This document shows, piece after piece, positions 1 through 64,000 of a stretch of DNA of 64,000 bases (within the stretch, counting starts at the first letter, position 1; every line of letters starts with the position of its first letter). A model generated the notes under the pieces. That model was given only the letters and a program-made list of their open reading frames with translations. It was not told where the DNA came from and searched no databases. Source of the stretch: Sneathiella sp. P13V-1 (GTDB taxonomy: Bacteria > Pseudomonadota > Alphaproteobacteria > Sneathiellales > Sneathiellaceae). Made by a program: the position numbers and the translations under genes. The stretch lies in contig NZ_WYEU01000005.1 in NCBI RefSeq assembly GCF_015143595.1, positions 62,001 through 126,000 on the forward strand, read 5' to 3'.

Positions 1-1
1 T

Positions 2-673
2 CTGACTATCTCAGATGTTATCCCCGATGATCTAGTTCGGAAGTTAAAAGCGGGGATGGATAAGCTGGTGAGCGAAGAAATCGAACCCGTTTATATTTAT
101 CTTTATGATGAGGCGTGGCAGCTGTTCGAAAGTCTGCGTCCACTTTTGTCAGCCATATTGGGGGAGGGATATAAAACCCTTCCAAATTTCTGGGCGTGGC
201 ATCTGGCGGATGGCGGTGCAAAAGGCTGGCCTCCGCATCGTGATTGCAGCGCCGAGACGGTGTTTGATATTGGCGGTGATCAGATTTTCATGAGCTTTTC
301 TCTATGGGTGCCGCTGGTTGATGTGGAGGAGGCGAATGGCTGTATGTATGTCATCCCCCGAGATCAAGAACAGAACTTACCTGCAGACCATGAATTTCAG
401 CGTGAGCAGTTGGACGCCTACGGGGTGCCATTAACAGTCAGTGCGGGGAGTGTCCTTGGTTGGCCTCAGGATCTGATCCATTGGGGCGGGGAATATTCAG
501 ATAGCGCATTGCCAGCCCGCAGAAGCCTGTCATTTGAGTTTCAAAACACCGCTTTTGATCCCTTGGCAGAACCGTTATTGGATACCGGACATCCGCCAGA
601 TTTTAAAACGCGACTTGCCCTTCTGGATCAGCAATTTGAGAAATACCGCCATATTGCCGGTGTGTTAGGTTAA
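2..673 (+). CDS. Phytanoyl-CoA dioxygenase family protein (5' partial)
   Basis: The reading frame is open from the window edge, so the N-terminus is missing; the first internal ATG is at 56. The protein looks like a non-haem iron, 2-oxoglutarate-dependent oxygenase of the phytanoyl-CoA dioxygenase (PhyH) family. Visible motifs are the iron-binding HxD in PPHRDC, a distal His in DLIHWGGE, and an Arg in PARRSLSFEF that would bind 2-oxoglutarate. The WPQDLIHWGG context is typical of PhyH-like enzymes acting on small molecules. The substrate cannot be told. It converges on rsmD, with stop codons almost touching. Confidence 0.75.
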   Translation: MTISDVIPDDLVRKLKAGMDKLVSEEIEPVYIYLYDEAWQLFESLRPLLSAILGEGYKTLPNFWAWHLADGGAKGWPPHRDCSAETVFDIGGDQIFMSFSLWVPLVDVEEANGCMYVIPRDQEQNLPADHEFQREQLDAYGVPLTVSAGSVLGWPQDLIHWGGEYSDSALPARRSLSFEFQNTAFDPLAEPLLDTGHPPDFKTRLALLDQQFEKYRHIAGVLG

Positions 674-1239
674 GCGACAACTTTCAGGAAGATGAGCTTT
701 GCAGCTCCGTATTTCCGCTCGTCCAACAATTCAAACTGATCCGGTGCCGTGAACTTCTCTTTCGCGGCGAGCTCAACCACAGCAATTGACCCTTCTTTTA
801 GCCAGTTTGTCTCCAGCAGATTTTGAAGCGCAGGTGCTGCCAAATCCATATTGTAAGGAGGATCCATGAGCAGCAAATCTGCAGGAGGGCCGCCGCGTCC
901 GCACTTGGTGGCATCCTTATTTAGGACCATGGTCTGGCGTTGTGCACCCAACAAGGCAATGTTTTGCTTGGTGAGCTTCAGGCTATCGTGATGATTATCC
1001 ATGAAGACAACATCACTTGCCCCACGAGACAAGGCTTCAAGCCCTAAAGCGCCGGTTCCGCAAAAAGCGTCCAGAACGCGCGCGCCGCGAGGTAGGGGAC
1101 CATTGTCGGTTCGGTAGTTGTCGCCATGACCTAAGATGTTAAACAAGGCCTCGCGTGTACGATCCGCTGTTGGCCTAACACGTTTATCTTCCGGCAGAAG
1201 CAGTTTCTTGCCTCGCGCCTCTCCTCCGACGATCCGCAT
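670..1239 (-). CDS. rsmD: 16S rRNA (guanine(966)-N(2))-methyltransferase RsmD
   Basis: SAM-dependent methyltransferase that modifies G966 of 16S rRNA. The 189 aa length is normal. The N-terminus MRIVGGEARGKKL and the segment RPTADRTREALFNIL are family signatures; the SAM-binding loop is LDAFCGTGALGLEALSRGA, and the catalytic N6/N2-type motif is DPPY in LLMDPPYN. The start codon overlaps the stop of the upstream pseudouridine synthase gene (TAATG), so the two RNA-modification genes are translationally coupled in one operon. Confidence 0.93.
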   Translation of the reverse strand: MRIVGGEARGKKLLLPEDKRVRPTADRTREALFNILGHGDNYRTDNGPLPRGARVLDAFCGTGALGLEALSRGASDVVFMDNHHDSLKLTKQNIALLGAQRQTMVLNKDATKCGRGGPPADLLLMDPPYNMDLAAPALQNLLETNWLKEGSIAVVELAAKEKFTAPDQFELLDERKYGAAKLIFLKVVA

Positions 1240-2126
1240 TAACGCTCTCGTTTACGTGGTGGTTTGCTACCCGGTTTACCTGCTGGTTTCCGAGGCGCAG
1301 GTTTTTTCGCGCCGCTTTTAAGGCTCAGTTTACCGCCTTGATTGCGACGGCCCCGGCCTCCACGGTGCTGCGGTTCTTCTTCCGGCTCTTCAAACTTCTC
1401 AACACCCATCTGATCACGAAGGATCTTGGATTTAACTTCATCCGTTTCGCCTTCTTTCAATTCGCCCAATTGCAGAGGGCCATAAGACGTGCGGATCAGC
1501 CGAAGAACCGGATAATTCAGATGTTCCATCACTTTGCGGATTTCACGGTTTTTACCTTCGCGAAGTGAAATGGTTAGCCAGGAATTAGCCCCCTTAGAAC
1601 TGTCGAGAGTTGCCTCAATGGCGTCATACCGGATGCCCTCAACAGTAATACCTTTTGCAAGGCGGGCAAGTTCAGCTTCTTTTGGGTGACCATGGACGCG
1701 GACACGATATTTACGCTTCCAACCCGTTGCAGGAAGCTCTAATCGTCGGGCCAGTTCCCCATCATTGGTCAGAAGCAACAATCCTTCTGAGTTCAAATCA
1801 AGACGTCCAACCGAAATCACGCGGGGGAAATCTTCAGGCAGTTTGCTGAAAACGGTATCTCGCCCTTTTTCATCCTTGTGGCTTGTGACAAGACCGACAG
1901 GCTTGTGATAACGCCACAGGCGTGGACGCTCTTTCTTAGGCAAAGGTTTGCCATCCACCAGAATTTTGTCGCGCATGGACACAGTCACCGCAGGGGTGGT
2001 CAGCTTCGTTCCGTTCAAGGTTACTCGGCCCGCTTCGATCCAACGTTCCGCATCCCGGCGCGAACACACACCGGCACGCGCCATGCGCTTGGCAATGCGT
2101 TCTTTTTTCTCTTCGGTGTCACTCAT
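1239..2126 (-). CDS. rRNA pseudouridine synthase, RsuA/RluB/E/F family
   Basis: Converts a specific rRNA uridine to pseudouridine. An N-terminal S4 RNA-binding domain (about residues 10-60, RMARAGVCSRRDAERWIEAGRV) precedes the synthase domain with catalytic Asp in GRLDLNSEGLLLLTNDGEL. The C-terminal 60 residues are a basic, low-complexity Lys/Pro/Arg/Gly tail, common in alphaproteobacterial RluB-like proteins and probably RNA-binding. I place the start at the ATG at 2126 because it overlaps the upstream stop as ATGA; a start 18 bases further up would lie inside the upstream gene. RluB is the likeliest member, but RsuA or RluE cannot be excluded. Confidence 0.9.
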   Translation of the reverse strand: MSDTEEKKERIAKRMARAGVCSRRDAERWIEAGRVTLNGTKLTTPAVTVSMRDKILVDGKPLPKKERPRLWRYHKPVGLVTSHKDEKGRDTVFSKLPEDFPRVISVGRLDLNSEGLLLLTNDGELARRLELPATGWKRKYRVRVHGHPKEAELARLAKGITVEGIRYDAIEATLDSSKGANSWLTISLREGKNREIRKVMEHLNYPVLRLIRTSYGPLQLGELKEGETDEVKSKILRDQMGVEKFEEPEEEPQHRGGRGRRNQGGKLSLKSGAKKPAPRKPAGKPGSKPPRKRER

Positions 2127-2842
2127 GGGTTTTGCCTCGCGCATTCTACAAAGGCATCAATGATCTTTCGATCGCCCTCAGATATCAGGTATTCTGGGTG
2201 CCATTGTACGCCAAGACAGAACCGATAGCGACTATCTTCAATTCCTTCGATCACCCCGTCAGGCGCATAAGAATTGATGGTAATGTTGTCGGAGGCGTCT
2301 TTTGCGGCCTGATGATGGGCACTGTTCACCGCAAGCGTATCGGTTCCCACGATTTTATGTAGGAGCGTTCCAGCCTCTACGGATACGTTGTGACCTGCTT
2401 CGGTGCGTGGGTTTGGTTGTTCATGCGCTAAGCAGTTTTCCACCTCATCGGGGATATGCTGGATCAATGTACCACCGAGGATAACGTGCAGAAGTTGTTG
2501 CCCCCCACAAATTCCCAGAACTGGTTTATCGGCGTCCAACATCAATTCGGTGACAGCTTTTTCAAAAGCGGTACGGCGATCTTTGGTCACTACCGTGTCG
2601 TGACGGTTGGTCGCGCCGAACATGGCGGGGTCCACATCAAAGGCACCGCCCGTCACGAGTAATCCGTCCAAATGCGCTGCGTAATCCGCCGCCATTTCTG
2701 GCTCATGCGGCAGGGGCATAGGAAGACCACCCGCTTGTGTGATGACGTCCGCGTAATTTTGCCGAAGGGCGTACCAAGGCATGTTGGAATAGCCGCCGGG
2801 TTCTTCGGAATCGAGTGTAATGCCAATAACAGGTTTTTTCAT
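2123..2842 (-). CDS. Gamma-glutamyl-gamma-aminobutyrate hydrolase family protein (PuuD-like)
   Basis: Class I glutamine amidotransferase-like hydrolase of the peptidase C26 family; PuuD cleaves gamma-Glu-GABA in putrescine breakdown. The nucleophile is the Cys of LGICGGQQLLHVILGG, and the His of the triad lies in GVQWHPEYL near the C-terminus. It is first in a tightly overlapping operon with the pseudouridine synthase and rsmD. No other putrescine-pathway gene is nearby, so the substrate is a family-level guess. Confidence 0.82.
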   Translation of the reverse strand: MKKPVIGITLDSEEPGGYSNMPWYALRQNYADVITQAGGLPMPLPHEPEMAADYAAHLDGLLVTGGAFDVDPAMFGATNRHDTVVTKDRRTAFEKAVTELMLDADKPVLGICGGQQLLHVILGGTLIQHIPDEVENCLAHEQPNPRTEAGHNVSVEAGTLLHKIVGTDTLAVNSAHHQAAKDASDNITINSYAPDGVIEGIEDSRYRFCLGVQWHPEYLISEGDRKIIDAFVECARQNP

Positions 2843-2944
2843 GCTTTCTTGTACGCTTATGGCAGATTGAACTCAATAGAAGATCGTTGTGGATAAAGGC
2901 TTTTGATCCTTGACCTAAAGGCGCGTGTGGTTAATCTGTCCCCC

Positions 2945-3403
2945 ATGGATTACGAGCTGTCAAATTACATGGAAGTTGCCCTGCAAAGCGCAGAGCTGTC
3001 CGCAAAACGAAAAGAGGTTCCCGTTGGGGCCGTTGTTGTGGATAGCAAAACGGGCCGCATTGTTGGTAAAGCTGGCAATCAGATGATCAGTCGGAGTGAT
3101 CCAACAGCCCATGCAGAAATGTTGGCGATTAAGGCGGCAGCGAACATGATCGGCAGTCAGCGGCTTGTGGATTGCGATATCTACGTCACGCTGGAGCCTT
3201 GCCCCATGTGCGCCGCAGCTATTTCCCATGCCAGAATTCGCAGGCTTTACTTCGGCGCGTTTGATCCGAAGGGGGGCGGGGTTGAATTTGGACCCAGAAT
3301 ATATGATCATGACACTTGTCATCACAAACCGGAAGTTTATGGTGGCATTGGGGAGGCGCAATCAGCCCGCTTACTAAAAGATTTTTTCGCCAACAAACGG
3401 TGA
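2945..3403 (+). CDS. tadA: tRNA-specific adenosine deaminase TadA
   Basis: Zinc-dependent deaminase, most likely converting A34 to inosine in tRNA-Arg(ACG). Zinc and catalytic motifs are HAE (in PTAHAEMLAI) and PCPMCAAAI, and the ARIRRLYFGAFDPKGGGVE segment is typical of TadA rather than cytosine or guanine deaminases. I use the ATG at 2945, giving 152 aa and an N-terminus that matches the family; a TTG at 2903 would add 14 unconserved residues. It stands alone between oppositely and co-oriented genes. Confidence 0.85.
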   Translation: MDYELSNYMEVALQSAELSAKRKEVPVGAVVVDSKTGRIVGKAGNQMISRSDPTAHAEMLAIKAAANMIGSQRLVDCDIYVTLEPCPMCAAAISHARIRRLYFGAFDPKGGGVEFGPRIYDHDTCHHKPEVYGGIGEAQSARLLKDFFANKR

Positions 3404-3444
3404 AAAGGATCCCTTAATAAGAATAACAAGAAAGAGGAAAGAAA

Positions 3445-4647
3445 ATGATTTTCGAACATTCTGACAAGGTGAAAGACCTACAGGCTCGTGTGCAGGCCTT
3501 TATGGATGAGCATGTCTATCCAGCCGAAGAGATTTTTGAAGAGCAAGTCAACGAAGGGGATCGTTGGCAACCAACAGCCATCGTGGAAGAGCTGAAGGAA
3601 AAAGCGAAAGCAGCTGGCCTTTGGAATCTGTTCCTGCCTGAAAGTGACCGTGGCGCGGGCCTTACAAATCTGGAATATGCACCGCTTTGTGAAATTATGG
3701 GCCGTGTTCACTTTGCACCAGAAGTGTTTAACTGCTCCGCGCCAGATACCGGCAATATGGAAGTTCTTGAACGTTACGCATCTGAGGAGCTGAAAGACCG
3801 TTGGTTGAAGCCACTTCTGGAAGGTGAAATCCGTTCCGCCTTTGCCATGACAGAACCACGCGTCGCCTCATCCGATGCGACAAATATTGAATCAGATATC
3901 ATTCGTGACGGTGATGAATATGTGATCAATGGCCGTAAATGGTGGACATCCGGCGCAATGGACCCACGCTGTAAAGTGCTGATCTTTATGGGTAAGACAG
4001 ACAAAAATGCGGCGATCCATAACCAACAATCCATGATTGTGGTTCCGATGGACACACCGGGCATCGAAATTAAACGCTTCCTGCCAGTGTTCGGATATGA
4101 CCATGCGCCGCACGGTCACGCCGAAGTGGACTTTAAAGACGTTCGCGTTCCTGCAGATCACATTCTTCTGGGTGAAGGTCGTGGTTTTGAAATCGCTCAA
4201 GGTCGCCTTGGCCCAGGACGTATTCACCACTGCATGCGCTTGATCGGTGTTGCAGAACGTGCGCTGGAGAAAATGTGTGAACGTGTTCAAAGCCGTGTGG
4301 CGTTCGGCAAGAAGGTTTCCGAACAGACAGTAACGCTGGAACGTATCGCGGAATCCCGCGCCATGATCGAACAGGCCCGCCTGCTGACCCTAAAAGCAGC
4401 TTACATGATGGACACCGTTGGCAACAAGAAAGCCAAAGCTGAGATCGCCATGATCAAGGTGGTTGCACCGAATATGGCGTGTAAAGTTATTGACTGGGCT
4501 ATTCAGGCCCATGGCGGCGGCGGTGTCACAACCGACTTCGGCCTTGCCGCAGCATATGCCGGTGCCCGCACCCTGCGTCTCGCCGACGGCCCAGACGAGG
4601 TCCACCGCAACCAGATCGGTCGCTTGGAACTTAAGAAATACAGCTAA
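3445..4647 (+). CDS. Acyl-CoA dehydrogenase family protein (ACAD10/11-like)
   Basis: FAD flavoenzyme that oxidises an acyl-CoA to the trans-2-enoyl-CoA. At 400 aa it has the usual N-terminal helical, middle beta ([15 protein letters not shown], the substrate/FAD-binding loop) and C-terminal helical domains. Near the C-terminus the canonical catalytic Glu motif is replaced by [15 protein letters not shown], so an Asp sits where the base is expected; this pattern is found in the ACAD10/11-like branch. A strong ribosome site (AAGAGGAAAG) precedes the ATG, and a terminator follows. Chain length of the substrate is unknown. Confidence 0.88.
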
Positions 4648-4660
4648 GCTCAAAAGAAAA

Positions 4661-4686
4661 GCCCCCGGAAATCCGGGGGCTTTTTT
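4661..4686. terminator. Bidirectional intrinsic terminator
   Basis: A perfect stem GCCCCCGGA / TCCGGGGGC closes on a two-base AA loop core and is flanked by AAAAGAAAA on one side and TTTTTT on the other. It serves the acyl-CoA dehydrogenase gene on the plus strand and the biotinyl-domain gene on the minus strand, which converge here. Confidence 0.9.
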
Positions 4687-4906
4687 ATACTTCCATGCGG
4701 GCGACGACTTGGCCTTCTGTAACGGGGTCACCTTCTTTCACAAGGATTTCAGTGACTTTGCCATCTTCTGGAGCGTCGACCGGGATTTCCATTTTCATGC
4801 TTTCCAGAATGATAATGGCGTCTTCTTCATCAAGCGTTTCGCCGATCTCAGCCTCGATCTTCCAAACCTTGCCGGCGATTTCACTTTCGATATCAATAAC
4901 TGACAT
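4685..4906 (-). CDS. Biotin/lipoyl attachment domain protein (stand-alone BCCP-like)
   Basis: A 73 aa single-domain protein consisting of a biotinyl carrier fold. The modified Lys is in ESMKMEIPV, the classic biotinylation motif, at about residue 37. Such stand-alone carriers serve acyl-CoA or urea carboxylases whose biotin carboxylase subunit is coded elsewhere; none is in this window. It ends at the terminator shared with the acyl-CoA dehydrogenase gene. Confidence 0.9.
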   Translation of the reverse strand: MSVIDIESEIAGKVWKIEAEIGETLDEEDAIIILESMKMEIPVDAPEDGKVTEILVKEGDPVTEGQVVARMEV

Positions 4907-4991
4907 TGTTCCCCTCGTGCTTATTATTGTTTCTTCACGTTCTCACATGTTTCCACAGAAGCGTCAGAGTGCCAACTATTAATTACCCTTA

Positions 4992-6809
4992 TTAGATAGC
5001 AGCACGGGACGCTTTTTTGCGTTCATGCGGATCTAGGTGACGTTTGCGAAGACGGATGTGATTTGGTGTCACTTCCACCAATTCGTCATCATCAATGTAG
5101 GCAATCGCTTGTTCCAGGCTCATTTTCCGTGGTGGTGTCAGGCGAATGGCGTCATCTGAACCTGAGGCGCGGATGTTAGTGAGCTGTTTGGCTTTAAGCG
5201 GGTTTACTTCCAGATCGTTTGGACGGTTATGTTCCCCAAGGATCATGCCTTCGTAAACATCAACACCGCCGCCGACAAAGAAGAAACCACGGGCTTCCAG
5301 GTTCCAAATTGCGTATGCGACGGATTTACCAGTTGCATTGGCAATCAGAACACCATTGCGGCGACCTGGAATTTCACCTTTATGCGGTGTGTAGGAATGG
5401 AACAGACGGTTCATGATGCCGGTACCGCGGGTATCGGTCAGGAACTCACCATGGTAGCCGATCAGGCCACGTGTTGGACAAAGGAATGTTACACGTGTTT
5501 TTCCGCCGCCAGATGGACGCATATCCGTCATCGTCCCTTTACGAAGGGCAATTTTTTCAACGACAACGCCTGAAAACTCGTCATCCACGTCAACCACAAC
5601 TTCTTCAAGTGGTTCAAGCGTTTCGCCAGTTGCTTCGTCTTTTTGGAACAGAACACGTGGGCGGCTGATGGAAAGTTCGAAACCTTCGCGGCGCATATTT
5701 TCAATCAGAACACCCAACTGCAATTCGCCGCGGCCGGATACCACGTAGCTGTCAGCCTCTGGGCTGTCTTCTACACGAATAGAAACGTTACCTTCGATTT
5801 CCTTCATCAGGCGGTCACGGATAACACGGCTTTGAACTTTATCACCGTCACGACCAGAAAGCGGCGATGAATTAATCGCGAAAGTCATAGAGATGGTTGG
5901 CGGATCAATTGGCTGTGCGAACAAAGGTTCAGTCTCTTCAGGAGTACTGAGAGTATCCGCAACAGTGGTCTTTACAAGACCGGCGATGGAGACAATATCG
6001 CCAGCACGCGCTTCATCAATCGGCTCGCGGTCCAAACCACGGAACGCCATAATTTTAGATGCACGCGCATCTTCGATTTTCTTGCCATCACGTGACATGC
6101 CTTTAAGAGGCTCATTTGTTTTCAGGACACCACTTTCAACACGGCCTGTCAGAAGGCGACCAAGATATGGATTGCTTTCGATGGTTGTGACCAGCATCCG
6201 GAAAGGTGCGTTTTCATCTACCGTTGGGGCGGGGACGTGGCTGACAATCAGATCAAACAGCGGATTGAGGTTCTCTTTTGGGCCATCCAGTTCTGGTGCG
6301 GCCCATCCATCTTTACCGGAGGCGTAAAGCACAGGGAAGTCGAGCTGTTCTTCGTTTGCATCCAGGGCCACCAGAAGATCAAAGCATTCGTCGAGAACTT
6401 CTTCCGGGCGACCATCCGGGCGGTCTGCTTTGTTGATCACGATAATTGGTTTAAGGCCAAGGCCAAGGGCTTTCTGTGTCACGAACTTAGTCTGCGGCAT
6501 TGGGCCTTCGGCAGCGTCCACAAGAACAACAACACCATCAACCATGCTCAGGATACGCTCAACCTCACCACCGAAGTCGGCGTGGCCTGGGGTGTCCACG
6601 ATATTCAGGCGAAGGCCTTCATATTCAACGGATGTACATTTGGCCAAAATGGTAATGCCACGTTCCCGTTCCAGATCGTTGGAATCCATGGCGCGCTCGG
6701 CTACCTGTTGGTTTTCTCTAAAGGTCCCGCTTTGTTTTAGCAGGCCGTCCACAAGTGTGGTTTTCCCATGGTCAACATGGGCGATGATCGCGACGTTACG
6801 GATTTCCAT
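4992..6809 (-). CDS. typA: Ribosome-associated translational GTPase TypA/BipA
   Basis: GTPase of the EF-G/LepA family that binds the ribosome under stress and aids 50S assembly. 605 aa is the normal length. The G1 motif is [10 protein letters not shown] at the N-terminus, switch II is DTPGHADF, and NKAD is the G4 motif. The C-terminal TypA-specific domain contains [20 protein letters not shown] choose the ATG at 6809, giving the family N-terminus [15 protein letters not shown]; a TTG at 6827 would add six residues. It is monocistronic. Confidence 0.96.
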
Positions 6810-6911
6810 GATAATCTTTACATTCAATAGCTAAAGGGCGCGCGCAGTATAGCGGCAAAGCCGCATATAGCAACCTTTCTAGGCACTTTTATTACGGCTT
6901 AAAAATTAACC

Positions 6912-7652
6912 TTAACGGACTTGTCTGTTGAAGGTGCTTTCATAGGAATATCCGGGGGGATGATAAACGATCGCAGCCCAGATCATTTTGCGCCCTGCGC
7001 CGTAATATCGGCGAACCACGCGAAGGCCCGCTGAGCCTTCGTCAACCATCATTTTATCTGCAATTTCAAAAGGTAAGCAAAAAGGCTCTATGCGTTGGGA
7101 AACCTCTTGAACAACTTCACCATATCCTTCTTGCAGCAAAGCATGTGTATGCGCGGTTGGAGTGGCCGCCAGTAAATCAATCACGTCTCTGTGGCTGTCA
7201 CGGAAATACAGATTTAAAAATCCATCCGCTTTGGTTCCAGAATATGGGAATCGGCGGGCATTAACGCGCCACCATTTGGCTCCCGGTTGGCTCTCAATAA
7301 GCTCTGCTTCTTCCTTGCTCAGCCGAATTTCCTCATATTGAAGATTGGCCAAAAAAGTACCTGGTTGATATTGTAGAAGTTCGGCCATCGTGCCCACATC
7401 CTGTGTGTAGCACTCCTGCCCTCCTTTGGATCTGACAATGGTGCCGGACCCACGGCGGCTAAATGTCAGGCCCCATTGTTGGAGCATTCGAAGAGCATTT
7501 CGGATTGTTTGTTTGCTGGCAGAGAATTCTTCAGACAACTGCACCTCTGTGGGCATGGAATGCCCAACTTCATATGTGCCATCACTGATCCGTTCGCGAA
7601 GGGTTTTCGCAATGATCAGATATTTAGGGTCTGATGAATTCTCTACAAACAT
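6912..7652 (-). CDS. GntR family transcriptional regulator, HutC/UTRA subfamily
   Basis: A 246 aa repressor-type protein with an N-terminal winged helix-turn-helix (about residues 10-75; MPTEVQLSEEF and ASKQTIRNALRMLQQWGL) and a C-terminal UTRA effector-binding domain. It lies 9 bases downstream of the long acyl-CoA dehydrogenase gene on the same strand, so the two are probably co-transcribed and it may control that gene. The effector is unknown. Confidence 0.88.
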   Translation of the reverse strand: MFVENSSDPKYLIIAKTLRERISDGTYEVGHSMPTEVQLSEEFSASKQTIRNALRMLQQWGLTFSRRGSGTIVRSKGGQECYTQDVGTMAELLQYQPGTFLANLQYEEIRLSKEEAELIESQPGAKWWRVNARRFPYSGTKADGFLNLYFRDSHRDVIDLLAATPTAHTHALLQEGYGEVVQEVSQRIEPFCLPFEIADKMMVDEGSAGLRVVRRYYGAGRKMIWAAIVYHPPGYSYESTFNRQVR

Positions 7653-7661
7653 AGGGTCATT

Positions 7662-9467
7662 CTAGAAAGAAGTGGCTGACATGTTATACGTTGTGTCATC
7701 CAGACTTTCGACCAAATCTGCCCAAGGGGTCACCCGGCAAAGTTCATAGCGGAAGAAATACTGGCAGGCAGACAATTTCCCTTGATAGAAATCACGTTCC
7801 TCTTCTATTTCAGTTTTGGACAAAGCCGCATCTGCGACCAAGGCTTGTTTCAGCCATTGCCATCCAATAATGGCGTGTCCAAACATATCCAGATAGATGG
7901 TCGCGTTAGCGAGAGACTTATTGACCTCGCCCTTCATCATTGAGGCACCTACTGTCTGCGTTACCTCCCCAATTCGGTGAAGGGATTTTTCCAGCTGATC
8001 CGCAAATTCTTGCAGCTTTGGGTTCGATTTGGCTTCGGTTGTGGTTTCCAAAATTTTGGAAGACAAAAGTTTGAGGCCCGCGCCACCATTCATCATGACT
8101 TTACGTCCAAGAAGGTCTAACCCTTGAATGCCATGGGTTCCCTCATGAATTGGATTTAACCGGTTATCTCTATAATACTGCTCAACGGGATAATCGCGTG
8201 TGTAGCCATAGCCGCCCAGAACCTGAATGGCGTGTTTATTTGCCTCGAGGCAAAACTCACTCGGCCAGGATTTTACAACGGGGGTCAGCATGTCCAACAG
8301 AAGGCTTGCTTCCTTGCGCGCGGCTTCATCTTCGGCGGTATTCTCTTCATCCACCAGGCGCGCGGCGTAAAGACACAAGGCAAGGCCACCTTCAACAGCT
8401 GCTTTTTGGGCAAGTAGCAGTCGCTTGATGTCTGCATGTTCGATTAACATCAGCTGGGAGGAGGTGGGGTCTTTGCCATCTGGATGGCGGCCTTGAGGGC
8501 GGTTTTTTGCATAATCAAGGCTGTACAGATACCCAGCATATCCAAGGCTAACCGCGCCAAGGCCAACACCAATGCGGGCCTCGTTCATCATATGGAACAT
8601 ATAGAACAGGCCTTTATGCTCCTCCCCGATCAGATAACCAACAGCCCCCTCATTTTCGCCAAAATTAAGAAGTGTGTTTGTGGTGCCCCGGTAACCCATT
8701 TTGTGGTTCAAGCCCGCAAGATGAACGTCATTGCGCTCCCCAAGTGTTCCATCATCATTTACCAGGAATTTGGGCACGATGAAAAGAGAGATACCTTTTA
8801 CACCAGCTGGACCACCTGGAATTTTTGCAAGCACCAGATGAACAATATTTTCTGATAACTCATGTTCACCCGCAGAGATCCACATTTTATTGCCGGTAAG
8901 GCGATAGGTGCCATCGTCTTGAGGAACTGCTTTGGTTTTAATATCTGACAGGGAAGACCCTGCTTGGGGTTCCGACAGACACATGGTGCCGAAAAAGCGG
9001 CCAGCCACCATGGGCTTCATGTATTTTTCTTTTTGGCTCTCACTGCCATATGAACGAATAACGTTTGAGGCGCCTACTGTTAGAAACGGATAGCCAGCGG
9101 TTCCAACATTTGCACTTGTGAAAATGGAGTTGCAGGCCATGGCAACAGTGGCAGGTAGCTGCATCCCATCCACATCATAGTCATGTTGCATTCCCATAAA
9201 GCCAGCTTCGATAAATGCGGTTAGCGCTTCTTTGACCTCTGGGATGATGTGAACTTCTTCGCCATCGAATGTTGGCTCGTTTTGGTCTGATTTTGCGTTG
9301 TGGGGGGCGAACAGGTCCGCTGCCATTTGCTGCGCTGTTCCTAAAATGGCATCAAAAACGTCGCGATCGTGGTCTGCAAAACGTTCTCTTGAGCAGAGGG
9401 ACGAAACATTCAGCATTTCATGGAGTTGAAAATGCAGATCGCGTTCGCTGATGGTTGGAATGGACAT
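7662..9467 (-). CDS. Acyl-CoA dehydrogenase, long DmdC-like type
   Basis: A 601 aa acyl-CoA dehydrogenase carrying an additional C-terminal domain, the architecture of DmdC (3-methylmercaptopropionyl-CoA dehydrogenase) and related enzymes. The FAD/substrate loop is CLSEPQAGSSLSDIKTKA, and the catalytic base is probably the Glu of PIHEGTHGIQGLDLLGRK. It heads a two-gene unit with a GntR regulator. DmdC-type sequences act on many acyl-CoAs, so a role in dimethylsulfoniopropionate breakdown is possible but not shown; no dmdA, dmdB or dmdD is in the window. Confidence 0.87.
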   Translation of the reverse strand: MSIPTISERDLHFQLHEMLNVSSLCSRERFADHDRDVFDAILGTAQQMAADLFAPHNAKSDQNEPTFDGEEVHIIPEVKEALTAFIEAGFMGMQHDYDVDGMQLPATVAMACNSIFTSANVGTAGYPFLTVGASNVIRSYGSESQKEKYMKPMVAGRFFGTMCLSEPQAGSSLSDIKTKAVPQDDGTYRLTGNKMWISAGEHELSENIVHLVLAKIPGGPAGVKGISLFIVPKFLVNDDGTLGERNDVHLAGLNHKMGYRGTTNTLLNFGENEGAVGYLIGEEHKGLFYMFHMMNEARIGVGLGAVSLGYAGYLYSLDYAKNRPQGRHPDGKDPTSSQLMLIEHADIKRLLLAQKAAVEGGLALCLYAARLVDEENTAEDEAARKEASLLLDMLTPVVKSWPSEFCLEANKHAIQVLGGYGYTRDYPVEQYYRDNRLNPIHEGTHGIQGLDLLGRKVMMNGGAGLKLLSSKILETTTEAKSNPKLQEFADQLEKSLHRIGEVTQTVGASMMKGEVNKSLANATIYLDMFGHAIIGWQWLKQALVADAALSKTEIEEERDFYQGKLSACQYFFRYELCRVTPWADLVESLDDTTYNMSATSF

Positions 9468-9639
9468 ACCTTCATTACCTTTGTTTTTATTTTTTGTGCA
9501 GGGTGTAATGACCTATTTGTAGCATTTTTGACTTAAAGAAACAGCGAAATCTCTTCTGTTCACGTTTCAGTTTTCAATTGTGATTTTCTTTCCAATTCCG
9601 CCCTTGGCAGATTTTCAAAAATAACCTAGTCTTTGAAAA

Positions 9640-9655
9640 TGTGATGGTGGTCACA
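9640..9655. promoter_or_regulatory. CRP/FNR-type binding site
   Basis: The sequence TGTGA-TGGTGG-TCACA is an exact match to the CRP consensus TGTGA-N6-TCACA, and AT-rich flanks (AAAA left, GATTTT right) extend the symmetry. It sits about 65 bases before the start codon of the first 2OG oxygenase gene, a normal place for an activator. The cognate regulator is not in the window; an alphaproteobacterial CRP/FNR-family protein is inferred. Confidence 0.6.
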
Positions 9656-9720
9656 GATTTTCCGGCGACATATTGGGAGCCGTTGGAACAAGGGTGATCG
9701 CCGTTAGGGGAGATTATTGA

Positions 9721-10323
9721 ATGATTGTAATGCCTGCAGCGCCTCTGCGGAACAGCAGTATAGCGTCGGTGTACGTGAACACTGTGTTCACAGAAGAAGA
9801 ATGCGACCAGATCCTCGCTTCCTTGGATGAGGGTAAATGGGAAGAAGCCATGGTCGGCGGTATTGAAGAAGTTGGCAAGTTCACACTGGAACGTGACAAG
9901 CGTAGCAACTATCAGCAAACAGTACCTGTTCGTGAAGATGGATTTCCGCTTAACCGTATTGCGCAGGAGATCAGCGCGGCCAATTCATCTATCTGGCGCT
10001 TTGATCTGGGAGGCTTTGCGGAAGACGATATGCCTTGGGTCATGGATTATTGCCGTCAAGGCGATCACAATGACTGGCATGTGGATCTGGGACAAAAAGC
10101 TACAGCGTCCAGAAAACTCGGCTTTTCGCTACAGCTGACAGAAGGCACGGATTATGAAGGCGGGGATCTAGGGTTTCATCGGATTAAAAAAGATCGCAAA
10201 GACCTTACAAAAAAAGGGACTTTGATTGTTTTCCCTTCGTTCTGGTTACATCAGGTTGCACCCATGACCAAAGGCGCACGTAAAGTTGTTGTGGGTTGGG
10301 TCCATGGACCGAGTTTCAGGTAA
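9721..10323 (+). CDS. 2OG-Fe(II) oxygenase family protein (first of a tandem pair)
   Basis: A 200 aa protein of the prolyl 4-hydroxylase-like (P4Hc/PKHD) oxygenase superfamily. The iron triad appears complete: H120 and D122 in DWHVDLG and H177 in FWLHQVAP, with R187 in KGARKVVVGW as the likely 2-oxoglutarate anchor. EGGDLGFH is the typical beta-strand before the distal motif. It is followed after about 11 bases by a paralog of the same size. A CRP-like site lies upstream. The substrate, protein or small molecule, is unknown. Confidence 0.8.
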   Translation: MIVMPAAPLRNSSIASVYVNTVFTEEECDQILASLDEGKWEEAMVGGIEEVGKFTLERDKRSNYQQTVPVREDGFPLNRIAQEISAANSSIWRFDLGGFAEDDMPWVMDYCRQGDHNDWHVDLGQKATASRKLGFSLQLTEGTDYEGGDLGFHRIKKDRKDLTKKGTLIVFPSFWLHQVAPMTKGARKVVVGWVHGPSFR

Positions 10324-10334
10324 GGGAAGGTAAA

Positions 10335-10940
10335 ATGAATAAAATCTCGATGCTTCCTATGCGAAATGAAAACGTGTCTTTGTCCATGCATTGGCCTGTT
10401 TTTACTCCGAAGGAATGTGCGCAAATTATCGCCCAGGCCGGCAATGCCGCCTGGAACAAGAAACTGCCTGTAGGGGCTGGCAACATGCCCGTGTTACCAG
10501 ATGCGGTTGAAGACGCTGGCACCGAATATCAACGCCTTCCTCTCGGAAAGAATGGCTATCCGCTGGATCAGATTAATTTTGGCGTTTGCCAGATTAACGC
10601 GGACGGTTGGCGCTTTGAGCTAACGGGTATACCGGCGGATGATATGCCGTGGATGGTTCGGCAGAAGAAGTCGAAATCAAAAGACCCAGAATGGCAGGTG
10701 GATCTTGGGGAGTCTTTTACATCATCAAGAAAGCTATGCTTTATTCTGAACCTATCGGATCCGAAAAGTTATGAAGGCGGCGATCTTGTTTTGCACAATA
10801 TCCCCACCGACAACGAAGGTTTCCGGACGCAGGGTACAATTATTGTGTTTCCCGCATACTGGTTGCACAAGATTACCAATGTAACCAATGGAACCAGACA
10901 TTCAATTATGGGCTGGTTCCACGGTCACAGTTTTAGGTAA
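10335..10940 (+). CDS. 2OG-Fe(II) oxygenase paralog lacking the first iron-ligand His
   Basis: A 201 aa paralog of the preceding gene, alignable along most of its length (FELTGIPADDMPW, SRKLCFILNL, YEGGDLVLHN, GTIIVFPAYWLHK). The HxD motif reads WQVDLG: Q121 replaces the His, while D123, H178 and R188 remain. The codon is CAG against CAT in the first copy. The ATG at 10335 has a good ribosome site (GGGAAGG) and starts just after the upstream stop. It may be a catalytically changed partner, a regulatory subunit, or an enzyme with altered metal chemistry. The stop abuts that of the convergent dgcA gene. Confidence 0.8.
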   Translation: MNKISMLPMRNENVSLSMHWPVFTPKECAQIIAQAGNAAWNKKLPVGAGNMPVLPDAVEDAGTEYQRLPLGKNGYPLDQINFGVCQINADGWRFELTGIPADDMPWMVRQKKSKSKDPEWQVDLGESFTSSRKLCFILNLSDPKSYEGGDLVLHNIPTDNEGFRTQGTIIVFPAYWLHKITNVTNGTRHSIMGWFHGHSFR

Positions 10941-11927
10941 TCATCCCCACAGTGCCTTACTTGGTGGATGCATCACGCTACCATCAAAGAAAATCCCCTC
11001 TGGGCGGTCCTTATCAAGAAGTAAAGGGCCGTCCAGATCGACATATCTGGCGTAACCCCCAATATACACCGCAGGAGCCATTCCAAGACTGGTTCCGAGC
11101 ATACAGCCTACCATTATGCCAAGTCCAAATTCCCGCGCGGCTTCCACCAACTGCAGAGCCTCCGTAAGGCCGCCTGTTTTATCCAGCTTGATATTGATGA
11201 AGTCATAATTACTTGCGACGAAATCAAGGCTGGACGTGTCGTGACAACTTTCGTCTGCGCAGATCGGAACAAGCCTATCAATCTCGCCGAGTATGGCATC
11301 TTCACCCGCAGGTAAAGGCTGTTCGATCATTTCAACGCCGCAATCAGCCATATGGGGAAGAAATGCCTTGATCATGTCCTCACTCCACGCCTCATTAGCA
11401 TCCACAATTAGCCGTGAGTTCGGGGCCGCAGCACGAATAGCTTTTACTCGGTCGACATCTTCTGCACCACCAAGTTTGAGCTTGAGCAGGGGACGGTTAG
11501 AGTTTTCTGCAGCGGCCGCCGCCATTTTGTCGGCTGTATCCAAAGACAGGGTATAGGCGGTGATTAAAGGTCCTGGAGGGGAAATTCCGGCCAGTTCAGC
11601 GATGGATTGACCGGTTTTTTTCGCTTCCAGATCCCAAAGGGCGCAATCAACCGCATTCCTGGCTGCCCCGGACGGAAGCAGAGTTAAGAGATCAATTCGG
11701 CTTGCGCCATGCGCGATGGCCTCTTTGACAGTAGAAAGTTGGCCCTTAACAGAGGAGGGAGTTTCCCCATAGCGCCGATAGGGAACGCATTCACCGCGTC
11801 CAATGAAATCCCCTTCCTGAATTTCCACGACGACGACATCGGCTGTGGTTTTTGCACCTCGGCTAATGCGAAAGCTGCCCCGGATAGGCCAGCTTTCTTC
11901 TGTGTAGTTGAACTTTCTAAGAGTCAT
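10941..11927 (-). CDS. dgcA: N-acetyl-D-glutamate racemase DgcA (dipeptide epimerase-like, enolase superfamily)
   Basis: Enolase-superfamily enzyme of the muconate lactonizing/dipeptide epimerase type. Acid-base Lys of KLKLGG, metal ligands in DANEAWS, EQPLP and ADESCH, and the second Lys in KLDKTGG are all present. Overlapping the upstream DUF1611 gene by TAATG matches the dgcN-dgcA pair described from marine Proteobacteria, in which DgcN acetylates D-glutamate and DgcA converts N-acetyl-D-Glu to N-acetyl-L-Glu. Without that context it would be annotated as L-Ala-D/L-Glu epimerase. Confidence 0.82.
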   Translation of the reverse strand: MTLRKFNYTEESWPIRGSFRISRGAKTTADVVVVEIQEGDFIGRGECVPYRRYGETPSSVKGQLSTVKEAIAHGASRIDLLTLLPSGAARNAVDCALWDLEAKKTGQSIAELAGISPPGPLITAYTLSLDTADKMAAAAAENSNRPLLKLKLGGAEDVDRVKAIRAAAPNSRLIVDANEAWSEDMIKAFLPHMADCGVEMIEQPLPAGEDAILGEIDRLVPICADESCHDTSSLDFVASNYDFINIKLDKTGGLTEALQLVEAAREFGLGIMVGCMLGTSLGMAPAVYIGGYARYVDLDGPLLLDKDRPEGIFFDGSVMHPPSKALWG

Positions 11928-12937
11928 TACAGATTATCTACTATTTTTGCGACACCTGTTCTGAAGGCGTCCACGGTAGGAAGTCCGTATTTTTGCTCGA
12001 AATCGGCAAGCATTTTGTCACCATCTTCCTCTGACAACCCTGAGGTGTTAATGCTGATCCCAACGAATTTGGCATTCGGATTGGTCAGTTTTGCCGTTTG
12101 CAAGTTCAGGTCCATGCATTCCTGAATATCTGGAAGGGGTTGATGGGGTAGGCCGCGCATATGTGTTCGGGTTGGTTCATGGCAAAGCACAAGCGCATCA
12201 GCCTGCGCACCGTGAATAAGGCCAATACTCACTCCAGCAAAAGAAGGGTGGAACAAGGATCCCTGACCTTCAATAATATCCCAATGATCGTCAGTGTTAT
12301 CTGGGGATAAGACTTCAACAGCACCCGAGATAAAATCGGCAACCACGGCATCGATGGAAATACCTTCACCCGCGATGAAAATGCCCGTCTGACCCGTTGC
12401 ACGGAAATCAGCGTTCATGCCCCGCTTTTTCATTTCCTTTTCAATGGCAAGAGTTGTGTACATCTTACCGACAGAACAATCAGTACCAACCGCGAGCAAA
12501 CGTTTGCCACCGCGAGGGGTTCCCTTGCCGGTAGGCAATTCTTCGGTTGGATGGCGTACATCATACAAGTTGCGCCCATATTTTTCGGCAGCTTCCGCAA
12601 GTTCAGGAATGTTCCCAAGTCGAATGTGAAGGCCACTTGCGATATCCATGCCGAGAGCCATTGCTTCAACGATTTTTGTTGTCCAATGCTCAGGTAGAAA
12701 ACCACCGGAATTTACGATGCCAATTACCATGGTTTTGACACCGCGATTTACCGCCTCTTCCAAAGAAATATCTTCAAGCCCAAGATCTGCCTGACATCCT
12801 TCAAGCCGCATTTGACCAGCACACCAATCTGGACGCCAATCTTTGATCCCTTGTGCGGTTTTTGCACCCAGTTGATCCGGGACGTCACCTAAAAACATGA
12901 GATAAGGATGTTCCATATTTAACCTCTTGAACTTCAA
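11927..12937 (-). CDS. dgcN: N-acetyltransferase DgcN (DUF1611)
   Basis: A 336 aa DUF1611 protein. A P-loop-like segment GTDCSVGKMYTTL lies near residue 155, in the C-terminal domain, and HPTEELPTGKGTPRGGKR precedes it. In the D-glutamate pathway of marine bacteria DgcN transfers an acetyl group to D-glutamate; the assignment here rests on the DUF1611 family and on the directly overlapping dgcA. The gene follows a gamma-carbonic anhydrase gene by 14 bases, so three genes form the operon. Confidence 0.82.
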   Translation of the reverse strand: MKFKRLNMEHPYLMFLGDVPDQLGAKTAQGIKDWRPDWCAGQMRLEGCQADLGLEDISLEEAVNRGVKTMVIGIVNSGGFLPEHWTTKIVEAMALGMDIASGLHIRLGNIPELAEAAEKYGRNLYDVRHPTEELPTGKGTPRGGKRLLAVGTDCSVGKMYTTLAIEKEMKKRGMNADFRATGQTGIFIAGEGISIDAVVADFISGAVEVLSPDNTDDHWDIIEGQGSLFHPSFAGVSIGLIHGAQADALVLCHEPTRTHMRGLPHQPLPDIQECMDLNLQTAKLTNPNAKFVGISINTSGLSEEDGDKMLADFEQKYGLPTVDAFRTGVAKIVDNL

Positions 12938-12951
12938 AAATATTAAAAGAG

Positions 12952-13542
12952 CTATTCGCCCTGTTCCAAGGCCTTTTGCTCAGCCATAAGCGTCTTCATT
13001 TCTTTGCTCATTGCAGAAAGGCATTCATCGCTTGCCCATTCACGATGTTCCCCTTTCATATAGCTCTGTGCATTGCGATAATACATAAACGCATTCATCC
13101 GGCAGCGGGCGTAGTTGTTCTGGGTTCTGACAACTTTTCCAGGGGTTCCCATTACAATTGAGTTGTCAGGAATAACAGTACCTTCTTTTAGGAAACTATG
13201 GCCCGCAATAATGCAATTGTTGCCGATAACGCAGCCATCCATGATGGTTGTGTTAATGCCGATCAGGCAGTTATCGCCAATTGTGCATCCGTGAATAGTG
13301 CAATGATGTGTAATGGAACAGTGGGAGCCAATATAGGTGCCGGTGTTGTCGCCAATATGGATCATCACGAAATCCTGGATATTCGTGTAATCGCCAATGA
13401 CCACTTCGCTGGCTTCAGACCTGATAACACTATACGGCCAAAGAGACGCACCTTTACCGACTCTTACTTTTCCATACATCAAAGATGTAGGATGGACATA
13501 CGCGCTTTCATCAATGGTTACCTGTGGCCCAAACTGCTGCAT
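12952..13542 (-). CDS. Gamma-carbonic anhydrase family protein (left-handed beta helix)
   Basis: A 196 aa hexapeptide-repeat protein; repeats of the form [IV]GDxxxI run from about residue 20 to 150 (KVRVGKGASLW, VIGDYTNIQD, TIGDNCLIG, VIGNNCIIAG). His residues in MIHIGDN and in SITHHCTIHG match the three zinc ligands of the PaaY/CaiE/gamma-carbonic anhydrase group. It is the first gene of the operon with dgcN and dgcA. CO2 hydration, a thioesterase activity as in PaaY, or an acyltransferase role are all possible. Confidence 0.83.
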   Translation of the reverse strand: MQQFGPQVTIDESAYVHPTSLMYGKVRVGKGASLWPYSVIRSEASEVVIGDYTNIQDFVMIHIGDNTGTYIGSHCSITHHCTIHGCTIGDNCLIGINTTIMDGCVIGNNCIIAGHSFLKEGTVIPDNSIVMGTPGKVVRTQNNYARCRMNAFMYYRNAQSYMKGEHREWASDECLSAMSKEMKTLMAEQKALEQGE

Positions 13543-13670
13543 ACCTGATTTCCCCTGAGATTTGTCTTTTGCCCTGGTTTATCCAGCGGCTTATTGATTG
13601 GAGAAGTATCTTATCAGGAGATAAGTGGGCGTCAAACAGTTGTTCTGACAGGATGTAAAGGAAGCAGGAA

Positions 13671-15443
13671 TTAAGTAGATACGTTCCAGGGAGATTCGCG
13701 AAGCCAGTTTTCAAACGTTTCTTTTTCGATGGGCCTACTCATGTAATACCCTTGGGCAACATTGCAGCCGAGGCCTGCCAGCATGTACCATGTTTCCCTG
13801 TCTTCAACCCCTTCTGCAACAACGGCGAGGTCAAGATTTCGCGCAAGTTCAAGAAGTGTTCGGACAATGACAGCATCGTCGGCAACCGTGTTCATGTTGA
13901 GAACAAAGCTTTTATCAATTTTGATCTCATCCACTGGGAGTTTGCGAATGTAGGAAAGGGACGTATAACCAGTTCCAAAATCATCAATTGAGACTTTCAC
14001 GCCAAGCTCATGAAGGCGGTTTACCACATCGGTGGCACGCACCACATCAGAAATAATGGCACTTTCGGTGATCTCAAGTTTCAGCAATTCTGCCGGAAAA
14101 CGTGATTGCTCCAGAAGGCGGTTTACAATATCCGGGAAAATTGGATTGTGCAGGATCAGGGCTGAAATGTTGACAGAAACGGAGATTCTGTAGCCGCTTC
14201 TAAGCCATGTGCCGCCTTGTTTAATAGCAGCATCGAGAACCCATCTGGTCAGAGGTTCGATATTACCAGAACTTTCAGCCAGAGGGATAAACGAATCCGG
14301 GAATAATAACCCTCGAGATGGGTGTTGCCAGCGGACAAGGGCTTCTACACCAATTACCGTGCTGTCATGCATTCTGATCATTGGCTGGTAATGAAGACGA
14401 AGTTGGTCTTCATCTATCGCATATGGCAGCTCTTGGGAGAGTTTAAGCAACTGCCTGCGTTCTGTTGCCTGTTGCATCGTATATACCATAAAACGGCTTT
14501 TTTCTCGTTTCGCGGTGTACAGCGCGGACATGGCCTTATGCAGAAGATTTTCAGCATTATCTTCCTCTTCAAGTTTCGCAATTCCCATTGTTGCGCTTAA
14601 AGAGGTTGTCTGATTATCCAGGAAATAAGGTTGCCTCAATTCATGAGAGAGACGAGCGGCGATGGTCGTATCTGAGATGCTGGTTAGGCATTGTGGCTGT
14701 AGTAGCATCGCAAATTCGTCATCACCCAGACGGCCTAGAATGGCTCCTTCCGGAGCAAATTGTGACAAACGTTCCGCAACTGTAGCCAGGACAGAGTCGC
14801 CAAATGTATGCCCCTTGCTTTCGTTCAAGCCCTTAAATGCATCAATATCCAGAATGATTAGCGATGCGTCTTCAGATCTAGCTCTGGCTTCATGAATGGC
14901 TTTATCCAGGCATTGTTTGAAGTGATCTCTACTTAATAGCGATGTTAACCGATCGAGAGATGCTGTTGCGGCCTCTACGGGATTTACCTTCAGATACATT
15001 TCCCGGACGCGCTCAGCATTAATTAAAGCGGCCCTCAGATTATCCAGGTTGATATCATTTCTTGGGATACAAGCTGTCGCCCCGTAGAGCATGAGCTCAT
15101 GGGGGCCATCCACAACTAGAATGGATAAAAAGGGCGCTTGCGCGGCATATTTTTTAATAATGTTCGTGACCGTTCGAGAGCCGAGTTCATAATCGACAAT
15201 GATGGTTCTTGTCTGATTACATTCCACCAGCTTTGCCAGTGAAGAATCGTTCTCTGATGTTTCTGCGGAAATATTTATTCCAAGATCCGCCAAATGTCTT
15301 TTCGTATGATCGTCCTGGCACACGAGAATGGGGCGCATGGACCGGGGATCAAAATCGGCGCGCGCAAAGGTTGCGCTGTCGTCGTTAGACGCCTTGCCGT
15401 TATTAGCAGCTTTACTCAGCGATGTTGTACCAAATGGAACCAA
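13671..15443 (-). CDS. c-di-GMP phosphodiesterase with degenerate GGDEF and EAL domains
   Basis: A 590 aa signalling protein. Residues about 35-140 resemble a receiver-like fold (RPILVCQDD, TIIVDYELG), about 160-330 form a GGDEF domain and about 335-580 an EAL domain. The EAL domain keeps the catalytic set: VEALVRWQHP, SVNISA, LEITES, IDDFGTGY, IKIDKSFV and VVAEGVED, so it should hydrolyse c-di-GMP. The cyclase signature reads RLGDDEF instead of GGDEF and is probably inactive, perhaps a GTP sensor as in PdeA of Caulobacter. The start is a TTG; an ATG at 15338 is an alternative. Confidence 0.85.
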   Translation of the reverse strand: MVPFGTTSLSKAANNGKASNDDSATFARADFDPRSMRPILVCQDDHTKRHLADLGINISAETSENDSSLAKLVECNQTRTIIVDYELGSRTVTNIIKKYAAQAPFLSILVVDGPHELMLYGATACIPRNDINLDNLRAALINAERVREMYLKVNPVEAATASLDRLTSLLSRDHFKQCLDKAIHEARARSEDASLIILDIDAFKGLNESKGHTFGDSVLATVAERLSQFAPEGAILGRLGDDEFAMLLQPQCLTSISDTTIAARLSHELRQPYFLDNQTTSLSATMGIAKLEEEDNAENLLHKAMSALYTAKREKSRFMVYTMQQATERRQLLKLSQELPYAIDEDQLRLHYQPMIRMHDSTVIGVEALVRWQHPSRGLLFPDSFIPLAESSGNIEPLTRWVLDAAIKQGGTWLRSGYRISVSVNISALILHNPIFPDIVNRLLEQSRFPAELLKLEITESAIISDVVRATDVVNRLHELGVKVSIDDFGTGYTSLSYIRKLPVDEIKIDKSFVLNMNTVADDAVIVRTLLELARNLDLAVVAEGVEDRETWYMLAGLGCNVAQGYYMSRPIEKETFENWLRESPWNVST

Positions 15444-15604
15444 AACGAATACTCAATCAGCAGAAATAAGAAAATCAGACGGGAGGTTTTAACCTACTAT
15501 GTCGAGATATACCCTTAGGACGTAAATAAGGTCTTAAGAAAAACCTTCATTTTTAGAAATGCGAACATCAATTGGCTGAAAATTGACCGTTCGGACAAAA
15601 CAAA

Positions 15605-15623
15605 TGTTTCATAAAATGAAACA
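15605..15623. promoter_or_regulatory. Inverted repeat, candidate RpiR-type operator
   Basis: A perfect inverted repeat TGTTTCAT-AAA-ATGAAACA stands about 80 bases before the RpiR-family regulator gene. Half-sites of the TGAAAC type are common for MurR/RpiR regulators. A second short palindrome (AATGA-A-TCATT, 15623-15633) overlaps its edge, and a third (AGGTAG-T-CTACCT, 15656-15668) follows. Autoregulation and control of the downstream operon are inferred. Confidence 0.55.
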
Positions 15624-15655
15624 ATGAATCATTTGTTGCGTATACTTTGAATAGT

Positions 15656-15668
15656 AGGTAGTCTACCT
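15656..15668. promoter_or_regulatory. Short perfect palindrome in the RpiR promoter region
   Basis: AGGTAG-T-CTACCT lies about 37 bases before the ATG of the regulator gene, just after a TATACT box at 15641-15646 that could be a -10 element. It would overlap the transcription start. It could be an operator or part of the 5' leader; the function is inferred only from position and symmetry. Confidence 0.35.
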
Positions 15669-15704
15669 GAGTAATTTCTCTTTTGGGGAGGCGGGTCGCA
15701 GGTC

Positions 15705-16580
15705 ATGGAACGCCGGCAGGGTTCAGATATATTGCGTGAAATCGAAGGGCGATACGGGGGGCTCAGTCCACAATTGCAGATGGGAGCTCGCTTTATCTTG
15801 GATTCCCCGCGGGATGTTGCTGTGTATTCAATGAGAGAGATCGCAGCACGTGCTGATGTAAAACCGTCCACCATGGTGCGGCTCGCCAATAAACTGGGTT
15901 TCGATAATTATGTTGAACTGCGGGATGAGTTTCGTCGTCGTTATTCAGAGCAATCCAGCGGATATGCGGCACGCGCAAGACGTTTGCAGCTTAGAAATGT
16001 TGGAGATGAAGATAGTCTGATTGCCGACATGATGGGTGCTGAAGTCAGCAATATTCAAAATACATTATCTGGTTTTGATGATACGGATCTGGAGGCGGCA
16101 GCGCGTAATTTCTTGAACGCCAGACGGGTTCATGTTGTTGGACTTAGAAAATGTTATCCGATTGCCCATTTTTTCAAATATGCCACTCGTGTTTTCTTTA
16201 AAGATTGCCGACTGATTCAAGGTAACGCGGGCATGTTCCCTGAAGAAATGGAGCAAATAGGGAGAGATGATATTCTTCTTGCTGCTGCCTTTGATCCTTA
16301 TACTCGTGAGACGGTTGAAGCAGTGCGATATGCGCAGAAGGTTGGCGCGAAAACTGTTGTTATTACGGACAATACAGTTTCTCCTTTGGCTGCGGGGGCT
16401 ACGCATTTGTTCGTTGCCGCGAATGCGAGCCCTTCATTTTATCGTTCATTAAGCGGCGCGCTTATTATCGTCCAGGCACTTGTTGCTGCAATCGTTACAG
16501 CATTGGGTGAGCCGGCTGTTGAGGCGCTGGAGCAGTCAGACAAGGGCCTGCGTCGAAACAATACATATTGGAATGGTTAG
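15705..16580 (+). CDS. MurR/RpiR family transcriptional regulator
   Basis: A 291 aa protein with an N-terminal HTH_6 domain (about residues 10-85; SMREIAARADVKPSTMVRLANKLGFDNY) and a C-terminal SIS domain (about 135-260). SIS domains bind phosphosugars in classical members, but many RpiR-type regulators control amino acid or taurine-like catabolism. It starts an operon with an aminotransferase gene 12 bases downstream and is therefore the likely local regulator of the island. Confidence 0.88.
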   Translation: MERRQGSDILREIEGRYGGLSPQLQMGARFILDSPRDVAVYSMREIAARADVKPSTMVRLANKLGFDNYVELRDEFRRRYSEQSSGYAARARRLQLRNVGDEDSLIADMMGAEVSNIQNTLSGFDDTDLEAAARNFLNARRVHVVGLRKCYPIAHFFKYATRVFFKDCRLIQGNAGMFPEEMEQIGRDDILLAAAFDPYTRETVEAVRYAQKVGAKTVVITDNTVSPLAAGATHLFVAANASPSFYRSLSGALIIVQALVAAIVTALGEPAVEALEQSDKGLRRNNTYWNG

Positions 16581-16592
16581 GACCATAAAATC

Positions 16593-17930
16593 ATGACACA
16601 TGTTTTTCACAGGGCGCTAAACAAAACCTACCCCGTCGCGGATAGAGGGGAAGGGGCCTATATTTTTGACACAACCGGTAAAAAATATCTGGATGCTTGC
16701 GGCGGGGCCGCGGTGTCATGTCTTGGTCATAGCAATCACGAGGTTTCTGACGCGATCCGGGCTCAGCTTGATAAGATAGCGTTCGCTCATACAGGGTTTT
16801 TCTCGAACCCAGCGATGGAGGAACTTGCGGATTTCTTGATCGAGAAAGCGCCGGGGGAACTGGATAAAGTGTACTTTGTGTCAGGTGGGTCCGAAGCAGT
16901 AGAGGCTGCTTTGAAACTTGCACGCCAGTACTTTTTGGAAATTGGGCAATCTTCGCGAACACGCTTTATCTCGCGAAAGCAAAGCTATCATGGAAATACA
17001 CTTGGTGCTCTGTCTGCGGGTGGAAATGAATGGCGCCGCGAACCATATGCTGAACTCTTGATGCCGGTTAAACTCATTTCCCCTTGCTATGAATACCGGG
17101 AGCGCCTCGAAGGGGAGAGTGAGTTTGACTTTGGTCAGCGTGTTGCAAACGAATTGGACGAAGCCATCAATGAAGCCGGGTCAGAAAACATCTGTGCTTT
17201 TATTTGTGAGCCCGTTGTTGGTGCGACCTTAGGTGCCGTACCAGCCGTGAAAGGGTACTTTAAACGCATCCGTGAAATATGCGATCAGCATGGCATTTTG
17301 CTTATCTTGGATGAAGTCATGTGTGGTATGGGGCGCACAGGAACATTGTTCGCTGTAGAACAGGAAGACATTAATCCTGACATTCTGGTAACAGCAAAAG
17401 GGCTCGGCGCAGGGTATCAACCGGTGGGGGCCATGATGGCAACCAAGACCATTTGCGATACCATCGAAAATGGAAGCGGCTTTTTCCAGCACGGACATAC
17501 CTATATTGGCCATCCTTTGGCTTGCGCAGCATCTCTAGCAGTTCAGAGATATATTCAAAATAATAACCTGCTCGAAAATGTTCAAAAGCTGGGGCAAGAG
17601 TTACATGAAGCGTTGGAGCAAACTTTCGGCCAACATGCCCATATTGGTGATATTCGCGGGCGCGGTTTGTTTAGAGGGCTTGAATTTGTGCAGGACCGCG
17701 AAACCAAAATGCCTTTTGACCCTTCCTTGAAAATAAACGCACGTGTTAAGCAAGCGGCGATGGATGCAGGCTTGATGTGTTACCCCATGGGAGGAACCAT
17801 AGATGGTCGGCGTGGTGATCATGTATTGCTGGCCCCGCCATTTATTCTCACGTCCGATCAGATTGGGGAAATTACAGATAAGCTGTCTACTGCTGTGAAT
17901 ACGGCACTCAACGATGCAGGAGTGGCGTGA
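16593..17930 (+). CDS. Class III pyridoxal-phosphate aminotransferase
   Basis: A 445 aa fold-type I, class III transaminase (omega-amino acid, GABA, beta-alanine or taurine types). The PLP Lys is K269 in TAKGLGAGYQP. Other family marks are SGGSEAVEAALKLAR, SYHGNTLGALS and LILDEVMCGMGRTG. It lies between the RpiR regulator and a BKACE gene (3-base gap), so its keto product is probably the BKACE substrate. A beta-amino acid would give a beta-keto acid, the known BKACE substrate type; this is an inference. Confidence 0.88.
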   Translation: MTHVFHRALNKTYPVADRGEGAYIFDTTGKKYLDACGGAAVSCLGHSNHEVSDAIRAQLDKIAFAHTGFFSNPAMEELADFLIEKAPGELDKVYFVSGGSEAVEAALKLARQYFLEIGQSSRTRFISRKQSYHGNTLGALSAGGNEWRREPYAELLMPVKLISPCYEYRERLEGESEFDFGQRVANELDEAINEAGSENICAFICEPVVGATLGAVPAVKGYFKRIREICDQHGILLILDEVMCGMGRTGTLFAVEQEDINPDILVTAKGLGAGYQPVGAMMATKTICDTIENGSGFFQHGHTYIGHPLACAASLAVQRYIQNNNLLENVQKLGQELHEALEQTFGQHAHIGDIRGRGLFRGLEFVQDRETKMPFDPSLKINARVKQAAMDAGLMCYPMGGTIDGRRGDHVLLAPPFILTSDQIGEITDKLSTAVNTALNDAGVA

Positions 17931-17933
17931 GTT

Positions 17934-18743
17934 ATGGACCCCTTGTTTATCACTGTGGCGCCCAATGGGGCGCGGAAGACAAAAAAAGATCACCCGGCGA
18001 TCCCGATAACACCGGAAGAGTTGGCTGTAGAGGCCCGAAGTTGTCTTGAGGCCGGGGCCTCGATGATTCATTTGCATGTGAGGGATGACAATGAAGGTCA
18101 TTCATTGGATGTAGGCCGGTATCGAGCTGCTATGGAAGCAATCCAGGAAAGTTGCGGGAATGGAATATTGATACAGGCGACGACCGAAGCCGTGGGGATT
18201 TACGATGCTGATGCACAAATGGCGATGGTTCGGGAACTAAACCCACCATCTGCGTCTGTTGCTATCCGCGAGTTGGTCACCCCTGGTGACGAAGACAAAG
18301 CCACCGCTTTTTTCCATGAAATGACAGAAGAAGGCGTTCTTCTGCAATATATCTTATATTCTGATGAAGATGTTCGATGGTTCCACGACTTGCGGGATCG
18401 GAATATTGTGCCGCAAAGAAAGGCGCTGCTTCTCTATGTTTTGGGTAGATACACAAAGGGGCAAGTGTCAGATCCAAAAGATATTGTTCCTTTCCTGCAA
18501 GTTACCAAGGAAGAAGATGTCTGGGCGGTTTGTGCATTTGGCGAAAACGAACATTTGGCAGCAGGTGCCGCTGCTGCGATGGGCGGACATGTCCGGGTTG
18601 GATTTGAAAATAACTTCCTGACGAGAGGCAAAGCCCTGGCCAGAAGCAATGCCGATTTAGTTCGCCAAGTGGCGGAAGTATCTCGCGCTCTTGGCCGCCC
18701 ATTGGGAAGTGCTGCTGAGCTTAGAGAAATTGTATTTACATAA
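17934..18743 (+). CDS. BKACE family beta-keto acid cleavage enzyme (DUF849, Kce-like)
   Basis: Zinc enzyme of the 3-keto-5-aminohexanoate cleavage (Kce) family, which condenses a beta-keto acid with acetyl-CoA to give acetoacetate and a new acyl-CoA. The metal motif H46-x-H48 in MIHLHVRD matches the Kce zinc His pair, and E225 in VGFENN fits the third ligand. The family accepts many beta-keto acids, so lysine fermentation is not implied; no kdd, kal or kamA is seen. It is translationally close to the aminotransferase. Confidence 0.87.
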   Translation: MDPLFITVAPNGARKTKKDHPAIPITPEELAVEARSCLEAGASMIHLHVRDDNEGHSLDVGRYRAAMEAIQESCGNGILIQATTEAVGIYDADAQMAMVRELNPPSASVAIRELVTPGDEDKATAFFHEMTEEGVLLQYILYSDEDVRWFHDLRDRNIVPQRKALLLYVLGRYTKGQVSDPKDIVPFLQVTKEEDVWAVCAFGENEHLAAGAAAAMGGHVRVGFENNFLTRGKALARSNADLVRQVAEVSRALGRPLGSAAELREIVFT

Positions 18744-18921
18744 TAATTTTTCAGTTTTTCGATTGCACGTATAAGACGCTGTGCATTCGATTTGAAATTT
18801 CCATTTTTCTAATGAAGTAAATGGAGATAGACTTTCTGGAGTAGTACCGGGAAGAACTTAAGAAGCAGGGAGAGATGCGAAGCTATTTCCCTGATTTGAT
18901 TGACAGGTTGAGGAGAAACAA

Positions 18922-19896
18922 ATGAGAAAAGTATTTTCCGTAGCAGCTACAGCAGCTGTTGCTTTGGGCGGTGCGATGATCGTATCAGCACCGGCTCAGG
19001 CAGAAAAATTCATTACAATCGGTACTGGCGGGCAAACTGGTGTTTATTACCAGGTTGGTGGTGCAATTTGTAAACTCGTAAATCGCGGTACAAAAAACCA
19101 CGACATCAAGTGTACACACACAACAGGTGGTTCCACGAAAAACATCAATGGTATTCAGGCTGGTGATCTGGATATGGGGGTTGCACAGTCTGACTGGCAG
19201 TATCACGCCTACAACGGAACAGCTCCAAAGCAGTTCCCAAAAGGGGCTTTTAAAGAGCTTCGCGCTGTATTCTCTGTTCACCCAGAGCCGTTTACAGTGG
19301 TTGCACGTGCCGATTCCGGCATCGCAAAATTTGAAGACCTTAAAGGCAAGCGCGTGAACGTGGGTAATCCAGGTTCTGGTCAGCGCGGCACAATGGAAGT
19401 TGTTATGGAAAAAATGGGTTGGAAAATGGGCGACTTCGCTCTTGCTTCCGAACTGAAATCTTCCGAACATTCTGCTGCACTTTGCGATAACAAAATAGAT
19501 GCGTTCGTGTTCACTGTTGGCCACCCAACAGGTAACATAAAAGAAGCGGCCTCTACATGTGATGTGCGCCTGATCCCTGTTGAAGGCGCTGCGATTGATG
19601 CACTTGTCAATGAAAATGCCTATTATGCAAAAACATCTATTAAAGGTGGCATGTATAAAGGTACGGATGCAGACACACCTGTGTTCGGTGTTGGTGCGAC
19701 ATTTGTATCTTCCACAAAAACTGACGACGACACAGTTTATGAAATTGTAAAAGCTGTGTTCGAAAACTTTGATCGTTTCAAGAAAATGCACCCAGCATTT
19801 GCGAACCTGAAGAAAGACGCGATGATCAAGAACAACCTGTCTGCACCGCTGCACCCAGGCGCTGTTCGCTACTACAAAGAAGCAGGCCTTATGTAA
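18922..19896 (+). CDS. TAXI family TRAP transporter substrate-binding protein
   Basis: Periplasmic receptor of a TRAP-TAXI transporter, 324 aa. A signal peptide ends after AQA at about residue 28. The TAXI signature GTGGQTGVYYQVGGAICKLVNR lies right behind it, split here by a disulfide-capable Cys, followed by TTGGSTKNINGI. It precedes the fused TRAP permease gene, from which it is separated by an intrinsic terminator. The ligand is unknown; context suggests the aminotransferase substrate. A ribosome site GAGGAG precedes the ATG. Confidence 0.93.
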   Translation: MRKVFSVAATAAVALGGAMIVSAPAQAEKFITIGTGGQTGVYYQVGGAICKLVNRGTKNHDIKCTHTTGGSTKNINGIQAGDLDMGVAQSDWQYHAYNGTAPKQFPKGAFKELRAVFSVHPEPFTVVARADSGIAKFEDLKGKRVNVGNPGSGQRGTMEVVMEKMGWKMGDFALASELKSSEHSAALCDNKIDAFVFTVGHPTGNIKEAASTCDVRLIPVEGAAIDALVNENAYYAKTSIKGGMYKGTDADTPVFGVGATFVSSTKTDDDTVYEIVKAVFENFDRFKKMHPAFANLKKDAMIKNNLSAPLHPGAVRYYKEAGLM

Positions 19897-19907
19897 GTCT
19901 GTTAGCC

Positions 19908-19940
19908 AAGGCGGGCCGTATCTTACGGCCTGCCTTTTTT
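19908..19940 (+). terminator. Intergenic hairpin between TRAP receptor and permease genes
   Basis: A 13-bp stem (AAGGCGGGCCGTA against TACGGCCTGCCTT, one G-T pair) with a TCT loop and a run of T follows the receptor stop by about a dozen bases. Partial termination or a 3' stabilising hairpin would give more receptor than permease, as is usual for binding-protein transporters. Confidence 0.8.
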
Positions 19941-19990
19941 ATTTATAAGACGACAGGGTAGATTAGGGACGTTAATCAAGGGGGGTACAA

Positions 19991-22819
19991 ATGACGACGA
20001 AAACTGATGGACCGCTGAGTAATGAGGAACTAGAAGATCTCGTTGCTTCGACGGATACCGGTGGCAGGTCACCCGATAACAGAAATATTGCCTTGCTTAT
20101 GGCTGGTGTGGCGTTGATTTGGTCAATTTGGCAGGTTTGGATCGCCTCACCACTTCCGTATATGATTGGAACCGGTGTATTTTCAGGCCGTGAAGCACGT
20201 CCAATTCATCTTGGCTTTGGCATTTTCCTCGCTTTCCTGGCCTATCCCGCTTTTAGTACTTCCCCAAGATACAGAGTTCCTTTTGCTGACTGGATTTTGG
20301 TAATTGTTGGTACTTTCTGTGCTCTTTATCTCTTTATTTTCGATAGTTCATTTATGAACAGCCTGCTGGGCACTCGCCTCAGCGATCGTCCGGGTGATCC
20401 AAACAGCTTCGATATCATTGTGGCAACTGTCGGCATGATTATGTTGCTGGAAGCGACACGCCGTGCACTAGGTCCACCATTGATGGTGGTGGCTATTGTC
20501 TTCTTGATCTACACATTCCTGGGTCCATATGCACCGGGTTTCCTTGCCTGGAAAGGGGCCAGCTTCGGTGCGGTCGCCGATCATCAGTGGCTTTCGTCCG
20601 AAGGGGTGTTCGGCATTGCACTTGGCGTCTCCACAAGTCTTGTATTCCTGTTTGTCCTGTTCGGTGCACTGTTGGATAAAGCAGGTGCAGGTAACTACTT
20701 CATCAAAGTAGCTTTCTCGTTGATGGGGCATATGCGGGGTGGTCCTGCGAAAGCGGCGGTTGTGGCATCTGGCATGACCGGTTTGATTTCAGGATCTTCC
20801 ATCGCAAATGTGGTGACAACAGGTACCTTTACTATTCCCATGATGAAGCGCGTTGGCTTCTCATCTGAGAAAAGTGGTGCTGTTGAGGTGGCCTCATCCG
20901 TGAACGGACAGATCATGCCACCTGTGATGGGTGCCGCTGCCTTCCTGATGGTTGAATATGTAGATATCAGCTATTTCGAAGTGGTGAAGCATGCCTTTAT
21001 TCCAGCTGTCATCTCTTACATTGCTCTTGTGTATATCGTGCACTTGGAAGCGATGAAAAACGATATGCAGGGTTTGCCGCGTGCTATTGAGCCTAAACCG
21101 TTTAAAACAGCCATGCTCGCGATGGGAATTACAGTTTCATCAATTTTGGTTTTGGCTGGTGGTGCATACTATTTATTCACCTTCTTTGAAGCATTGCAGT
21201 CAACAGGTAATCGCCTGCTGGCGATTGTCATTGTAATGGCAATTGAGGCAGGTCTCTATTTCGGTGTCGTGAAGAAGATAAATGACAAGGCAAAGCTCGC
21301 TTCCATTATCTCAATGGGTGGTATTGTCTTGTGTAATGTGGTGATCGGCGCATTTGGTGTCTTCTATTTAGTTGGGTTAATCACCGAATTGGCCGGGCCA
21401 ACACTTGCCCCTTGGGTTATCGGTGCCGTCATTATTGCGGCATATGTAGGACTTGTTTCTATATGTGCCAAGGTTCCTGATCTGGTGATGGACGATCCGA
21501 ACGCACCGGTTACTGCCCTGCCTGAGCCAAAACCAACCATTTTGGCGGGTCTTCACTTCTTGTTGCCAGTGGGTGTTTTGATCTGGTGCCTGATGATCGA
21601 ACGACTGTCGCCAGAGCTCTCTGCTTTCTGGGCAGTTGCATTGATGATCTTTATCTTGCTTACTCAACGTCAATTGTTTGCTTTCTTCCGAAAAGAAGGG
21701 CAGGCAGGCAAAGTTAAGCAAGGTTTCAACGAGCTGATTGATGGGATGATTTCCGGTGCCCGCAACATGATCGGAATTGCCATTGCGACCGCTGCGGCTG
21801 GAATCATTGTGGGGGCCGTGTCACAAACCGGTGTTGGCTTGGTTCTGGCAGAACTGGTTGAGTTCCTGAGCCAGGGACAAATTCTGTTGATGCTGATCTT
21901 TACGGCGATCCTCAGCTTGATTTTGGGAATGGGCTTGCCAACTACGGCGAACTATATTGTGGTGTCTTCTTTGTTGGCCCCTGTGATTGTAAGCCTTGGA
22001 CAGCAAAGCGGATTGATTGTTCCGCTTATTGCGGTCCATCTATTTGTGTTCTATTTCGGCATTATGGCTGACGTGACACCTCCAGTGGGACTTGCCTCAT
22101 TCGCCGCAGCAGCTGTATCGGGTGGTGATCCCATTCGAACCGGGTTTGTGGCCTTCTTCTATTCCTTGAGAACTGCAATTCTGCCGTTTCTGTTTATCTT
22201 CAACACAGACCTTCTTTTGATTGATGTGACACCACTGGAGGGTGTCTTTGTGTTCATTGTGGCGACGGCAGCCATGTTGCTGTTTACAGCGGGAACGCAA
22301 GGTTACTTCATGGCCAAATCCAAAATCTGGGAATCTGTGATCTTGGTGTTAATCGCCTTTACTTTGTTCCGTCCGGGTTTCTGGATGGATATGATTGTTG
22401 CACCTTACGACAATGAAGCGCCGGTAAAACTTGAAGAAGTTCTGGGTAAGCTAGAAGCGGGTTCTGAACTTCGCCTGATTGTTGAAGGGGAAGATGATGT
22501 TGGCGATCCGCTTACCTTCACAGCTATCTTGCCGGTGGAAGCAGGAGCTTCAGGTAAGGAGAAACTGGAAGCCATTGGTCTGGATCTTCTGATTGAAGAT
22601 GAGGAAGTTATCATTGATAACGCCGCCTTTGACAGTGTCTCGCAAAAAGCAGGGCTGGATTTTGATCAGAAAATCAAAGAGGTGCTTGTACCCGCCAAAC
22701 AGCCTGCAAAGGAATGGCTCTACATTCCCGCACTTTTCATGCTTGGGCTACTTGTACTTATTCAACGTCGCAGGCAGCGCAATGTTCGTCCTACCACGCA
22801 AACTGCTACAGCATCTTAA
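19991..22819 (+). CDS. TRAP transporter fused permease (DctQM type, DUF3394 C-terminus)
   Basis: A 942 aa inner-membrane protein that joins the small (4TM, DctQ-like) and large (DctM-like) TRAP subunits, the normal arrangement in TAXI systems. Hydrophobic segments span about residues 30-800; SGMTGLISGSSIANVVTTG and GMGLPTTANYIV are DctM signatures. The C-terminal soluble part (about 800-905) followed by a final membrane segment and an RRRQR tail matches DUF3394. Transport is driven by the sodium or proton gradient. The preceding GGGG ribosome site is 5 bases from the ATG. Confidence 0.93.
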   Translation: MTTKTDGPLSNEELEDLVASTDTGGRSPDNRNIALLMAGVALIWSIWQVWIASPLPYMIGTGVFSGREARPIHLGFGIFLAFLAYPAFSTSPRYRVPFADWILVIVGTFCALYLFIFDSSFMNSLLGTRLSDRPGDPNSFDIIVATVGMIMLLEATRRALGPPLMVVAIVFLIYTFLGPYAPGFLAWKGASFGAVADHQWLSSEGVFGIALGVSTSLVFLFVLFGALLDKAGAGNYFIKVAFSLMGHMRGGPAKAAVVASGMTGLISGSSIANVVTTGTFTIPMMKRVGFSSEKSGAVEVASSVNGQIMPPVMGAAAFLMVEYVDISYFEVVKHAFIPAVISYIALVYIVHLEAMKNDMQGLPRAIEPKPFKTAMLAMGITVSSILVLAGGAYYLFTFFEALQSTGNRLLAIVIVMAIEAGLYFGVVKKINDKAKLASIISMGGIVLCNVVIGAFGVFYLVGLITELAGPTLAPWVIGAVIIAAYVGLVSICAKVPDLVMDDPNAPVTALPEPKPTILAGLHFLLPVGVLIWCLMIERLSPELSAFWAVALMIFILLTQRQLFAFFRKEGQAGKVKQGFNELIDGMISGARNMIGIAIATAAAGIIVGAVSQTGVGLVLAELVEFLSQGQILLMLIFTAILSLILGMGLPTTANYIVVSSLLAPVIVSLGQQSGLIVPLIAVHLFVFYFGIMADVTPPVGLASFAAAAVSGGDPIRTGFVAFFYSLRTAILPFLFIFNTDLLLIDVTPLEGVFVFIVATAAMLLFTAGTQGYFMAKSKIWESVILVLIAFTLFRPGFWMDMIVAPYDNEAPVKLEEVLGKLEAGSELRLIVEGEDDVGDPLTFTAILPVEAGASGKEKLEAIGLDLLIEDEEVIIDNAAFDSVSQKAGLDFDQKIKEVLVPAKQPAKEWLYIPALFMLGLLVLIQRRRQRNVRPTTQTATAS

Positions 22820-22830
22820 GGGGGTAAGAG

Positions 22831-23259
22831 ATGTTTAAAGACATACTTTTAACAATAGATCTGGAAACAGAAGACTCTTGGAAAAAGACAGTTCCGGAAG
22901 CGGTACAGTATGCCAAGATGTCTGATGCAACCTTGCATGTGATGACTGTTGTCCCAAATTTTGGGATGAGCATTGTTGGTTCCTTCTTCCCAAAAGGGTA
23001 CGAGAAGGAAGTGCTGGAAAAGGCAAACGAACATCTGCATGTGTTCGTGAAAAAGCATATTCCTGATGATATTCGCATTCAGCATGTTGTTGGACATGGC
23101 AATGTTTACGAAGAGATTTTGAGAGTGCAGCAGAAATTGAACTGTGATCTGATTATTCTCGGGGCGCACCGACCTTCTATGCAGGATTATTTGCTCGGAC
23201 CAAATGCGGCGCGGGTTGTCCGTCATGCAGAATGTTCGGTCCTTGTGGTGAGAGATTAG
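22831..23259 (+). CDS. Universal stress protein (UspA family)
   Basis: A 142 aa single USP domain. The C-terminal nucleotide-binding stretch reads LGAHRPSMQDYLLGPNAARVV; it keeps the GPNA part but not the full GxxGx9G pattern, so ATP binding is uncertain. It follows the TRAP permease by 11 bases. In Halomonas the USP TeaD is encoded with the TeaABC TRAP transporter and lowers its activity, so a regulatory role for this transporter is a reasonable guess. Confidence 0.88.
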   Translation: MFKDILLTIDLETEDSWKKTVPEAVQYAKMSDATLHVMTVVPNFGMSIVGSFFPKGYEKEVLEKANEHLHVFVKKHIPDDIRIQHVVGHGNVYEEILRVQQKLNCDLIILGAHRPSMQDYLLGPNAARVVRHAECSVLVVRD

Positions 23260-23271
23260 CAAAATAAAAAA

Positions 23272-23298
23272 GGCCCGGAAATTTCCGGGCCTTTTTTT
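23272..23298. terminator. Bidirectional intrinsic terminator
   Basis: The 20-base perfect palindrome starting GGCCCGGAAA is flanked by A7 on the left and T7 on the right. It closes the TRAP operon on the plus strand and the cytochrome c gene on the minus strand. Confidence 0.9.
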
Positions 23299-23312
23299 GA
23301 ATGAAACGTTCT

Positions 23313-23693
23313 TTATTTCAGCGTTTCAAGATAAGCAATAACGTCTGCGCGCTGATTTTCTTTTTTCAGGCCTGCGAAAGACATTTTCGTACCTTTCACA
23401 AATTTCTTAGGGCTGGCGAGATACTTGTCCAATGTTTCTGCATCCCAAGTAAGACCGGCTTCCACCATCGCTTTGGAGTATTTGAAGCCTTCAACTTTTG
23501 CGGCTTCTCTCCCAACGATGCCGAAAAGATTAGGGCCAACCTTGTTTTTTCCACCTTCTTCAACAGTGTGGCAGGCTTTGCATTTTTTAAAAACCTTTTC
23601 GCCTTTCGCGGCATCACCAGCGGCATGTGCGGAAGCGGCAGACAGCGCGATTGCTGCGGCTGTACCCAATACCAACAGTTTTGAGGACTTCAT
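23313..23693 (-). CDS. Class I c-type cytochrome (cytochrome c2-like)
   Basis: A 126 aa periplasmic electron carrier. A signal peptide with cleavage after AHA (about residue 24) leads to the haem site C38-K-A-C41-H42. The sixth ligand is probably the Met in GTKMSFAGL. The sequence resembles mitochondrial-type and cytochrome c2 proteins that feed oxidases or take electrons from bc1. It stands alone and ends at the terminator shared with the stress-protein gene. Confidence 0.92.
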
Positions 23694-23858
23694 GAAACTC
23701 TCCTATACACCTAATCGTGTCTCTAGCTCTGATATAGTATGTTTAATATCGCATACTAAATAAAAATAAAGTGTAAAAACTATGGCAATTTGTCGCATTT
23801 GGAAACAGGTTTAGGTGATACCCCTAATTGTTCTGAAATTGCCTGCGCCATATCTCTA

Positions 23859-23879
23859 TTAAGAGTATCTTAAGAGTAT
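23859..23879 (+). repeat. Tandem direct repeat upstream of the DUF2336 gene
   Basis: Two perfect copies of TTAAGAGTAT, period 11, lie about 50 bases before the GTG start of the DUF2336 gene. One helical turn between copies would place two protein contacts on the same DNA face. No -35/-10 pair is obvious, so an operator role is only suggested. Confidence 0.45.
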
Positions 23880-23925
23880 TATCTTTAGATATAGGCAATA
23901 TTATTTATTGGTAATTGGAGCCAGT

Positions 23926-25053
23926 GTGTCTGAAAACGGTTCACTAAGTCCCGCAGATGTTCAGCGCCTCTTGAGCGATAGATCGCCGGAAGCGCGTGCA
24001 GAGACAGTTGGAAAAATCGCAAGTAGCCTGACTGATCGAGAATTCAGTTCAGCAGAGCGAAAAGAAGCCGAAGCCATCTTTCGGGTTTTGGTTTCAGACG
24101 CTGAGGTGCTGGTAAGGCAAACACTTTCGGAAACTCTTAAAGAGTTGCCGGATCTGCCAAGTGATATTGCCAAAACACTGGCTTCGGACATTGCCGATGT
24201 AGCAACGCCAATGCTCACTTTTTCTGAGGCACTGAGCGATGAAGATCTTATGGAAATTGTCAGCAGCCAGTCTGAGAGCCACCAGGCTGCAATTGCGTCA
24301 CGGGCTGTTGTCTCGGAAGCTGTGTCTGACAAACTTGCAGAGAGCGGAAGCGAGGAAGTTGTCGCGACATTGATGGGCAACGAAGGTGCGCAGATCTCTG
24401 AGAAAACCTTTGAAAAAGTTCTCGATGAGTATGGAGATAGCGAAAAAGTCAACGCGCCAATGGCCACACGTAAATCCTTACCAATTACTGTGGCGGAACG
24501 ACTTGTCAGCCTTGTCTCTGACAAATTGCAGGAACATCTTGTAACCCACCATGAGATGTCGCCGGAGACTGCCACGGATCTTATCCTTGCCAGCCGTGAG
24601 AAATCCATGATTGGGTTGTTGAAGGAAGGTACCAGCAGCGGCGAGCTTGTTCGCTTGATCGACCAACTTCATGAGAACGGCCGCTTGACGTCAACCATTG
24701 TTCTTCGTGCTCTGTGCATGGGTGATATTGATTTCTTTGAAACGGCCCTTGCAAGAGGCGCAGATATTAGCGTCGCCAACGTACATATTCTGATCAATGA
24801 TCAGGGTGGTCAGGGACTCACACAACTCTGTAAGAAATGTAAGATCCCTGAAGGGCTGGTTGAAATGATCAGTGTTGCCTTGGATGTGGTTCGCCAACTT
24901 GAATATGATGGAAACCCGGGTGACCGTGCGCGTTTCCGTGACCAGGTCATTTCGCGCGTTCTGACACATTTCCAAGACCGCTTTGATGCTGGGAATGTGG
25001 ATTACCTGATCTCAAGGATTAGTAAGGGAGATGAAGGCGCATCTGCCGCTTGA
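23926..25053 (+). CDS. DUF2336 domain-containing protein
   Basis: A 375 aa soluble protein made almost only of helices, with HEAT-like alternation (LSDRSPEARAETVGKIA; DAEVLVRQTLSETLKEL). DUF2336 is a largely alphaproteobacterial family of unknown function. The start is taken as GTG 23926, with GGAG 5 bases before it, giving MSENGSLSPADVQRLL; a TTG 18 bases upstream is less likely. A Cys pair CKKC lies near residue 305. No neighbour explains its role. Confidence 0.82.
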   Translation: MSENGSLSPADVQRLLSDRSPEARAETVGKIASSLTDREFSSAERKEAEAIFRVLVSDAEVLVRQTLSETLKELPDLPSDIAKTLASDIADVATPMLTFSEALSDEDLMEIVSSQSESHQAAIASRAVVSEAVSDKLAESGSEEVVATLMGNEGAQISEKTFEKVLDEYGDSEKVNAPMATRKSLPITVAERLVSLVSDKLQEHLVTHHEMSPETATDLILASREKSMIGLLKEGTSSGELVRLIDQLHENGRLTSTIVLRALCMGDIDFFETALARGADISVANVHILINDQGGQGLTQLCKKCKIPEGLVEMISVALDVVRQLEYDGNPGDRARFRDQVISRVLTHFQDRFDAGNVDYLISRISKGDEGASAA

Positions 25054-25082
25054 TCTTCCGGTTACTCAAAGCAAAATATAAA

Positions 25083-25107
25083 GGGGCCAGCATCAGCTGG
25101 CCTTTTT
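25083..25107. terminator. Intrinsic terminator between convergent genes
   Basis: Stem GGCCAGC / GCTGGCC with an ATCA loop, preceded by AAAGG and followed by T5. It ends the DUF2336 gene and overlaps the last codons of the lysoplasmalogenase gene on the other strand. Confidence 0.75.
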
Positions 25108-25773
25108 AGTTTGAAGTCCTTTAAGAATGGCAAAGGTAATTAGATATTGCGCAAGCACATATGTTATCCAGATTATCGGCCCCGCCAAGTCATATGGGTG
25201 CATGAATTTGTTTACTGCGATATTAGCATCCGAAAAAATAAAGCTAAAGGCGCCGGCGACCACCATAACAGTGGGAAAAGCTGAATAAATGGCGAAGACA
25301 CCCATTGCGGCGATGACTGTCACATATAGAAATACCGGAATCTTCATAGCGCCAAGTGCGGGCCACAAGATAAATAGCATGCCGCCCGCCAAGACGACCG
25401 TTAGCAAACTTAACAGATCTCTTTTTCGGCTATGTTCAGAAAAGAAACCAACAGCCCTGTGGCGGGCAAAAATGCGAATATACAAAAGATGTGCGATGAG
25501 GAATGAGCCGAGGCCCTGAACGAACATGTCGCTTGATCTAACCGCAAGGAACGCATCTCCCGCGGAGGATGCCAACAGCGCCAATACCAGAGTTTTTCTG
25601 GTTTGCCCTGTTAAACCTCCCAGAGCAACGGCTGCCGCCAGACAAATACAGGCGAGCGATTTCTGAATGATAATAAGGACTGATCCTACTTCAAATGGCA
25701 CGAGCAGATAGCTCATCGCGGCAATGAGAGAAGTTCCTATTAGAAGGAGCTGCTGTCTATTCAAGCTAGGCAT
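25093..25773 (-). CDS. Lysoplasmalogenase (YhhN family)
   Basis: A 226 aa integral membrane protein with about seven to eight hydrophobic helices, matching the YhhN/TMEM86 family, whose animal members hydrolyse the vinyl ether bond of lysoplasmalogens. The conserved GDAFLA (acid residue in the third helix) and FIFSDANIAVNKF are present. Its start overlaps the end of the thioesterase gene by 8 bases, so they form a two-gene lipid-related unit. In bacteria the substrate is not settled. Confidence 0.82.
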   Translation of the reverse strand: MPSLNRQQLLLIGTSLIAAMSYLLVPFEVGSVLIIIQKSLACICLAAAVALGGLTGQTRKTLVLALLASSAGDAFLAVRSSDMFVQGLGSFLIAHLLYIRIFARHRAVGFFSEHSRKRDLLSLLTVVLAGGMLFILWPALGAMKIPVFLYVTVIAAMGVFAIYSAFPTVMVVAGAFSFIFSDANIAVNKFMHPYDLAGPIIWITYVLAQYLITFAILKGLQTKKAS

Positions 25774-26260
25774 TTACTTTCTTTCTGCGTATCCCGATCT
25801 TGGAAGACTGATGGGGAGATGCTGGCAAGTGGGCCATTTCTAATTTGAGTTTCTCTAAATTGTTTTGAATATGCCTTGGCATCGCCGTCGCTCTTGGACC
25901 TGAACTGTCAATATGAAGGATCATCTGTTCAGAAGTAGCGGCAAGATATCCTTCCGTTTCATGATACATTTCAAGGAACAGATGAATGCGTTTTTCATCG
26001 CAATCCACAACACGAACATAAATCTCAAGTGGATCGCCTTCTTTTACCTCTTGCAGGTAACAGACATGGGTCTCCAAAACATAAACAGTGTTTCCGCTTT
26101 CTTTTCGGTAGGGCCTGGTCAGTTCAATATGATCCAGCAGTTCGTCCAAAGATTGATCAAAGATCAACACATAGTAAGCGACATTCAGATGGTTGTTGTG
26201 ATCAATCCATTCCGGGCGGACATGCGTTGATCTTATTTTCATTAGTTCTGATTTTTCCAT
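25766..26260 (-). CDS. Acyl-CoA thioesterase, hotdog fold (4HBT-like)
   Basis: A 164 aa hotdog-fold thioesterase. The motif WIDHNNHLNVAYYVLIFD resembles the 4-hydroxybenzoyl-CoA thioesterase active-site stretch, with an Asp/Asn-rich turn preceding the long helix. An alternative start at the ATG at 26242 would remove six residues. It is coupled to the lysoplasmalogenase gene. The acyl substrate is unknown; related proteins are found with carnitine or choline catabolism genes, absent here. Confidence 0.8.
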   Translation of the reverse strand: MEKSELMKIRSTHVRPEWIDHNNHLNVAYYVLIFDQSLDELLDHIELTRPYRKESGNTVYVLETHVCYLQEVKEGDPLEIYVRVVDCDEKRIHLFLEMYHETEGYLAATSEQMILHIDSSGPRATAMPRHIQNNLEKLKLEMAHLPASPHQSSKIGIRRKKVNA

Positions 26261-26386
26261 GTAAACAGGGTACCCGAAATTTTATGCCTGTAAATGCTTT
26301 AGATAAAATCTGCTTCGAAGTATAAAGAACCTCAAACAGGGCAGGGTTTCCCTGAAATTATCAGGTTCAAAAGTAAGAGGTGTGTG

Positions 26387-27769
26387 ATGGCCGTATCGGC
26401 AGAAATTCTAGAACAGGTGAAATCAGAACTATCCGAGCTTTTGGGGGACAGATGTTCCACGTCTCAGGCGGTCCGTGATCAGCATGGAAAAGATGAAAGC
26501 TGGCATGAAGCATCTGCGCCGGACATCGTTTGTTTTGCGCAAAGCACTGAAGAAGTTTCCCTTATTGTCAAAATCTGTGCAGCGCATAAAGTACCGATTG
26601 TACCATTTGGTGCAGGAACATCGCTCGAAGGACATATCAATGCTATCGAAGGTGGGGTGTCTATCGATCTGAACCAGATGAATCAGATTTTGAAAATCCA
26701 TCCTGAAGACCTGGATTGCGTTGTGCAGCCAGGTGTGCGCCGTAAACAACTTAACGAGTTCCTTCGCGATACCGGATTGTTTTTCCCAATTGATCCGGGT
26801 GCGGACGCTTCCATTGGCGGCATGGCTTCAACGAGGGCGTCGGGAACGAATGCGGTCCGTTACGGAACGATGAAAGACAATATCCTGAACCTGACAGTCG
26901 TTCTTCCGAACGGTGATGTGATTAAAACTGGTGGCCGCGCAAAGAAAAGCGCCGCGGGCTATGATCTGACACGCCTATACATTGGGGCGGAAGGGACGCT
27001 TGGTATCATCACTGAAATTACGCTTCGCCTTTACGGTATTCCAGAAGCAATTGCAGCAGCTACCGTTTCCTTTCCGGATATCGAAAGTGCCGTGCAATCT
27101 GTGATTCTGACTATCCAAAGCGGTATTCCGATTGCGCGTATTGAGCTGCTGGATGAAGTGCAAATTGATGCCATTAACAAATATTCCAACATGGATTTAC
27201 CGGTTCAGCCCTCCTTGTTTCTTGAATTCCATGGAAGTGACATGGGGGTAAAAGAACAATCGGAAATGGTTGGCGATATTTGTAACGAATTTGGTGCCAA
27301 AGATTTCAAGTGGACAACCCAAGCGGAAGACCGGACGAAACTTTGGGCAGCGCGCCATGATGCGGCTTATGCTGCGCGTGCTCTACGTACTGATGCTTCT
27401 ATGTGGGCTACAGATGTTTGTGTGCCGATTTCACGCCTCGCTGATTGTATTATGGAAACCAAAGCCGATTTGGAGGACAGTCCGCTTATAGCACCGCTTG
27501 TTGGCCATGTTGGAGATGGTAATTTCCATCTGGCATTTGTTCTGGATAAAGACAATCCGGATGAAATCGCCGAAGCAGAACGCATCAATGGCCGGCTCAT
27601 TGAACGTGCTTTGTCCATGGGAGGCACCTGTACCGGCGAGCATGGCGTTGGAATAGGAAAGAAGAAGTATCTACCGAAAGAACTTGGCGATGGGGCTGTT
27701 GCTGTCATGGCCACCCTGAAACAAGCGCTGGATCCAGATAACATCATGAATCCAGGCAAGATCATTTAA
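26387..27769 (+). CDS. FAD-linked oxidase, GlcD/D-lactate dehydrogenase-like
   Basis: A 460 aa flavoprotein of the vanillyl-alcohol oxidase fold. The FAD PP-loop region is IVPFGAGTSLEGH (about residues 65-80) and GGMASTRASGTNAVRYGTM; the C-terminal cap has VGHVGDGNFHLAF and GTCTGEHGVGIGKKK, motifs of D-lactate dehydrogenase (cytochrome) and glycolate oxidase GlcD. The ATG at 26387 has AGAGG 6 bases before it. No glcE or glcF is adjacent, so a stand-alone D-2-hydroxyacid dehydrogenase of the Dld type is most likely. Confidence 0.87.
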   Translation: MAVSAEILEQVKSELSELLGDRCSTSQAVRDQHGKDESWHEASAPDIVCFAQSTEEVSLIVKICAAHKVPIVPFGAGTSLEGHINAIEGGVSIDLNQMNQILKIHPEDLDCVVQPGVRRKQLNEFLRDTGLFFPIDPGADASIGGMASTRASGTNAVRYGTMKDNILNLTVVLPNGDVIKTGGRAKKSAAGYDLTRLYIGAEGTLGIITEITLRLYGIPEAIAAATVSFPDIESAVQSVILTIQSGIPIARIELLDEVQIDAINKYSNMDLPVQPSLFLEFHGSDMGVKEQSEMVGDICNEFGAKDFKWTTQAEDRTKLWAARHDAAYAARALRTDASMWATDVCVPISRLADCIMETKADLEDSPLIAPLVGHVGDGNFHLAFVLDKDNPDEIAEAERINGRLIERALSMGGTCTGEHGVGIGKKKYLPKELGDGAVAVMATLKQALDPDNIMNPGKII

Positions 27770-27778
27770 CCTGTTTGG

Positions 27779-28591
27779 TTAGCTGCAATTTGGCAGTGAT
27801 GGCAATCCTTCCGGAAGGCGGGTTTTGTCATCACCGCACGCCCCGTCTAATTGCTCCGCTTTTAAATTCTTCGCACCACTCATGTCAGCGCCAGACAAAT
27901 CCGCTTGCCAGAAAATGGCCGATTCCAAGTCAGCTTTTTCAAATGTCGCGCTTACCAGATTTGCTCGATAGAAGTTGGACTGCGCCAGAGTACTGCCATT
28001 GAAATTGGCATTTTTCAGTTCAGCGCGTGTGAAGCGAGTGTTTTTGATTTTTGAGTTCGAAAAATCAGTGCCATTTAGAACAGCACGTTTAAAATTTGAC
28101 TCGTTTAATCGTGCGTCATTAAAAAGACCACCATTGAATCTTGTTCGCTTGAAATTAGTCTGACGCATGTCCGCTTTGGTGAAGACTGTGTTGTCACCAA
28201 CTGCATTTTCCAGATCGGCCTGACGCATATCAGCTTCAGTGAAATTTGCTTTATGCAGAATGGATTTCTCAAGATCTGTGTTTTTCAAAATTGCATCAAC
28301 CAAGGATGCATTTTCAAGATTGGCTTTTTCCAGATCCGCGCGCCGTAAGTCCGCTTCATCCAAATTTGTCTTTTTAAGATCGATATTTTTGAGGATCGCT
28401 TCGCGAAGGTTTGCGTCTTTCAGATCTGCTCCCATCATATCAGCTGAATGCATTTTGGTGCGTCGCAGGTCACATTCGACACAGGCATTATCCGATTTCA
28501 ATTTTTTGAGATCGTTTTCGTCATACGCTTGAGCTTGGAAAGTCAGCGTAGTCGCAGCTAAGCCAATAACTGTAACAAATACAGATCTCAT
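27779..28591 (-). CDS. Secreted pentapeptide-repeat protein
   Basis: A 270 aa protein with a signal peptide (cleavage after AQA, about residue 22) and about thirty consecutive A(D/N)LxX pentapeptides from residue 40 to 250, such as ADLKD, ANLRE and TDFSN, which would build a right-handed quadrilateral beta helix. Two Cys near the N-terminus (CVEC) and two near the C-terminus (GACGD, LPNCS) could form disulfides that cap the helix. Secretion differs from the cytoplasmic gyrase-protecting Qnr/MfpA type. Function unknown. Confidence 0.85.
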   Translation of the reverse strand: MRSVFVTVIGLAATTLTFQAQAYDENDLKKLKSDNACVECDLRRTKMHSADMMGADLKDANLREAILKNIDLKKTNLDEADLRRADLEKANLENASLVDAILKNTDLEKSILHKANFTEADMRQADLENAVGDNTVFTKADMRQTNFKRTRFNGGLFNDARLNESNFKRAVLNGTDFSNSKIKNTRFTRAELKNANFNGSTLAQSNFYRANLVSATFEKADLESAIFWQADLSGADMSGAKNLKAEQLDGACGDDKTRLPEGLPSLPNCS

Positions 28592-28746
28592 GTAATTCCT
28601 CCGGTCGGAATAAATTCGGTTTCAACTCTATCTAATTATATTTTGCTTACATTTCAATTGATCGTGAGCGTTTGACTTATTTTTATCATACTGCCACTAT
28701 CCGAAAAAAATGAAAATCAGGGTGGGGAACTTCCCCAATAAAAATA

Positions 28747-29400
28747 ATGACAAATAAATCAATTAAGGCCGTTCTCTGGGATTTTGGGGGCGTTCTGACA
28801 ACAAGCCCTTTTGAATCCTTCAATCGATATGAAAAAGAACAGGGGCTTCCAGATAATTTTCTGAGAACTGTAAATTCAACAAACCCGCATGAAAATGCCT
28901 GGGCCAAGTTCGAAAGAAGTCAGGTAACAGCAGAAGAGTTTGATGAGCTGTTCTTGAAAGAAAGTACCGCCTTGGGACATCCTGTTAGGGGGCAAGCGGT
29001 CATACAACTTCTCGCTGGTGATATTCGAACGCGGGTGGTGAGTGCCCTGACCGAAATATCAAAAGACATGAAATGTGTGTGCTTGACCAATAACGTATCC
29101 GCAGGCAAAGGACCTGGAATGAGCCGCTCAGAAGAAGCACAGAAAGCGGTATTGGAGGTCATGCAGTTATTTGATCAGGTTATTGAATCCAGCAAAATTG
29201 GAATGCGGAAACCTGATCCGGAAATATACAAATATACGTGTGAGCAAATGGGTATGCAACCAGATGAAATTTTGTATCTGGATGATCTAGGCGTGAACCT
29301 GAAACCTGCGGCTCAGATGGGAATGCAGACAATCAAGGTGTTGGGTGAAGATCAATTGCTTGATGATCTGGGCACTGCACTTGGTCGCAAATTCAATTAA
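28747..29400 (+). CDS. HAD family hydrolase (EPHX2/ACAD10-like)
   Basis: A 217 aa HAD subfamily IA phosphatase-like protein. The nucleophile motif is VLWDFGGVLT, in which the usual second Asp is Gly, as in the soluble epoxide hydrolase N-domain group. Motif II is CLTNN, motif III Lys is in GMRKPDPEIY, and motif IV is LYLDDLGVNL. The gene is followed 27 bases later by the nitronate monooxygenase gene and probably shares its transcript. Substrate unknown. Confidence 0.85.
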   Translation: MTNKSIKAVLWDFGGVLTTSPFESFNRYEKEQGLPDNFLRTVNSTNPHENAWAKFERSQVTAEEFDELFLKESTALGHPVRGQAVIQLLAGDIRTRVVSALTEISKDMKCVCLTNNVSAGKGPGMSRSEEAQKAVLEVMQLFDQVIESSKIGMRKPDPEIYKYTCEQMGMQPDEILYLDDLGVNLKPAAQMGMQTIKVLGEDQLLDDLGTALGRKFN

Positions 29401-29427
29401 CAAATCCAATTATAAAAAAGAGTTATT

Positions 29428-30363
29428 ATGAACAGATTTCTTGAACATACAGGTGCTAAATATCCAATTATTCAGGCGCCAATGGGTTGGATCGCTCGCT
29501 CTCAACTGGCGTCCGCAGTTTGCAATGCAGGTGGACTTGGCATTATCGAAACATCTTCTGGCGAGACTGAAAACTGTATCGCTGAGATCAAGAAGATGAA
29601 GGAAATGACAGATCAACCGTTTGGGATCAATCTGCCACTTCTGTTCCTGCGCGATGAAAATATGATCAAGTTTGTTGCGGAATCCGGGGTGAAATTTGTA
29701 ACCACATCAGCAGGCAACCCTGAAAAACTGATCCGCATCCTGAAAGAGCATGACATTGTTGTCTATCACGCAGTGCCAACTGTGAAAGCCGCGGTCAAGG
29801 CGGTGGAAGCAGGTGTTGATGGCTTGGTCGTTGAAGGTGGTGAAGGCGGCGGGTTTAAAAATCCGGAAGAGGTGTCTCTGCTGGTGCTTCTTCAGGCCAT
29901 TCGTGAGCAGGTGGATGTGCCAATGGTTGCGGCAGGCGGTACGGTTGACGGACGCGGTATGGCTGCGGCATTTGCGGCAGGCGCTGAGGCTATTCAGATG
30001 GGGACCCGTTTTGTTTCGGCGAAGGAAAGTCCTGTCCATGACAACTACAAGCAGTCCATCATCGATGCAGAAGATACAGGAACTCTGGTTCTTAATAAGA
30101 AAGCTACACCATGTATCCGCGCTTTGAAAACGGAGCGCACCAAAGAGATCTATGAAGAAGGACTGATGCCAAAAGACATGTTCGCTCGCATTCAAGAGCT
30201 TTATTTTGGAGGGGATATGGAGGCAAGCGCAGGACTTGCTGGTCAGTCATCTGCGCTAATCCATGAACAAAAATCTGTCGCTGACATCATAGAGGAAACC
30301 GTTACCGGTTTTCACGAGATCTGTAATCGCATGGGGCAGATGGGATCAAGCAAAGGCTTCTAA
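29428..30363 (+). CDS. Nitronate monooxygenase family protein (NPD)
   Basis: A 311 aa FMN-dependent TIM barrel of the 2-nitropropane dioxygenase-like family. Marks are the N-terminal YPIIQAPMGWIA, GLVVEGGEGGGF (phosphate-binding turn), VPMVAAGGTVDGRGMAAAFAAGAEAIQMGTRF. Members oxidise alkyl nitronates such as propionate 3-nitronate, but FabK-like enoyl reductases share the fold. The position downstream of a HAD hydrolase gives no further hint. Confidence 0.85.
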   Translation: MNRFLEHTGAKYPIIQAPMGWIARSQLASAVCNAGGLGIIETSSGETENCIAEIKKMKEMTDQPFGINLPLLFLRDENMIKFVAESGVKFVTTSAGNPEKLIRILKEHDIVVYHAVPTVKAAVKAVEAGVDGLVVEGGEGGGFKNPEEVSLLVLLQAIREQVDVPMVAAGGTVDGRGMAAAFAAGAEAIQMGTRFVSAKESPVHDNYKQSIIDAEDTGTLVLNKKATPCIRALKTERTKEIYEEGLMPKDMFARIQELYFGGDMEASAGLAGQSSALIHEQKSVADIIEETVTGFHEICNRMGQMGSSKGF

Positions 30364-30383
30364 ATTTGGTTTTGCCAAATGAA

Positions 30384-30410
30384 AGGGGGCCTATTGAGGC
30401 CCCTTTTTTT
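30384..30410. terminator. Bidirectional intrinsic terminator
   Basis: Stem AAGGGGGCC / GGCCCCTT with a short TATTGA-type loop and T7 on the right; AAAG on the left. It ends the nitronate monooxygenase gene and overlaps the stop region of the convergent cyclase gene. Confidence 0.8.
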
Positions 30411-31254
30411 GTTTCAGTTCCTGAAAACGCTTTTCTTCCCAATCATCCGAATGTCGTCTTCCAAAGACCCGCATGGCATCCAGTGCAATGACAACTGACA
30501 TAGGCATGGCAGGCCAAATGAACCATAAATATCCCGGTGAGGTGAAAATGTTGATGAGGAACAGGAGCAGGATAACACCTCCCATTGGTAGGAGGCGCCG
30601 ATAGAACCCCGCTTCGCGTTTCACCTGACGGCGCAGCTGGGCTTCTTCATCCTCACCTTCAATTTCTGCCTGTTGATGGTAATGTCGGGTTTTTTGCTTC
30701 TTTTTCGAAGGCGCTGCTTTTTTGAATTCTTTGTCACCGGCTAAATTAAGGGCATAGGCGTCAACATCCTCTTGGATGTTTTTCACATGCTGGGCGCCCA
30801 TATATTCAAACTCAAGAGGCCTTTTGGCTTTAATATGGTCGTAGACAGTTCCAGAAATGCACACGCCACCAACTGGCGCTAAACCTTCCAGACGAGCGGC
30901 GATATTGACGCCATCACCGAATATGTCACTTCCTTCGATAATGACATCACCAAGGTTCAGGCCGATGCGAAACTGTGGTGACAGTTCATCCACCTTGTCG
31001 TCATTCAGTCGGTTCTGAATGGTCACGGAACAATCAAGCGCTTTTACGACACTCGGAAAGTCAGCGATGATGGCATCCCCCGGCATGTTGATGATGCGGC
31101 CGCCGGATATTTCGATTTCTTCTTGGAACAGGGCGCGCGCTTCTTTTAAGGACTGAAGAGTTCTTTCTTCATCCTGTTCCATCATCTTGCTGTAACCTTT
31201 CATATCGGCACAGAGAATGGTGGTAAGTTTGCGTTCTGTTGTTTGCCCCATCAT
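30391..31254 (-). CDS. Class III adenylate/guanylate cyclase with C-terminal membrane segments
   Basis: A 287 aa protein. The catalytic domain lies at the N-terminus (about residues 8-170): metal Asp D17 in CADMKGYS and D60 in MPGDAIIADF, and transition-state residues in VNIAARLEGLA. A charged stretch (KKKQKTRHYH) precedes two hydrophobic helices at about 220-265, an inverted layout compared with most membrane cyclases. Whether ATP or GTP is used cannot be told. It overlaps nothing but sits 9 bases after a conserved hypothetical gene. Confidence 0.83.
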   Translation of the reverse strand: MMGQTTERKLTTILCADMKGYSKMMEQDEERTLQSLKEARALFQEEIEISGGRIINMPGDAIIADFPSVVKALDCSVTIQNRLNDDKVDELSPQFRIGLNLGDVIIEGSDIFGDGVNIAARLEGLAPVGGVCISGTVYDHIKAKRPLEFEYMGAQHVKNIQEDVDAYALNLAGDKEFKKAAPSKKKQKTRHYHQQAEIEGEDEEAQLRRQVKREAGFYRRLLPMGGVILLLFLINIFTSPGYLWFIWPAMPMSVVIALDAMRVFGRRHSDDWEEKRFQELKQKKGPQ

Positions 31255-31263
31255 TGTTCCCCG

Positions 31264-31602
31264 TTAGTGATCGGAAACACTCATAAATTTGTCTTCCAAA
31301 CCGGTGGAAAATTCAAGTCCAGCTTTTGTGATCACCATCTCATTTGGCCAATTGTCTTTAACAAATCCCTTGCGCGCGAGCGCTTTCCAAACTGATGGAT
31401 TGGTTAATCCACTTGCATCTTTAGCGGAAACCACAAATTCTCCAACATGCATGTGGTTGCCATGGGCGTGTGGAAGAGAGAGAATTTTTCTGCCTCCCTC
31501 TGCAGCGTCCGCAATTGAGGTGTTGTCATCGCGCGCGAGTACTTTTAGTAGGACGAGTGTTTTGGATTGCAGTGGATTGAGTTTGATTTTCTTAACAATC
31601 AT
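31264..31602 (-). CDS. Conserved hypothetical protein upstream of the cyclase gene
   Basis: A 112 aa soluble protein with no recognised domain. It starts MIVKKIKLNPLQSKTL and contains a His-rich turn (LPHAHGNHMHVGEF) that could bind metal, then a helix-strand stretch (SVWKALARKGFVKDNWPNEMVITKAGLEF) that reads like a winged-helix wing. It is 9 bases before the cyclase gene and likely co-transcribed, so a role linked to the cyclase is possible. I do not know its function. Confidence 0.65.
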   Translation of the reverse strand: MIVKKIKLNPLQSKTLVLLKVLARDDNTSIADAAEGGRKILSLPHAHGNHMHVGEFVVSAKDASGLTNPSVWKALARKGFVKDNWPNEMVITKAGLEFSTGLEDKFMSVSDH

Positions 31603-31624
31603 GGTCTTCTACACAAATAGGAAA

Positions 31625-31649
31625 GGGAGCCGATGCCAAACCGGCTCCC
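31625..31649 (-). terminator. Possible terminator hairpin downstream of the 55-aa gene
   Basis: GGGAGCCG and CGGCTCCC form a perfect 8-bp stem with a nine-base loop. On the minus strand it follows the 55-aa gene and is trailed by TTTCCTATTTG, a weak T tract, just before the ATG of the next minus-strand gene. Confidence 0.4.
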
Positions 31650-31713
31650 CTGACATTAGCTGCTTTTCAGAGTTTAGAAAAGCGGTTATGGATTGATTAA
31701 CGCAATCTGCATG

Positions 31714-31881
31714 TCAATGAGTTAGTGATTCACCGTGCTGTATGTTCTGTTGATAGGTATCAATAACAGCCCTTACATCGTCAATGGTTAGTCCGTCCCG
31801 TTCAAGGACGGCATGAAGAATGGGATCATCCAATAATTCTTCGATCGACGGTTCTTCAAAGAATTTTTCTGCTGTACTCAC
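31714..31881 (-). CDS. Small acidic protein of unknown function, 55 aa
   Basis: A 55-codon frame beginning with GTG, preceded at 7 bases by AAAGGGG. The product is acidic and helical: MSTAEKFFEEPSIEELL, then DDPILHAVLERDGLTIDDV and a short tail. The LxDPIxxxxLxRDG pattern resembles small unnamed alphaproteobacterial proteins that I recall only generally. Good codon use, a strong ribosome site and a hairpin behind it support it as real. Function unknown. Confidence 0.6.
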   Translation of the reverse strand: MSTAEKFFEEPSIEELLDDPILHAVLERDGLTIDDVRAVIDTYQQNIQHGESLTH

Positions 31882-32024
31882 GAGGCTACCCCTTTGCCTG
31901 ATTTCTGTCGGCTCTGATTTAGGTAATCATTGCGTCAGAATTGTGAATAATTGATGTATATTTAGTGTCCGCTTATAAAGATATGTGTGTGATTTCTAAT
32001 AAGAGGATTTGCGTATTTTCCTGA

Positions 32025-32210
32025 TCAATTTTCAGGATCATCGAGCTTCTTTCCGGACAACTCTTTCTCCGCTTTCTCCGCTTTGTCCCGTATTTCTTTC
32101 TTTTGCATTTTGTTCAGGCCAAAGCGCGTCCTGTTTTCTGAAGCCTGCTTTTCCTGCTCAGATCGGCGCTGCTGTTTTCTGAATTTATTCAGATTGACGA
32201 CATCCCCCAT
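32025..32210 (-). CDS. DUF4169 family protein
   Basis: A 61 aa, highly charged, coiled-coil-like protein. The N-terminus MGDVVNLNKFRKQ and the RFGLNKMQKKE segment match DUF4169, a small family typical of alphaproteobacteria. It is downstream of the RHH gene and fumarase on the minus strand; the same gene neighbours recur in related genomes by general knowledge. Function unknown. Confidence 0.8.
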   Translation of the reverse strand: MGDVVNLNKFRKQQRRSEQEKQASENRTRFGLNKMQKKEIRDKAEKAEKELSGKKLDDPEN

Positions 32211-32282
32211 TGTCCTGTTCCTTTATACCCTGATGCATATGGTTAAAATTGGGAGAATACAGAAAATTTCAAGTTTTGATTG

Positions 32283-32501
32283 CTAATCTTTAGCTGAGGT
32301 AAGTTCTTTTAGGACAAAAAGGCGTATGGCGCTGGAGAGGTTGCCTGTGCGGGTTGCATCAATTTGTGTGATGAGTTGATTAATGCTGAGGCCGCGCGAT
32401 TGCGCGGCCTTGCAAAACAGATCCCAGAATTCCTTCTCAACAGAAACACTGGTTCTATGGCCTGAAATGCTGACGGAATGTTTGACCATGCCATCTGTCA
32501 T
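32283..32501 (-). CDS. Ribbon-helix-helix domain protein (RHH_4)
   Basis: A protein of about 72 aa that is mostly a single RHH_4 domain: KHSVSISGHRTSVSVEKEFWD, then the helical pair with GLSINQLITQIDATR. Members may bind DNA as dimers; targets are unknown. Three starts are possible (GTG 32510, ATG 32501, ATG 32489); I give the middle one. It follows fumarase by less than 20 bases and should be on the same transcript. Confidence 0.78.
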   Translation of the reverse strand: MTDGMVKHSVSISGHRTSVSVEKEFWDLFCKAAQSRGLSINQLITQIDATRTGNLSSAIRLFVLKELTSAKD

Positions 32502-32518
32502 ATCCGTCACCAGACCTT

Positions 32519-34126
32519 TTATCGTGCGAAGAAATCGTTACCTTTGTCATCCATAACGATAAAGGCAGGGAAGTTTTCGATTTCGATACGCCAGATCGCT
32601 TCCATACCAAGTTCTTCGAATTCTTGGACTTCGACTTTCTTGATATTGTTCTGCGCAAGGATCGCAGCCGGACCACCAATGGATCCCAGATAGAAACCAC
32701 CATGGGTCTTGCAGGCATCGACAACAGCCTTCGAACGGTTGCCTTTGGCAAGCATAATCATGCTGCCGCCATGACTCATGAACTGGTCCACATAACCGTC
32801 CATACGCCCTGCTGTTGTTGGTCCAAAGGATCCAGAAGCATACCCTTTAGGGGTTTTCGCGGGACCTGCATAATAAATGATGTGGTCTTTGAAATATTGT
32901 GGAAGGTCTTCACCGGCTTCCAGTTTTTCCCGTAATTTACGGTGCGCCAGATCACGCGCCACGATAATTGTACCGGTGAGGCTGAGGCGTGTACGGATTG
33001 GGTACTGAGTGAGAGTTGCCAGAATGTCCTTCATTGGCTGGTTGAGATCAATCTCAACCACGTTGTCATCCAGATGCTCTTCTGTGACTTCAGGCAGGTA
33101 TTTTGCCGGATCTGTTTCAAGCTGTTCAAGAAAAACACCTTCTTTGGTGATTTTACCTTTGATCTGACGGTCTGCAGAACAGGAAACACCGATGCCAATA
33201 GGAACGCTTGCGCCGTGACGCGGCATACGGACAACGCGGACGTCATGGCAGAAATATTTACCGCCAAACTGTGCGCCAATACCAATATCCTGCGTCAGTT
33301 TGTGAATGGCCTCTTCCATTTCAAGATCACGGAAAGCGCGGCCATGCTCGTTACCTGTCGTTGGAAGCTCGTCATAATATTTAGTAGAGGCAAGTTTCAC
33401 CGTTTTCATGGTGTCTTCCGCAGATGTGCCGCCAATAACAATAGCGAGGTGATAAGGAGGGCACGCCGCGGTTCCGAGCTCAATGATCTTGTCTTTCAGA
33501 AACGGCAGCAGACGATCTTCGGTTAAAACACTTGGAACGGCCTGATGCAGGAAACTTTTATTAGCAGATCCGCCGCCTTTGACGACAAACAGAAACTCAT
33601 AGGCATTTGTATCTGTAGAATAGATATCAATCTGCGCGGGAAGGTTAGTACCTGTGTTCTTCTCATCAAACATGCTGAGCGGTGCCAGCTGGGAGTAACG
33701 CAGGTTGGTTTCTGTGTAAGTTTTAAATACGCCTTTGGAAAGGTGAGCTTTATCTTGCCCCTGTGTCCAAACGTTTTGGCCTTTCTTACCCATAATGATG
33801 GCTGTGCCGGTGTCCTGACAGCTTGGAAGTACCATACCAGCTGCGACATTGGCGTTTTTCAATAGCTCCCGTGCAACGAACTTGTCATTTTCAGAAGCCT
33901 CATCATCGTCCAGAATTTTGACAAGTTGCTGAAGATGGGCAGGACGTAGCAGGTGTGAGGCGTCTCGCATTGCTTCGGCTGACAGAAGTTCCAATGCTTC
34001 AGGCTCAATCTTCAGAACTTCACGGCCATCCACTTCAATCGTAGAGACATATTCATCGGTGAGTTTTCTGTAAGGGGTGTTGTCTTTCCCGAGTGAGAAG
34101 ACATCCTGATAGTGAAATTCTGGCAT
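32519..34126 (-). CDS. Class I fumarate hydratase (iron-sulfur)
   Basis: Converts fumarate to malate with an oxygen-sensitive [4Fe-4S] cluster. At 535 aa it has the fused alpha and beta domains of FumA/FumB-type enzymes. Cluster Cys are expected in [33 protein letters not shown] and [11 protein letters not shown]; the C-terminal domain has [15 protein letters not shown]. An aerobic class II fumC is not in the window. The gene lies after sspB on the minus strand. Confidence 0.94.
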
Positions 34127-34212
34127 TCTTCTAGGTTCCTGTCCCGACTTGATTTGGACGGTTAATATGTGAGGCGAAGGCGAGGAGGGGATATCTCACC
34201 GCACATGCCTGT

Positions 34213-34722
34213 TTACTTGTTGCGAAATGCGTCTAGGGCAATAACTTCACCCTGTTTGTTCTCGTCATCCGATTTGGTAGCTTCTTCGGAGGGTTCCTCT
34301 GTCGGTTGATCCAGAGGTGCATCTTCTTCTTCCAAGGCCGCGTCCATTTCAAGATCTTCCTCAGAGACATTAAACTGCAAACCAAACTGAACCGAAGGAT
34401 CAGCAAATGCAGTGACCGCCTCAAACGGAATGACCAGAGTTTCGCGTTGATGGTTGAAGCTCAGACCGATGCTGAATTTCTCCTGATCGACGGTAAGGTC
34501 CCAGTATTGATGTTGCATGACAATTGTCATTTCATCTTTGTAGCGTTCCCGCAGGTGATTAGGGATCGCAACGCCGGGAAAATGTGTTTTGAAGGTGATA
34601 TAGAAATGCTGTTGTCCGACAAGACCTGTTTCGGCCACATGGCTCAAGGTTTTGCGCACCACATCCATCAGCGCCTGTTCAACAAGAATGTTGTAGTTAA
34701 AATCGCCGTCAGTCACTTTCAT
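34213..34722 (-). CDS. sspB: ClpXP adaptor protein SspB (alpha type)
   Basis: A 169 aa adaptor that delivers ssrA-tagged proteins to ClpXP. The substrate-binding domain runs to about residue 115 (FYITFKTHFPGVAIP, MTIVMQHQYWDLTV, SFNHQRETLVIPFEAVTAFADP), then an acidic linker, then the ClpX-docking tail GEVIALDAFRNK. The ATG has a GGGCGGGAGAG ribosome site. It lies directly after the tmRNA gene on the same strand, so the tag maker and the tag reader are neighbours. Confidence 0.93.
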   Translation of the reverse strand: MKVTDGDFNYNILVEQALMDVVRKTLSHVAETGLVGQQHFYITFKTHFPGVAIPNHLRERYKDEMTIVMQHQYWDLTVDQEKFSIGLSFNHQRETLVIPFEAVTAFADPSVQFGLQFNVSEEDLEMDAALEEEDAPLDQPTEEPSEEATKSDDENKQGEVIALDAFRNK

Positions 34723-34779
34723 ACTCTCCCGCCCGCCGTATGATCTCAGGCCTTATGACAAGCATTTTCTCGTCTTTAA

Positions 34780-35032
34780 GTGAGGAGGCTTCTGTTGCCA
34801 GGTGCCTCCCCGAACCCCGTGTAGCTGATTAAGCAGCTACGGCAAATGCTTCATTATCGTTAGCATTTATAAATTTGACCCCGGTAACGGTGGTATCATG
34901 CCGGGCAAAAATTACGTCTTTACTGCGCGCGTCGAACCTATTTCGCCCCCAAAAGAAAGTTTGGTGGAGGCGCCGGGTACCGCCCCCGGGTCCGCAACGT
35001 TTATTCCACGAAACGTTTATTGCCATAGTTGG
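34780..35032 (-). ncRNA. ssrA: tmRNA, circularly permuted two-piece type
   Basis: On the minus strand the acceptor piece comes first: a T-arm (CCGGG stem on both sides) and CGCCTCCACCA ending at 34962. An 11-base A/T-rich loop (34951-34961) is followed by the coding piece starting GGGGGCGAAATAGGTTCGACG at 34950. GGGGGCG pairs with CGCCTCC as the acceptor stem. The tag frame at 34864-34832 encodes ANDNEAFAVAA and ends in TAA inside a GTAGCTG / CAGCTAC hairpin. A GGAGGC / GCCTCC hairpin (34784-34809) closes the piece. The outer ends are approximate. This order is the alphaproteobacterial arrangement. Confidence 0.92.
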
Positions 35033-35099
35033 TTACCCAACGGCCTCAATATAGACATTTGAAAGCGGTTTTAAAAGGGGCTAATCACTCAAGATTTCG

Positions 35100-35606
35100 C
35101 TATTTCTTGCGATCGAGGACCATAAAAGTGTGATCGAATTGGTTTTTTTCATCCGAAGAGTGTTTTTCTTTGGACTTTTCAACCCAATCCCCTTCGTTAA
35201 GATCAAAGAAAGAAGTGTCACCTTCGATATCCGTGTGCACTCTGGTCAGATAAAACCGTTCTGTTTTTTCGAAGAACAATTTGTAAATCTCTCCGCCGCC
35301 AACGATCATTATTTCATCTGTTCCGCGGTTTCGACAATCTTCTGAGGCGAGTTCCAACGCCGTTTCAACATCATTCGCTACCAGAGCTCCGTTTGCGGAG
35401 AAAGAAGGATCCCTTGTCAAAATGATACTGGTTCTGCCTGGTAAAAGGCCTGGCAGGGATTGGAATGTCTTTCTGCCCATAATCATTGGTTTGTCCAAGG
35501 TGTTCTTTTTGAACCACTTCAGATCATTTGGAAGGTGCCACGGCATATCACCTTCCATACCAATTATATTGTTTTCTGATGCAGCAAGGATTGCACTGAT
35601 TTTCAT
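35100..35606 (-). CDS. folA: Dihydrofolate reductase
   Basis: Reduces dihydrofolate to tetrahydrofolate with NADPH; 168 aa. N-terminal ILAASENNIIGMEGDMPWHLPNDLKWFKK is the classical DHFR start, with the catalytic acidic residue in NDLKWF. GRKTFQSLP and EIMIVGGGEIYKLF are the cofactor signatures. It follows thyA by 9 bases on the same strand, giving the usual thyA-folA unit for thymidylate synthesis. Confidence 0.95.
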   Translation of the reverse strand: MKISAILAASENNIIGMEGDMPWHLPNDLKWFKKNTLDKPMIMGRKTFQSLPGLLPGRTSIILTRDPSFSANGALVANDVETALELASEDCRNRGTDEIMIVGGGEIYKLFFEKTERFYLTRVHTDIEGDTSFFDLNEGDWVEKSKEKHSSDEKNQFDHTFMVLDRKK

Positions 35607-35615
35607 GTGATGCCC

Positions 35616-36410
35616 TTAAACAGCGACAGGGGCAGAAATGTGAGGCGCCGGGTTGTAGTCGGTCAGTTCAAAATCTTCGAACTTGAAGCTGAAAATGTCT
35701 TTTACATCCGGATTAACCGTCATGGTTGGCAGACTGCCGGGAGTACGTGTGAGCTGTAAATCGGCCTGTTCCACATGGTTAGCATAAAGATGCACATCGC
35801 CGAAGCTATGGACAAAATCACCTGGTTTCAAATCGCAAACTTGTGCAATCATCATGGTGAGAAGGGCGTAGGACGAGATGTTGAACGGCACGCCCAGGAA
35901 AACATCGGCACTTCGTTGGTAGAGTTGGCAAGACAGGCGCCCATCAGCAACGTAAAACTGGAACAAGCAATGGCAAGGCGGCAAGGCCATATTGTCGACC
36001 TCAGCAGGGTTCCATGCGGTGACTATATGCCGACGTGAATCAGGATTGTTTTTTATCTGATTAATCAGATTTGTAATCTGGTCAATTTGGCCGCCGTTGG
36101 GGGCGGGCCATGAACGCCATTGATATCCATAAACGGGACCTAAGTCCCCATTTTCATCGGCCCACTCGTCCCAGATTCGAACACCATTATCCTGCAGGTA
36201 TTTAATGTTGGTGTCACCCGCCAGAAACCAGAGGAGTTCATGAATAATTGATTTCAAATGCAGCTTTTTCGTGGTGAGAAGCGGAAAGCCGTCTTCCAGA
36301 TTGAAGCGCATCTGATGTCCGAATAGGCTATAGGTGCCTGTCCCTGTTCTATCGGCCTTATAGCTGCCTTCTTCACGTATTTTTCTTACAAGGTCCAGAT
36401 ATTGTTGCAT
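35616..36410 (-). CDS. thyA: Thymidylate synthase ThyA
   Basis: Methylates dUMP using methylene-tetrahydrofolate; 264 aa, the standard length. The catalytic Cys lies in [12 protein letters not shown], the dUMP-binding part is [24 protein letters not shown], and the C-terminus ends in APVAV as expected. The gene heads the thyA-folA pair and is preceded by an AT-rich promoter region. Confidence 0.97.
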
Positions 36411-36552
36411 ATTTCAAACTCTACCTCAGTAAATGAGGTTTTTACTGTGAAAAATTTTAGCAAAGATAGAATGTTTTAACCTATTTCGCCATACTCAATT
36501 GCAGTCAAAGCGTAAACTTCGTTCAAGTCACACAGCTATCGAGGGGACAGAA

Positions 36553-38175
36553 GTGCTAAGCGATTTCATCCGGAAGAAAATTGTTGATCTTATTCCAAGA
36601 ACTGCGCGCAATATTGCTGTAATCGGCAGCAACGCGGCTGATGTGAGTGCTGAATTCCGTCCCTATAACCCTGACTGTAAGGTCAAACTGTTCCCAAGTA
36701 TTAAACGTTTCGTGATGGCGGTGCAGGAACGGCCGGAAGTGACCTATCAGACAGCAGTTGTTCTGGACGCTTATGCAAATGACGCAGATTTTCACACTCA
36801 ATTGACAGAGCTTAAGGAGCATTTGGTCGAAGGGGGAATGATCCTTACCTGTGTGATAAATCCTTTTTATTATCAGTTTGTTGAACAGAAAATTGGCAAG
36901 GAAACGAAGTTATCCGCACAATTGTTGACCGGACTGATGGAAAAACAGAAGACTTTCCAGGCGCAGGTCAACTTACTGCTGAAAGATACCGGTCTCTTTT
37001 TTGATCACCTGTTCCAATTTCCAAACCCGACAGCGCAAAGCTGGGTAACGGGAAAGATGGAAGAGGTAGATAATAACGGGCAAAAATTGCTGCGAACAAT
37101 GATGATGTCATTTTGTGCCGAAAGATTGATCATGCGCTTGATGGATCATCAGGTGCCGCAATTGCGTATTCAAGCGCAAGTCTTAAAACCAGTCGGTGGC
37201 GTAAACGACGTGCGGATACACGAACCTCTGACAGCCTTGTCCAGTTTGCCTGGGGTTTTATCTCATGCCAGCCGTGCTGAAAAATTGGTGGTTAATAGCC
37301 CCACTAACATGAATAAGATCTTTATCTGGCATAGGCCTATTTTGACGCTGGATGAAGGATTAAAACATATCCAGAGTTTGAGAAAAGCCGGGTATCTGAT
37401 TATTACAGAATTTGATGATCACTACTCGCCTTGGCCTGCAATTGAAGCAAACAAGTACCTGAATTTCGTTGGTGTTCACGCTGTTCAAACAACGAAGGAA
37501 GAACTTGCAGATCTCTTTAGGGAATTTAACCCACATATCGGTGTGTTCCCAAACCAACTCAACAAGATGCCAGCCCGGGATTTAAGGCAGGCTTCTGAGG
37601 TGCCAAATATCTTCTTTGGCGCGTTAAACAGGCAAGATGACTGGAAGCCGATTATGCCTCAGATAAATGAAATACTGAAAGGCGTGTCCGGCGATTTTCA
37701 TTTTGATGTGGTTTTTGACAAAGAGTTTTTTGACGCGTTGGAGACTGACAAGAAAAGTTTCGCACCTGAATGCGAGTATTCTGAATATCTGGAGATTTTG
37801 CAAAAGGCAGATATCGCACTTCTTCCGCTTCAGGATACTGAATTCAATCGTATGAAATCTGATTTGAAGCTTGTTGAAGTGGCCGGAAGTGGCGCTGTGG
37901 CAATAGCTAGCCCTGTTGTCTATGAGCAAACAGATCCAGAAGCAAAGTTTGTTGAGTTCGCAACGAATCCTGCGCAGTTCGCGGAAAAACTCAAAATGTT
38001 GATTGAAGATCCGGAGTATCGTTTCGAGCGTCAGTTGCGAGGCCGACGTTACGTTCGCGGCAATCGACTACTCCATCATAGTATGGGTGCACGATATAAC
38101 TGGATCAGAGAGCTTTTGGAAAATAAGGAGATCCTGGATCAGGAACTAGGTAAGCGATTGTCGGCTCTCAGCTAA
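36553..38175 (+). CDS. Methyltransferase-like/glycosyltransferase-like two-domain protein
   Basis: A 540 aa protein. Residues about 1-130 look like a Rossmann domain without clear SAM motifs (NIAVIGSNAADVSAEF, VLDAYAND); the middle has IFIWHRPILTLDEG and LIITEFDDHYSPWP; the C-terminal 150 residues resemble the donor half of a GT-B glycosyltransferase (DIALLPLQDTEFNRMKSDLKLVE, GSGAVAIAS). The GTG at 36553 has GAGGGG six bases before it; a TTG at 36499 is the alternative. Family name uncertain; a surface glycan role is inferred. Confidence 0.65.
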   Translation: MLSDFIRKKIVDLIPRTARNIAVIGSNAADVSAEFRPYNPDCKVKLFPSIKRFVMAVQERPEVTYQTAVVLDAYANDADFHTQLTELKEHLVEGGMILTCVINPFYYQFVEQKIGKETKLSAQLLTGLMEKQKTFQAQVNLLLKDTGLFFDHLFQFPNPTAQSWVTGKMEEVDNNGQKLLRTMMMSFCAERLIMRLMDHQVPQLRIQAQVLKPVGGVNDVRIHEPLTALSSLPGVLSHASRAEKLVVNSPTNMNKIFIWHRPILTLDEGLKHIQSLRKAGYLIITEFDDHYSPWPAIEANKYLNFVGVHAVQTTKEELADLFREFNPHIGVFPNQLNKMPARDLRQASEVPNIFFGALNRQDDWKPIMPQINEILKGVSGDFHFDVVFDKEFFDALETDKKSFAPECEYSEYLEILQKADIALLPLQDTEFNRMKSDLKLVEVAGSGAVAIASPVVYEQTDPEAKFVEFATNPAQFAEKLKMLIEDPEYRFERQLRGRRYVRGNRLLHHSMGARYNWIRELLENKEILDQELGKRLSALS

Positions 38176-38509
38176 CGACCTTTTCATCAAGAAGATGTCG
38201 TCCTTCCGGATCTTCAATCTCGATAACCCACATGTCAGGATCATTGGAAAGTTGCTTTCTGATATATGTGTCTGAAACAGCTTCCTCTACCCAATCTGGT
38301 CCAGTTGCCTGAAACCATTGGCGTTTTCCCGTTTCGAAATCCGTCATGGGTGTCAATATCATTGATTTTCCGTTTAACCGGTTAATTTTAATTAATGGAA
38401 TTCCGGCTGTTTCGTCCCCGCGATGTACAACAAAAACAGGGATGTTTTGAAAGGCACATTTTCTGATATGTGCCTTGATCCAAATTTCTGCTTTTAGTCG
38501 CGGTTCCAT
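38168..38509 (-). CDS. DUF1491 family protein
   Basis: A 113 aa protein starting MEPRLKAEIWIKAHIRKC, the family signature, with HRGDETAGIPLIKINRLNG and DPDMWVIEIEDPEGRHLL. DUF1491 is confined mostly to alphaproteobacteria and has no assigned role. It overlaps the convergent glycosyltransferase-like gene by 8 bases and is followed upstream by a small hypothetical gene. Confidence 0.86.
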   Translation of the reverse strand: MEPRLKAEIWIKAHIRKCAFQNIPVFVVHRGDETAGIPLIKINRLNGKSMILTPMTDFETGKRQWFQATGPDWVEEAVSDTYIRKQLSNDPDMWVIEIEDPEGRHLLDEKVVS

Positions 38510-38523
38510 GAATAACCTGTTGT

Positions 38524-38727
38524 CTATTTTTGTTCCAGGTCAGGATATATCATGAGGACTTCGTCTAGTAACCGCAAAAGCGTATTGCGGCGGTGAAGGT
38601 TGCCTTCCTCTGCCCAAAAGTCGGCTTCTTCCTTTAGCTTGATTGCAGTCTTCTCACCAAATTTCTCAAGATAATATTGAGCCCGAGAGGAGAGGGGGAA
38701 GTGATCAATGGCTGCGGACGGTGTCAT
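38524..38727 (-). CDS. Small hypothetical protein coupled to tag
   Basis: A 67 aa, largely helical, charged protein (MTPSAAIDHFPLSSRAQYYLEKF then LRLLDEVLMIYPDLEQK). Its start overlaps the stop of the 3-methyladenine glycosylase gene as ATGA and it lies 14 bases before the DUF1491 gene, so the order tag, this gene, DUF1491 looks like one operon. I do not recognise a family. Confidence 0.65.
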   Translation of the reverse strand: MTPSAAIDHFPLSSRAQYYLEKFGEKTAIKLKEEADFWAEEGNLHRRNTLLRLLDEVLMIYPDLEQK

Positions 38728-39335
38728 CTGCCGCCCCCAAGGTTTTTGACTTCCTCATATCGAAAGCAATCGGTTTGGTGATCATTGACCATACCAACGG
38801 CCTGCATAAAGGCGTAGACAATAGTTGGGCCAACAAATTTGAAACCGCGCTTTTTTAGATCTTTTGATATGAGTTGACTTAACTCTGTTTGAGCGGGGAC
38901 TTCAGATCTCACCCGACGATGGGTTTGAAGAGGCTCGCCGTCCACAAAATTCCAAAGATAGTTTGAAAAGCCGCCTTCTTTTTCTTCCATCTCCAAGAAA
39001 AGGCGTGCGCCAGCTACAGTGCCGACGATCTTTGCGCGATTGCGGATGATGCCGGTATTTTGCATAAGGCTTTCAATTTTTTCCGGGCCGTAATCGGCAA
39101 TGATATCGGGCCGAAATCCATCGAAGGCTTCGCGGAAGTTCTCTCTTTTCCTTAATATTGTAATCCAGGAAAGGCCAGCCTGAAATCCATCAAGGATCAG
39201 TTTTTCAAACAAAGCGCGGCTGTCATGCTCGGGTACGCCCCAATCTGTATCATGGTACTCCTGATAAAAGGGATCGTCGCCACACCAGAAGCAGCGCGCC
39301 TTCCCATCTTCGCCCACATGCGCATGTTCGGACAT
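38724..39335 (-). CDS. tag: DNA-3-methyladenine glycosylase I
   Basis: Base excision repair enzyme that removes 3-methyladenine; 203 aa. The N-terminal CFWCGDDPFYQEYHDTDWGVPEHD contains the zinc Cys and the aromatic/acidic base pocket of TagI, and WITILRKRENFREAF is the helix-hairpin-helix region. Further zinc-ligand His and Cys are near the C-terminus (NDHQTDCFR). It leads a three-gene operon. Confidence 0.94.
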   Translation of the reverse strand: MSEHAHVGEDGKARCFWCGDDPFYQEYHDTDWGVPEHDSRALFEKLILDGFQAGLSWITILRKRENFREAFDGFRPDIIADYGPEKIESLMQNTGIIRNRAKIVGTVAGARLFLEMEEKEGGFSNYLWNFVDGEPLQTHRRVRSEVPAQTELSQLISKDLKKRGFKFVGPTIVYAFMQAVGMVNDHQTDCFRYEEVKNLGGGR

Positions 39336-39408
39336 GAATTATCCCTTAAATGTTCCTGTTTTGTTTACGGTACGATAAAGTGCTGTTAAAGGCAAACAGG
39401 AAAAGGGC

Positions 39409-40272
39409 TTAGTCTTCTTTTTCCGACAAAATTACATAGTCAGGTTTGGTGAGTCTTAGCCCCGCTGGAGATAGCTCAGGAGTTGGCGACAAGCTGCCAA
39501 AGGCATCAAGACGGGTCATGGCGAGGCCGTATGGTTTTGAAAAACTGACCACCTTCGCAATTTCTTTTTCATTTGAGGAAATGAGATCGCCAGCGCTTAA
39601 GTCACCGTCATATTCAAACTTGAAAAGGCGTTTCTTGATTTTTGCGCGGAATTTTGTACGCGCAGTGAGCTCTTGCCCAATGTAACAACCTTTTGAAAAG
39701 CTGACGCCGTTTAATTCTTCGAAATTGGCTTCAAGCAGGAAGTTCTTTTCAGGCTGAATATCTTCGGAACCCTCTGGGACGCCAAGTGCAAAACGATGAT
39801 GGCGATAAGCACCTTCGTCCGCTTCTTCAAGATGATCAATTGAGGAGCCTGAGGTGTAAAGCCGATATCCAAGGGCGGATAAGCGAGGATCTGCAACCAG
39901 TTTTCCGTCCAAATTATCGGGTGGAGTAATGTCAGATCCCGGGTTTTTGTCGAAAATTCCAAAAACAGAAAGCGCATCTGAAATATCTTCAATTTCAACG
40001 GCGGAGCGTAGCTTGTACATAGTGAGCCGCTTTATAAGATCTGCAGATCTTGATTTTTCACAGTCCAGTAGTAGATAATCACCGAAGTCCATCAGGAAGA
40101 AGTCAAAAAGAAACTTGCCCTGAGGCGTCAGAAGCGCCGAATAAATAGCCTTGTCCGCTGACAGTTGGCCCAGATCGTTACTTATCAGATTCTGGAGAAA
40201 ATCAGTACGGTCATCACCGCTGATTTTAAGCAAGGATCGATCATCTAGTTTGGCGTAGGTTACTTCTGTCAT
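39409..40272 (-). CDS. ygfZ: Folate-binding protein YgfZ (CAF17-like)
   Basis: A 287 aa tetrahydrofolate-binding protein that helps assemble or repair iron-sulfur enzymes. The family motif K-G-C-Y-x-G-Q-E is present as FSKGCYIGQELTAR. The start is set at the ATG at 40272 (MTEVTYAKLDD); a longer frame to 40317 lacks conserved residues. It is divergent from the dihydroorotase-like gene. Confidence 0.88.
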   Translation of the reverse strand: MTEVTYAKLDDRSLLKISGDDRTDFLQNLISNDLGQLSADKAIYSALLTPQGKFLFDFFLMDFGDYLLLDCEKSRSADLIKRLTMYKLRSAVEIEDISDALSVFGIFDKNPGSDITPPDNLDGKLVADPRLSALGYRLYTSGSSIDHLEEADEGAYRHHRFALGVPEGSEDIQPEKNFLLEANFEELNGVSFSKGCYIGQELTARTKFRAKIKKRLFKFEYDGDLSAGDLISSNEKEIAKVVSFSKPYGLAMTRLDAFGSLSPTPELSPAGLRLTKPDYVILSEKED

Positions 40273-40398
40273 GGCACCGGATTTCAACAAGACCAAAATG
40301 GTCTTGTATCCTATCACCCTTTACCAAGGTTGCAAGGATGTCTTGGCATAACATTGGATCAAGGGTAAGAAGGGCGTATCATTTAAAGGAGGCCTGAA

Positions 40399-41721
40399 AT
40401 GTCAAAAGTCGATCTGCTCGTTAAAAATGGAACTGTCGTTTCTCACCGGGGAATTGATCAGCTTGATATCGCCATTAAAGACGAGAAAATTGTCGCCCTC
40501 GGATCTCTTGGGGACGTTGAGGCAACAGAAGTGATCGACGCAACTGGACTGCATGTTCTGCCGGGGGTGATTGACAGTCAGGTGCATTTTCGCGAGCCGG
40601 GACTTGAGCATAAAGAAGATCTGGCAACCGGTACAGCCGCCGCTGCTTTAGGCGGGGTGACAGCGATCTTTGAAATGCCGAACACTAATCCACTTACGCT
40701 GACAGCTGCTGATATGGCGGATAAGGTTCGTCGTGGCCGCGAGAAAGCTTGGACCGATTTTGCCTTCTTTATTGGTGCAGCGGCAGAAAATGTAGAAAAC
40801 CTTCCGATGCTGGAGCGCCAAGAGGGTGTCTCTGGTGTGAAGCTCTTTATGGGATCTTCCACTGGCAGTCTTCTTGTTGATAACGATGATGATATCCGGA
40901 GAGTATTGGCGAGCGGTGTGCGCCGCGTTGCCATTCACGCAGAAGACGAGCCTCGCTTACTTGAGCGGCGCCATCTGGCAGTAGATACAGTATTAAACCA
41001 CCCTGTCTGGCGAGATGACGTGGTTGCCTACCGTGCAACGGAACGCGTTTTGAAAATTGCCCGGGAGACGGGGCGCCGCATTCATGTTCTTCATATCACG
41101 ACGAAAGAAGAAATTGCGCTTCTCGCACAATATAAAGATATCGCAACAGTGGAAACCACACCTCAACATCTGACCTTATCATCCCCAGGATGTTATGAGG
41201 AGTTGGGCAGCTACGCCCAAATGAACCCACCTATTCGGGAAGAAGTGCACCGTCAGGGTCTTTGGCAGGGGGTTCGAGATGGGGTGGTTGATGTGATCGG
41301 GTCTGATCACGCCCCTCATACTAAAGAAGAAAAGGCGCAACCTTATCCAGCAAGTCCCTCCGGGATGCCGGGGGTACAGACTTTGTTGCCGCTTCTGCTG
41401 GATCATTGCAATAAAGGTGAGCTGTCACTGCAACACGTTATGGATCTGACATCCGCAGGCCCGGCCCGGATTTATGGTGTGGCCGGTAAAGGACGTATTG
41501 GTCTTGGCTTTGATGGTGACCTGACATTAATTGATTTGAAACGGGAACAGGAAATCACTGGTGATTGGCTGGCGTCCAAATGCGGGTGGTCACCGTTTGA
41601 AGGTAAGACGGTGACGGGCTGGCCTGTCGGCACCATTATTCGCGGCCGTCAGGTCATGCGTGATGGGGAACTTCTTGGAACCTCAGCCGGACAGCCTGTT
41701 CGTTTCCAGGAATGTCTCTAA
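40399..41721 (+). CDS. Dihydroorotase-like amidohydrolase with QxH metal motif
   Basis: A 440 aa cyclic amidohydrolase of the dihydroorotase/allantoinase group, which closes or opens a ring in pyrimidine or purine metabolism. The N-terminal metal motif reads DSQVHFREPG: Q61 where HxH is usual, H63 kept. The carboxylated Lys is probably K148 in GVKLFMGSSTG; HAEDE, HVLHITT and SDHAPHT supply other ligands. AAAGGAGG precedes the ATG. The Q is common in an alphaproteobacterial branch annotated as dihydroorotase, but activity is not proven. Confidence 0.83.
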   Translation: MSKVDLLVKNGTVVSHRGIDQLDIAIKDEKIVALGSLGDVEATEVIDATGLHVLPGVIDSQVHFREPGLEHKEDLATGTAAAALGGVTAIFEMPNTNPLTLTAADMADKVRRGREKAWTDFAFFIGAAAENVENLPMLERQEGVSGVKLFMGSSTGSLLVDNDDDIRRVLASGVRRVAIHAEDEPRLLERRHLAVDTVLNHPVWRDDVVAYRATERVLKIARETGRRIHVLHITTKEEIALLAQYKDIATVETTPQHLTLSSPGCYEELGSYAQMNPPIREEVHRQGLWQGVRDGVVDVIGSDHAPHTKEEKAQPYPASPSGMPGVQTLLPLLLDHCNKGELSLQHVMDLTSAGPARIYGVAGKGRIGLGFDGDLTLIDLKREQEITGDWLASKCGWSPFEGKTVTGWPVGTIIRGRQVMRDGELLGTSAGQPVRFQECL

Positions 41722-41733
41722 CAGAATAATGCG

Positions 41734-41761
41734 AGGGGGCGGCGCCTATGCCCGCCCTTTT
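41734..41761. terminator. GC-rich hairpin between convergent genes
   Basis: GGGGGCGG and CCCGCCCTTTT form a stem of six to eight pairs followed by T4. It lies right after the dihydroorotase-like stop codon and overlaps the final codons of cysQ on the opposite strand, the expected place for a terminator of the plus-strand gene. Confidence 0.5.
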
Positions 41762-42507
41762 GCAACAAAGTAAGGATTGTCGTGACCATCCTTGCCATAA
41801 CCTAGTGGCGCTCCATCCAGTGTCTCAACGACACCACCAGCAGCTTCTAAGATGGCTTGGCCCGCACCAATATCCCATTCCATCGTGCGGCCCAAACGTG
41901 GATATAGGTCCGCTTTACCTTCCGCAACCAAACACAGTTTCAAGGACGACCCTGCAGATACCAAATCGGCTACCTTAAACTTCGAAATATAATCATCAGT
42001 TTCTGGTGTGCGGTGCGAACGGCTGGCGACGACTGTTAGTCCCTCCGCTGGTGCTTCGCGGGTCTGAATGGCGCGTTTTCCGCCCTCATCCTCCATATAC
42101 GCCTCACCCTTACCAAAGGCGTAATAGATAGTGTCCTTTGCCGGAACATGGATAACGCCCATGGTCGGGCGGCCGTTTTCCACCAAGGCAATATTGACCG
42201 TAAATTCTCCACGTTTGTGGATAAATTCCTTGGTACCGTCGAGCGGATCCACTAACCAGAAGGTGCCGCCTGACAGATCTGGAACACGGCCCGCCGCAAC
42301 GCTTTCTTCTGCGAGGACAGGAATATCCGGTGTTACTTTTGAAAGCCCTTCCAGAATAATTTTTTCCGCCGCTACATCAGCTTCGGTCACGGGTGACTCA
42401 TCGCTTTTGGTGTCGATTTCAAAATCACGATTGTAAATCTCAAGGATTTTGTCACCTGCATCGCGGGCAATTTTAACAATTGCATCAGTAACGGCTTGAC
42501 GGTCCAT
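41746..42507 (-). CDS. cysQ: 3'(2'),5'-bisphosphate nucleotidase CysQ
   Basis: Magnesium-dependent phosphatase of the inositol monophosphatase superfamily that hydrolyses PAP/PAPS. 253 aa. The metal site is LAEES (about residue 65) and WLVDPLDGTKEFIHKRGEFTVNIAL; the C-terminal motif is EWDIGAGQAILEAAGG. The FIHKRGEFTV stretch is characteristic of CysQ rather than SuhB. Monocistronic. Confidence 0.92.
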   Translation of the reverse strand: MDRQAVTDAIVKIARDAGDKILEIYNRDFEIDTKSDESPVTEADVAAEKIILEGLSKVTPDIPVLAEESVAAGRVPDLSGGTFWLVDPLDGTKEFIHKRGEFTVNIALVENGRPTMGVIHVPAKDTIYYAFGKGEAYMEDEGGKRAIQTREAPAEGLTVVASRSHRTPETDDYISKFKVADLVSAGSSLKLCLVAEGKADLYPRLGRTMEWDIGAGQAILEAAGGVVETLDGAPLGYGKDGHDNPYFVAKGRA

Positions 42508-42622
42508 TATTCAGATTTTCCCTGTTATCAATAACGTGGGCGCAGAATAACCATTCTTTCATTTATGTCATCCGTTTATTGCAAGCCTTTACAGGCGGGT
42601 ATGTGGTGTTAATAGTAGGGAT

Positions 42623-43492
42623 ATGAAGGAATTTGAAATTAGCCCTAATATAGAGGCGGACGATCTGTATGAAACGGTTAAATCCGTTGATCACGAGGGG
42701 AATGAAAATTGGCTCTCCGTGATTAACGAGAAACCGCTGACAATCTATCTGAACAAACAGGAAATAGTCACCCTGATGACGATCGGCGATTATCCGGAAT
42801 ATCTGGCGGTCGGATATCTTGTTAATCAGAATATGCTACGTAGAACGGACAGTGTTACCTCCATTGATGTGGATGAAGACCTGCAGGTGGTCATTGTCAG
42901 GACAGCAGAAGAAACCAATTATGAAGAGAAACTTTCCCGAAAAATAAGAACATCCGGATGTGCGCAAGGGACAGTGTTTGGCGATGTCATGGAGAAGTTT
43001 GACGACACTTCTTTGGACGTTAGCGCGAAACTAAAAACATCCTGGATTTACGCGCTGTCAAAAAAAATCAACCAGCAACCCTCGTTATATCTGAAAGTAG
43101 GAGCCATACATGGCTGCGTTTTATGCGAAGGGGACCGCCCTTTGATCTATATGGAAGATGTTGGTCGTCACAATGCTATTGATAAAATTGCTGGTTACAT
43201 GTGGCTGAACAATGTGCCGGCAATGGGGAAACTTTTCTATACGACCGGCCGACTGACTTCGGAAATGGTTATCAAAACAGTACAAATGCAGATCCCCGTT
43301 CTTATTTCCAGAAGTGGTTTTACAGCATGGGGGGTGGAGCTTGCAAAACAGGTGGGACTTACCCTTGTCGGACGTGCAAAAGGCAAGCGGTTTCAATGTG
43401 TGTCTGGTGTGGAAAGGTTAGTGTTTGACGCTGATCCCGAAACCGTTTTGGAAGAAAACAAGAAACATCAGCGTAAGGGCGGCCAAGATTGA
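42623..43492 (+). CDS. fdhD: Formate dehydrogenase accessory sulfurtransferase FdhD
   Basis: Transfers sulfur from a cysteine desulfurase to the molybdenum cofactor of formate dehydrogenase. 289 aa. The conserved segment is KIRTSGCAQGTVFGD, with one Cys where several homologs have CxxC, so the second Cys is missing but the first is kept. LYMEDVGRHNAIDKI and FYTTGRLTSEMVIK are FdhD signatures. It is coupled to mobA and should act on the formate dehydrogenase coded at 50.9-55.4 kb. Confidence 0.93.
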   Translation: MKEFEISPNIEADDLYETVKSVDHEGNENWLSVINEKPLTIYLNKQEIVTLMTIGDYPEYLAVGYLVNQNMLRRTDSVTSIDVDEDLQVVIVRTAEETNYEEKLSRKIRTSGCAQGTVFGDVMEKFDDTSLDVSAKLKTSWIYALSKKINQQPSLYLKVGAIHGCVLCEGDRPLIYMEDVGRHNAIDKIAGYMWLNNVPAMGKLFYTTGRLTSEMVIKTVQMQIPVLISRSGFTAWGVELAKQVGLTLVGRAKGKRFQCVSGVERLVFDADPETVLEENKKHQRKGGQD

Positions 43493-43494
43493 AG

Positions 43495-44100
43495 ATGAGT
43501 AACTTACCTTGTGTTTTACTGGCTGGCGGACAATCTCGCCGCATGGGCGGTGGCCATAAATATGAAGTTCAGATCGGTGGGAAAAGACTTCTGGACCGAA
43601 TTCTGGATAGGTTGGAACCTCAAGTTGGCGATATAGTTATCAATGCCAATGACAAGGTTGATACTGATCGATATCCAGTGATCAAAGATCTGAATGAGGG
43701 GTTTTTAGGGCCGTTGGCTGGTGTTTTGAGCGGGCTTCGCTACTTCGAAGCGCAAGGTACCGAAGCATCACATATGCTTGTGTGTCCTTGTGATATTCCC
43801 TTTGTTCCGAAAACCTTGGTGAAAAGGCTGCGTGGTGAAGGTGAACTTGCGGATGACGAAATCGTTATGGCGTATTCAAACGAGCGTATTCATCCAGTAA
43901 TTTCCCTGTGGCCCTTTGCAATTGCGGATGCGTTGGAGCAGGCATTGGTGATCGAAGACTTGCGAAAAATAAGGGTCTTTGCAAACCGGTATGTCTTGAA
44001 GGAAGTTCATTGGCCGGAAGAAGAGGGGGATCCGTTTTTTAACGTGAACACTAAAGAAGATCTGGCCCTCGCCACTGCAAGGGCCGACAAAGAAGATTAA
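43495..44100 (+). CDS. mobA: Molybdenum cofactor guanylyltransferase MobA
   Basis: Adds GMP to molybdopterin to form the guanine dinucleotide cofactor used by formate dehydrogenase. 201 aa. The GTP-binding motif is LLAGGQSRRMGGGHKY, with the catalytic Lys expected in that loop; PCDIPF holds the metal-binding Asp. The ATG lies three bases after the fdhD stop. The 3' end overlaps the convergent DUF3775 gene by four bases. Confidence 0.93.
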   Translation: MSNLPCVLLAGGQSRRMGGGHKYEVQIGGKRLLDRILDRLEPQVGDIVINANDKVDTDRYPVIKDLNEGFLGPLAGVLSGLRYFEAQGTEASHMLVCPCDIPFVPKTLVKRLRGEGELADDEIVMAYSNERIHPVISLWPFAIADALEQALVIEDLRKIRVFANRYVLKEVHWPEEEGDPFFNVNTKEDLALATARADKED

Positions 44101-44501
44101 CGATATCCGGTTTCAAATTCTTCGGATGAATAGCCAAGTTCAGACAGGCCTTCTTCAAGATAATCACCAAGGCGTTCCATGTTCAGCAGGTAGTCTGAAA
44201 TGCGATCAGCGTTCAACTCCTCAGCCTGGGCAATCGCTTCATCCCATTCATCTTTTGAGAATGTACCGCGGCCAAGCCAGGCAAGGGCAACCAGGTTTTG
44301 CCGTTCTTCCACATTATATTTGTCGATCACCCTTTTCAGTTCCAAATGGGCATCTTCGCGCGGAGGGGCAAATTCCAAATCATCGTCGATATCAGGAATT
44401 TCAGTAAAATCATCGCCTCCCTCTTCCTGAATGGCTCCAAGGGCGAGGGCATTGATAATAACGTCCGAGACTTTTTCGACAGCAATTTGAAGCATCGACA
44501 T
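44097..44501 (-). CDS. DUF3775 domain-containing protein
   Basis: A 134 aa acidic protein. The second half (LELKRVIDKYNVEERQNLVALAWLGRGTF, then DEWDEAIAQA) is the DUF3775 core, found in alphaproteobacteria. No catalytic motif is visible; the pattern suggests a helical, protein-binding fold. It ends inside the mobA stop region and has no obvious operon partner. Confidence 0.8.
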   Translation of the reverse strand: MSMLQIAVEKVSDVIINALALGAIQEEGGDDFTEIPDIDDDLEFAPPREDAHLELKRVIDKYNVEERQNLVALAWLGRGTFSKDEWDEAIAQAEELNADRISDYLLNMERLGDYLEEGLSELGYSSEEFETGYR

Positions 44502-44606
44502 ATACCTCTTTTTTACGGCTTTAATTCTGAACTAAGAATGCCAGCAAAGAAAGTCAAATGGCTTTGATTTCGCCCCATGTGGACAAAAATAATTCGAAAA
44601 AGAAGA

Positions 44607-45503
44607 TTAGCTAATACCTAGAAGAGATTTTCTACGCGCCTCTACGCGCTCCGTTAGAAACTGCGTGACGGCTTTAATGCGGGCGAGATCGTGGATATCT
44701 TCGGGTGTATTAAGCCAGAACGTTCTTTTTACTTCGATATCCTCTTCAAGAAGCGGGACCAATTCTGGATATTCATCAGCGACAAAGCAATGCATGATCC
44801 CAAGGCCGGCGCCAGATAAGACAGCCTGAAACTGAAATACAATGCTGGAGCTTTTCAACGTGACATTTGGATTGTTGATCAGTTCTGTCAGGTAAAGCAT
44901 CTCAGGGGCAGGGACCAATTCCTCGATGTAAGAAACAAAATTGTGGTCCTTTAGATCGTCAATATTTTTGATCTTGGCGTGATTATCAAGATAATCCCGG
45001 CTGGCATAAAGCCGAAGCGTATAATCGGTAAGTTTCTTGGAAACCAATCGGCCTGATCGAGGGCGGGCAAGAGTGATCGAAAGATCCGCTTCACGTTTGG
45101 AGAGGCTGACAAATCGGTCATTGGCCACAAATTCGAGTTCAATACCGGGGTGGATAGTTCGGAATAACGGCATGTCTTTGGACAGGAACTGACTACCAAA
45201 GCCTTCCGGGACACCAAGACGGACAACACCGGTTAGGTTTCGGTTTTCCCCGCCCACATCATCCTGAATAGTCGCGGATGCACTTTCCATGGCCTCCGCT
45301 TGCGGGAGAAGTTTTTCTCCTGCCTGTGTTAAGACATATCCGCGGGCTGTGCTTTCAAACAGTTTTGCATCCAGTTCTTTTTCTAAAGTAGCGATCCGAC
45401 GACTTACTGTGGTGTGGTCTACCTTCAGGGCTTTTGAGACTTCTGTAAGGCGGCCTTTTCTGCTAAGTTCAAGAAAAAAACGGATATCATTCCAGTCAAA
45501 CAT
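44607..45503 (-). CDS. LysR family transcriptional regulator
   Basis: A 298 aa LysR-type protein: N-terminal winged helix-turn-helix (residues 1-60; FFLELSRKGRLTEVSKALKVDHTTVSRRIATLEK) and a periplasmic-binding-like effector domain. It is transcribed away from mmsA-mmsB with a 116-base shared intergenic region holding an inverted repeat, so it probably controls valine/methylmalonate semialdehyde catabolism. The effector is unknown. Confidence 0.9.
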   Translation of the reverse strand: MFDWNDIRFFLELSRKGRLTEVSKALKVDHTTVSRRIATLEKELDAKLFESTARGYVLTQAGEKLLPQAEAMESASATIQDDVGGENRNLTGVVRLGVPEGFGSQFLSKDMPLFRTIHPGIELEFVANDRFVSLSKREADLSITLARPRSGRLVSKKLTDYTLRLYASRDYLDNHAKIKNIDDLKDHNFVSYIEELVPAPEMLYLTELINNPNVTLKSSSIVFQFQAVLSGAGLGIMHCFVADEYPELVPLLEEDIEVKRTFWLNTPEDIHDLARIKAVTQFLTERVEARRKSLLGIS

Positions 45504-45528
45504 CAGTTGATCTCATTGTGTGTAAAAA

Positions 45529-45545
45529 TGCACAGACATTGTGCA
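45529..45545. promoter_or_regulatory. Inverted repeat, candidate LysR-type operator
   Basis: TGCAC-N7-GTGCA, a perfect 17-base inverted repeat, stands in the shared LysR/mmsA intergenic region, about 75 bases before the mmsA start codon and 26 before the LysR start. Position and symmetry fit a LysR recognition site controlling both genes. Confidence 0.55.
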
Positions 45546-45619
45546 ATCTTTCTTAGTTACTTTGCATTTATACCCATGTAAAGTGCCGCCAATCGAATTT
45601 TGTTCAGGGAGCGAAACCT

Positions 45620-47113
45620 ATGGCTACGCAAATCAATCACTTTATCGGCGGTAAATACGTCGAAGGCACATCTGGCCGCTTTGGTCCAGTTTACAACCCA
45701 AGCACTGGCGAGCAGACAGGTAATGTTTGTCTGGCGACAGAAGGTGAAGTTGGCGACGCAATTGCCAATGCGCAGGAAGCGTTCCCAGGCTGGGCGGCGA
45801 CTTCCCCAATTACCCGTGCCCGCGTTATGTTCAAATTTAAAGAACTGGTGGAGAGCAACATCGATGAGCTTGCCGCGCTTCTGTCCAGCGAACATGGTAA
45901 AGTTCACTCCGATGCGAAAGGCTCTATCATTCGTGGTCTGGAAGTTGTTGAATTTGCATGTGGTATTCCGCACCTCCTAAAAGGTGAGTTCTCCGATAAC
46001 GTATCTTCCGGTATCGACATGTACTCCATGCGCAAGCCACTTGGCGTTGTTGCTGGTATCACACCCTTTAACTTCCCAGCCATGGTTCCAATGTGGATGT
46101 TCGCAGTTGCCATCGCTTGCGGTAACACATTTATCCTGAAGCCTTCTGAAAAAGACCCTTCTCTTCCAATGAAACTGGGTGAGTTGATGCTTGAAGCTGG
46201 TGCACCTGCTGGTGTTCTGAACGTTGTAAACGGTGACAAAGTTGCTGTGGACACTCTTTTGCAGGATCAACGCGTTAAAGCGATCAGTTTCGTTGGCTCC
46301 ACACCAATCGCACAATATGTTTACGCAAATGCAGCAGCTGCTGGTAAACGTGTTCAGGCAATGGGCGGCGCGAAGAACCACATGCTGATTATGCCAGATG
46401 CGGATATGGATAAAGCTGCGGATGCGTTGATTGGCGCAGGTTACGGTTCCGCAGGTGAACGTTGCATGGCGATTTCTGTCGCTGTGGCTGTTGGCGATGC
46501 AGGTGATCAGCTTGTAGAACGCCTGGCACCACGTGTCCGTAACCTGAAAGTTGGTCCAAGTGCGGCTGACGGCGATATGGGCCCACTGGTAACAGCAGAG
46601 CACCTGGCCAAAGTTAAAGGTTATGTTGATCTGGGTATCAACGAAGGTGCTGATCTGGTTGTTGACGGTCGTGAACTGACCCTTCAGGGATACGAAAACG
46701 GGTATTACATGGGTGGTTGCCTGTTTGATAACGTGAAGACAGACATGCGCATCTACAAAGAAGAAATCTTTGGTCCAGTTCTGTCAGTGGTTCGCGCAGA
46801 TGATTTCAACCAGGCGATCGACATGGTGGACAAGCACGAATTTGGTAACGGTACCTCCATCTTCACTCAGAACGGTGACGTTGCACGTGCCTTCTCCAAC
46901 AATGTTGAAGTTGGTATGGTCGGCGTGAACGTTCCGATCCCTGTTCCTTTGGCATTCCACAGCTTCGGCGGTTGGAAAGCATCCGCTTTTGGTGACCACA
47001 ACCAACACGGTCCGGAAGGCGTTCGCTTCTACACGAAAGTGAAAACAGTAACTTCCCGTTGGCCGAACTCCATTAAAGCAGGTGCTGAGTTCGTAATGCC
47101 AACTCACAAATAA
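45620..47113 (+). CDS. mmsA: CoA-acylating methylmalonate-semialdehyde dehydrogenase
   Basis: Oxidises methylmalonate semialdehyde (and malonate semialdehyde) to propionyl-CoA (acetyl-CoA) with NAD+ and CoA, in valine and pyrimidine/inositol catabolism. 497 aa. The catalytic Cys is C282 in AGERCMAIS; ITPFNFPAMVPMWMF carries the conserved Asn; the MmsA-type VSRWPN-like end (TSRWP) is present. It is followed by mmsB and lies opposite the LysR regulator. Confidence 0.95.
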   Translation: MATQINHFIGGKYVEGTSGRFGPVYNPSTGEQTGNVCLATEGEVGDAIANAQEAFPGWAATSPITRARVMFKFKELVESNIDELAALLSSEHGKVHSDAKGSIIRGLEVVEFACGIPHLLKGEFSDNVSSGIDMYSMRKPLGVVAGITPFNFPAMVPMWMFAVAIACGNTFILKPSEKDPSLPMKLGELMLEAGAPAGVLNVVNGDKVAVDTLLQDQRVKAISFVGSTPIAQYVYANAAAAGKRVQAMGGAKNHMLIMPDADMDKAADALIGAGYGSAGERCMAISVAVAVGDAGDQLVERLAPRVRNLKVGPSAADGDMGPLVTAEHLAKVKGYVDLGINEGADLVVDGRELTLQGYENGYYMGGCLFDNVKTDMRIYKEEIFGPVLSVVRADDFNQAIDMVDKHEFGNGTSIFTQNGDVARAFSNNVEVGMVGVNVPIPVPLAFHSFGGWKASAFGDHNQHGPEGVRFYTKVKTVTSRWPNSIKAGAEFVMPTHK

Positions 47114-47124
47114 GATGTGACGAC

Positions 47125-47150
47125 AAGTGCCTCGCTCATGCGGGGCACTT
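47125..47150 (+). other. Intercistronic hairpin between mmsA and mmsB
   Basis: An 11-bp stem (AAGTGCCTCGC / GCGGGGCACTT, one T-G pair) with a TCAT loop lies in the 55-base gap. The T tract after it is poor (TTTGCTTTGG), so it may stabilise or partly terminate the mmsA message. The mmsB ribosome site GGAGG follows 10 bases after the stem. Confidence 0.6.
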
Positions 47151-47168
47151 TGCTTTGGAGGAAACAAA

Positions 47169-48056
47169 ATGGCCAAAATCGGTTTTATCGGCGTTGGAAA
47201 TATGGGCGGCCCAATGGCCCTCAATCTTTTGAAAGCCGGACATAACGTAAAAGTTTTCGATCTGTCTGAAGAGGCGGTAAAAATCTGTGTCGATGCTGGT
47301 GCGGAAGCTGCTGAAAGTGCAGTGGACGCTGCCAAAGGCGTTAATATCGTCGTGAGCATGTTGCCAAAGGGTGATCATGTGCGCGGTGTGTATCTTGGTG
47401 AAGGTGGCGCGATTGCGGCTGCATCTGAGGGTACATTGTTTATTGACTGTTCCACCATCGACGTTGCCACTGCACGTGAAGTTGCAGACGCGGCTCACGG
47501 TGCAGGCATGATGATGGTAGACGCCCCTGTAAGTGGCGGCGTTGGCGGCGCGGCTGCCGGTACGTTGACCTTTATGGTTGGTGGTCCTGCGGGTGCGTTT
47601 GAAGCGGCTAAACCAGTTCTGGAAGCCATGGGCAAGAACATTGTTCACACTGGTGCATCCGGCAATGGTCAGGCTGCGAAAATCTGTAATAACATGATCC
47701 TGGGCATCTCCATGGTTGCTGTTTCAGAAGCCTTTGTTTTGGGCGAAAAACTGGGGCTGGACCATCAGACTTTGTATGACATCGCGTCTACCGCCTCTGG
47801 TCAGTGCTGGTCTTTGACAAGCTATTGCCCGGTGCCAGGCCCTGTACCGACGTCTCCTGCGAACAATGACTACAAACCAGGTTTCTCTGCGCAGAACATG
47901 TTGAAAGATATGCATCTGTCCCAGTCTGCAGCTGATGGCTATGACGCCAGTACAGCACTTGGTAAAGCCGCAACGGAACTGTATGAGAAATACGTCTCAG
48001 GCGATGGTGAAACCGCTGACTTCTCCGGCATCATTAACATGATCCGCGAAAGCTAA
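47169..48056 (+). CDS. mmsB: 3-hydroxyisobutyrate dehydrogenase
   Basis: NAD-dependent oxidation of 3-hydroxyisobutyrate to methylmalonate semialdehyde, the step before MmsA in valine breakdown. 295 aa. The dinucleotide fold is KIGFIGVGNMGGPMALNL, the substrate loop DAPVSGGVGGAAAGTLTFMVGG, and the catalytic Lys lies in GNGQAAKICNNMILG. The ATG at 47169 has GGAGGAAAC in front. It directly follows mmsA. Confidence 0.94.
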   Translation: MAKIGFIGVGNMGGPMALNLLKAGHNVKVFDLSEEAVKICVDAGAEAAESAVDAAKGVNIVVSMLPKGDHVRGVYLGEGGAIAAASEGTLFIDCSTIDVATAREVADAAHGAGMMMVDAPVSGGVGGAAAGTLTFMVGGPAGAFEAAKPVLEAMGKNIVHTGASGNGQAAKICNNMILGISMVAVSEAFVLGEKLGLDHQTLYDIASTASGQCWSLTSYCPVPGPVPTSPANNDYKPGFSAQNMLKDMHLSQSAADGYDASTALGKAATELYEKYVSGDGETADFSGIINMIRES

Positions 48057-48101
48057 TCGAATACTCGGTTGAGGCTGCGTGAGTAGCCTCGCTTTCATAT
48101 A

Positions 48102-48130
48102 TTGACCTCCCGATTAATATATGGCGCTAT
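48102..48130 (+). promoter_or_regulatory. Possible sigma-70 promoter for the RidA-family gene
   Basis: TTGACC (48102-48107) is separated by 17 bases from CGCTAT (48125-48130). Transcription would begin near 48137, at the left arm of the hairpin that precedes the ridA-like gene. The -10 match is weak, so this is tentative. Confidence 0.35.
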
Positions 48131-48131
48131 G

Positions 48132-48160
48132 GCCTCCTCTGAAACGAGGAGGCTTTTTTT
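48132..48160 (+). terminator. Terminator-like hairpin that contains the RidA ribosome site
   Basis: A perfect 8-bp stem GCCTCCTC / GAGGAGGC with loop TGAAAC is followed by T7 and at once by the ATG at 48161. It has all marks of an intrinsic terminator for mmsB. Yet the AGGAGG in its right arm (48147-48152) stands 8 bases before that ATG, the ideal Shine-Dalgarno position, so the same hairpin would also hide the RidA ribosome site. Confidence 0.75.
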
Positions 48161-48535
48161 ATGGTAAAGCACATTTCATCCGGTTCCACTTTTGAAGAAC
48201 AAATCGGATATTCCCGCGCGGTTGTTGATGATCATTACGTATTTGTCGCGGGGACCACTGGTATGAACTATGAAAAGATGGTCATGCCAGCCACAATCGA
48301 AGAACAAGTTGAGCAGTGCCTGAAGAATATTGAAGACGCTTTGGTTGAAGCGGGGTCATCTTTGGACAAAGTTGTACGGGTTCATTATTACCTGCCGAAT
48401 GGCGGTGATTTCGAAAAATGCTGGCCGTATTTGCGCAAAGCATTTTCAGTGGCAAAACCAGCGGCAACCATGCTTCAGGTGCCATTGATGACACCCGATA
48501 TGAAGATTGAAATTGAAGTGACCGCAAGACGTTAA
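48161..48535 (+). CDS. RidA family protein (Arg-less subfamily)
   Basis: A 124 aa YjgF/YER057c/UK114 fold protein. In true RidA an Arg after PxxR (ARSCVEV) is needed for enamine/imine deamination; here the same place reads KPAATMLQV, so the Arg is replaced. MKIEIEVTA at the C-terminus is typical. It is likely a member of an Arg-less Rid group with another hydrolytic or binding role. The ATG follows a hairpin with no free space. It overlaps the convergent HAD gene by 4 bases. Confidence 0.85.
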   Translation: MVKHISSGSTFEEQIGYSRAVVDDHYVFVAGTTGMNYEKMVMPATIEEQVEQCLKNIEDALVEAGSSLDKVVRVHYYLPNGGDFEKCWPYLRKAFSVAKPAATMLQVPLMTPDMKIEIEVTARR

Positions 48536-49233
48536 GCGCTTGTGATCTGCTCGATCAGATCAGGTAATTGGGTGATGTTGGAAAGCTGATGAAACCTCTC
48601 ATGACCATCAGGTGGTGCAGCTTCCTCCATTGCCCAAGTAATCTGAGAAGGGATAAAAACGCCAAAGGCCCCGGCTTCAATGGCAGGCACCACATCTGAT
48701 TTCATGGAATTCCCCACCATCGTACTGCGCGCTGGGCCATCACCATATTGATCGAATATCCGGTGATAGGTGTCGGCCTCTTTTTCTGAAACAATTTCAA
48801 CAGCATCAAAGAAATCGCCAAGACCCGATTGGGCTAGTTTTCGTTCCTGGTCGAACAAGTCCCCTTTAGTAATCAACACGATACGGTAATTCCCATGTAG
48901 TGTTTGAAGGGTTTCGCGAACACCAGATAATGGAACCGCTGGGTGGTCGAACATTTCCCGGCCGGCATGCAAAATTTCCTGAATGATGGTCGCTGGAATT
49001 TTACCGCCGGTTACCTCGATAGCTGTTTCGATCATGGATAGAGTGAACCCCTTGATTCCATATCCATAGTAACGAAGATTTCTTTTTTCAGTTTCCAGAA
49101 GATCTTTTGCAATGTCTTCACGGTCCACATGCTCGGTGAGCAGGTCCCTAAAGCGCTCCTCGGTCAGGCGGAAAAACTCTTCATTTTCCCAAAGCGTATC
49201 ATCTGCATCGAAGGCAATCGTAGAGATGGGCAT
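48532..49233 (-). CDS. HAD family hydrolase (subfamily IA)
   Basis: A 233 aa HAD hydrolase. Motif I is AFDADDTLW, motif II LITKGD, motif III the Lys of SEKEADTYHRIF, motif IV is VGNSMKSDVVPAIEAG. The cap between motifs I and II is helical. The DxDDTLW start is common in haloacid dehalogenase-like phosphatases of alphaproteobacteria. Substrate unknown; monocistronic. Confidence 0.87.
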   Translation of the reverse strand: MPISTIAFDADDTLWENEEFFRLTEERFRDLLTEHVDREDIAKDLLETEKRNLRYYGYGIKGFTLSMIETAIEVTGGKIPATIIQEILHAGREMFDHPAVPLSGVRETLQTLHGNYRIVLITKGDLFDQERKLAQSGLGDFFDAVEIVSEKEADTYHRIFDQYGDGPARSTMVGNSMKSDVVPAIEAGAFGVFIPSQITWAMEEAAPPDGHERFHQLSNITQLPDLIEQITSA

Positions 49234-49333
49234 GAAGGGCTCCTAAAAAGCTTAAGGTAAAATTCCTCAAGAATATTTGTCAAACGATGAAATTTTGTTT
49301 GCGTTTAAACAAAATGAGCATAAAGAGGAAAGT

Positions 49334-50215
49334 ATGAAATTGAATCTTTCCGAGAATATGCAGGGCGCGTTTTTCATGGCGATCTGCATGGCAGCCTTTG
49401 GTATTAATGACGCGTTGATGAAACAGTCCAGTGAAGATTTTCACCTGTTTCAAGCCATCTTCCTGCGTTCAATTATCACGTCTGTTTTTCTGGGGCTTTA
49501 CGCGTGGAAGCAAAAAGCCTTTCATATTGGAATTGGCAAGACAGATCGGAAGCTGATTTTCCTCAGGACCATTGGAGAGATTTGTGGTGCGTTCATGTTT
49601 TTGAACGCCATTTTCAACATGCCAATTGCCAATGCGACCGCCATCCTGCAGTCCATGCCGTTGGCGGTAACGCTTGGGGCCGCTGTTTTCCTAAATGAGC
49701 CGGTGGGGTGGCGGCGATACATGGCGGTTATCATTGGTTTCGCCGGTGTGATGATTATTGTGCGCCCCGGGACTGATGGATTTAACGAGTATTCTTTGTA
49801 TGCGCTCGGTTCGATCGTGCTGCTGGTTTTAAGGGATTTGACGACCCGTAAAATCAGCCGTTCTGTCCCGTCTTCTATGGTGTCCTTCATGACCTCGGTT
49901 GGAATAACAATAGCCTCTGCGGCAACGTTACCGCTGATTGATTGGACCCCGGTCACGTGGGAGAATGGCTCGACACTGGTTTACGCATCAATGTTCCTGA
50001 TGGTGGGATATGTGCTCAGCGTTTCTGCCATGCGGATTGGGGATATCGGATTTGTCTCCCCGTTCCGTTATACAATCCTGATCTGGTCAATTCTGCTGGG
50101 TATTGTGATGTTTGGGGATATTCCTGACACCTTCACCATCATTGGCAGCACTATTATCGTGGCGACAGGTATTTATACCTTCTATCGGGAACAGAAAGTG
50201 CAACGAGGCGCTTGA
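49334..50215 (+). CDS. EamA/DMT superfamily transporter
   Basis: A 293 aa inner-membrane protein with ten hydrophobic helices in two EamA repeats (about residues 5-135 and 145-285). Family features include LRTIGEICGAFMFLNAIFNMPIANATAI and the MRIGDIGFVSPFRY stretch. The start is the ATG at 49334, with AGAGGAAAG before it; a longer frame from 49277 has no ribosome site. Such carriers export metabolites or drugs; the substrate is not visible. Confidence 0.86.
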   Translation: MKLNLSENMQGAFFMAICMAAFGINDALMKQSSEDFHLFQAIFLRSIITSVFLGLYAWKQKAFHIGIGKTDRKLIFLRTIGEICGAFMFLNAIFNMPIANATAILQSMPLAVTLGAAVFLNEPVGWRRYMAVIIGFAGVMIIVRPGTDGFNEYSLYALGSIVLLVLRDLTTRKISRSVPSSMVSFMTSVGITIASAATLPLIDWTPVTWENGSTLVYASMFLMVGYVLSVSAMRIGDIGFVSPFRYTILIWSILLGIVMFGDIPDTFTIIGSTIIVATGIYTFYREQKVQRGA

Positions 50216-50237
50216 GGCGCCTCGTAAACTTGAGCTG

Positions 50238-50936
50238 TTATTGGCGGGAGAGGAAATACTCCTTAAGCTCCGCCGCATATTCAATGTGATGGTGCGTGTC
50301 ACTCATGCGGGCAATGGCGGCATCAGCCACTTCATCCGGCACAATGTGACCGCGACGCTCCTCCAGCAGATCTTCTGAGAATTCATGACCATGCTCAGGG
50401 TGTGGTTGCAAAGACATCATATTGTCAGAATATTCCAGTCCGGCATTCGCGCAAAAATCAGATGTATGCGTGACTTTCGCACCTTCAGGCGGAATGATGA
50501 CCTGATCCTGATGGAAGGCGAGCAAGGTGACGTCCCGGTCGTTCTTCACATCTTTATAGGTTTGATGGCCGACACCCCAACCACCATGATATTTTTCAAC
50601 CTTACCGCCAAGTGCTTGCGCAATGGCTTGATGCCCAAAGCAAATACCAATGGTTGGCTTACCTGAGGCGTGAAGATCGCGAATAAACTGTTCAAGTCTT
50701 GGAATCCATTCGATGTCTTCATAAACACCATGTTTGGATCCTGTAATGATCCAGCCATCTGCCTGTTCTACATTGTCAGGTAATGTGCCATCGGCCACGA
50801 CAAAAGTTTCATATTCAAAATCTTCTGATCCAAGCAGATCCATGAACATATCAGCGTAGGTGCCATGTTTTTCGCCAAGTTCACCTGTGATATGTCCAGT
50901 TAGCAAAATACCAATTTTCATCTTTTTATCACTCAT
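50238..50936 (-). CDS. Class I glutamine amidotransferase domain protein (GMP synthase-like)
   Basis: A 232 aa protein with a GATase1 fold. The nucleophile motif is IGICFGHQAIAQALGG and the His/Glu pair lies in SLQPHPEHGHEF. Stand-alone GuaA-like GATases include gamma-glutamyl peptidases and enzymes of unknown substrate. It is 16 bases downstream of the formate dehydrogenase alpha gene on the same strand and could be on its transcript. Confidence 0.84.
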   Translation of the reverse strand: MSDKKMKIGILLTGHITGELGEKHGTYADMFMDLLGSEDFEYETFVVADGTLPDNVEQADGWIITGSKHGVYEDIEWIPRLEQFIRDLHASGKPTIGICFGHQAIAQALGGKVEKYHGGWGVGHQTYKDVKNDRDVTLLAFHQDQVIIPPEGAKVTHTSDFCANAGLEYSDNMMSLQPHPEHGHEFSEDLLEERRGHIVPDEVADAAIARMSDTHHHIEYAAELKEYFLSRQ

Positions 50937-50952
50937 CCACTTATCCTGAATT

Positions 50953-53697
50953 CTATATGGGTTCAGGAACTCTCACTTTCACTGCACAATATTTTACTTC
51001 AGCGATTTTGCCAAATGGATCAAGTGCATCATTGGTCAAAAGATTGGCCGCTGCTTCAGCAAAGCAGAAGGGAATAAAGACCATGCCTTTTTGAACGGCA
51101 TTGTCACTTCGGGCTTTAATCTTAATTTCGCCGCGGCGAGAAGAGACTCTGACGTAATCGCCGTTCTCTATTCCCATTTCTTCCAGCATTGCAGGGGCCA
51201 TTTGAACCGTGGGTTCTGGCTCCACCGCATCCAACACATCTGCGCGGCGTGTCATCGACCCTGTATGCCAGTGTTCCAACAATCGCCCCGTGGTCAGGAT
51301 GATCGGAAACTCTTTATCGGGAACTTCATCAGGCGAGATAAGTTCCGCCGGGACAAATAATCCTTTGCCGCTCTCCGTTGGAAAACCTTCGGTGAATATG
51401 ATGGGTTGACCGGGATCATCTGGGGACGGGCATGGGTAAGTAACAGCATCATCGCGTTCAAGCCGATCCCAACTGATCCCTTTGATGCTGTTCATCACCT
51501 CAGTCATTTCGGCGAACACATCTTTGGCATGAGAATAAGTCCAACCTAATCCCATGCGATTGGCAATTTCCTGGATAATCATCAAGTCCTGCTTAGCTTC
51601 GCCTGGCGGCGAAACAGCTGTGCGTCCCATCTGAACTTGCCTGTTGGTATTGGTAACGGTGCCGTCTTTTTCCGGCCACGCCGATGCTGGTAAGATTACA
51701 TCCGCATAGGCTGCGGTTTCGGTCAGGAAAATGTCCTGCACGACCAGATGATCAAGTTTGGCAAGCGCTGCCCGCGCATGGGATACATTAGGATCAGACA
51801 TAGCCGGGTTTTCACCCATGATATACATGCCCGTTATGTTCCCCTCATGAATGGCGTGAGTGATCTCCACCACAGTCAGGCCAGCATTTGGATCAAGTTC
51901 CGCGCCCCAGAAATCTTCAAAATGCGCGCGGACGGTTGGGTCGGTGACAGGTTGATAATCTGGCAGGAACATTGGGATCAGGGCAACGTCAGATGCCCCT
52001 TGGACGTTATTTTGTCCGCGCAAGGGATGCAACCCTGTACCAGGTCGCCCCACATTCCCTGTAAGAAGGGCAAGAGATATCAGGCAGCGCGAATTATCTG
52101 TGCCATGAACATGCTGGCTGATCCCCATTCCCCAGAAGATCATTCCGGCTTTGGCATTAGCAAATAACCGGGCGGCGTCTTTCACTTCATCTGAAGGAAC
52201 ACCCGTGACCTTTTCCATCTCCTCCGGGGAGAAGCCAGACAAATGCAGTTTCAGCTCTTCAAAGTTCGTTGTGTTTTCCGCAACATATTGCTGATCAACA
52301 AGCTCTTCCTCCACGATCACATGCATCATAGAATTGAGAAGTGCCACATCTGATCCCGGCTTTTCTTGAAGGTGATGGGTGGCATGGCGTGACAAATCTT
52401 GCAGCCTCGGGTCGATGACGATCAGTTTCGTGCCAGATTTCGCTGCATTTTTAAAGAATGTAGCGGCAACCGGATGGTTTACGGCTGGGTTGGCGCCAAT
52501 GATGATAATGACATCCGCGTTTTTGGCTTCGTTAAAAGGTGCAGACACGGCACCGGAGCCCACAGTTTCCAATAGTGCCGCAACAGAAGAAGCATGGCAA
52601 AGGCGCGTGCAGTGATCCACATTATTGGTGCCGAAGCCCGTGCGCACCAGCTTCTGGAAAAGATAGGCTTCCTCGTTCGACCCTTTGGCTGATCCAAACC
52701 CGGCCAACGCAGAACTTCCCTTTTCTGCTTTTATACGATTGAAACTTGAAGCCGCTTTTTCCAGTGCTTCTTCCCAGGTGGCTTCACGAAAATGGGTAAG
52801 CGGGTTTTTAGGATCCAGAGTCTCGACATCAGTTTTTGAAACGCCATCTTTGCGGATGAGAGGGACCGTGAGCCGATCCGGGTTGTGGATATAATCAAAC
52901 CCGAACCTCCCTTTCACGCAAAGGCGTTCTTCATTGGCAGGGCCATCGCGCCCGTCAACAGATACAATTTTTTCTCCACTGACATTATAGGTCAGCTGGC
53001 AGCCAACTCCGCAAAATGGACAGACGCTTTTTACCTGACGGTCAAATGCGGGTGCCTCGATCATTGTTTTTTCAAGGAGCGCCCCCGTGGGACACGCCTG
53101 AACACATTCACCACATGCAACGCAAGTGCTTGTCTCCATGGGATCGTTTAGATCAAAGGTAATCTCTGAATGTGCCCCCCGACCTGACATGCCAATCACA
53201 TCGTTCACCTGAACTTCGCGGCACGCGCGTACACACAGATCACACTGGATGCAGGCGTTCAGGTCTACGGTCATCGCAGGATGACTATCATCCTTTTCCA
53301 ACTTGCAATTGGTCTTGGGAAACCGGCTTTCTGAGACCCCCAGGTTATTGGCTGTACTGGTGAAATGGCTGTTTTTAAAACGTGGTTCTTTTTCGTTAGA
53401 CTGATCGGCAACCAGAAGTTCAACGACCATGCGCCGAGCTTTTGAGGCTTTCTCGGATTGTGTATGAACAACCATTCCTTCGGTGGGTTTGCGCATACAG
53501 CTAGGGGCAAGAACACGTTCTCCTTCAATTTCCACCATACAGGCGCGGCAGTTGCCGTCAGCGCGATATCCTTTGCGATCGGTGTAACACAAGTGCGGGA
53601 TATCTGTTCCAGCCTCCTTGGCGATTTCCCAAAGCGACTTATCGGTCGAAGTTTTTATTTGCTCGCCGTCTAAGGTAAAGGTGATTTCCTCGGTCAT
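50953..53697 (-). CDS. fdsA: NAD-dependent formate dehydrogenase alpha subunit
   Basis: A 914 aa molybdenum enzyme that oxidises formate to CO2. An N-terminal [2Fe-2S] ferredoxin domain (C37, C50, C53, C67) is followed by two [4Fe-4S] motifs (ACIQCDLCVRAC and TCVACGECVQAC, about 149-202), the Mo-bis-MGD domain with another cluster (CPFCGVGC from about 226, C260), and the Mo ligand C367 in RLCHASSV, a Cys and not selenocysteine. The ATG at 53697 overlaps the fdsB stop as ATGA. FdhD and MobA at 42.6-44.1 kb serve it. Confidence 0.94.
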   Translation of the reverse strand: MTEEITFTLDGEQIKTSTDKSLWEIAKEAGTDIPHLCYTDRKGYRADGNCRACMVEIEGERVLAPSCMRKPTEGMVVHTQSEKASKARRMVVELLVADQSNEKEPRFKNSHFTSTANNLGVSESRFPKTNCKLEKDDSHPAMTVDLNACIQCDLCVRACREVQVNDVIGMSGRGAHSEITFDLNDPMETSTCVACGECVQACPTGALLEKTMIEAPAFDRQVKSVCPFCGVGCQLTYNVSGEKIVSVDGRDGPANEERLCVKGRFGFDYIHNPDRLTVPLIRKDGVSKTDVETLDPKNPLTHFREATWEEALEKAASSFNRIKAEKGSSALAGFGSAKGSNEEAYLFQKLVRTGFGTNNVDHCTRLCHASSVAALLETVGSGAVSAPFNEAKNADVIIIIGANPAVNHPVAATFFKNAAKSGTKLIVIDPRLQDLSRHATHHLQEKPGSDVALLNSMMHVIVEEELVDQQYVAENTTNFEELKLHLSGFSPEEMEKVTGVPSDEVKDAARLFANAKAGMIFWGMGISQHVHGTDNSRCLISLALLTGNVGRPGTGLHPLRGQNNVQGASDVALIPMFLPDYQPVTDPTVRAHFEDFWGAELDPNAGLTVVEITHAIHEGNITGMYIMGENPAMSDPNVSHARAALAKLDHLVVQDIFLTETAAYADVILPASAWPEKDGTVTNTNRQVQMGRTAVSPPGEAKQDLMIIQEIANRMGLGWTYSHAKDVFAEMTEVMNSIKGISWDRLERDDAVTYPCPSPDDPGQPIIFTEGFPTESGKGLFVPAELISPDEVPDKEFPIILTTGRLLEHWHTGSMTRRADVLDAVEPEPTVQMAPAMLEEMGIENGDYVRVSSRRGEIKIKARSDNAVQKGMVFIPFCFAEAAANLLTNDALDPFGKIAEVKYCAVKVRVPEPI

Positions 53698-55388
53698 GCC
53701 AGATCCTCCGGAAAATACTTCATAAGGCAAAGCAGACCATTTGGAGCAGCCTGTCCAAGGCCACAGATGGAGGCCTGCTGCATCACCTCACTTAATTCTT
53801 CAAGAAGAGGAAGGTCCCAATCTTGTTCCTGCATAAGCTGGCTTGCTTTTTGTGTGCCAACGCGGCAAGGGGTACACTGACCGCAACTTTCGTCTTCGAA
53901 GAAATCCATCAAATTGCGGGCCACCATTTTCATATTGTCTTGATCTGAGAGAACAATGACCGCGGCGGAGCCGATAAAACATCCATGCTTTTCCAGCGTT
54001 CCAAAGTCGAGCGGAATATTCGCCATAGAGGCTGGCAGTATTCCGCCAGAAGCCCCGCCTGGAAGGTAGGCCTTGAAAGTATGCCCGTCCTTCATGCCGC
54101 CGCCATATTCATTGATCAACTCTTCTGCAGTGATGCCAGCGGGTGCAGTGTAGACCCCCGGCTTTTTGACATGGCCCGACAAAGAAAAGGTGCGTATCCC
54201 TTTGTGCCCGTGGCGCCCATCCTGGGTATACCAATCAGCCCCTTTACGAATGATCTCAGGGAGCCAATAAAGGGTTTCTACATTGTTGATGAGGGTTGGT
54301 TTGCCAAATAATCCAACATGCGCTGGAAAAGGGGGTTTTTGACGGGGAAGGGCACGCTTGCCTTCAAGGCTCTCAAGCATGGCGCTTTCCTCACCGCAAA
54401 TATAAGACCCTGCACCACGGCGAAGATGCACTGGGCAATTTCCAAGTATGGATTTGTCTGCCAGTTCCTTAAGCGACTTTTCCAAAATCTGTCGCGTATC
54501 CGCATATTCGTCGCGAAGAAAGATGTAGATTGCATCTGCATCAACTAATTCCGCGGCTATCAGCATTCCTTCCAGAAACTGAAAGGGATTACTATTCATG
54601 AAGTGGCGGTCTTTGAAAGTCCCTGGTTCACTTTCATCTGCATTCACCGCGAGGTAGCGTGGGCCTTCTTTAGAAAGCACAGAATTAATTTTCACAGCAT
54701 GGGGAAAGCCAGCCCCGCCTAAACCGCGATGTCCACTCACTTTCAGTGTCTCGATAAGATCTTGTGACGAGACAGTGTTCGACCGAAGTTGGTTTAGTGT
54801 CGAAAAGCCTTGTTGACCCAGATAGTCATCCAGCGTCAGAATTGAATTCTCTGATTTTACATCTGTTTCTTGGTCCAGAACTTTTTCCGTTGTTGCTTTT
54901 TCAAGATAAGTATCGCCCTTTCTGACAACCGGTGCCGATTGACATCGTCCCATACAGGCGGCTTTCTTAACGCGACTTCCGGGTATCTGTGACTGAAGGT
55001 CTTGATAAAGTTCGCCAGCCCCCGCCAATGCGCAACTGAGACTTTCGCAAACTTTGATGGGAGCGTTTAAAGATGGGTCAAGCTCTTCGGTGATTTCGAA
55101 ATTGTGGTAAAAGCTGGCGACTTCGTGAATTTCCGCCAGTGAAAACCCTGTGATTTCAGAAAGTGCTGTCAGGTGAGGTTTTGACAGTTGGTTGTACTGA
55201 TCCTGAAGCAAATGAAGATATTCAAGTAAAAGATCACGCTGATAGGGGGCCGGGGGCAGGATCTTTTCTATTGCGTCAAGATCCGCCTTTGTGGCCTGCC
55301 GCCCTCTCGCCTGATACCGGCTTTTTCTCTTTTTTTTTGATCTACCGGGCGGGACCGGTGTTTTGTCAAACGTTTGTGCTTTGCTCAT
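53694..55388 (-). CDS. Formate dehydrogenase subunit, NuoE(FdsG)-NuoF(FdsB) fusion
   Basis: A 564 aa protein that joins two diaphorase subunits usually coded separately. A basic N-terminus leads to a NuoE/FdsG-like thioredoxin-fold domain (about 35-160) with [2Fe-2S] Cys C114, C119, C145 and C149. From about 190 a NuoF/FdsB domain follows: GRGL-like NADH site GLGGAGFP, FMN motif ADESEPGTFKDRHFM, and [4Fe-4S] Cys at 502, 505, 508 and 542. It passes electrons from FdsA to NAD+. Coupled to fdsA by ATGA. Confidence 0.9.
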   Translation of the reverse strand: MSKAQTFDKTPVPPGRSKKKRKSRYQARGRQATKADLDAIEKILPPAPYQRDLLLEYLHLLQDQYNQLSKPHLTALSEITGFSLAEIHEVASFYHNFEITEELDPSLNAPIKVCESLSCALAGAGELYQDLQSQIPGSRVKKAACMGRCQSAPVVRKGDTYLEKATTEKVLDQETDVKSENSILTLDDYLGQQGFSTLNQLRSNTVSSQDLIETLKVSGHRGLGGAGFPHAVKINSVLSKEGPRYLAVNADESEPGTFKDRHFMNSNPFQFLEGMLIAAELVDADAIYIFLRDEYADTRQILEKSLKELADKSILGNCPVHLRRGAGSYICGEESAMLESLEGKRALPRQKPPFPAHVGLFGKPTLINNVETLYWLPEIIRKGADWYTQDGRHGHKGIRTFSLSGHVKKPGVYTAPAGITAEELINEYGGGMKDGHTFKAYLPGGASGGILPASMANIPLDFGTLEKHGCFIGSAAVIVLSDQDNMKMVARNLMDFFEDESCGQCTPCRVGTQKASQLMQEQDWDLPLLEELSEVMQQASICGLGQAAPNGLLCLMKYFPEDLA

Positions 55389-55606
55389 CAGCCTTTTCTT
55401 GCTTCCAGTTTTTGTGCCCGCAGTTCCCGCAGTTCTTTGTCAGTTACTGTTTCCAGAACTACTGCCCCGGAAATAATCAGCTGTTTTCCGGCATGTTCAA
55501 AATTCACAGTTACCCGATCGGCAATGCAGGATTGAACTTGACCCAACCCCCATTCTGGTTGTTTGGGATGGCGAACATATTGGCCCGGAGAAAAAAAGGA
55601 GATCAT
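55388..55606 (-). CDS. DUF3553 domain-containing protein
   Basis: A 72 aa protein. MISFFSPGQYVRHPKQPEWGLG and QVQSCIADRVTVNFEHAGK match DUF3553, a CarD/SH3-like fold found in alphaproteobacteria and in the UvrD-type helicase C-terminus. The ATG at 55606 is chosen; the longer frame reaches into chpT on the other strand and is a shadow. The stop overlaps the start of the formate dehydrogenase fusion gene, so it leads that operon. Confidence 0.82.
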   Translation of the reverse strand: MISFFSPGQYVRHPKQPEWGLGQVQSCIADRVTVNFEHAGKQLIISGAVVLETVTDKELRELRAQKLEARKG

Positions 55607-55712
55607 GAAACTAGCACCTTGTTGATTCTTTAGGGTAGAGTGTAGCAAACTAACGCCAAGGGAACAAAGTCTGTTCCTTAGGGGATGAGACAAAACGGAA
55701 TTTAGGGACATC

Positions 55713-56351
55713 ATGATTGATCTGAAACTGGCAGCTTTAATGAGCTCCAAATTGTGCCATGATATTATTGGACCAGTTGGTGCTGTTAACAATGGTATCG
55801 AACTGCTGCAGGATGAAAGCAGCGCCAATATGCGCGAACAGGCAATAGAACTTGTTAGTCAAAGTGCAGGCGAAGCTGCTGCAAGGCTGCAGTTTTATAG
55901 ACTGGCATATGGACTTGCAGGTGGTATGGGCCCAGAGGTTTCGTTAAGAGATGCCCGCAATTTGACGAAGGGCTATATTAAACACGGCAAGGTTCAGATG
56001 GACTGGCCAGATGAAGTTGGGGGTGCCGAGAACCTGTCTAAAGACGCGGTAAAAGTGCTATGCAATCTCGCTTCTATCGCGGTTGGTGCCTTGCCACGTG
56101 GCGGCAATATAGAGGTCAGTGGTGGAATTAATGGGAGTGAATGGAACTTTACGTTTACTGGGAAAGGACGCCGTGCCGGTTTGCGTGAAGAAATCACTAA
56201 AACTCTCATTGATGGCTACAACGAAGAAGATCTCACTGCACAAAATGTAGCCGCACACTATATGATGGCGATCGCTCAGAATAATGGCTTTAAGGTTTCA
56301 GTAGATTCACTGGAAGAGGAAACCGTTGTCTTAACGGCAAGCTCCTCATAA
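55713..56351 (+). CDS. chpT: Histidine phosphotransferase ChpT
   Basis: A 212 aa phosphotransfer protein that in Caulobacter relays phosphate from CckA to CtrA and CpdR. The phosphorylated His is probably H16 in SSKLCHDIIGPVGAV, followed by the GIELL helix; the C-terminal part is a degenerate Bergerat ATPase fold (DAVKVLCNLASIAVGALPRGG). It lies 241 bases before cheA and shares the region with ctrA. It is preceded by no other gene on its strand. Confidence 0.9.
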   Translation: MIDLKLAALMSSKLCHDIIGPVGAVNNGIELLQDESSANMREQAIELVSQSAGEAAARLQFYRLAYGLAGGMGPEVSLRDARNLTKGYIKHGKVQMDWPDEVGGAENLSKDAVKVLCNLASIAVGALPRGGNIEVSGGINGSEWNFTFTGKGRRAGLREEITKTLIDGYNEEDLTAQNVAAHYMMAIAQNNGFKVSVDSLEEETVVLTASSS

Positions 56352-56364
56352 ACCCTTCTTATTT

Positions 56365-56398
56365 CCACAGCGGAAAGAGCTCATCTTCTCCGTTGTGG
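56365..56398 (+). other. Hairpin downstream of chpT
   Basis: CCACAGCGGA pairs perfectly (one G-T) with TCCGTTGTGG around a 14-base loop. No T tract follows, so it may stabilise the chpT 3' end or be a Rho-dependent stop; it is not a classical terminator. Confidence 0.45.
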
Positions 56399-56481
56399 GA
56401 GCCTTCCCCCCTAGATGAACTGCCGCTCCGCGCCCATTCAATTTGTCTAAAATTTTAGAAAAATCGCATTTTCTGTTTTTG

Positions 56482-56509
56482 GCTTGTTAACCGTAACTGC
56501 TTGTTAACC
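56482..56509 (+). repeat. Direct repeat with TTAACC half-sites before cheA
   Basis: GCTTGTTAACC occurs twice with a 17-base period, about 85-110 bases before the cheA start codon. TTAACC resembles the CtrA half-site, but the spacing of 13 between TTAA elements is not the standard 7. It is a candidate regulatory element of the chemotaxis operon. Confidence 0.4.
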
Positions 56510-56592
56510 TCTTTATCGCATTCTTTGCCATAGTCTCTGGCTAAAGTTTTTTTACATGTGATCCTGCATTGGCGCGGGGAGAGAGCAACAAC

Positions 56593-59415
56593 ATGGATGA
56601 TCTGTTAAGCGAATTTTTGACCGAAACGAATGAAAATATTGGCATTGTTGATGCCGCATTGGTTGCGCTTGAGCAAAATCCCGATGACGGTACTCAGATT
56701 GATAATATCTTCAGGCTTGTGCACACAATTAAAGGGACGTGTGGTTTTCTGGGACTTCCGCGTCTTGAAGCAGTTGCGCATGCGGGAGAAAATGTTCTTG
56801 GCAAAATTCGGGATGGTGAACTTCAGGTAACACCGGATGTCGTGACTATTATTCTTGAGGCTATGGATGTTATTAAGGATCTTCTGGAAGCGCTGGAACA
56901 AACCGAAGAAGAACCAGAAGGAGATGACGCGGACCTGATTAAGCGACTCAATGATGTCGCTTATGGAACAGCGTCAACTGTTGCGGCACCTGTGCCAACA
57001 CCTGAGCCTGAAGTTTCCAATGTGGTGGAACTTAAGGATGAGATGCCAGGTGAAGTTTCCGAAGCAGAGCTTGAAGCCGCTTTTGCAGCCGCACCCGGTC
57101 CAGATGATATTGTTGAGGAGGCGCCGGCTCAGCAAGAAGAATTAAGGCCAGGTGAAGTTTCTCTAGAAGAACTTGAGGCTGCATTCATGGCAGCTCCAGG
57201 TCCTGATGACGATGCCCCTGCTCTAGTGGCGGAACCGGTTGAGCCTGAAGCTCCTGCAGCGCCAACAGTTGTTGAGAAAAAAGCAGCAACCCCTAAAGCA
57301 AATAGCAAAGCGGGAGAAGGTGCGCAAAAAGAATCAAATCTTGCAAACCAAAGCATTCGTGTGAATGTCGAATTGCTTGAAAACCTGATGACAATGGTCA
57401 GTGAATTGGTTTTGACACGTAACCAGCTGTTGCAGATGGTTCGTGGTATGGATGACAACGAGTTTACTGTTCCACTTCAGCGCCTGAGCCATGTAACTAC
57501 TGAGTTGCAGGAAGGCTTGATGAAAACACGTATGCAGCCAATCGGCAACGCCTGGTCAAAATTGCCTCGTATTATTCGCGATCTTAGCCACGAACTAGGC
57601 AAGAAAATTGACCTTGTCATGCACGGTGCGGAAACTGAACTTGATCGCCAAGTACTTGAAATGATCAAGGATCCGCTCACTCATATGGTGCGTAACTCTG
57701 CTGATCACGGCCTTGAAGGTCCTGAAGAACGTCTTGCAGCAGGTAAGCGCGATACAGGCCGGGTTGTTCTGGATGCGTATCATGAAGGCGGGCATATTAT
57801 CATCACCATCACAGACGATGGTCGCGGCCTGAATGAGGAAAAGATTAAGGCGAAGGTTCTTGAAAATGGCCTTGCCTCAGAAGCTGAACTTGAAAACATG
57901 TCAACTCAGCAGATCCATAACTTTATTATGCGTGCGGGCTTCTCCACGGCAGAAAAAGTCACAAACGTATCCGGCCGTGGTGTTGGCATGGACGTGGTGA
58001 AATCCAACATCGAGAAAATTGGTGGTACGATCGAACTTAAATCCGAACAGGGTAAAGGGTCTACTTTCACCATCAAGATCCCGCTGACATTGGCAATTGT
58101 TTCTGCGCTGATCGTTGAGTGTGGCGGTGAACGCTTTGCTGTTCCTCAGATCAGTGTTGTTGAACTGGTTCGCGCATCCACTGATGGTTCCAGCGAAAAC
58201 ACTATTGAGATGATCAACGACTCACCTGTCTTGAGACTTCGTGATCGCTTGTTACCACTGGTACATCTTAACGAAATTCTCCGTCTTGAAACGTCTGCGG
58301 ATGAAGTCGCAGAGAAGAGCGAAGTTAAAGGCAGCGAAGAATTTATTATTGTCACTCAGGTAGGTGCCTACACATTCGGTATCGTCGTTGACCGTGTCTT
58401 CGACACTGAAGAGATTGTTGTTAAGCCAGTTGCTCCTATTCTACGTCACCTTTCCATCTTCTCAGGCAATACAATTCTGGGTGATGGTAGTGTGATCATG
58501 ATTTTGGATCCGAACGGTATTGCCTCTCAGTCTGGTGAAAATATCGTGAGTGATCACAGCCATGAAGAAGAGATGCGCCGCGAAAACTCGGAAAGCAACA
58601 AAGAGGCGATGCTTATTTGCCGTGCTGGTGGTCAGGAACCGAAGGCTGTTCCATTGTCGTTGGTTGCGCGTCTTGAAGAAATTGACGTGGAAACTATCGA
58701 AAATACAAATGGTCAACTAGTTGTTCAGTATCGCGGCAAAATCATGCCGCTGGTCACAATGAATGATGGATGCTCCGTTGCGACAGAAGGACGTCAGCCA
58801 ATTCTGGTGTTCACTGACAATGAACGGACAATGGGTCTGGTTGTCGATGAAATTGTGGATATTGTCGAAGATCACCTCAACGTGGAAATGGCTTCCAATA
58901 TCGAAGGTATGATTGGTAGCGCCGTTATCCGCGGAAAAGCCACAGATATTATTGATGTGGGGTATTTCCTGCAGAAATGCTTCGGTGACTGGTTTGGCGC
59001 TAGCGATAATGTCGCTTACGGGTCGGACAAATCGTCCCAACGGGTCCTGTTAGTAGACGACAGTCCGTTCTTCCGAAATATGCTGGTGCCGCTGCTATCG
59101 GTTGCTGGATATGAAGTCAGGACTGCCGAAAATCCAACTCAGGCACTTGACCTGAGAGAACGTGGCGAGCAATTCGATATCATCGTTAGTGACATTGAAA
59201 TGCCTGATATGGATGGTTTCCAGTTTGCCGAAGAAGTGTTGAAGGATGAGCGTTGGGCGGATACACCTATTATTGCTTTGTCTTCACACACAACGCAGCA
59301 GGACTTTGATAGAGGCCGTCAAGTCGGTTTCTCTGACTACGTCGCTAAATTTGATCGCGACGCCCTGATGAATACGCTTTCACAAACACTGCGTATTGGT
59401 GGAGGAGCAAAATGA
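56593..59415 (+). CDS. cheA: Hybrid chemotaxis histidine kinase CheA with C-terminal receiver
   Basis: A 940 aa kinase. P1/Hpt domain with H44 in RLVHTIKGTCGF; an acidic linker (about 125-260) with two copies of a PGEVSxxELEAAF motif and no clear P2 domain; dimerisation and ATPase domain (TMVSELVLTRNQLL, HMVRNSADHGLE, DDGRGL, GRGVGMDVV, GKGSTFTIKIPLTLAI); two CheW-like domains (about 530-660 and 690-820); and a receiver domain (LLVDDSPFFRN, SDIEMPDMDG). It starts the che operon; cheW overlaps its stop as ATGA. Confidence 0.95.
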   Translation: MDDLLSEFLTETNENIGIVDAALVALEQNPDDGTQIDNIFRLVHTIKGTCGFLGLPRLEAVAHAGENVLGKIRDGELQVTPDVVTIILEAMDVIKDLLEALEQTEEEPEGDDADLIKRLNDVAYGTASTVAAPVPTPEPEVSNVVELKDEMPGEVSEAELEAAFAAAPGPDDIVEEAPAQQEELRPGEVSLEELEAAFMAAPGPDDDAPALVAEPVEPEAPAAPTVVEKKAATPKANSKAGEGAQKESNLANQSIRVNVELLENLMTMVSELVLTRNQLLQMVRGMDDNEFTVPLQRLSHVTTELQEGLMKTRMQPIGNAWSKLPRIIRDLSHELGKKIDLVMHGAETELDRQVLEMIKDPLTHMVRNSADHGLEGPEERLAAGKRDTGRVVLDAYHEGGHIIITITDDGRGLNEEKIKAKVLENGLASEAELENMSTQQIHNFIMRAGFSTAEKVTNVSGRGVGMDVVKSNIEKIGGTIELKSEQGKGSTFTIKIPLTLAIVSALIVECGGERFAVPQISVVELVRASTDGSSENTIEMINDSPVLRLRDRLLPLVHLNEILRLETSADEVAEKSEVKGSEEFIIVTQVGAYTFGIVVDRVFDTEEIVVKPVAPILRHLSIFSGNTILGDGSVIMILDPNGIASQSGENIVSDHSHEEEMRRENSESNKEAMLICRAGGQEPKAVPLSLVARLEEIDVETIENTNGQLVVQYRGKIMPLVTMNDGCSVATEGRQPILVFTDNERTMGLVVDEIVDIVEDHLNVEMASNIEGMIGSAVIRGKATDIIDVGYFLQKCFGDWFGASDNVAYGSDKSSQRVLLVDDSPFFRNMLVPLLSVAGYEVRTAENPTQALDLRERGEQFDIIVSDIEMPDMDGFQFAEEVLKDERWADTPIIALSSHTTQQDFDRGRQVGFSDYVAKFDRDALMNTLSQTLRIGGGAK

Positions 59416-59867
59416 GTATGAGTGAGTTGCAAGAATACGTCACAGTCACAATTGGCGGGCAAATGTTTGGTATCCCGGTACTTCAAGTGCATGATGTTTT
59501 GGGAACAATCAAACTGACAAATATCCCGCTGGCCCCACCAGAAGTGGCTGGAGCACTCAATTTGCGTGGCCGTATCGTGACTTGTATTGATGTGCGCAAA
59601 CGCTTGGGTTTGAGTGCCGCTGATGGGGGCAAGGAACAAATGAGCGTTGTCGTGGAACATCATGGAGAACCATACAGCCTTCTGATTGACGCTGTTGGAG
59701 AGGTGTTGAGCCTTAAAACAGAAAATATGGAATCCAATCCCGCTACTTTGGATAGCCGTTGGCGAGAGGTGTCATCTGGTATCTATCGTACTGAAAACAA
59801 ATTGCTGGTGATTTTGCAGATCGACCGACTGCTTGATTTTGCCGGTGGAGCAGCGCAAGCAGCATAA
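59412..59867 (+). CDS. cheW: Chemotaxis coupling protein CheW
   Basis: A 151 aa adaptor that links CheA to chemoreceptors. Features are TVTIGGQMFGIPVLQVHDVL, the receptor-binding LRGRIVTCIDVRKRLG region, and SLLIDAVGEVLSL. Its ATG overlaps the cheA stop; a second ATG 6 bases later could also serve. It is followed by cheY after 24 bases. Confidence 0.95.
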   Translation: MSMSELQEYVTVTIGGQMFGIPVLQVHDVLGTIKLTNIPLAPPEVAGALNLRGRIVTCIDVRKRLGLSAADGGKEQMSVVVEHHGEPYSLLIDAVGEVLSLKTENMESNPATLDSRWREVSSGIYRTENKLLVILQIDRLLDFAGGAAQAA

Positions 59868-59891
59868 TTAATAGAGAAGTAGAGAGATAGA

Positions 59892-60257
59892 ATGGCTTCA
59901 TGTCTCATAGTTGATGATTCTAAAGTTGTCCGTATGGTTGCCAGGCGCATCCTTGAGGATCTGAACTTCGACATCTTGGAAGCAGAAGATGGCCAAGGTG
60001 CCATGGATGTGTGTTTAAAGGGAATGCCAGATGTAATTCTTCTGGATTGGAACATGCCTGTCATGAACGGCTTGGATTTCCTTAAACAGCTTCGGCTTTC
60101 GGAGGGCGGGAACGAACCGGTTGTTGTTTTCTGTACCACGGAAAATGATATGGCACATATTCGAGAAGCAATCTCTGCAGGTGCAAACGAATATATTATG
60201 AAACCTTTTGATCGGGCGATCATTGAAGCAAAATTCTCTCAGGTAGGAGTGCTCTAG
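59892..60257 (+). CDS. cheY: Chemotaxis response regulator CheY
   Basis: A 121 aa single receiver domain. Metal-binding D8-D9, phosphoacceptor D52 in LLDWNMPVMNG, the Thr of FCTTEND and the Lys of IMKPFDRA are all present. In its operon it is the likely flagellar-motor messenger, or a phosphate sink. The stop overlaps the cheB GTG by one base. Confidence 0.93.
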   Translation: MASCLIVDDSKVVRMVARRILEDLNFDILEAEDGQGAMDVCLKGMPDVILLDWNMPVMNGLDFLKQLRLSEGGNEPVVVFCTTENDMAHIREAISAGANEYIMKPFDRAIIEAKFSQVGVL

Positions 60258-61429
60258 TGATCCAACTGGGCTATCCGGAAGTCAAGGAAATTGTAAATAG
60301 AATGTCTAATCCTTACAGGGTAATGCTTGTTGATGATTCCGCTGTGATCAGAGGTTTTTTGGCGAGATGGCTAAAGGAAGAAAGTGATATCGAAGTTGTC
60401 GCTTCGGTCAGTAATGGAGCAATCGCAGTAAGGGATTTCGCAAAAGTAAAACCGGATGTTGTGATTTTGGATATTGAAATGCCTGAGATGGATGGCATGA
60501 CAGCTTTGCCTAAGCTGATCCAACAGGATCCAGATGTGAAAGTAATTATGGCTTCTACACTAACAGTTAGAAATGCGGATATCAGTATGAAAGCGCTTGC
60601 CATGGGCGCAGCGGACTATATCCCAAAACCAGAGAGTACTCGTGTTGCGGGTGATAAGGAAGCCTTTCAAAGAGATTTGGTTGAAAAGGTTCGTGCGCTT
60701 GGTGCACGTCGACGGGCCAAGAGCGGTGCGGCGGCTCCCGATAGAAATACGGAAGTTAAGCCCAATACAGCAGATCGCGCTAAACCTTCAGCTAGCGGCT
60801 TGTACAAAAACGGAGAAATTATCCTGCGTAAAAGCACACTCTCTCTGATGCCGGAGGCTCTTGCAATTGGATCGTCAACAGGCGGACCGCAAGCCCTTTT
60901 CAAACTGTTCGAAAAGCTTAAGGGCACGATAACCAAACCAATTTTTATTACTCAACATATGCCGGCGACTTTTACGTCCATTCTTGCTGAACATATTGCA
61001 AAGATAGCAGGTGTTACTTGTAAGGAAGCGGAAGATGGGGAGATTGTTCGGGACAAACAGATTTACCTAGCCCCGGGAGATTGGCACATGACAGTTGTCA
61101 AAGAGGGGGAGAATGTAAGAATTAAACTAAATCAGGATCCGCCGGAGAATTTCTGTCGTCCTGCTGTGGATCCGATGTTAAGGAGCCTCAACTCTGCATA
61201 TGGTGGGCGAGTTGTTACCGTCATTTTGACGGGAATGGGCCATGATGGAAAACAAGGTAGTGAGGTGATGGCTCAATCCGGCGCACCTGTCATTGCTCAG
61301 GATGAAGCAAGCAGTGTCGTGTGGGGGATGCCTGGAGCTGTCGCAACATCCGGACTTTCGACGTCTGTTTTGCCGCTCGAAGAAATTCCGACTGCCATTA
61401 GTAAAGCGATGACGGGGAGGCCCGTATGA
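60257..61429 (+). CDS. cheB: Protein-glutamate methylesterase CheB
   Basis: A 390 aa enzyme that removes methyl groups from chemoreceptors when phosphorylated. Receiver with D72 in LDIEMPEMDGM, then the esterase domain: Ser in AIGSSTGGPQAL, His in ITQHMPATF, Asp in GMGHDGKQGSEV. The GTG at 60257 has AGGTAGGAG 8 bases before it and touches the cheY stop; an ATG at 60302 (MSNPYRVMLVDD) is the alternative and fits the usual family length. Confidence 0.93.
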   Translation: MIQLGYPEVKEIVNRMSNPYRVMLVDDSAVIRGFLARWLKEESDIEVVASVSNGAIAVRDFAKVKPDVVILDIEMPEMDGMTALPKLIQQDPDVKVIMASTLTVRNADISMKALAMGAADYIPKPESTRVAGDKEAFQRDLVEKVRALGARRRAKSGAAAPDRNTEVKPNTADRAKPSASGLYKNGEIILRKSTLSLMPEALAIGSSTGGPQALFKLFEKLKGTITKPIFITQHMPATFTSILAEHIAKIAGVTCKEAEDGEIVRDKQIYLAPGDWHMTVVKEGENVRIKLNQDPPENFCRPAVDPMLRSLNSAYGGRVVTVILTGMGHDGKQGSEVMAQSGAPVIAQDEASSVVWGMPGAVATSGLSTSVLPLEEIPTAISKAMTGRPV

Positions 61430-62259
61430 ACACTCAGGACTTCCAGATGTTAAGTTCACTGGTCAAGGAGAGATCAGGCTTAATTTTGACAGAGGATAAA
61501 ATCTATCTGCTAGAAAGTCGTCTTGTACCTTTAGCACGTCGTCGGGGTCTCAACACGCTTGAAGATTTGGTGGGCGAGCTGAGACGTACAAATGATGAAA
61601 AGCTAAAGGAAGATATTACGGAAGCGATGACGACTAACGAGACGTTTTTCTTCCGTGATAACAAGCCTTTTGATATTTTTAAAGAAAACATTCTGCCTCA
61701 CCTGTTGCAAGCACGTACAGGCAAGAAAACCCTTCGAATCTGGAATGCTGCCTGTTCAACAGGACAGGAACCATATTCGCTTGCCATGCTTCTAAAAGAA
61801 GAAGCTGCCAAACTGTCTGGCTGGCGTGTAGAAATATTGGCAACCGATATCTCCAATGAAGTGTTGGAGAAGGCAAAGGCAGGTTTGTATTCCCAGTTCG
61901 AAGTGCAGCGTGGTCTGCCAATACAGCTGTTGATCAAGTATTTCCAGCAAATGGGTGAAATGTGGCAAATAGATAGCTCGATTCGCGCAATGGTTAAGTT
62001 TGAGAAGTTAAACTTGCTGGACAATTTGGCTCGTGTAGGTCATTTCGACGTTGTCTTCTGCCGTAATGTGCTGATTTATTTTGATAACGAGACTAAGTCC
62101 AAGGTATTGAACCAGATGCAAAATATTCTTGCAAATGATGGAGCCTTGTTCCTGGGCGGTGCTGAAACAGTACTTGGAATTTGTGACGGATTGCGACCTG
62201 TGTCTGGGTTGAAGGGGGTTTATACTCCCGCAGAAAATGGAGTGTTAGCTGCAAGCTGA
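61426..62259 (+). CDS. cheR: Protein-glutamate O-methyltransferase CheR
   Basis: A 277 aa SAM-dependent enzyme that methylates chemoreceptors. N-terminal helical domain, then TTNETFFFRDNKPFDIF, SAM-binding IWNAACSTGQEPYSLAMLL and VVFCRNVLIYFDNETKSKVL. It has no C-terminal pentapeptide-binding TPR. The ATG overlaps the cheB stop as ATGA. It ends the chpT-to-cheR gene series, before a terminator shared with ctrA. Confidence 0.95.
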   Translation: MNTQDFQMLSSLVKERSGLILTEDKIYLLESRLVPLARRRGLNTLEDLVGELRRTNDEKLKEDITEAMTTNETFFFRDNKPFDIFKENILPHLLQARTGKKTLRIWNAACSTGQEPYSLAMLLKEEAAKLSGWRVEILATDISNEVLEKAKAGLYSQFEVQRGLPIQLLIKYFQQMGEMWQIDSSIRAMVKFEKLNLLDNLARVGHFDVVFCRNVLIYFDNETKSKVLNQMQNILANDGALFLGGAETVLGICDGLRPVSGLKGVYTPAENGVLAAS

Positions 62260-62281
62260 CACCTCTCTAAAAATCTTCAAT

Positions 62282-62317
62282 AAAAAAAAGCCTGACAGTT
62301 TCCTGCCAGGCTTTTTT
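62282..62317. terminator. Bidirectional intrinsic terminator between cheR and ctrA
   Basis: A-rich left arm ending GCCTG and right arm CAGGC followed by T6 form an extended stem with an inner CAG/CTG pair around TTTC. The genes converge here, so it can serve both cheR and ctrA. Confidence 0.85.
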
Positions 62318-62349
62318 AGGTTGAGATTAAGATTTTTACTTTTGAGATA

Positions 62350-63051
62350 CTAACTTGCTTTTGCCTGGGCCCGTTCTTCAGGATCACGCAGTACATAGCC
62401 GCGGCCCCAGACTGTTTCGATGTAATTGTCTCCATTTGTCGCAGACGCCAGCTTCTTGCGCAGCTTACAGACAAATACGTCAATAATTTTCAATTCTGGC
62501 TCATCCATCCCGCCATAGAGATGGTTGAGGAACATTTCCTTTGTTAGGGTCGTTCCCTTGCGCAGGCTCAATAGTTCCAACATACCGTATTCTTTACCTG
62601 TCAGGTGCAGGCGCTGTCCGTTTACCTCAACAGATTTGCTATCCAGATTCACTGTCAGCTTGCCGGTTGTAATGGTGGACTGAGCATGACCTTTGGAACG
62701 GCGAACAATTGCGTGAATTCGTGCAATCAATTCGTCCTTATTAAAAGGTTTTGTCAAATAATCATCAGCACCGAAACCAAGTCCTTTGACTTTGTCATCG
62801 GGTTCCGACATTCCTGAAAGGATCAGGATCGGAGTAGAAACCTTGGCCGTCCGTAGCTTTTTAAGTACGTCGTAGCCAGACATGTCTGGCAAACCAAGAT
62901 CCAGGATGATGATATCGTAATCGTACAGTTTACCTAAATCCACACCTTCTTCACCAAGGTCAGTGGAATAAACATTAAACCCTTCAGCATTCAGCATTAA
63001 TTCAATGCCACGTGCCATAGAGCTGTCGTCTTCGATCAATAATACCCGCAT
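62350..63051 (-). CDS. ctrA: Cell-cycle response regulator CtrA
   Basis: A 233 aa OmpR/PhoB-type regulator. Receiver with phosphoacceptor D51 in [19 protein letters not shown], and a winged-helix DNA-binding domain with [18 protein letters not shown] and the recognition helix [18 protein letters not shown], near-identical to CtrA family sequences. In this class it often controls flagella and chemotaxis rather than division. AGGAGG lies 9 bases before the ATG at 63051; an upstream in-frame start is not needed. Confidence 0.96.
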
Positions 63052-63093
63052 ATGAGTGGACCTCCTGTAAGACAGCATTGTTAATATTTTAGC

Positions 63094-63108
63094 CTAACAA
63101 AAGGTTAA
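63094..63108 (-). promoter_or_regulatory. Candidate CtrA box upstream of ctrA
   Basis: On the minus strand TTAA-CCTTTTG-TTAG matches the CtrA consensus TTAA-N7-TTAA with one mismatch. It lies about 43 bases before the ctrA ATG, which suits autoregulation. The assignment rests on sequence similarity alone. Confidence 0.45.
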
Positions 63109-63244
63109 CAGAAAGCATAAAAAGTTAATTTATTTGTTTCCATCAGTAGCGTTTCCCTTTACCAAACATTAAAAATTCTAAGGCAAAATAGAGCTAGCAA
63201 TAATCTGTAAACTATATCCGGTAACGGATTGTCCGGAGCGTCCT

Positions 63245-64000
63245 TTGTTAAGCGTGATATCAGAAATCGGCAGAGTTAATTCCCAGCAGTACTATGGTCG
63301 TGTAGCCGGTATTCAGGGTTTGTTGGTGGAAATAGGCGGTATTCAGCGTCAACTGAGCATTGGCAGTAGAGTAAATCTATTGGCTCGTGGGGATAAGGTT
63401 GTCCCCTGTGAAGTTGTTGGTTTTCGCAACGATCGCGCCCTTGCCATGCCATTTGGAACGCTTGATGGTGTTGGTATGGGATGCAAAGCGCTTATCACTG
63501 AACAGGATCCGGTTATTTATCCGGACAGCAGTTGGCTTGGGCGTGTTGTCAATGCTATGGGTGAGCCTGTTGATGGTGGTCCGCCCCTTAAAAAAGGGAG
63601 CGTTGGAGTTGCCCTTCGGAATTTGGCCCCACCTGCGCATTCACGCCAAAGGGTTGGCGGTAAAATTGACTTGGGCGTAAGGGCGCTCAATACGTTCGTG
63701 ACCTGTTGTAAAGGTCAGCGTATGGGTATTTTCGCAGGCTCCGGTGTTGGTAAGTCTGTTCTGTTGTCTATGTTGGCGCGAAATACAGCTGCTGATGTGA
63801 ACGTCATTGGTCTCATCGGTGAACGGGGCCGTGAGGTTCAGGAGTTTCTGGAAGATGACCTTGGTCCTGAAGGACTTGCGCGAAGTGTTGTTGTGGTTGC
63901 CACTTCCGACGAGCCTGCACTTATGCGCAGGCAAGCGGCATACTTGACCATGGCATTGTCGGAATTCTTCAGAGATCAGGACAAAGATGTGCTCTGTCTG
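63245..64000 (+). CDS. fliI: Flagellar export ATPase FliI (3' partial)
   Basis: The first 252 codons of FliI, the type III export ATPase of the flagellum; the window ends inside the gene. The start is inferred as TTG 63245 because GGAG lies 6 bases before it; a GTG at 63254 is possible. YYGRVAGIQGLLVEIGG, the export-ATPase N-domain, is followed by WLGRVVNAMGEPVDGG, Walker A AGSGVGKSVLLSML and GERGREVQEFL. The final residues begin Walker B. It is divergent from ctrA, a probable regulator. Confidence 0.93.
   Translation, partial: MLSVISEIGRVNSQQYYGRVAGIQGLLVEIGGIQRQLSIGSRVNLLARGDKVVPCEVVGFRNDRALAMPFGTLDGVGMGCKALITEQDPVIYPDSSWLGRVVNAMGEPVDGGPPLKKGSVGVALRNLAPPAHSRQRVGGKIDLGVRALNTFVTCCKGQRMGIFAGSGVGKSVLLSMLARNTAADVNVIGLIGERGREVQEFLEDDLGPEGLARSVVVVATSDEPALMRRQAAYLTMALSEFFRDQDKDVLCL

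Follow-up and report, generated by a model that had tools for sequence, protein, structure and literature searches.

Gene content and organization of the locus

The window, i.e., the whole stretch of 64,000 nucleotides of Sneathiella sp. P13V-1 that was analyzed, harbors six genes on the + strand that form a single compact unit between positions 15705 and 23259. These are the six genes listed in the preliminary description, which had placed the start at 15605; the open reading frame of the regulator begins 100 bases downstream. In 5' to 3' order, they encode a MurR/RpiR-family regulator with HTH_6 and SIS domains (15705..16580; Pfam SIS, 57.6 bits), a class III (PLP) aminotransferase of the PRK07483 type (16593..17930; Aminotran_3, 334 bits), a divergent member of the BKACE/DUF849-fold enzymes (17934..18743; Pfam BKACE, 229.6 bits), a TAXI-type solute receptor with a predicted glutamate pocket (18922..19896; NMT1_3, 289 bits; TRAP_TAXI, TIGR02122, 360 bits), a fused TRAP permease with a C-terminal DUF3394 ("claw") domain (19991..22819; DctM, 255 bits; TRAP_fused, TIGR02123, 671 bits), and a universal stress protein (22831..23259; Usp, 93.5 bits). 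All six proteins exceeded the Pfam cut-offs, the regulator barely so for its HTH_6 domain (32.3 vs 28.3 bits). The gaps between consecutive genes are 12, 3, 178, 94, and 11 bases, which confirms that the genes are tightly spaced.

Two terminator-like hairpins were predicted, one between the receptor and permease genes (19908..19936, + strand, with a 13-pair stem and a T-rich tail) and one of 14 pairs 3' of the last gene (23266..23297, listed by the scan on the - strand only). Like the altered active site of the BKACE-like enzyme (see below), they were absent from the preliminary description. The region has 17 terminator-like sites, against 9.7 expected in shuffled sequences, and the scan returned 4 promoter-like sites, fewer than the shuffle mean of 10.1.

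Conservation of the gene set

We searched for the same genes in 240 genomes from the class of the window organism, and considered genes as neighbors when they were within 10 kb, start to start. The aminotransferase, the BKACE-like gene, and the TAXI gene are within this distance of each other in 19 of the 240 genomes. The aminotransferase is close to the BKACE-like gene in 27 of the 34 genomes carrying the latter, and close to the TAXI gene in 32 of the 62 genomes with a TAXI gene. When a genome has both TAXI and aminotransferase genes, the pair is usually kept together (32/42). The same gene set is also found in named Thalassospira and Paracoccus plasmids. The Fisher tests of co-occurrence leave the relatedness of the genomes out of account. 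Because the proximity of the three genes recurs among the 240 genomes, their grouping is not due to chance: it is a conserved unit common to many bacterial species.

The BKACE-like gene does not always accompany the others: 34 of the 64 genomes with the aminotransferase lack a BKACE-like match at E <= 1e-60. We found 11 loci, some of them on short contigs, where the aminotransferase and TAXI genes occur and the BKACE-like gene is not nearby, and no consistent substitute for the latter was seen among them. The neighbors are mixed in 25 aminotransferase loci, most of which have no TAXI gene. Relatives of the RpiR regulator are present in 19 of the 37 loci retrieved with the BKACE-like protein as query, a set that includes 12 Mesorhizobium near-duplicates (kept in the counts, the alignment, and the pocket map), and in 19 of the 60 aminotransferase loci; one species may recur in more than one locus set. 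At one locus, the 5-oxoprolinase genes pxpA, pxpB, and pxpC adjoin the RpiR, aminotransferase, TAXI, and TRAP genes. A literature search for links of DUF849 with an aminotransferase and a TRAP transporter returned nothing.

The transporter resembles a glutamate-specific TAXI-TRAP system

The best PDB matches of the TAXI receptor are structures of VcGluP (8s4j/9ibo, ~400 bits). In the pocket map, residues Y42, S71, Q89, and E122 of the window receptor correspond to Y45, S75, Q93, and E125 of VcGluP, and changes are found at S40 (Gly), D157 (Gln), Y200 (Phe), and M201 (Thr). Loss of Y45 and Q93 lowers the affinity of VcGluP 213- and 990-fold, respectively, and this receptor strongly prefers L-glutamate, with a Kd of 0.065 uM for L-glutamate and 24.5 uM for D-glutamate (PMC11574862). 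Among 59 modelled TAXI systems, the claw was reported only near VcGluP (PMC11574862). The permease of the window has this domain at residues 752-930 (DUF3394, 227.5 bits), and the window genes thus combine the key residues and the claw that mark VcGluP-like glutamate TAXI-TRAP systems.

A related system has been studied genetically in Cereibacter sphaeroides. On chromosome 2 of this species, a TAXI-TRAP system and three downstream genes form one likely operon, and deletion and complementation revealed that the cells require the two transporter genes to grow on L-glutamate in a Na+-dependent manner (PMC12632250). In a putative C. sphaeroides locus of our dataset, an RpiR gene is divergent from genes for TAXI, TRAP, the universal stress protein, the aminotransferase, and the BKACE-like protein, in this order, and the receptor pocket differs from that of the window at 2 of 13 sites. 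This locus, which very probably is from C. sphaeroides, fits the five-gene operon rsp_1412, rsp_1413, and rsp_3804-3802, the last three of which are unnamed in PMC12632250.

By analogy with these two systems, the window transporter very likely imports L-glutamate, and perhaps close analogues. It had been proposed that the gene set could define a new TAXI ligand. We consider such an orphan ligand unlikely, because the key pocket residues match those of the glutamate-specific VcGluP and the genetics of the C. sphaeroides TAXI-TRAP operon fit L-glutamate.

The two enzymes

The aminotransferase is a member of the PRK07483 family (NCBIfam NF005685, 753.7 bits vs a cut-off of 485) and its nearest solved structures are 3i4j and 5lh9. 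We searched the same genome for a GABA aminotransferase with which to compare the residues binding 2-oxoglutarate, and found none at E <= 1e-100.

The BKACE-like enzyme has a confidently predicted fold (pLDDT 92.7) that is close to that of Kce (2y7e, Z 33.7). It has kept H46, H48, and E225, equivalent to the zinc ligands H46, H48, and E230 of Kce, as well as R221 (Kce R226). It is altered at R14 (Kce E14), I140 (Kce E143), and N226 (Kce D231). The window copy was aligned with 81 relatives (82 sequences) and with the paralogue from its own genome (83 sequences). The residues of the predicted zinc site are conserved in all 83 sequences, and the equivalent of Kce Tyr145 (Tyr142 in the window) is a Tyr in 78 of them. 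The position of the catalytic base (Kce E143, BKACE15 E171) is occupied by Ile in 80, Leu in 1, and Ser in 1 of the 82 sequences, and that of the catalytic Kce D231 by Asn in 82 of 82; Glu and Asp are found only in the own-genome paralogue. In other words, the DUF849 TIM barrel, the zinc site, and Tyr145 are those of a BKACE, and the base Glu and Asp231 are gone. Since both residues are replaced, and since the E171L change at the base abolishes the activity of BKACE15, the acetyl-CoA-dependent cleavage expected of a BKACE is unlikely in the window enzyme. Nor does the enzyme match the Kce of lysine fermentation (NCBIfam NF052387, 150.6 bits vs a cut-off of 382). This bears on annotation: annotated records call relatives "3-keto-5-aminohexanoate cleavage protein", yet a residue essential for this reaction is missing throughout the subfamily.

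While the cleavage step of the initial proposal is thus not supported, the supply of a beta-keto acid remains plausible, as the partners of the subfamily elsewhere, a dehydrogenase annotated as 3-hydroxyacyl-CoA type and an enol-lactonase-like hydrolase, could also yield such acids. Because these partners could deliver beta-keto acids and an Arg replaces E14, the sequences suggest a beta-keto dicarboxylate as the likeliest substrate. Of the seven DUF849 groups cited in PMC4922564, G6 is reported to be non-BKACE, with decarboxylation of beta-ketoglutarate, and group G7 to be inactive on every substrate tried. The window protein could be in G7 as well as in G6.

Interpretation of the locus

The locus is probably an L-glutamate-type uptake operon to which a transaminase and a non-canonical DUF849 enzyme are attached, whatever the substrate of these enzymes. 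In the periplasm, the TAXI receptor would bind L-glutamate and might also accept close analogues; the TRAP permease with its claw would bring glutamate in with sodium. The universal stress protein would probably be an accessory of the transporter and the RpiR protein its regulator. For the two cytoplasmic enzymes, we infer the reactions of both, and only tentatively: the aminotransferase might supply a 3-oxoglutarate-like beta-keto dicarboxylic acid, and the DUF849 TIM-barrel enzyme, with its zinc ligands, might decarboxylate or hydrolyze it. A difficulty for the L-glutamate operon is that plain use of L-glutamate leaves unexplained why this class of aminotransferase and the DUF849 enzyme are retained. 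An unexplained pair of enzymes is now tied to glutamate uptake, and the existing C. sphaeroides mutant background would make its role directly accessible.

One might instead think of a shared regulon, where the imported L-glutamate serves nitrogen or osmotic balance and is a source of amino groups, and the enzyme pair degrades an unrelated compound. This would fit the 29 of 60 aminotransferase loci without a TAXI relative nearby (some on short contigs), and one family in which 6 of 20 loci have DUF849 without the aminotransferase. It would also fit an Aliiroseovarius stretch with TAXI, TRAP, and universal stress protein genes and without this aminotransferase or the BKACE-like gene (gabT is ~6 kb away), and Sinorhizobium meliloti, where TAXI-TRAP is ~19 kb from the BKACE-like gene in an incomplete gene table. 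Yet the proximity of TAXI and aminotransferase in 32 of the 42 genomes with both speaks against it, and we regard it as rather unlikely.

Beta-glutamate (3-aminoglutarate), or another beta-amino dicarboxylate shaped like glutamate, might also be what the enzymes use. The receptor would take it beside L-glutamate, the aminotransferase would produce 3-oxoglutarate, and the DUF849 enzyme would decarboxylate the latter to acetoacetate. The glutamate-type pocket, R14 at the position of Kce E14, the partners that could make beta-keto acids elsewhere, and the beta-ketoglutarate decarboxylation reported for G6 are in line with this. 

The lack of a DUF849 match at the threshold in 34 of the 64 aminotransferase genomes would be tolerable if 3-oxoglutarate also decays unaided. 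However, VcGluP strongly prefers L-glutamate, so that the beta isomer may not fit, and the scenario is quite improbable. Very improbable is a pathway dedicated to beta-glutamate or a like beta-amino dicarboxylate, with a TAXI-TRAP system that takes isomers of glutamate, a transaminase that makes 3-oxoglutarate, and a BKACE-fold enzyme switched from acetyl-CoA-dependent cleavage to decarboxylation. If true, it would amount to a new route of catabolism, and a whole DUF849 subfamily would gain a physiological role. Beta-glutamate is an osmolyte, for which a degradation route would be gained if it is the substrate. Among the papers retrieved on beta-glutamate/3-aminoglutarate catabolism, none describes such a pathway in its title or the opening of its abstract. 

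The least credible scenario is the one proposed initially, where an imported beta-amino acid is transaminated to a beta-keto acid, from which a true BKACE would form acetoacetate and an acyl-CoA in an acetyl-CoA-dependent cleavage: the joint conservation of the genes among the 240 genomes, the partners able to yield beta-keto acids, and the retained zinc ligands (83/83) and Tyr145 (78/83) favor it, but the replacement of E143 (Ile/Leu/Ser) and D231 (Asn) in 82/82 sequences outside the own-genome paralogue, the inactivity of BKACE15 with Leu for Glu at the base, and the receptor pocket and C. sphaeroides genetics that indicate L-glutamate make it highly improbable.

Comparison with known systems

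The window enzyme shares with the BKACE/Kce family (Kce 2y7d-g, BKACE15 8rip) the TIM barrel, the zinc ligands, and R226, and has 32% identity to Kce. It differs from Kce by the loss of E143 and D231, by changes at positions 82-85 and N108, and by R14 in place of E14. The same fold is found in cis-epoxysuccinate hydrolase (5zmu/5zmy, Z 30.5), by name a dicarboxylate hydrolase and not a BKACE, but its sequence match to the window enzyme is weaker (60.9 bits vs 162 for Kce). The transporter is similar to VcGluPQM of Vibrio cholerae (8s4j) in the type of receptor, the four pocket residues, and the fused permease with its DUF3394 claw, whereas receptor positions S40, D157, Y200, and M201 differ. 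Finally, the putative C. sphaeroides locus has the same genes as the window, with the enzymes encoded after the transporter there and before it in the window.

Conservation of the gene set

The six genes of the operon (window positions 15705-23259, + strand) lie to within 100 bases where the preliminary description had placed them, and profile matches bore out the family of each: an RpiR regulator, a class III aminotransferase (AT), a BKACE-like (DUF849) enzyme, a TAXI receptor, a fused TRAP permease, and a Usp protein. They are separated, in this order, by 12, 3, 178, 94, and 11 bases. A hairpin of 14 pairs lies directly 3' of the Usp gene (23266-23297). Another, strong and of 13 pairs, lies between the TAXI and TRAP genes (19908-19936), through which receptor output could exceed permease output.

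The closest named relative found, a Sneathiella metagenome genome (locus L003), has the complete gene set, and by this relative we assign the window to the class Alphaproteobacteria. With the BKACE-like protein as query, 37 loci were recovered, including 12 near-identical Mesorhizobium loci, with relatives of AT in 27, of TAXI and TRAP in 23 each, of RpiR in 19, and of Usp in 10. Among 240 genomes of the window's class, AT was above its cut-off in 64, TAXI was found at E <= 1e-90 in 62, and the BKACE-like gene at E <= 1e-60 in 34. AT lies at most 10 kb from the BKACE-like gene in 27 of these 34 genomes and from TAXI in 32 of the 62. We fetched 60 of the 73 places where AT exceeded its cut-off, and found TAXI at 31, TRAP at 28, the BKACE-like gene at 24, Usp at 20, and RpiR at 19. 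Hence, the idea that the genes are kept together holds in part. The operon is real and conserved, with AT, the BKACE-like gene, and TAXI all within 10 kb in 19 of the 240 genomes. Within this set the BKACE-like gene is dispensable, because it is missing near AT and TAXI at 11 inspected loci (some on short contigs) and has no match at E <= 1e-60 anywhere in 34 of the 64 AT genomes. It is present in 77 of the 295 genomes of the family of genome G022, which is apparently Rhodobacteraceae since genome G290 belongs to it; 20 of the 80 listed places in this family were fetched, with AT at 14 and TAXI at 8 (identity of at least 50%).

The genome G290 (4.6 Mb, 7 contigs) has RpiR divergent from TAXI-TRAP-USP-AT-BKACE on a contig of 943,018 bases, and its receptor pocket differs from that of the window at 2 of 13 sites. 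We infer that it is C. sphaeroides and the contig its chromosome 2, whose TAXI receptor and permease genes have been shown to be required for Na+-dependent growth on L-glutamate and are followed, in the same likely operon, by three genes left unnamed in that account (PMC12632250). The same five-gene order, with RpiR divergent, is found on a Paracoccus plasmid, and that of the window on a Thalassospira marina plasmid. On a Pseudosulfitobacter plasmid, AT is divergent from TAXI-TRAP-USP and no BKACE is listed within the stretch inspected. Aliiroseovarius has TAXI-TRAP-USP without AT or BKACE, and gabT around 6 kb off. One locus carries the 5-oxoprolinase genes pxpA and pxpB (above cut-offs) and a pxpC-like gene, which passed the family cut-off but missed the PxpC equivalog cut-off, beside RpiR, AT, TAXI, and TRAP.

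Close to the putative glutamate-import operon is a D-glutamate catabolism pair (10941-12937, - strand) of dgcA, encoding N-acetyl-D-Glu racemase (485 bits, cut-off 400), and dgcN (555, cut-off 480). This neighbourhood is common to L003, L074, and L076, the latter two from the window's own genus; dgcN occurs in just 2 of the 60 AT loci. The window also carries a tmRNA gene (34738-35054, - strand) with the tag ANDNEAFAVAA.

Active site and partners of the BKACE-like enzyme

The predicted structure of the BKACE-like enzyme (pLDDT 92.7) has its closest fold match in the reference enzyme Kce (Z 33.7, rmsd 2.5 over 263 residues). We aligned, in Kce numbering, 83 sequences: 81 relatives, the window copy, and the own-genome paralogue. 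H46, H48, R226, and E230 are present in all of them. Position 14, a glutamate presumably facing the substrate amine in Kce, carries Arg in 81 sequences; the exceptions are one relative, with Tyr, and the own-genome paralogue, with Ile. D231, which we take to be catalytic in Kce, is Asn in 82. Position E143 is Ile in 80 sequences, Leu in one, and Ser in one, with Glu solely in the own-genome paralogue. The catalytic base of the reference enzyme BKACE15 is reported to be E171, and E171L abolishes activity (PMC11961710). Tyr173 of BKACE15 has been equated with Tyr145 of Kce (PMC12871164, preprint), therefore E171 corresponds to E143. The window enzyme aligns without gaps around E143/Tyr145, with Tyr142 at Tyr145. 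Published accounts of DUF849 describe one member with divergent chemistry (PMC12871164, preprint), a group G6 that is not BKACE and decarboxylates beta-ketoglutarate, and a group G7 inactive on every substrate tested (PMC4922564).

The preliminary description proposed that an imported beta-amino acid or similar amine is transaminated to a beta-keto acid, which BKACE then cleaves with acetyl-CoA. A better candidate for such beta-keto acid cleavage is a second class III aminotransferase in the same genome, paired with a canonical BKACE that retains the Glu and Asp (locus L132, 7459-9767, contig C2). Judged by eye, its neighbours are a polyamine-type ABC transporter, a deacetylase-like ORF, and a FAD oxidase-like ORF; a second DUF1611/DgcN-like ORF, then an alanine-racemase-like ORF, lie at 15-2083 of this locus.

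In other genomes the BKACE-like gene has other partners. It adjoins a dehydrogenase annotated as 3-hydroxyacyl-CoA type on plasmids of Microvirga and Comamonadaceae; in Skermanella, several genes lie between the two. The Microvirga dehydrogenase scored highest against L-carnitine dehydrogenase, yet under the cut-off (279 vs 414). At locus L113, which L115 resembles by eye, a luciferase-like monooxygenase and a hydrolase slightly below the PcaD cut-off (245.6 vs 255.85) precede the BKACE-like gene. Both partner types, dehydrogenase and hydrolase/monooxygenase, could yield beta-keto acids. A luciferase-like monooxygenase is near a divergent DUF849 gene in L113, L115, L121, and L035 (scanned in L113 only), with a flavin reductase and a PcaD-like hydrolase also present in L113 and L115. 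We regard the loci combining DUF849 and this monooxygenase as another uncharacterised pathway.

Proposed function and comparison with VcGluP

TAXI-TRAP most likely imports L-glutamate with sodium, in a unit that RpiR would control and with a transporter that Usp may assist. AT might catalyse transamination between an amino acid and a beta-keto dicarboxylate, and the DUF849 enzyme might decarboxylate or hydrolyse this dicarboxylate; in the boldest version, the substrate would be beta-glutamate. The AT/DUF849 pair is a testable question beside a transporter that is largely explained.

The best PDB match of the window receptor is VcGluP (8s4j, 9ibo; around 400 bits), the glutamate receptor of V. 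cholerae, with reported affinities of 0.065 uM for L-glutamate vs 24.5 uM for D-glutamate and reported affinity losses of 213-fold in Y45A, 990-fold in Q93A, and only 3.5-fold in Y200A (PMC11574862). Like VcGluP, the window receptor retains the equivalents of Y45, S75, Q93, and E125. Unlike VcGluP, it has Gly at S40, Gln at D157, and Thr at M201, the commonest states among 70 aligned receptors (56, 38, and 38, respectively), and Phe at Y200, where 46 of the 70 have Tyr and 17 have Phe.
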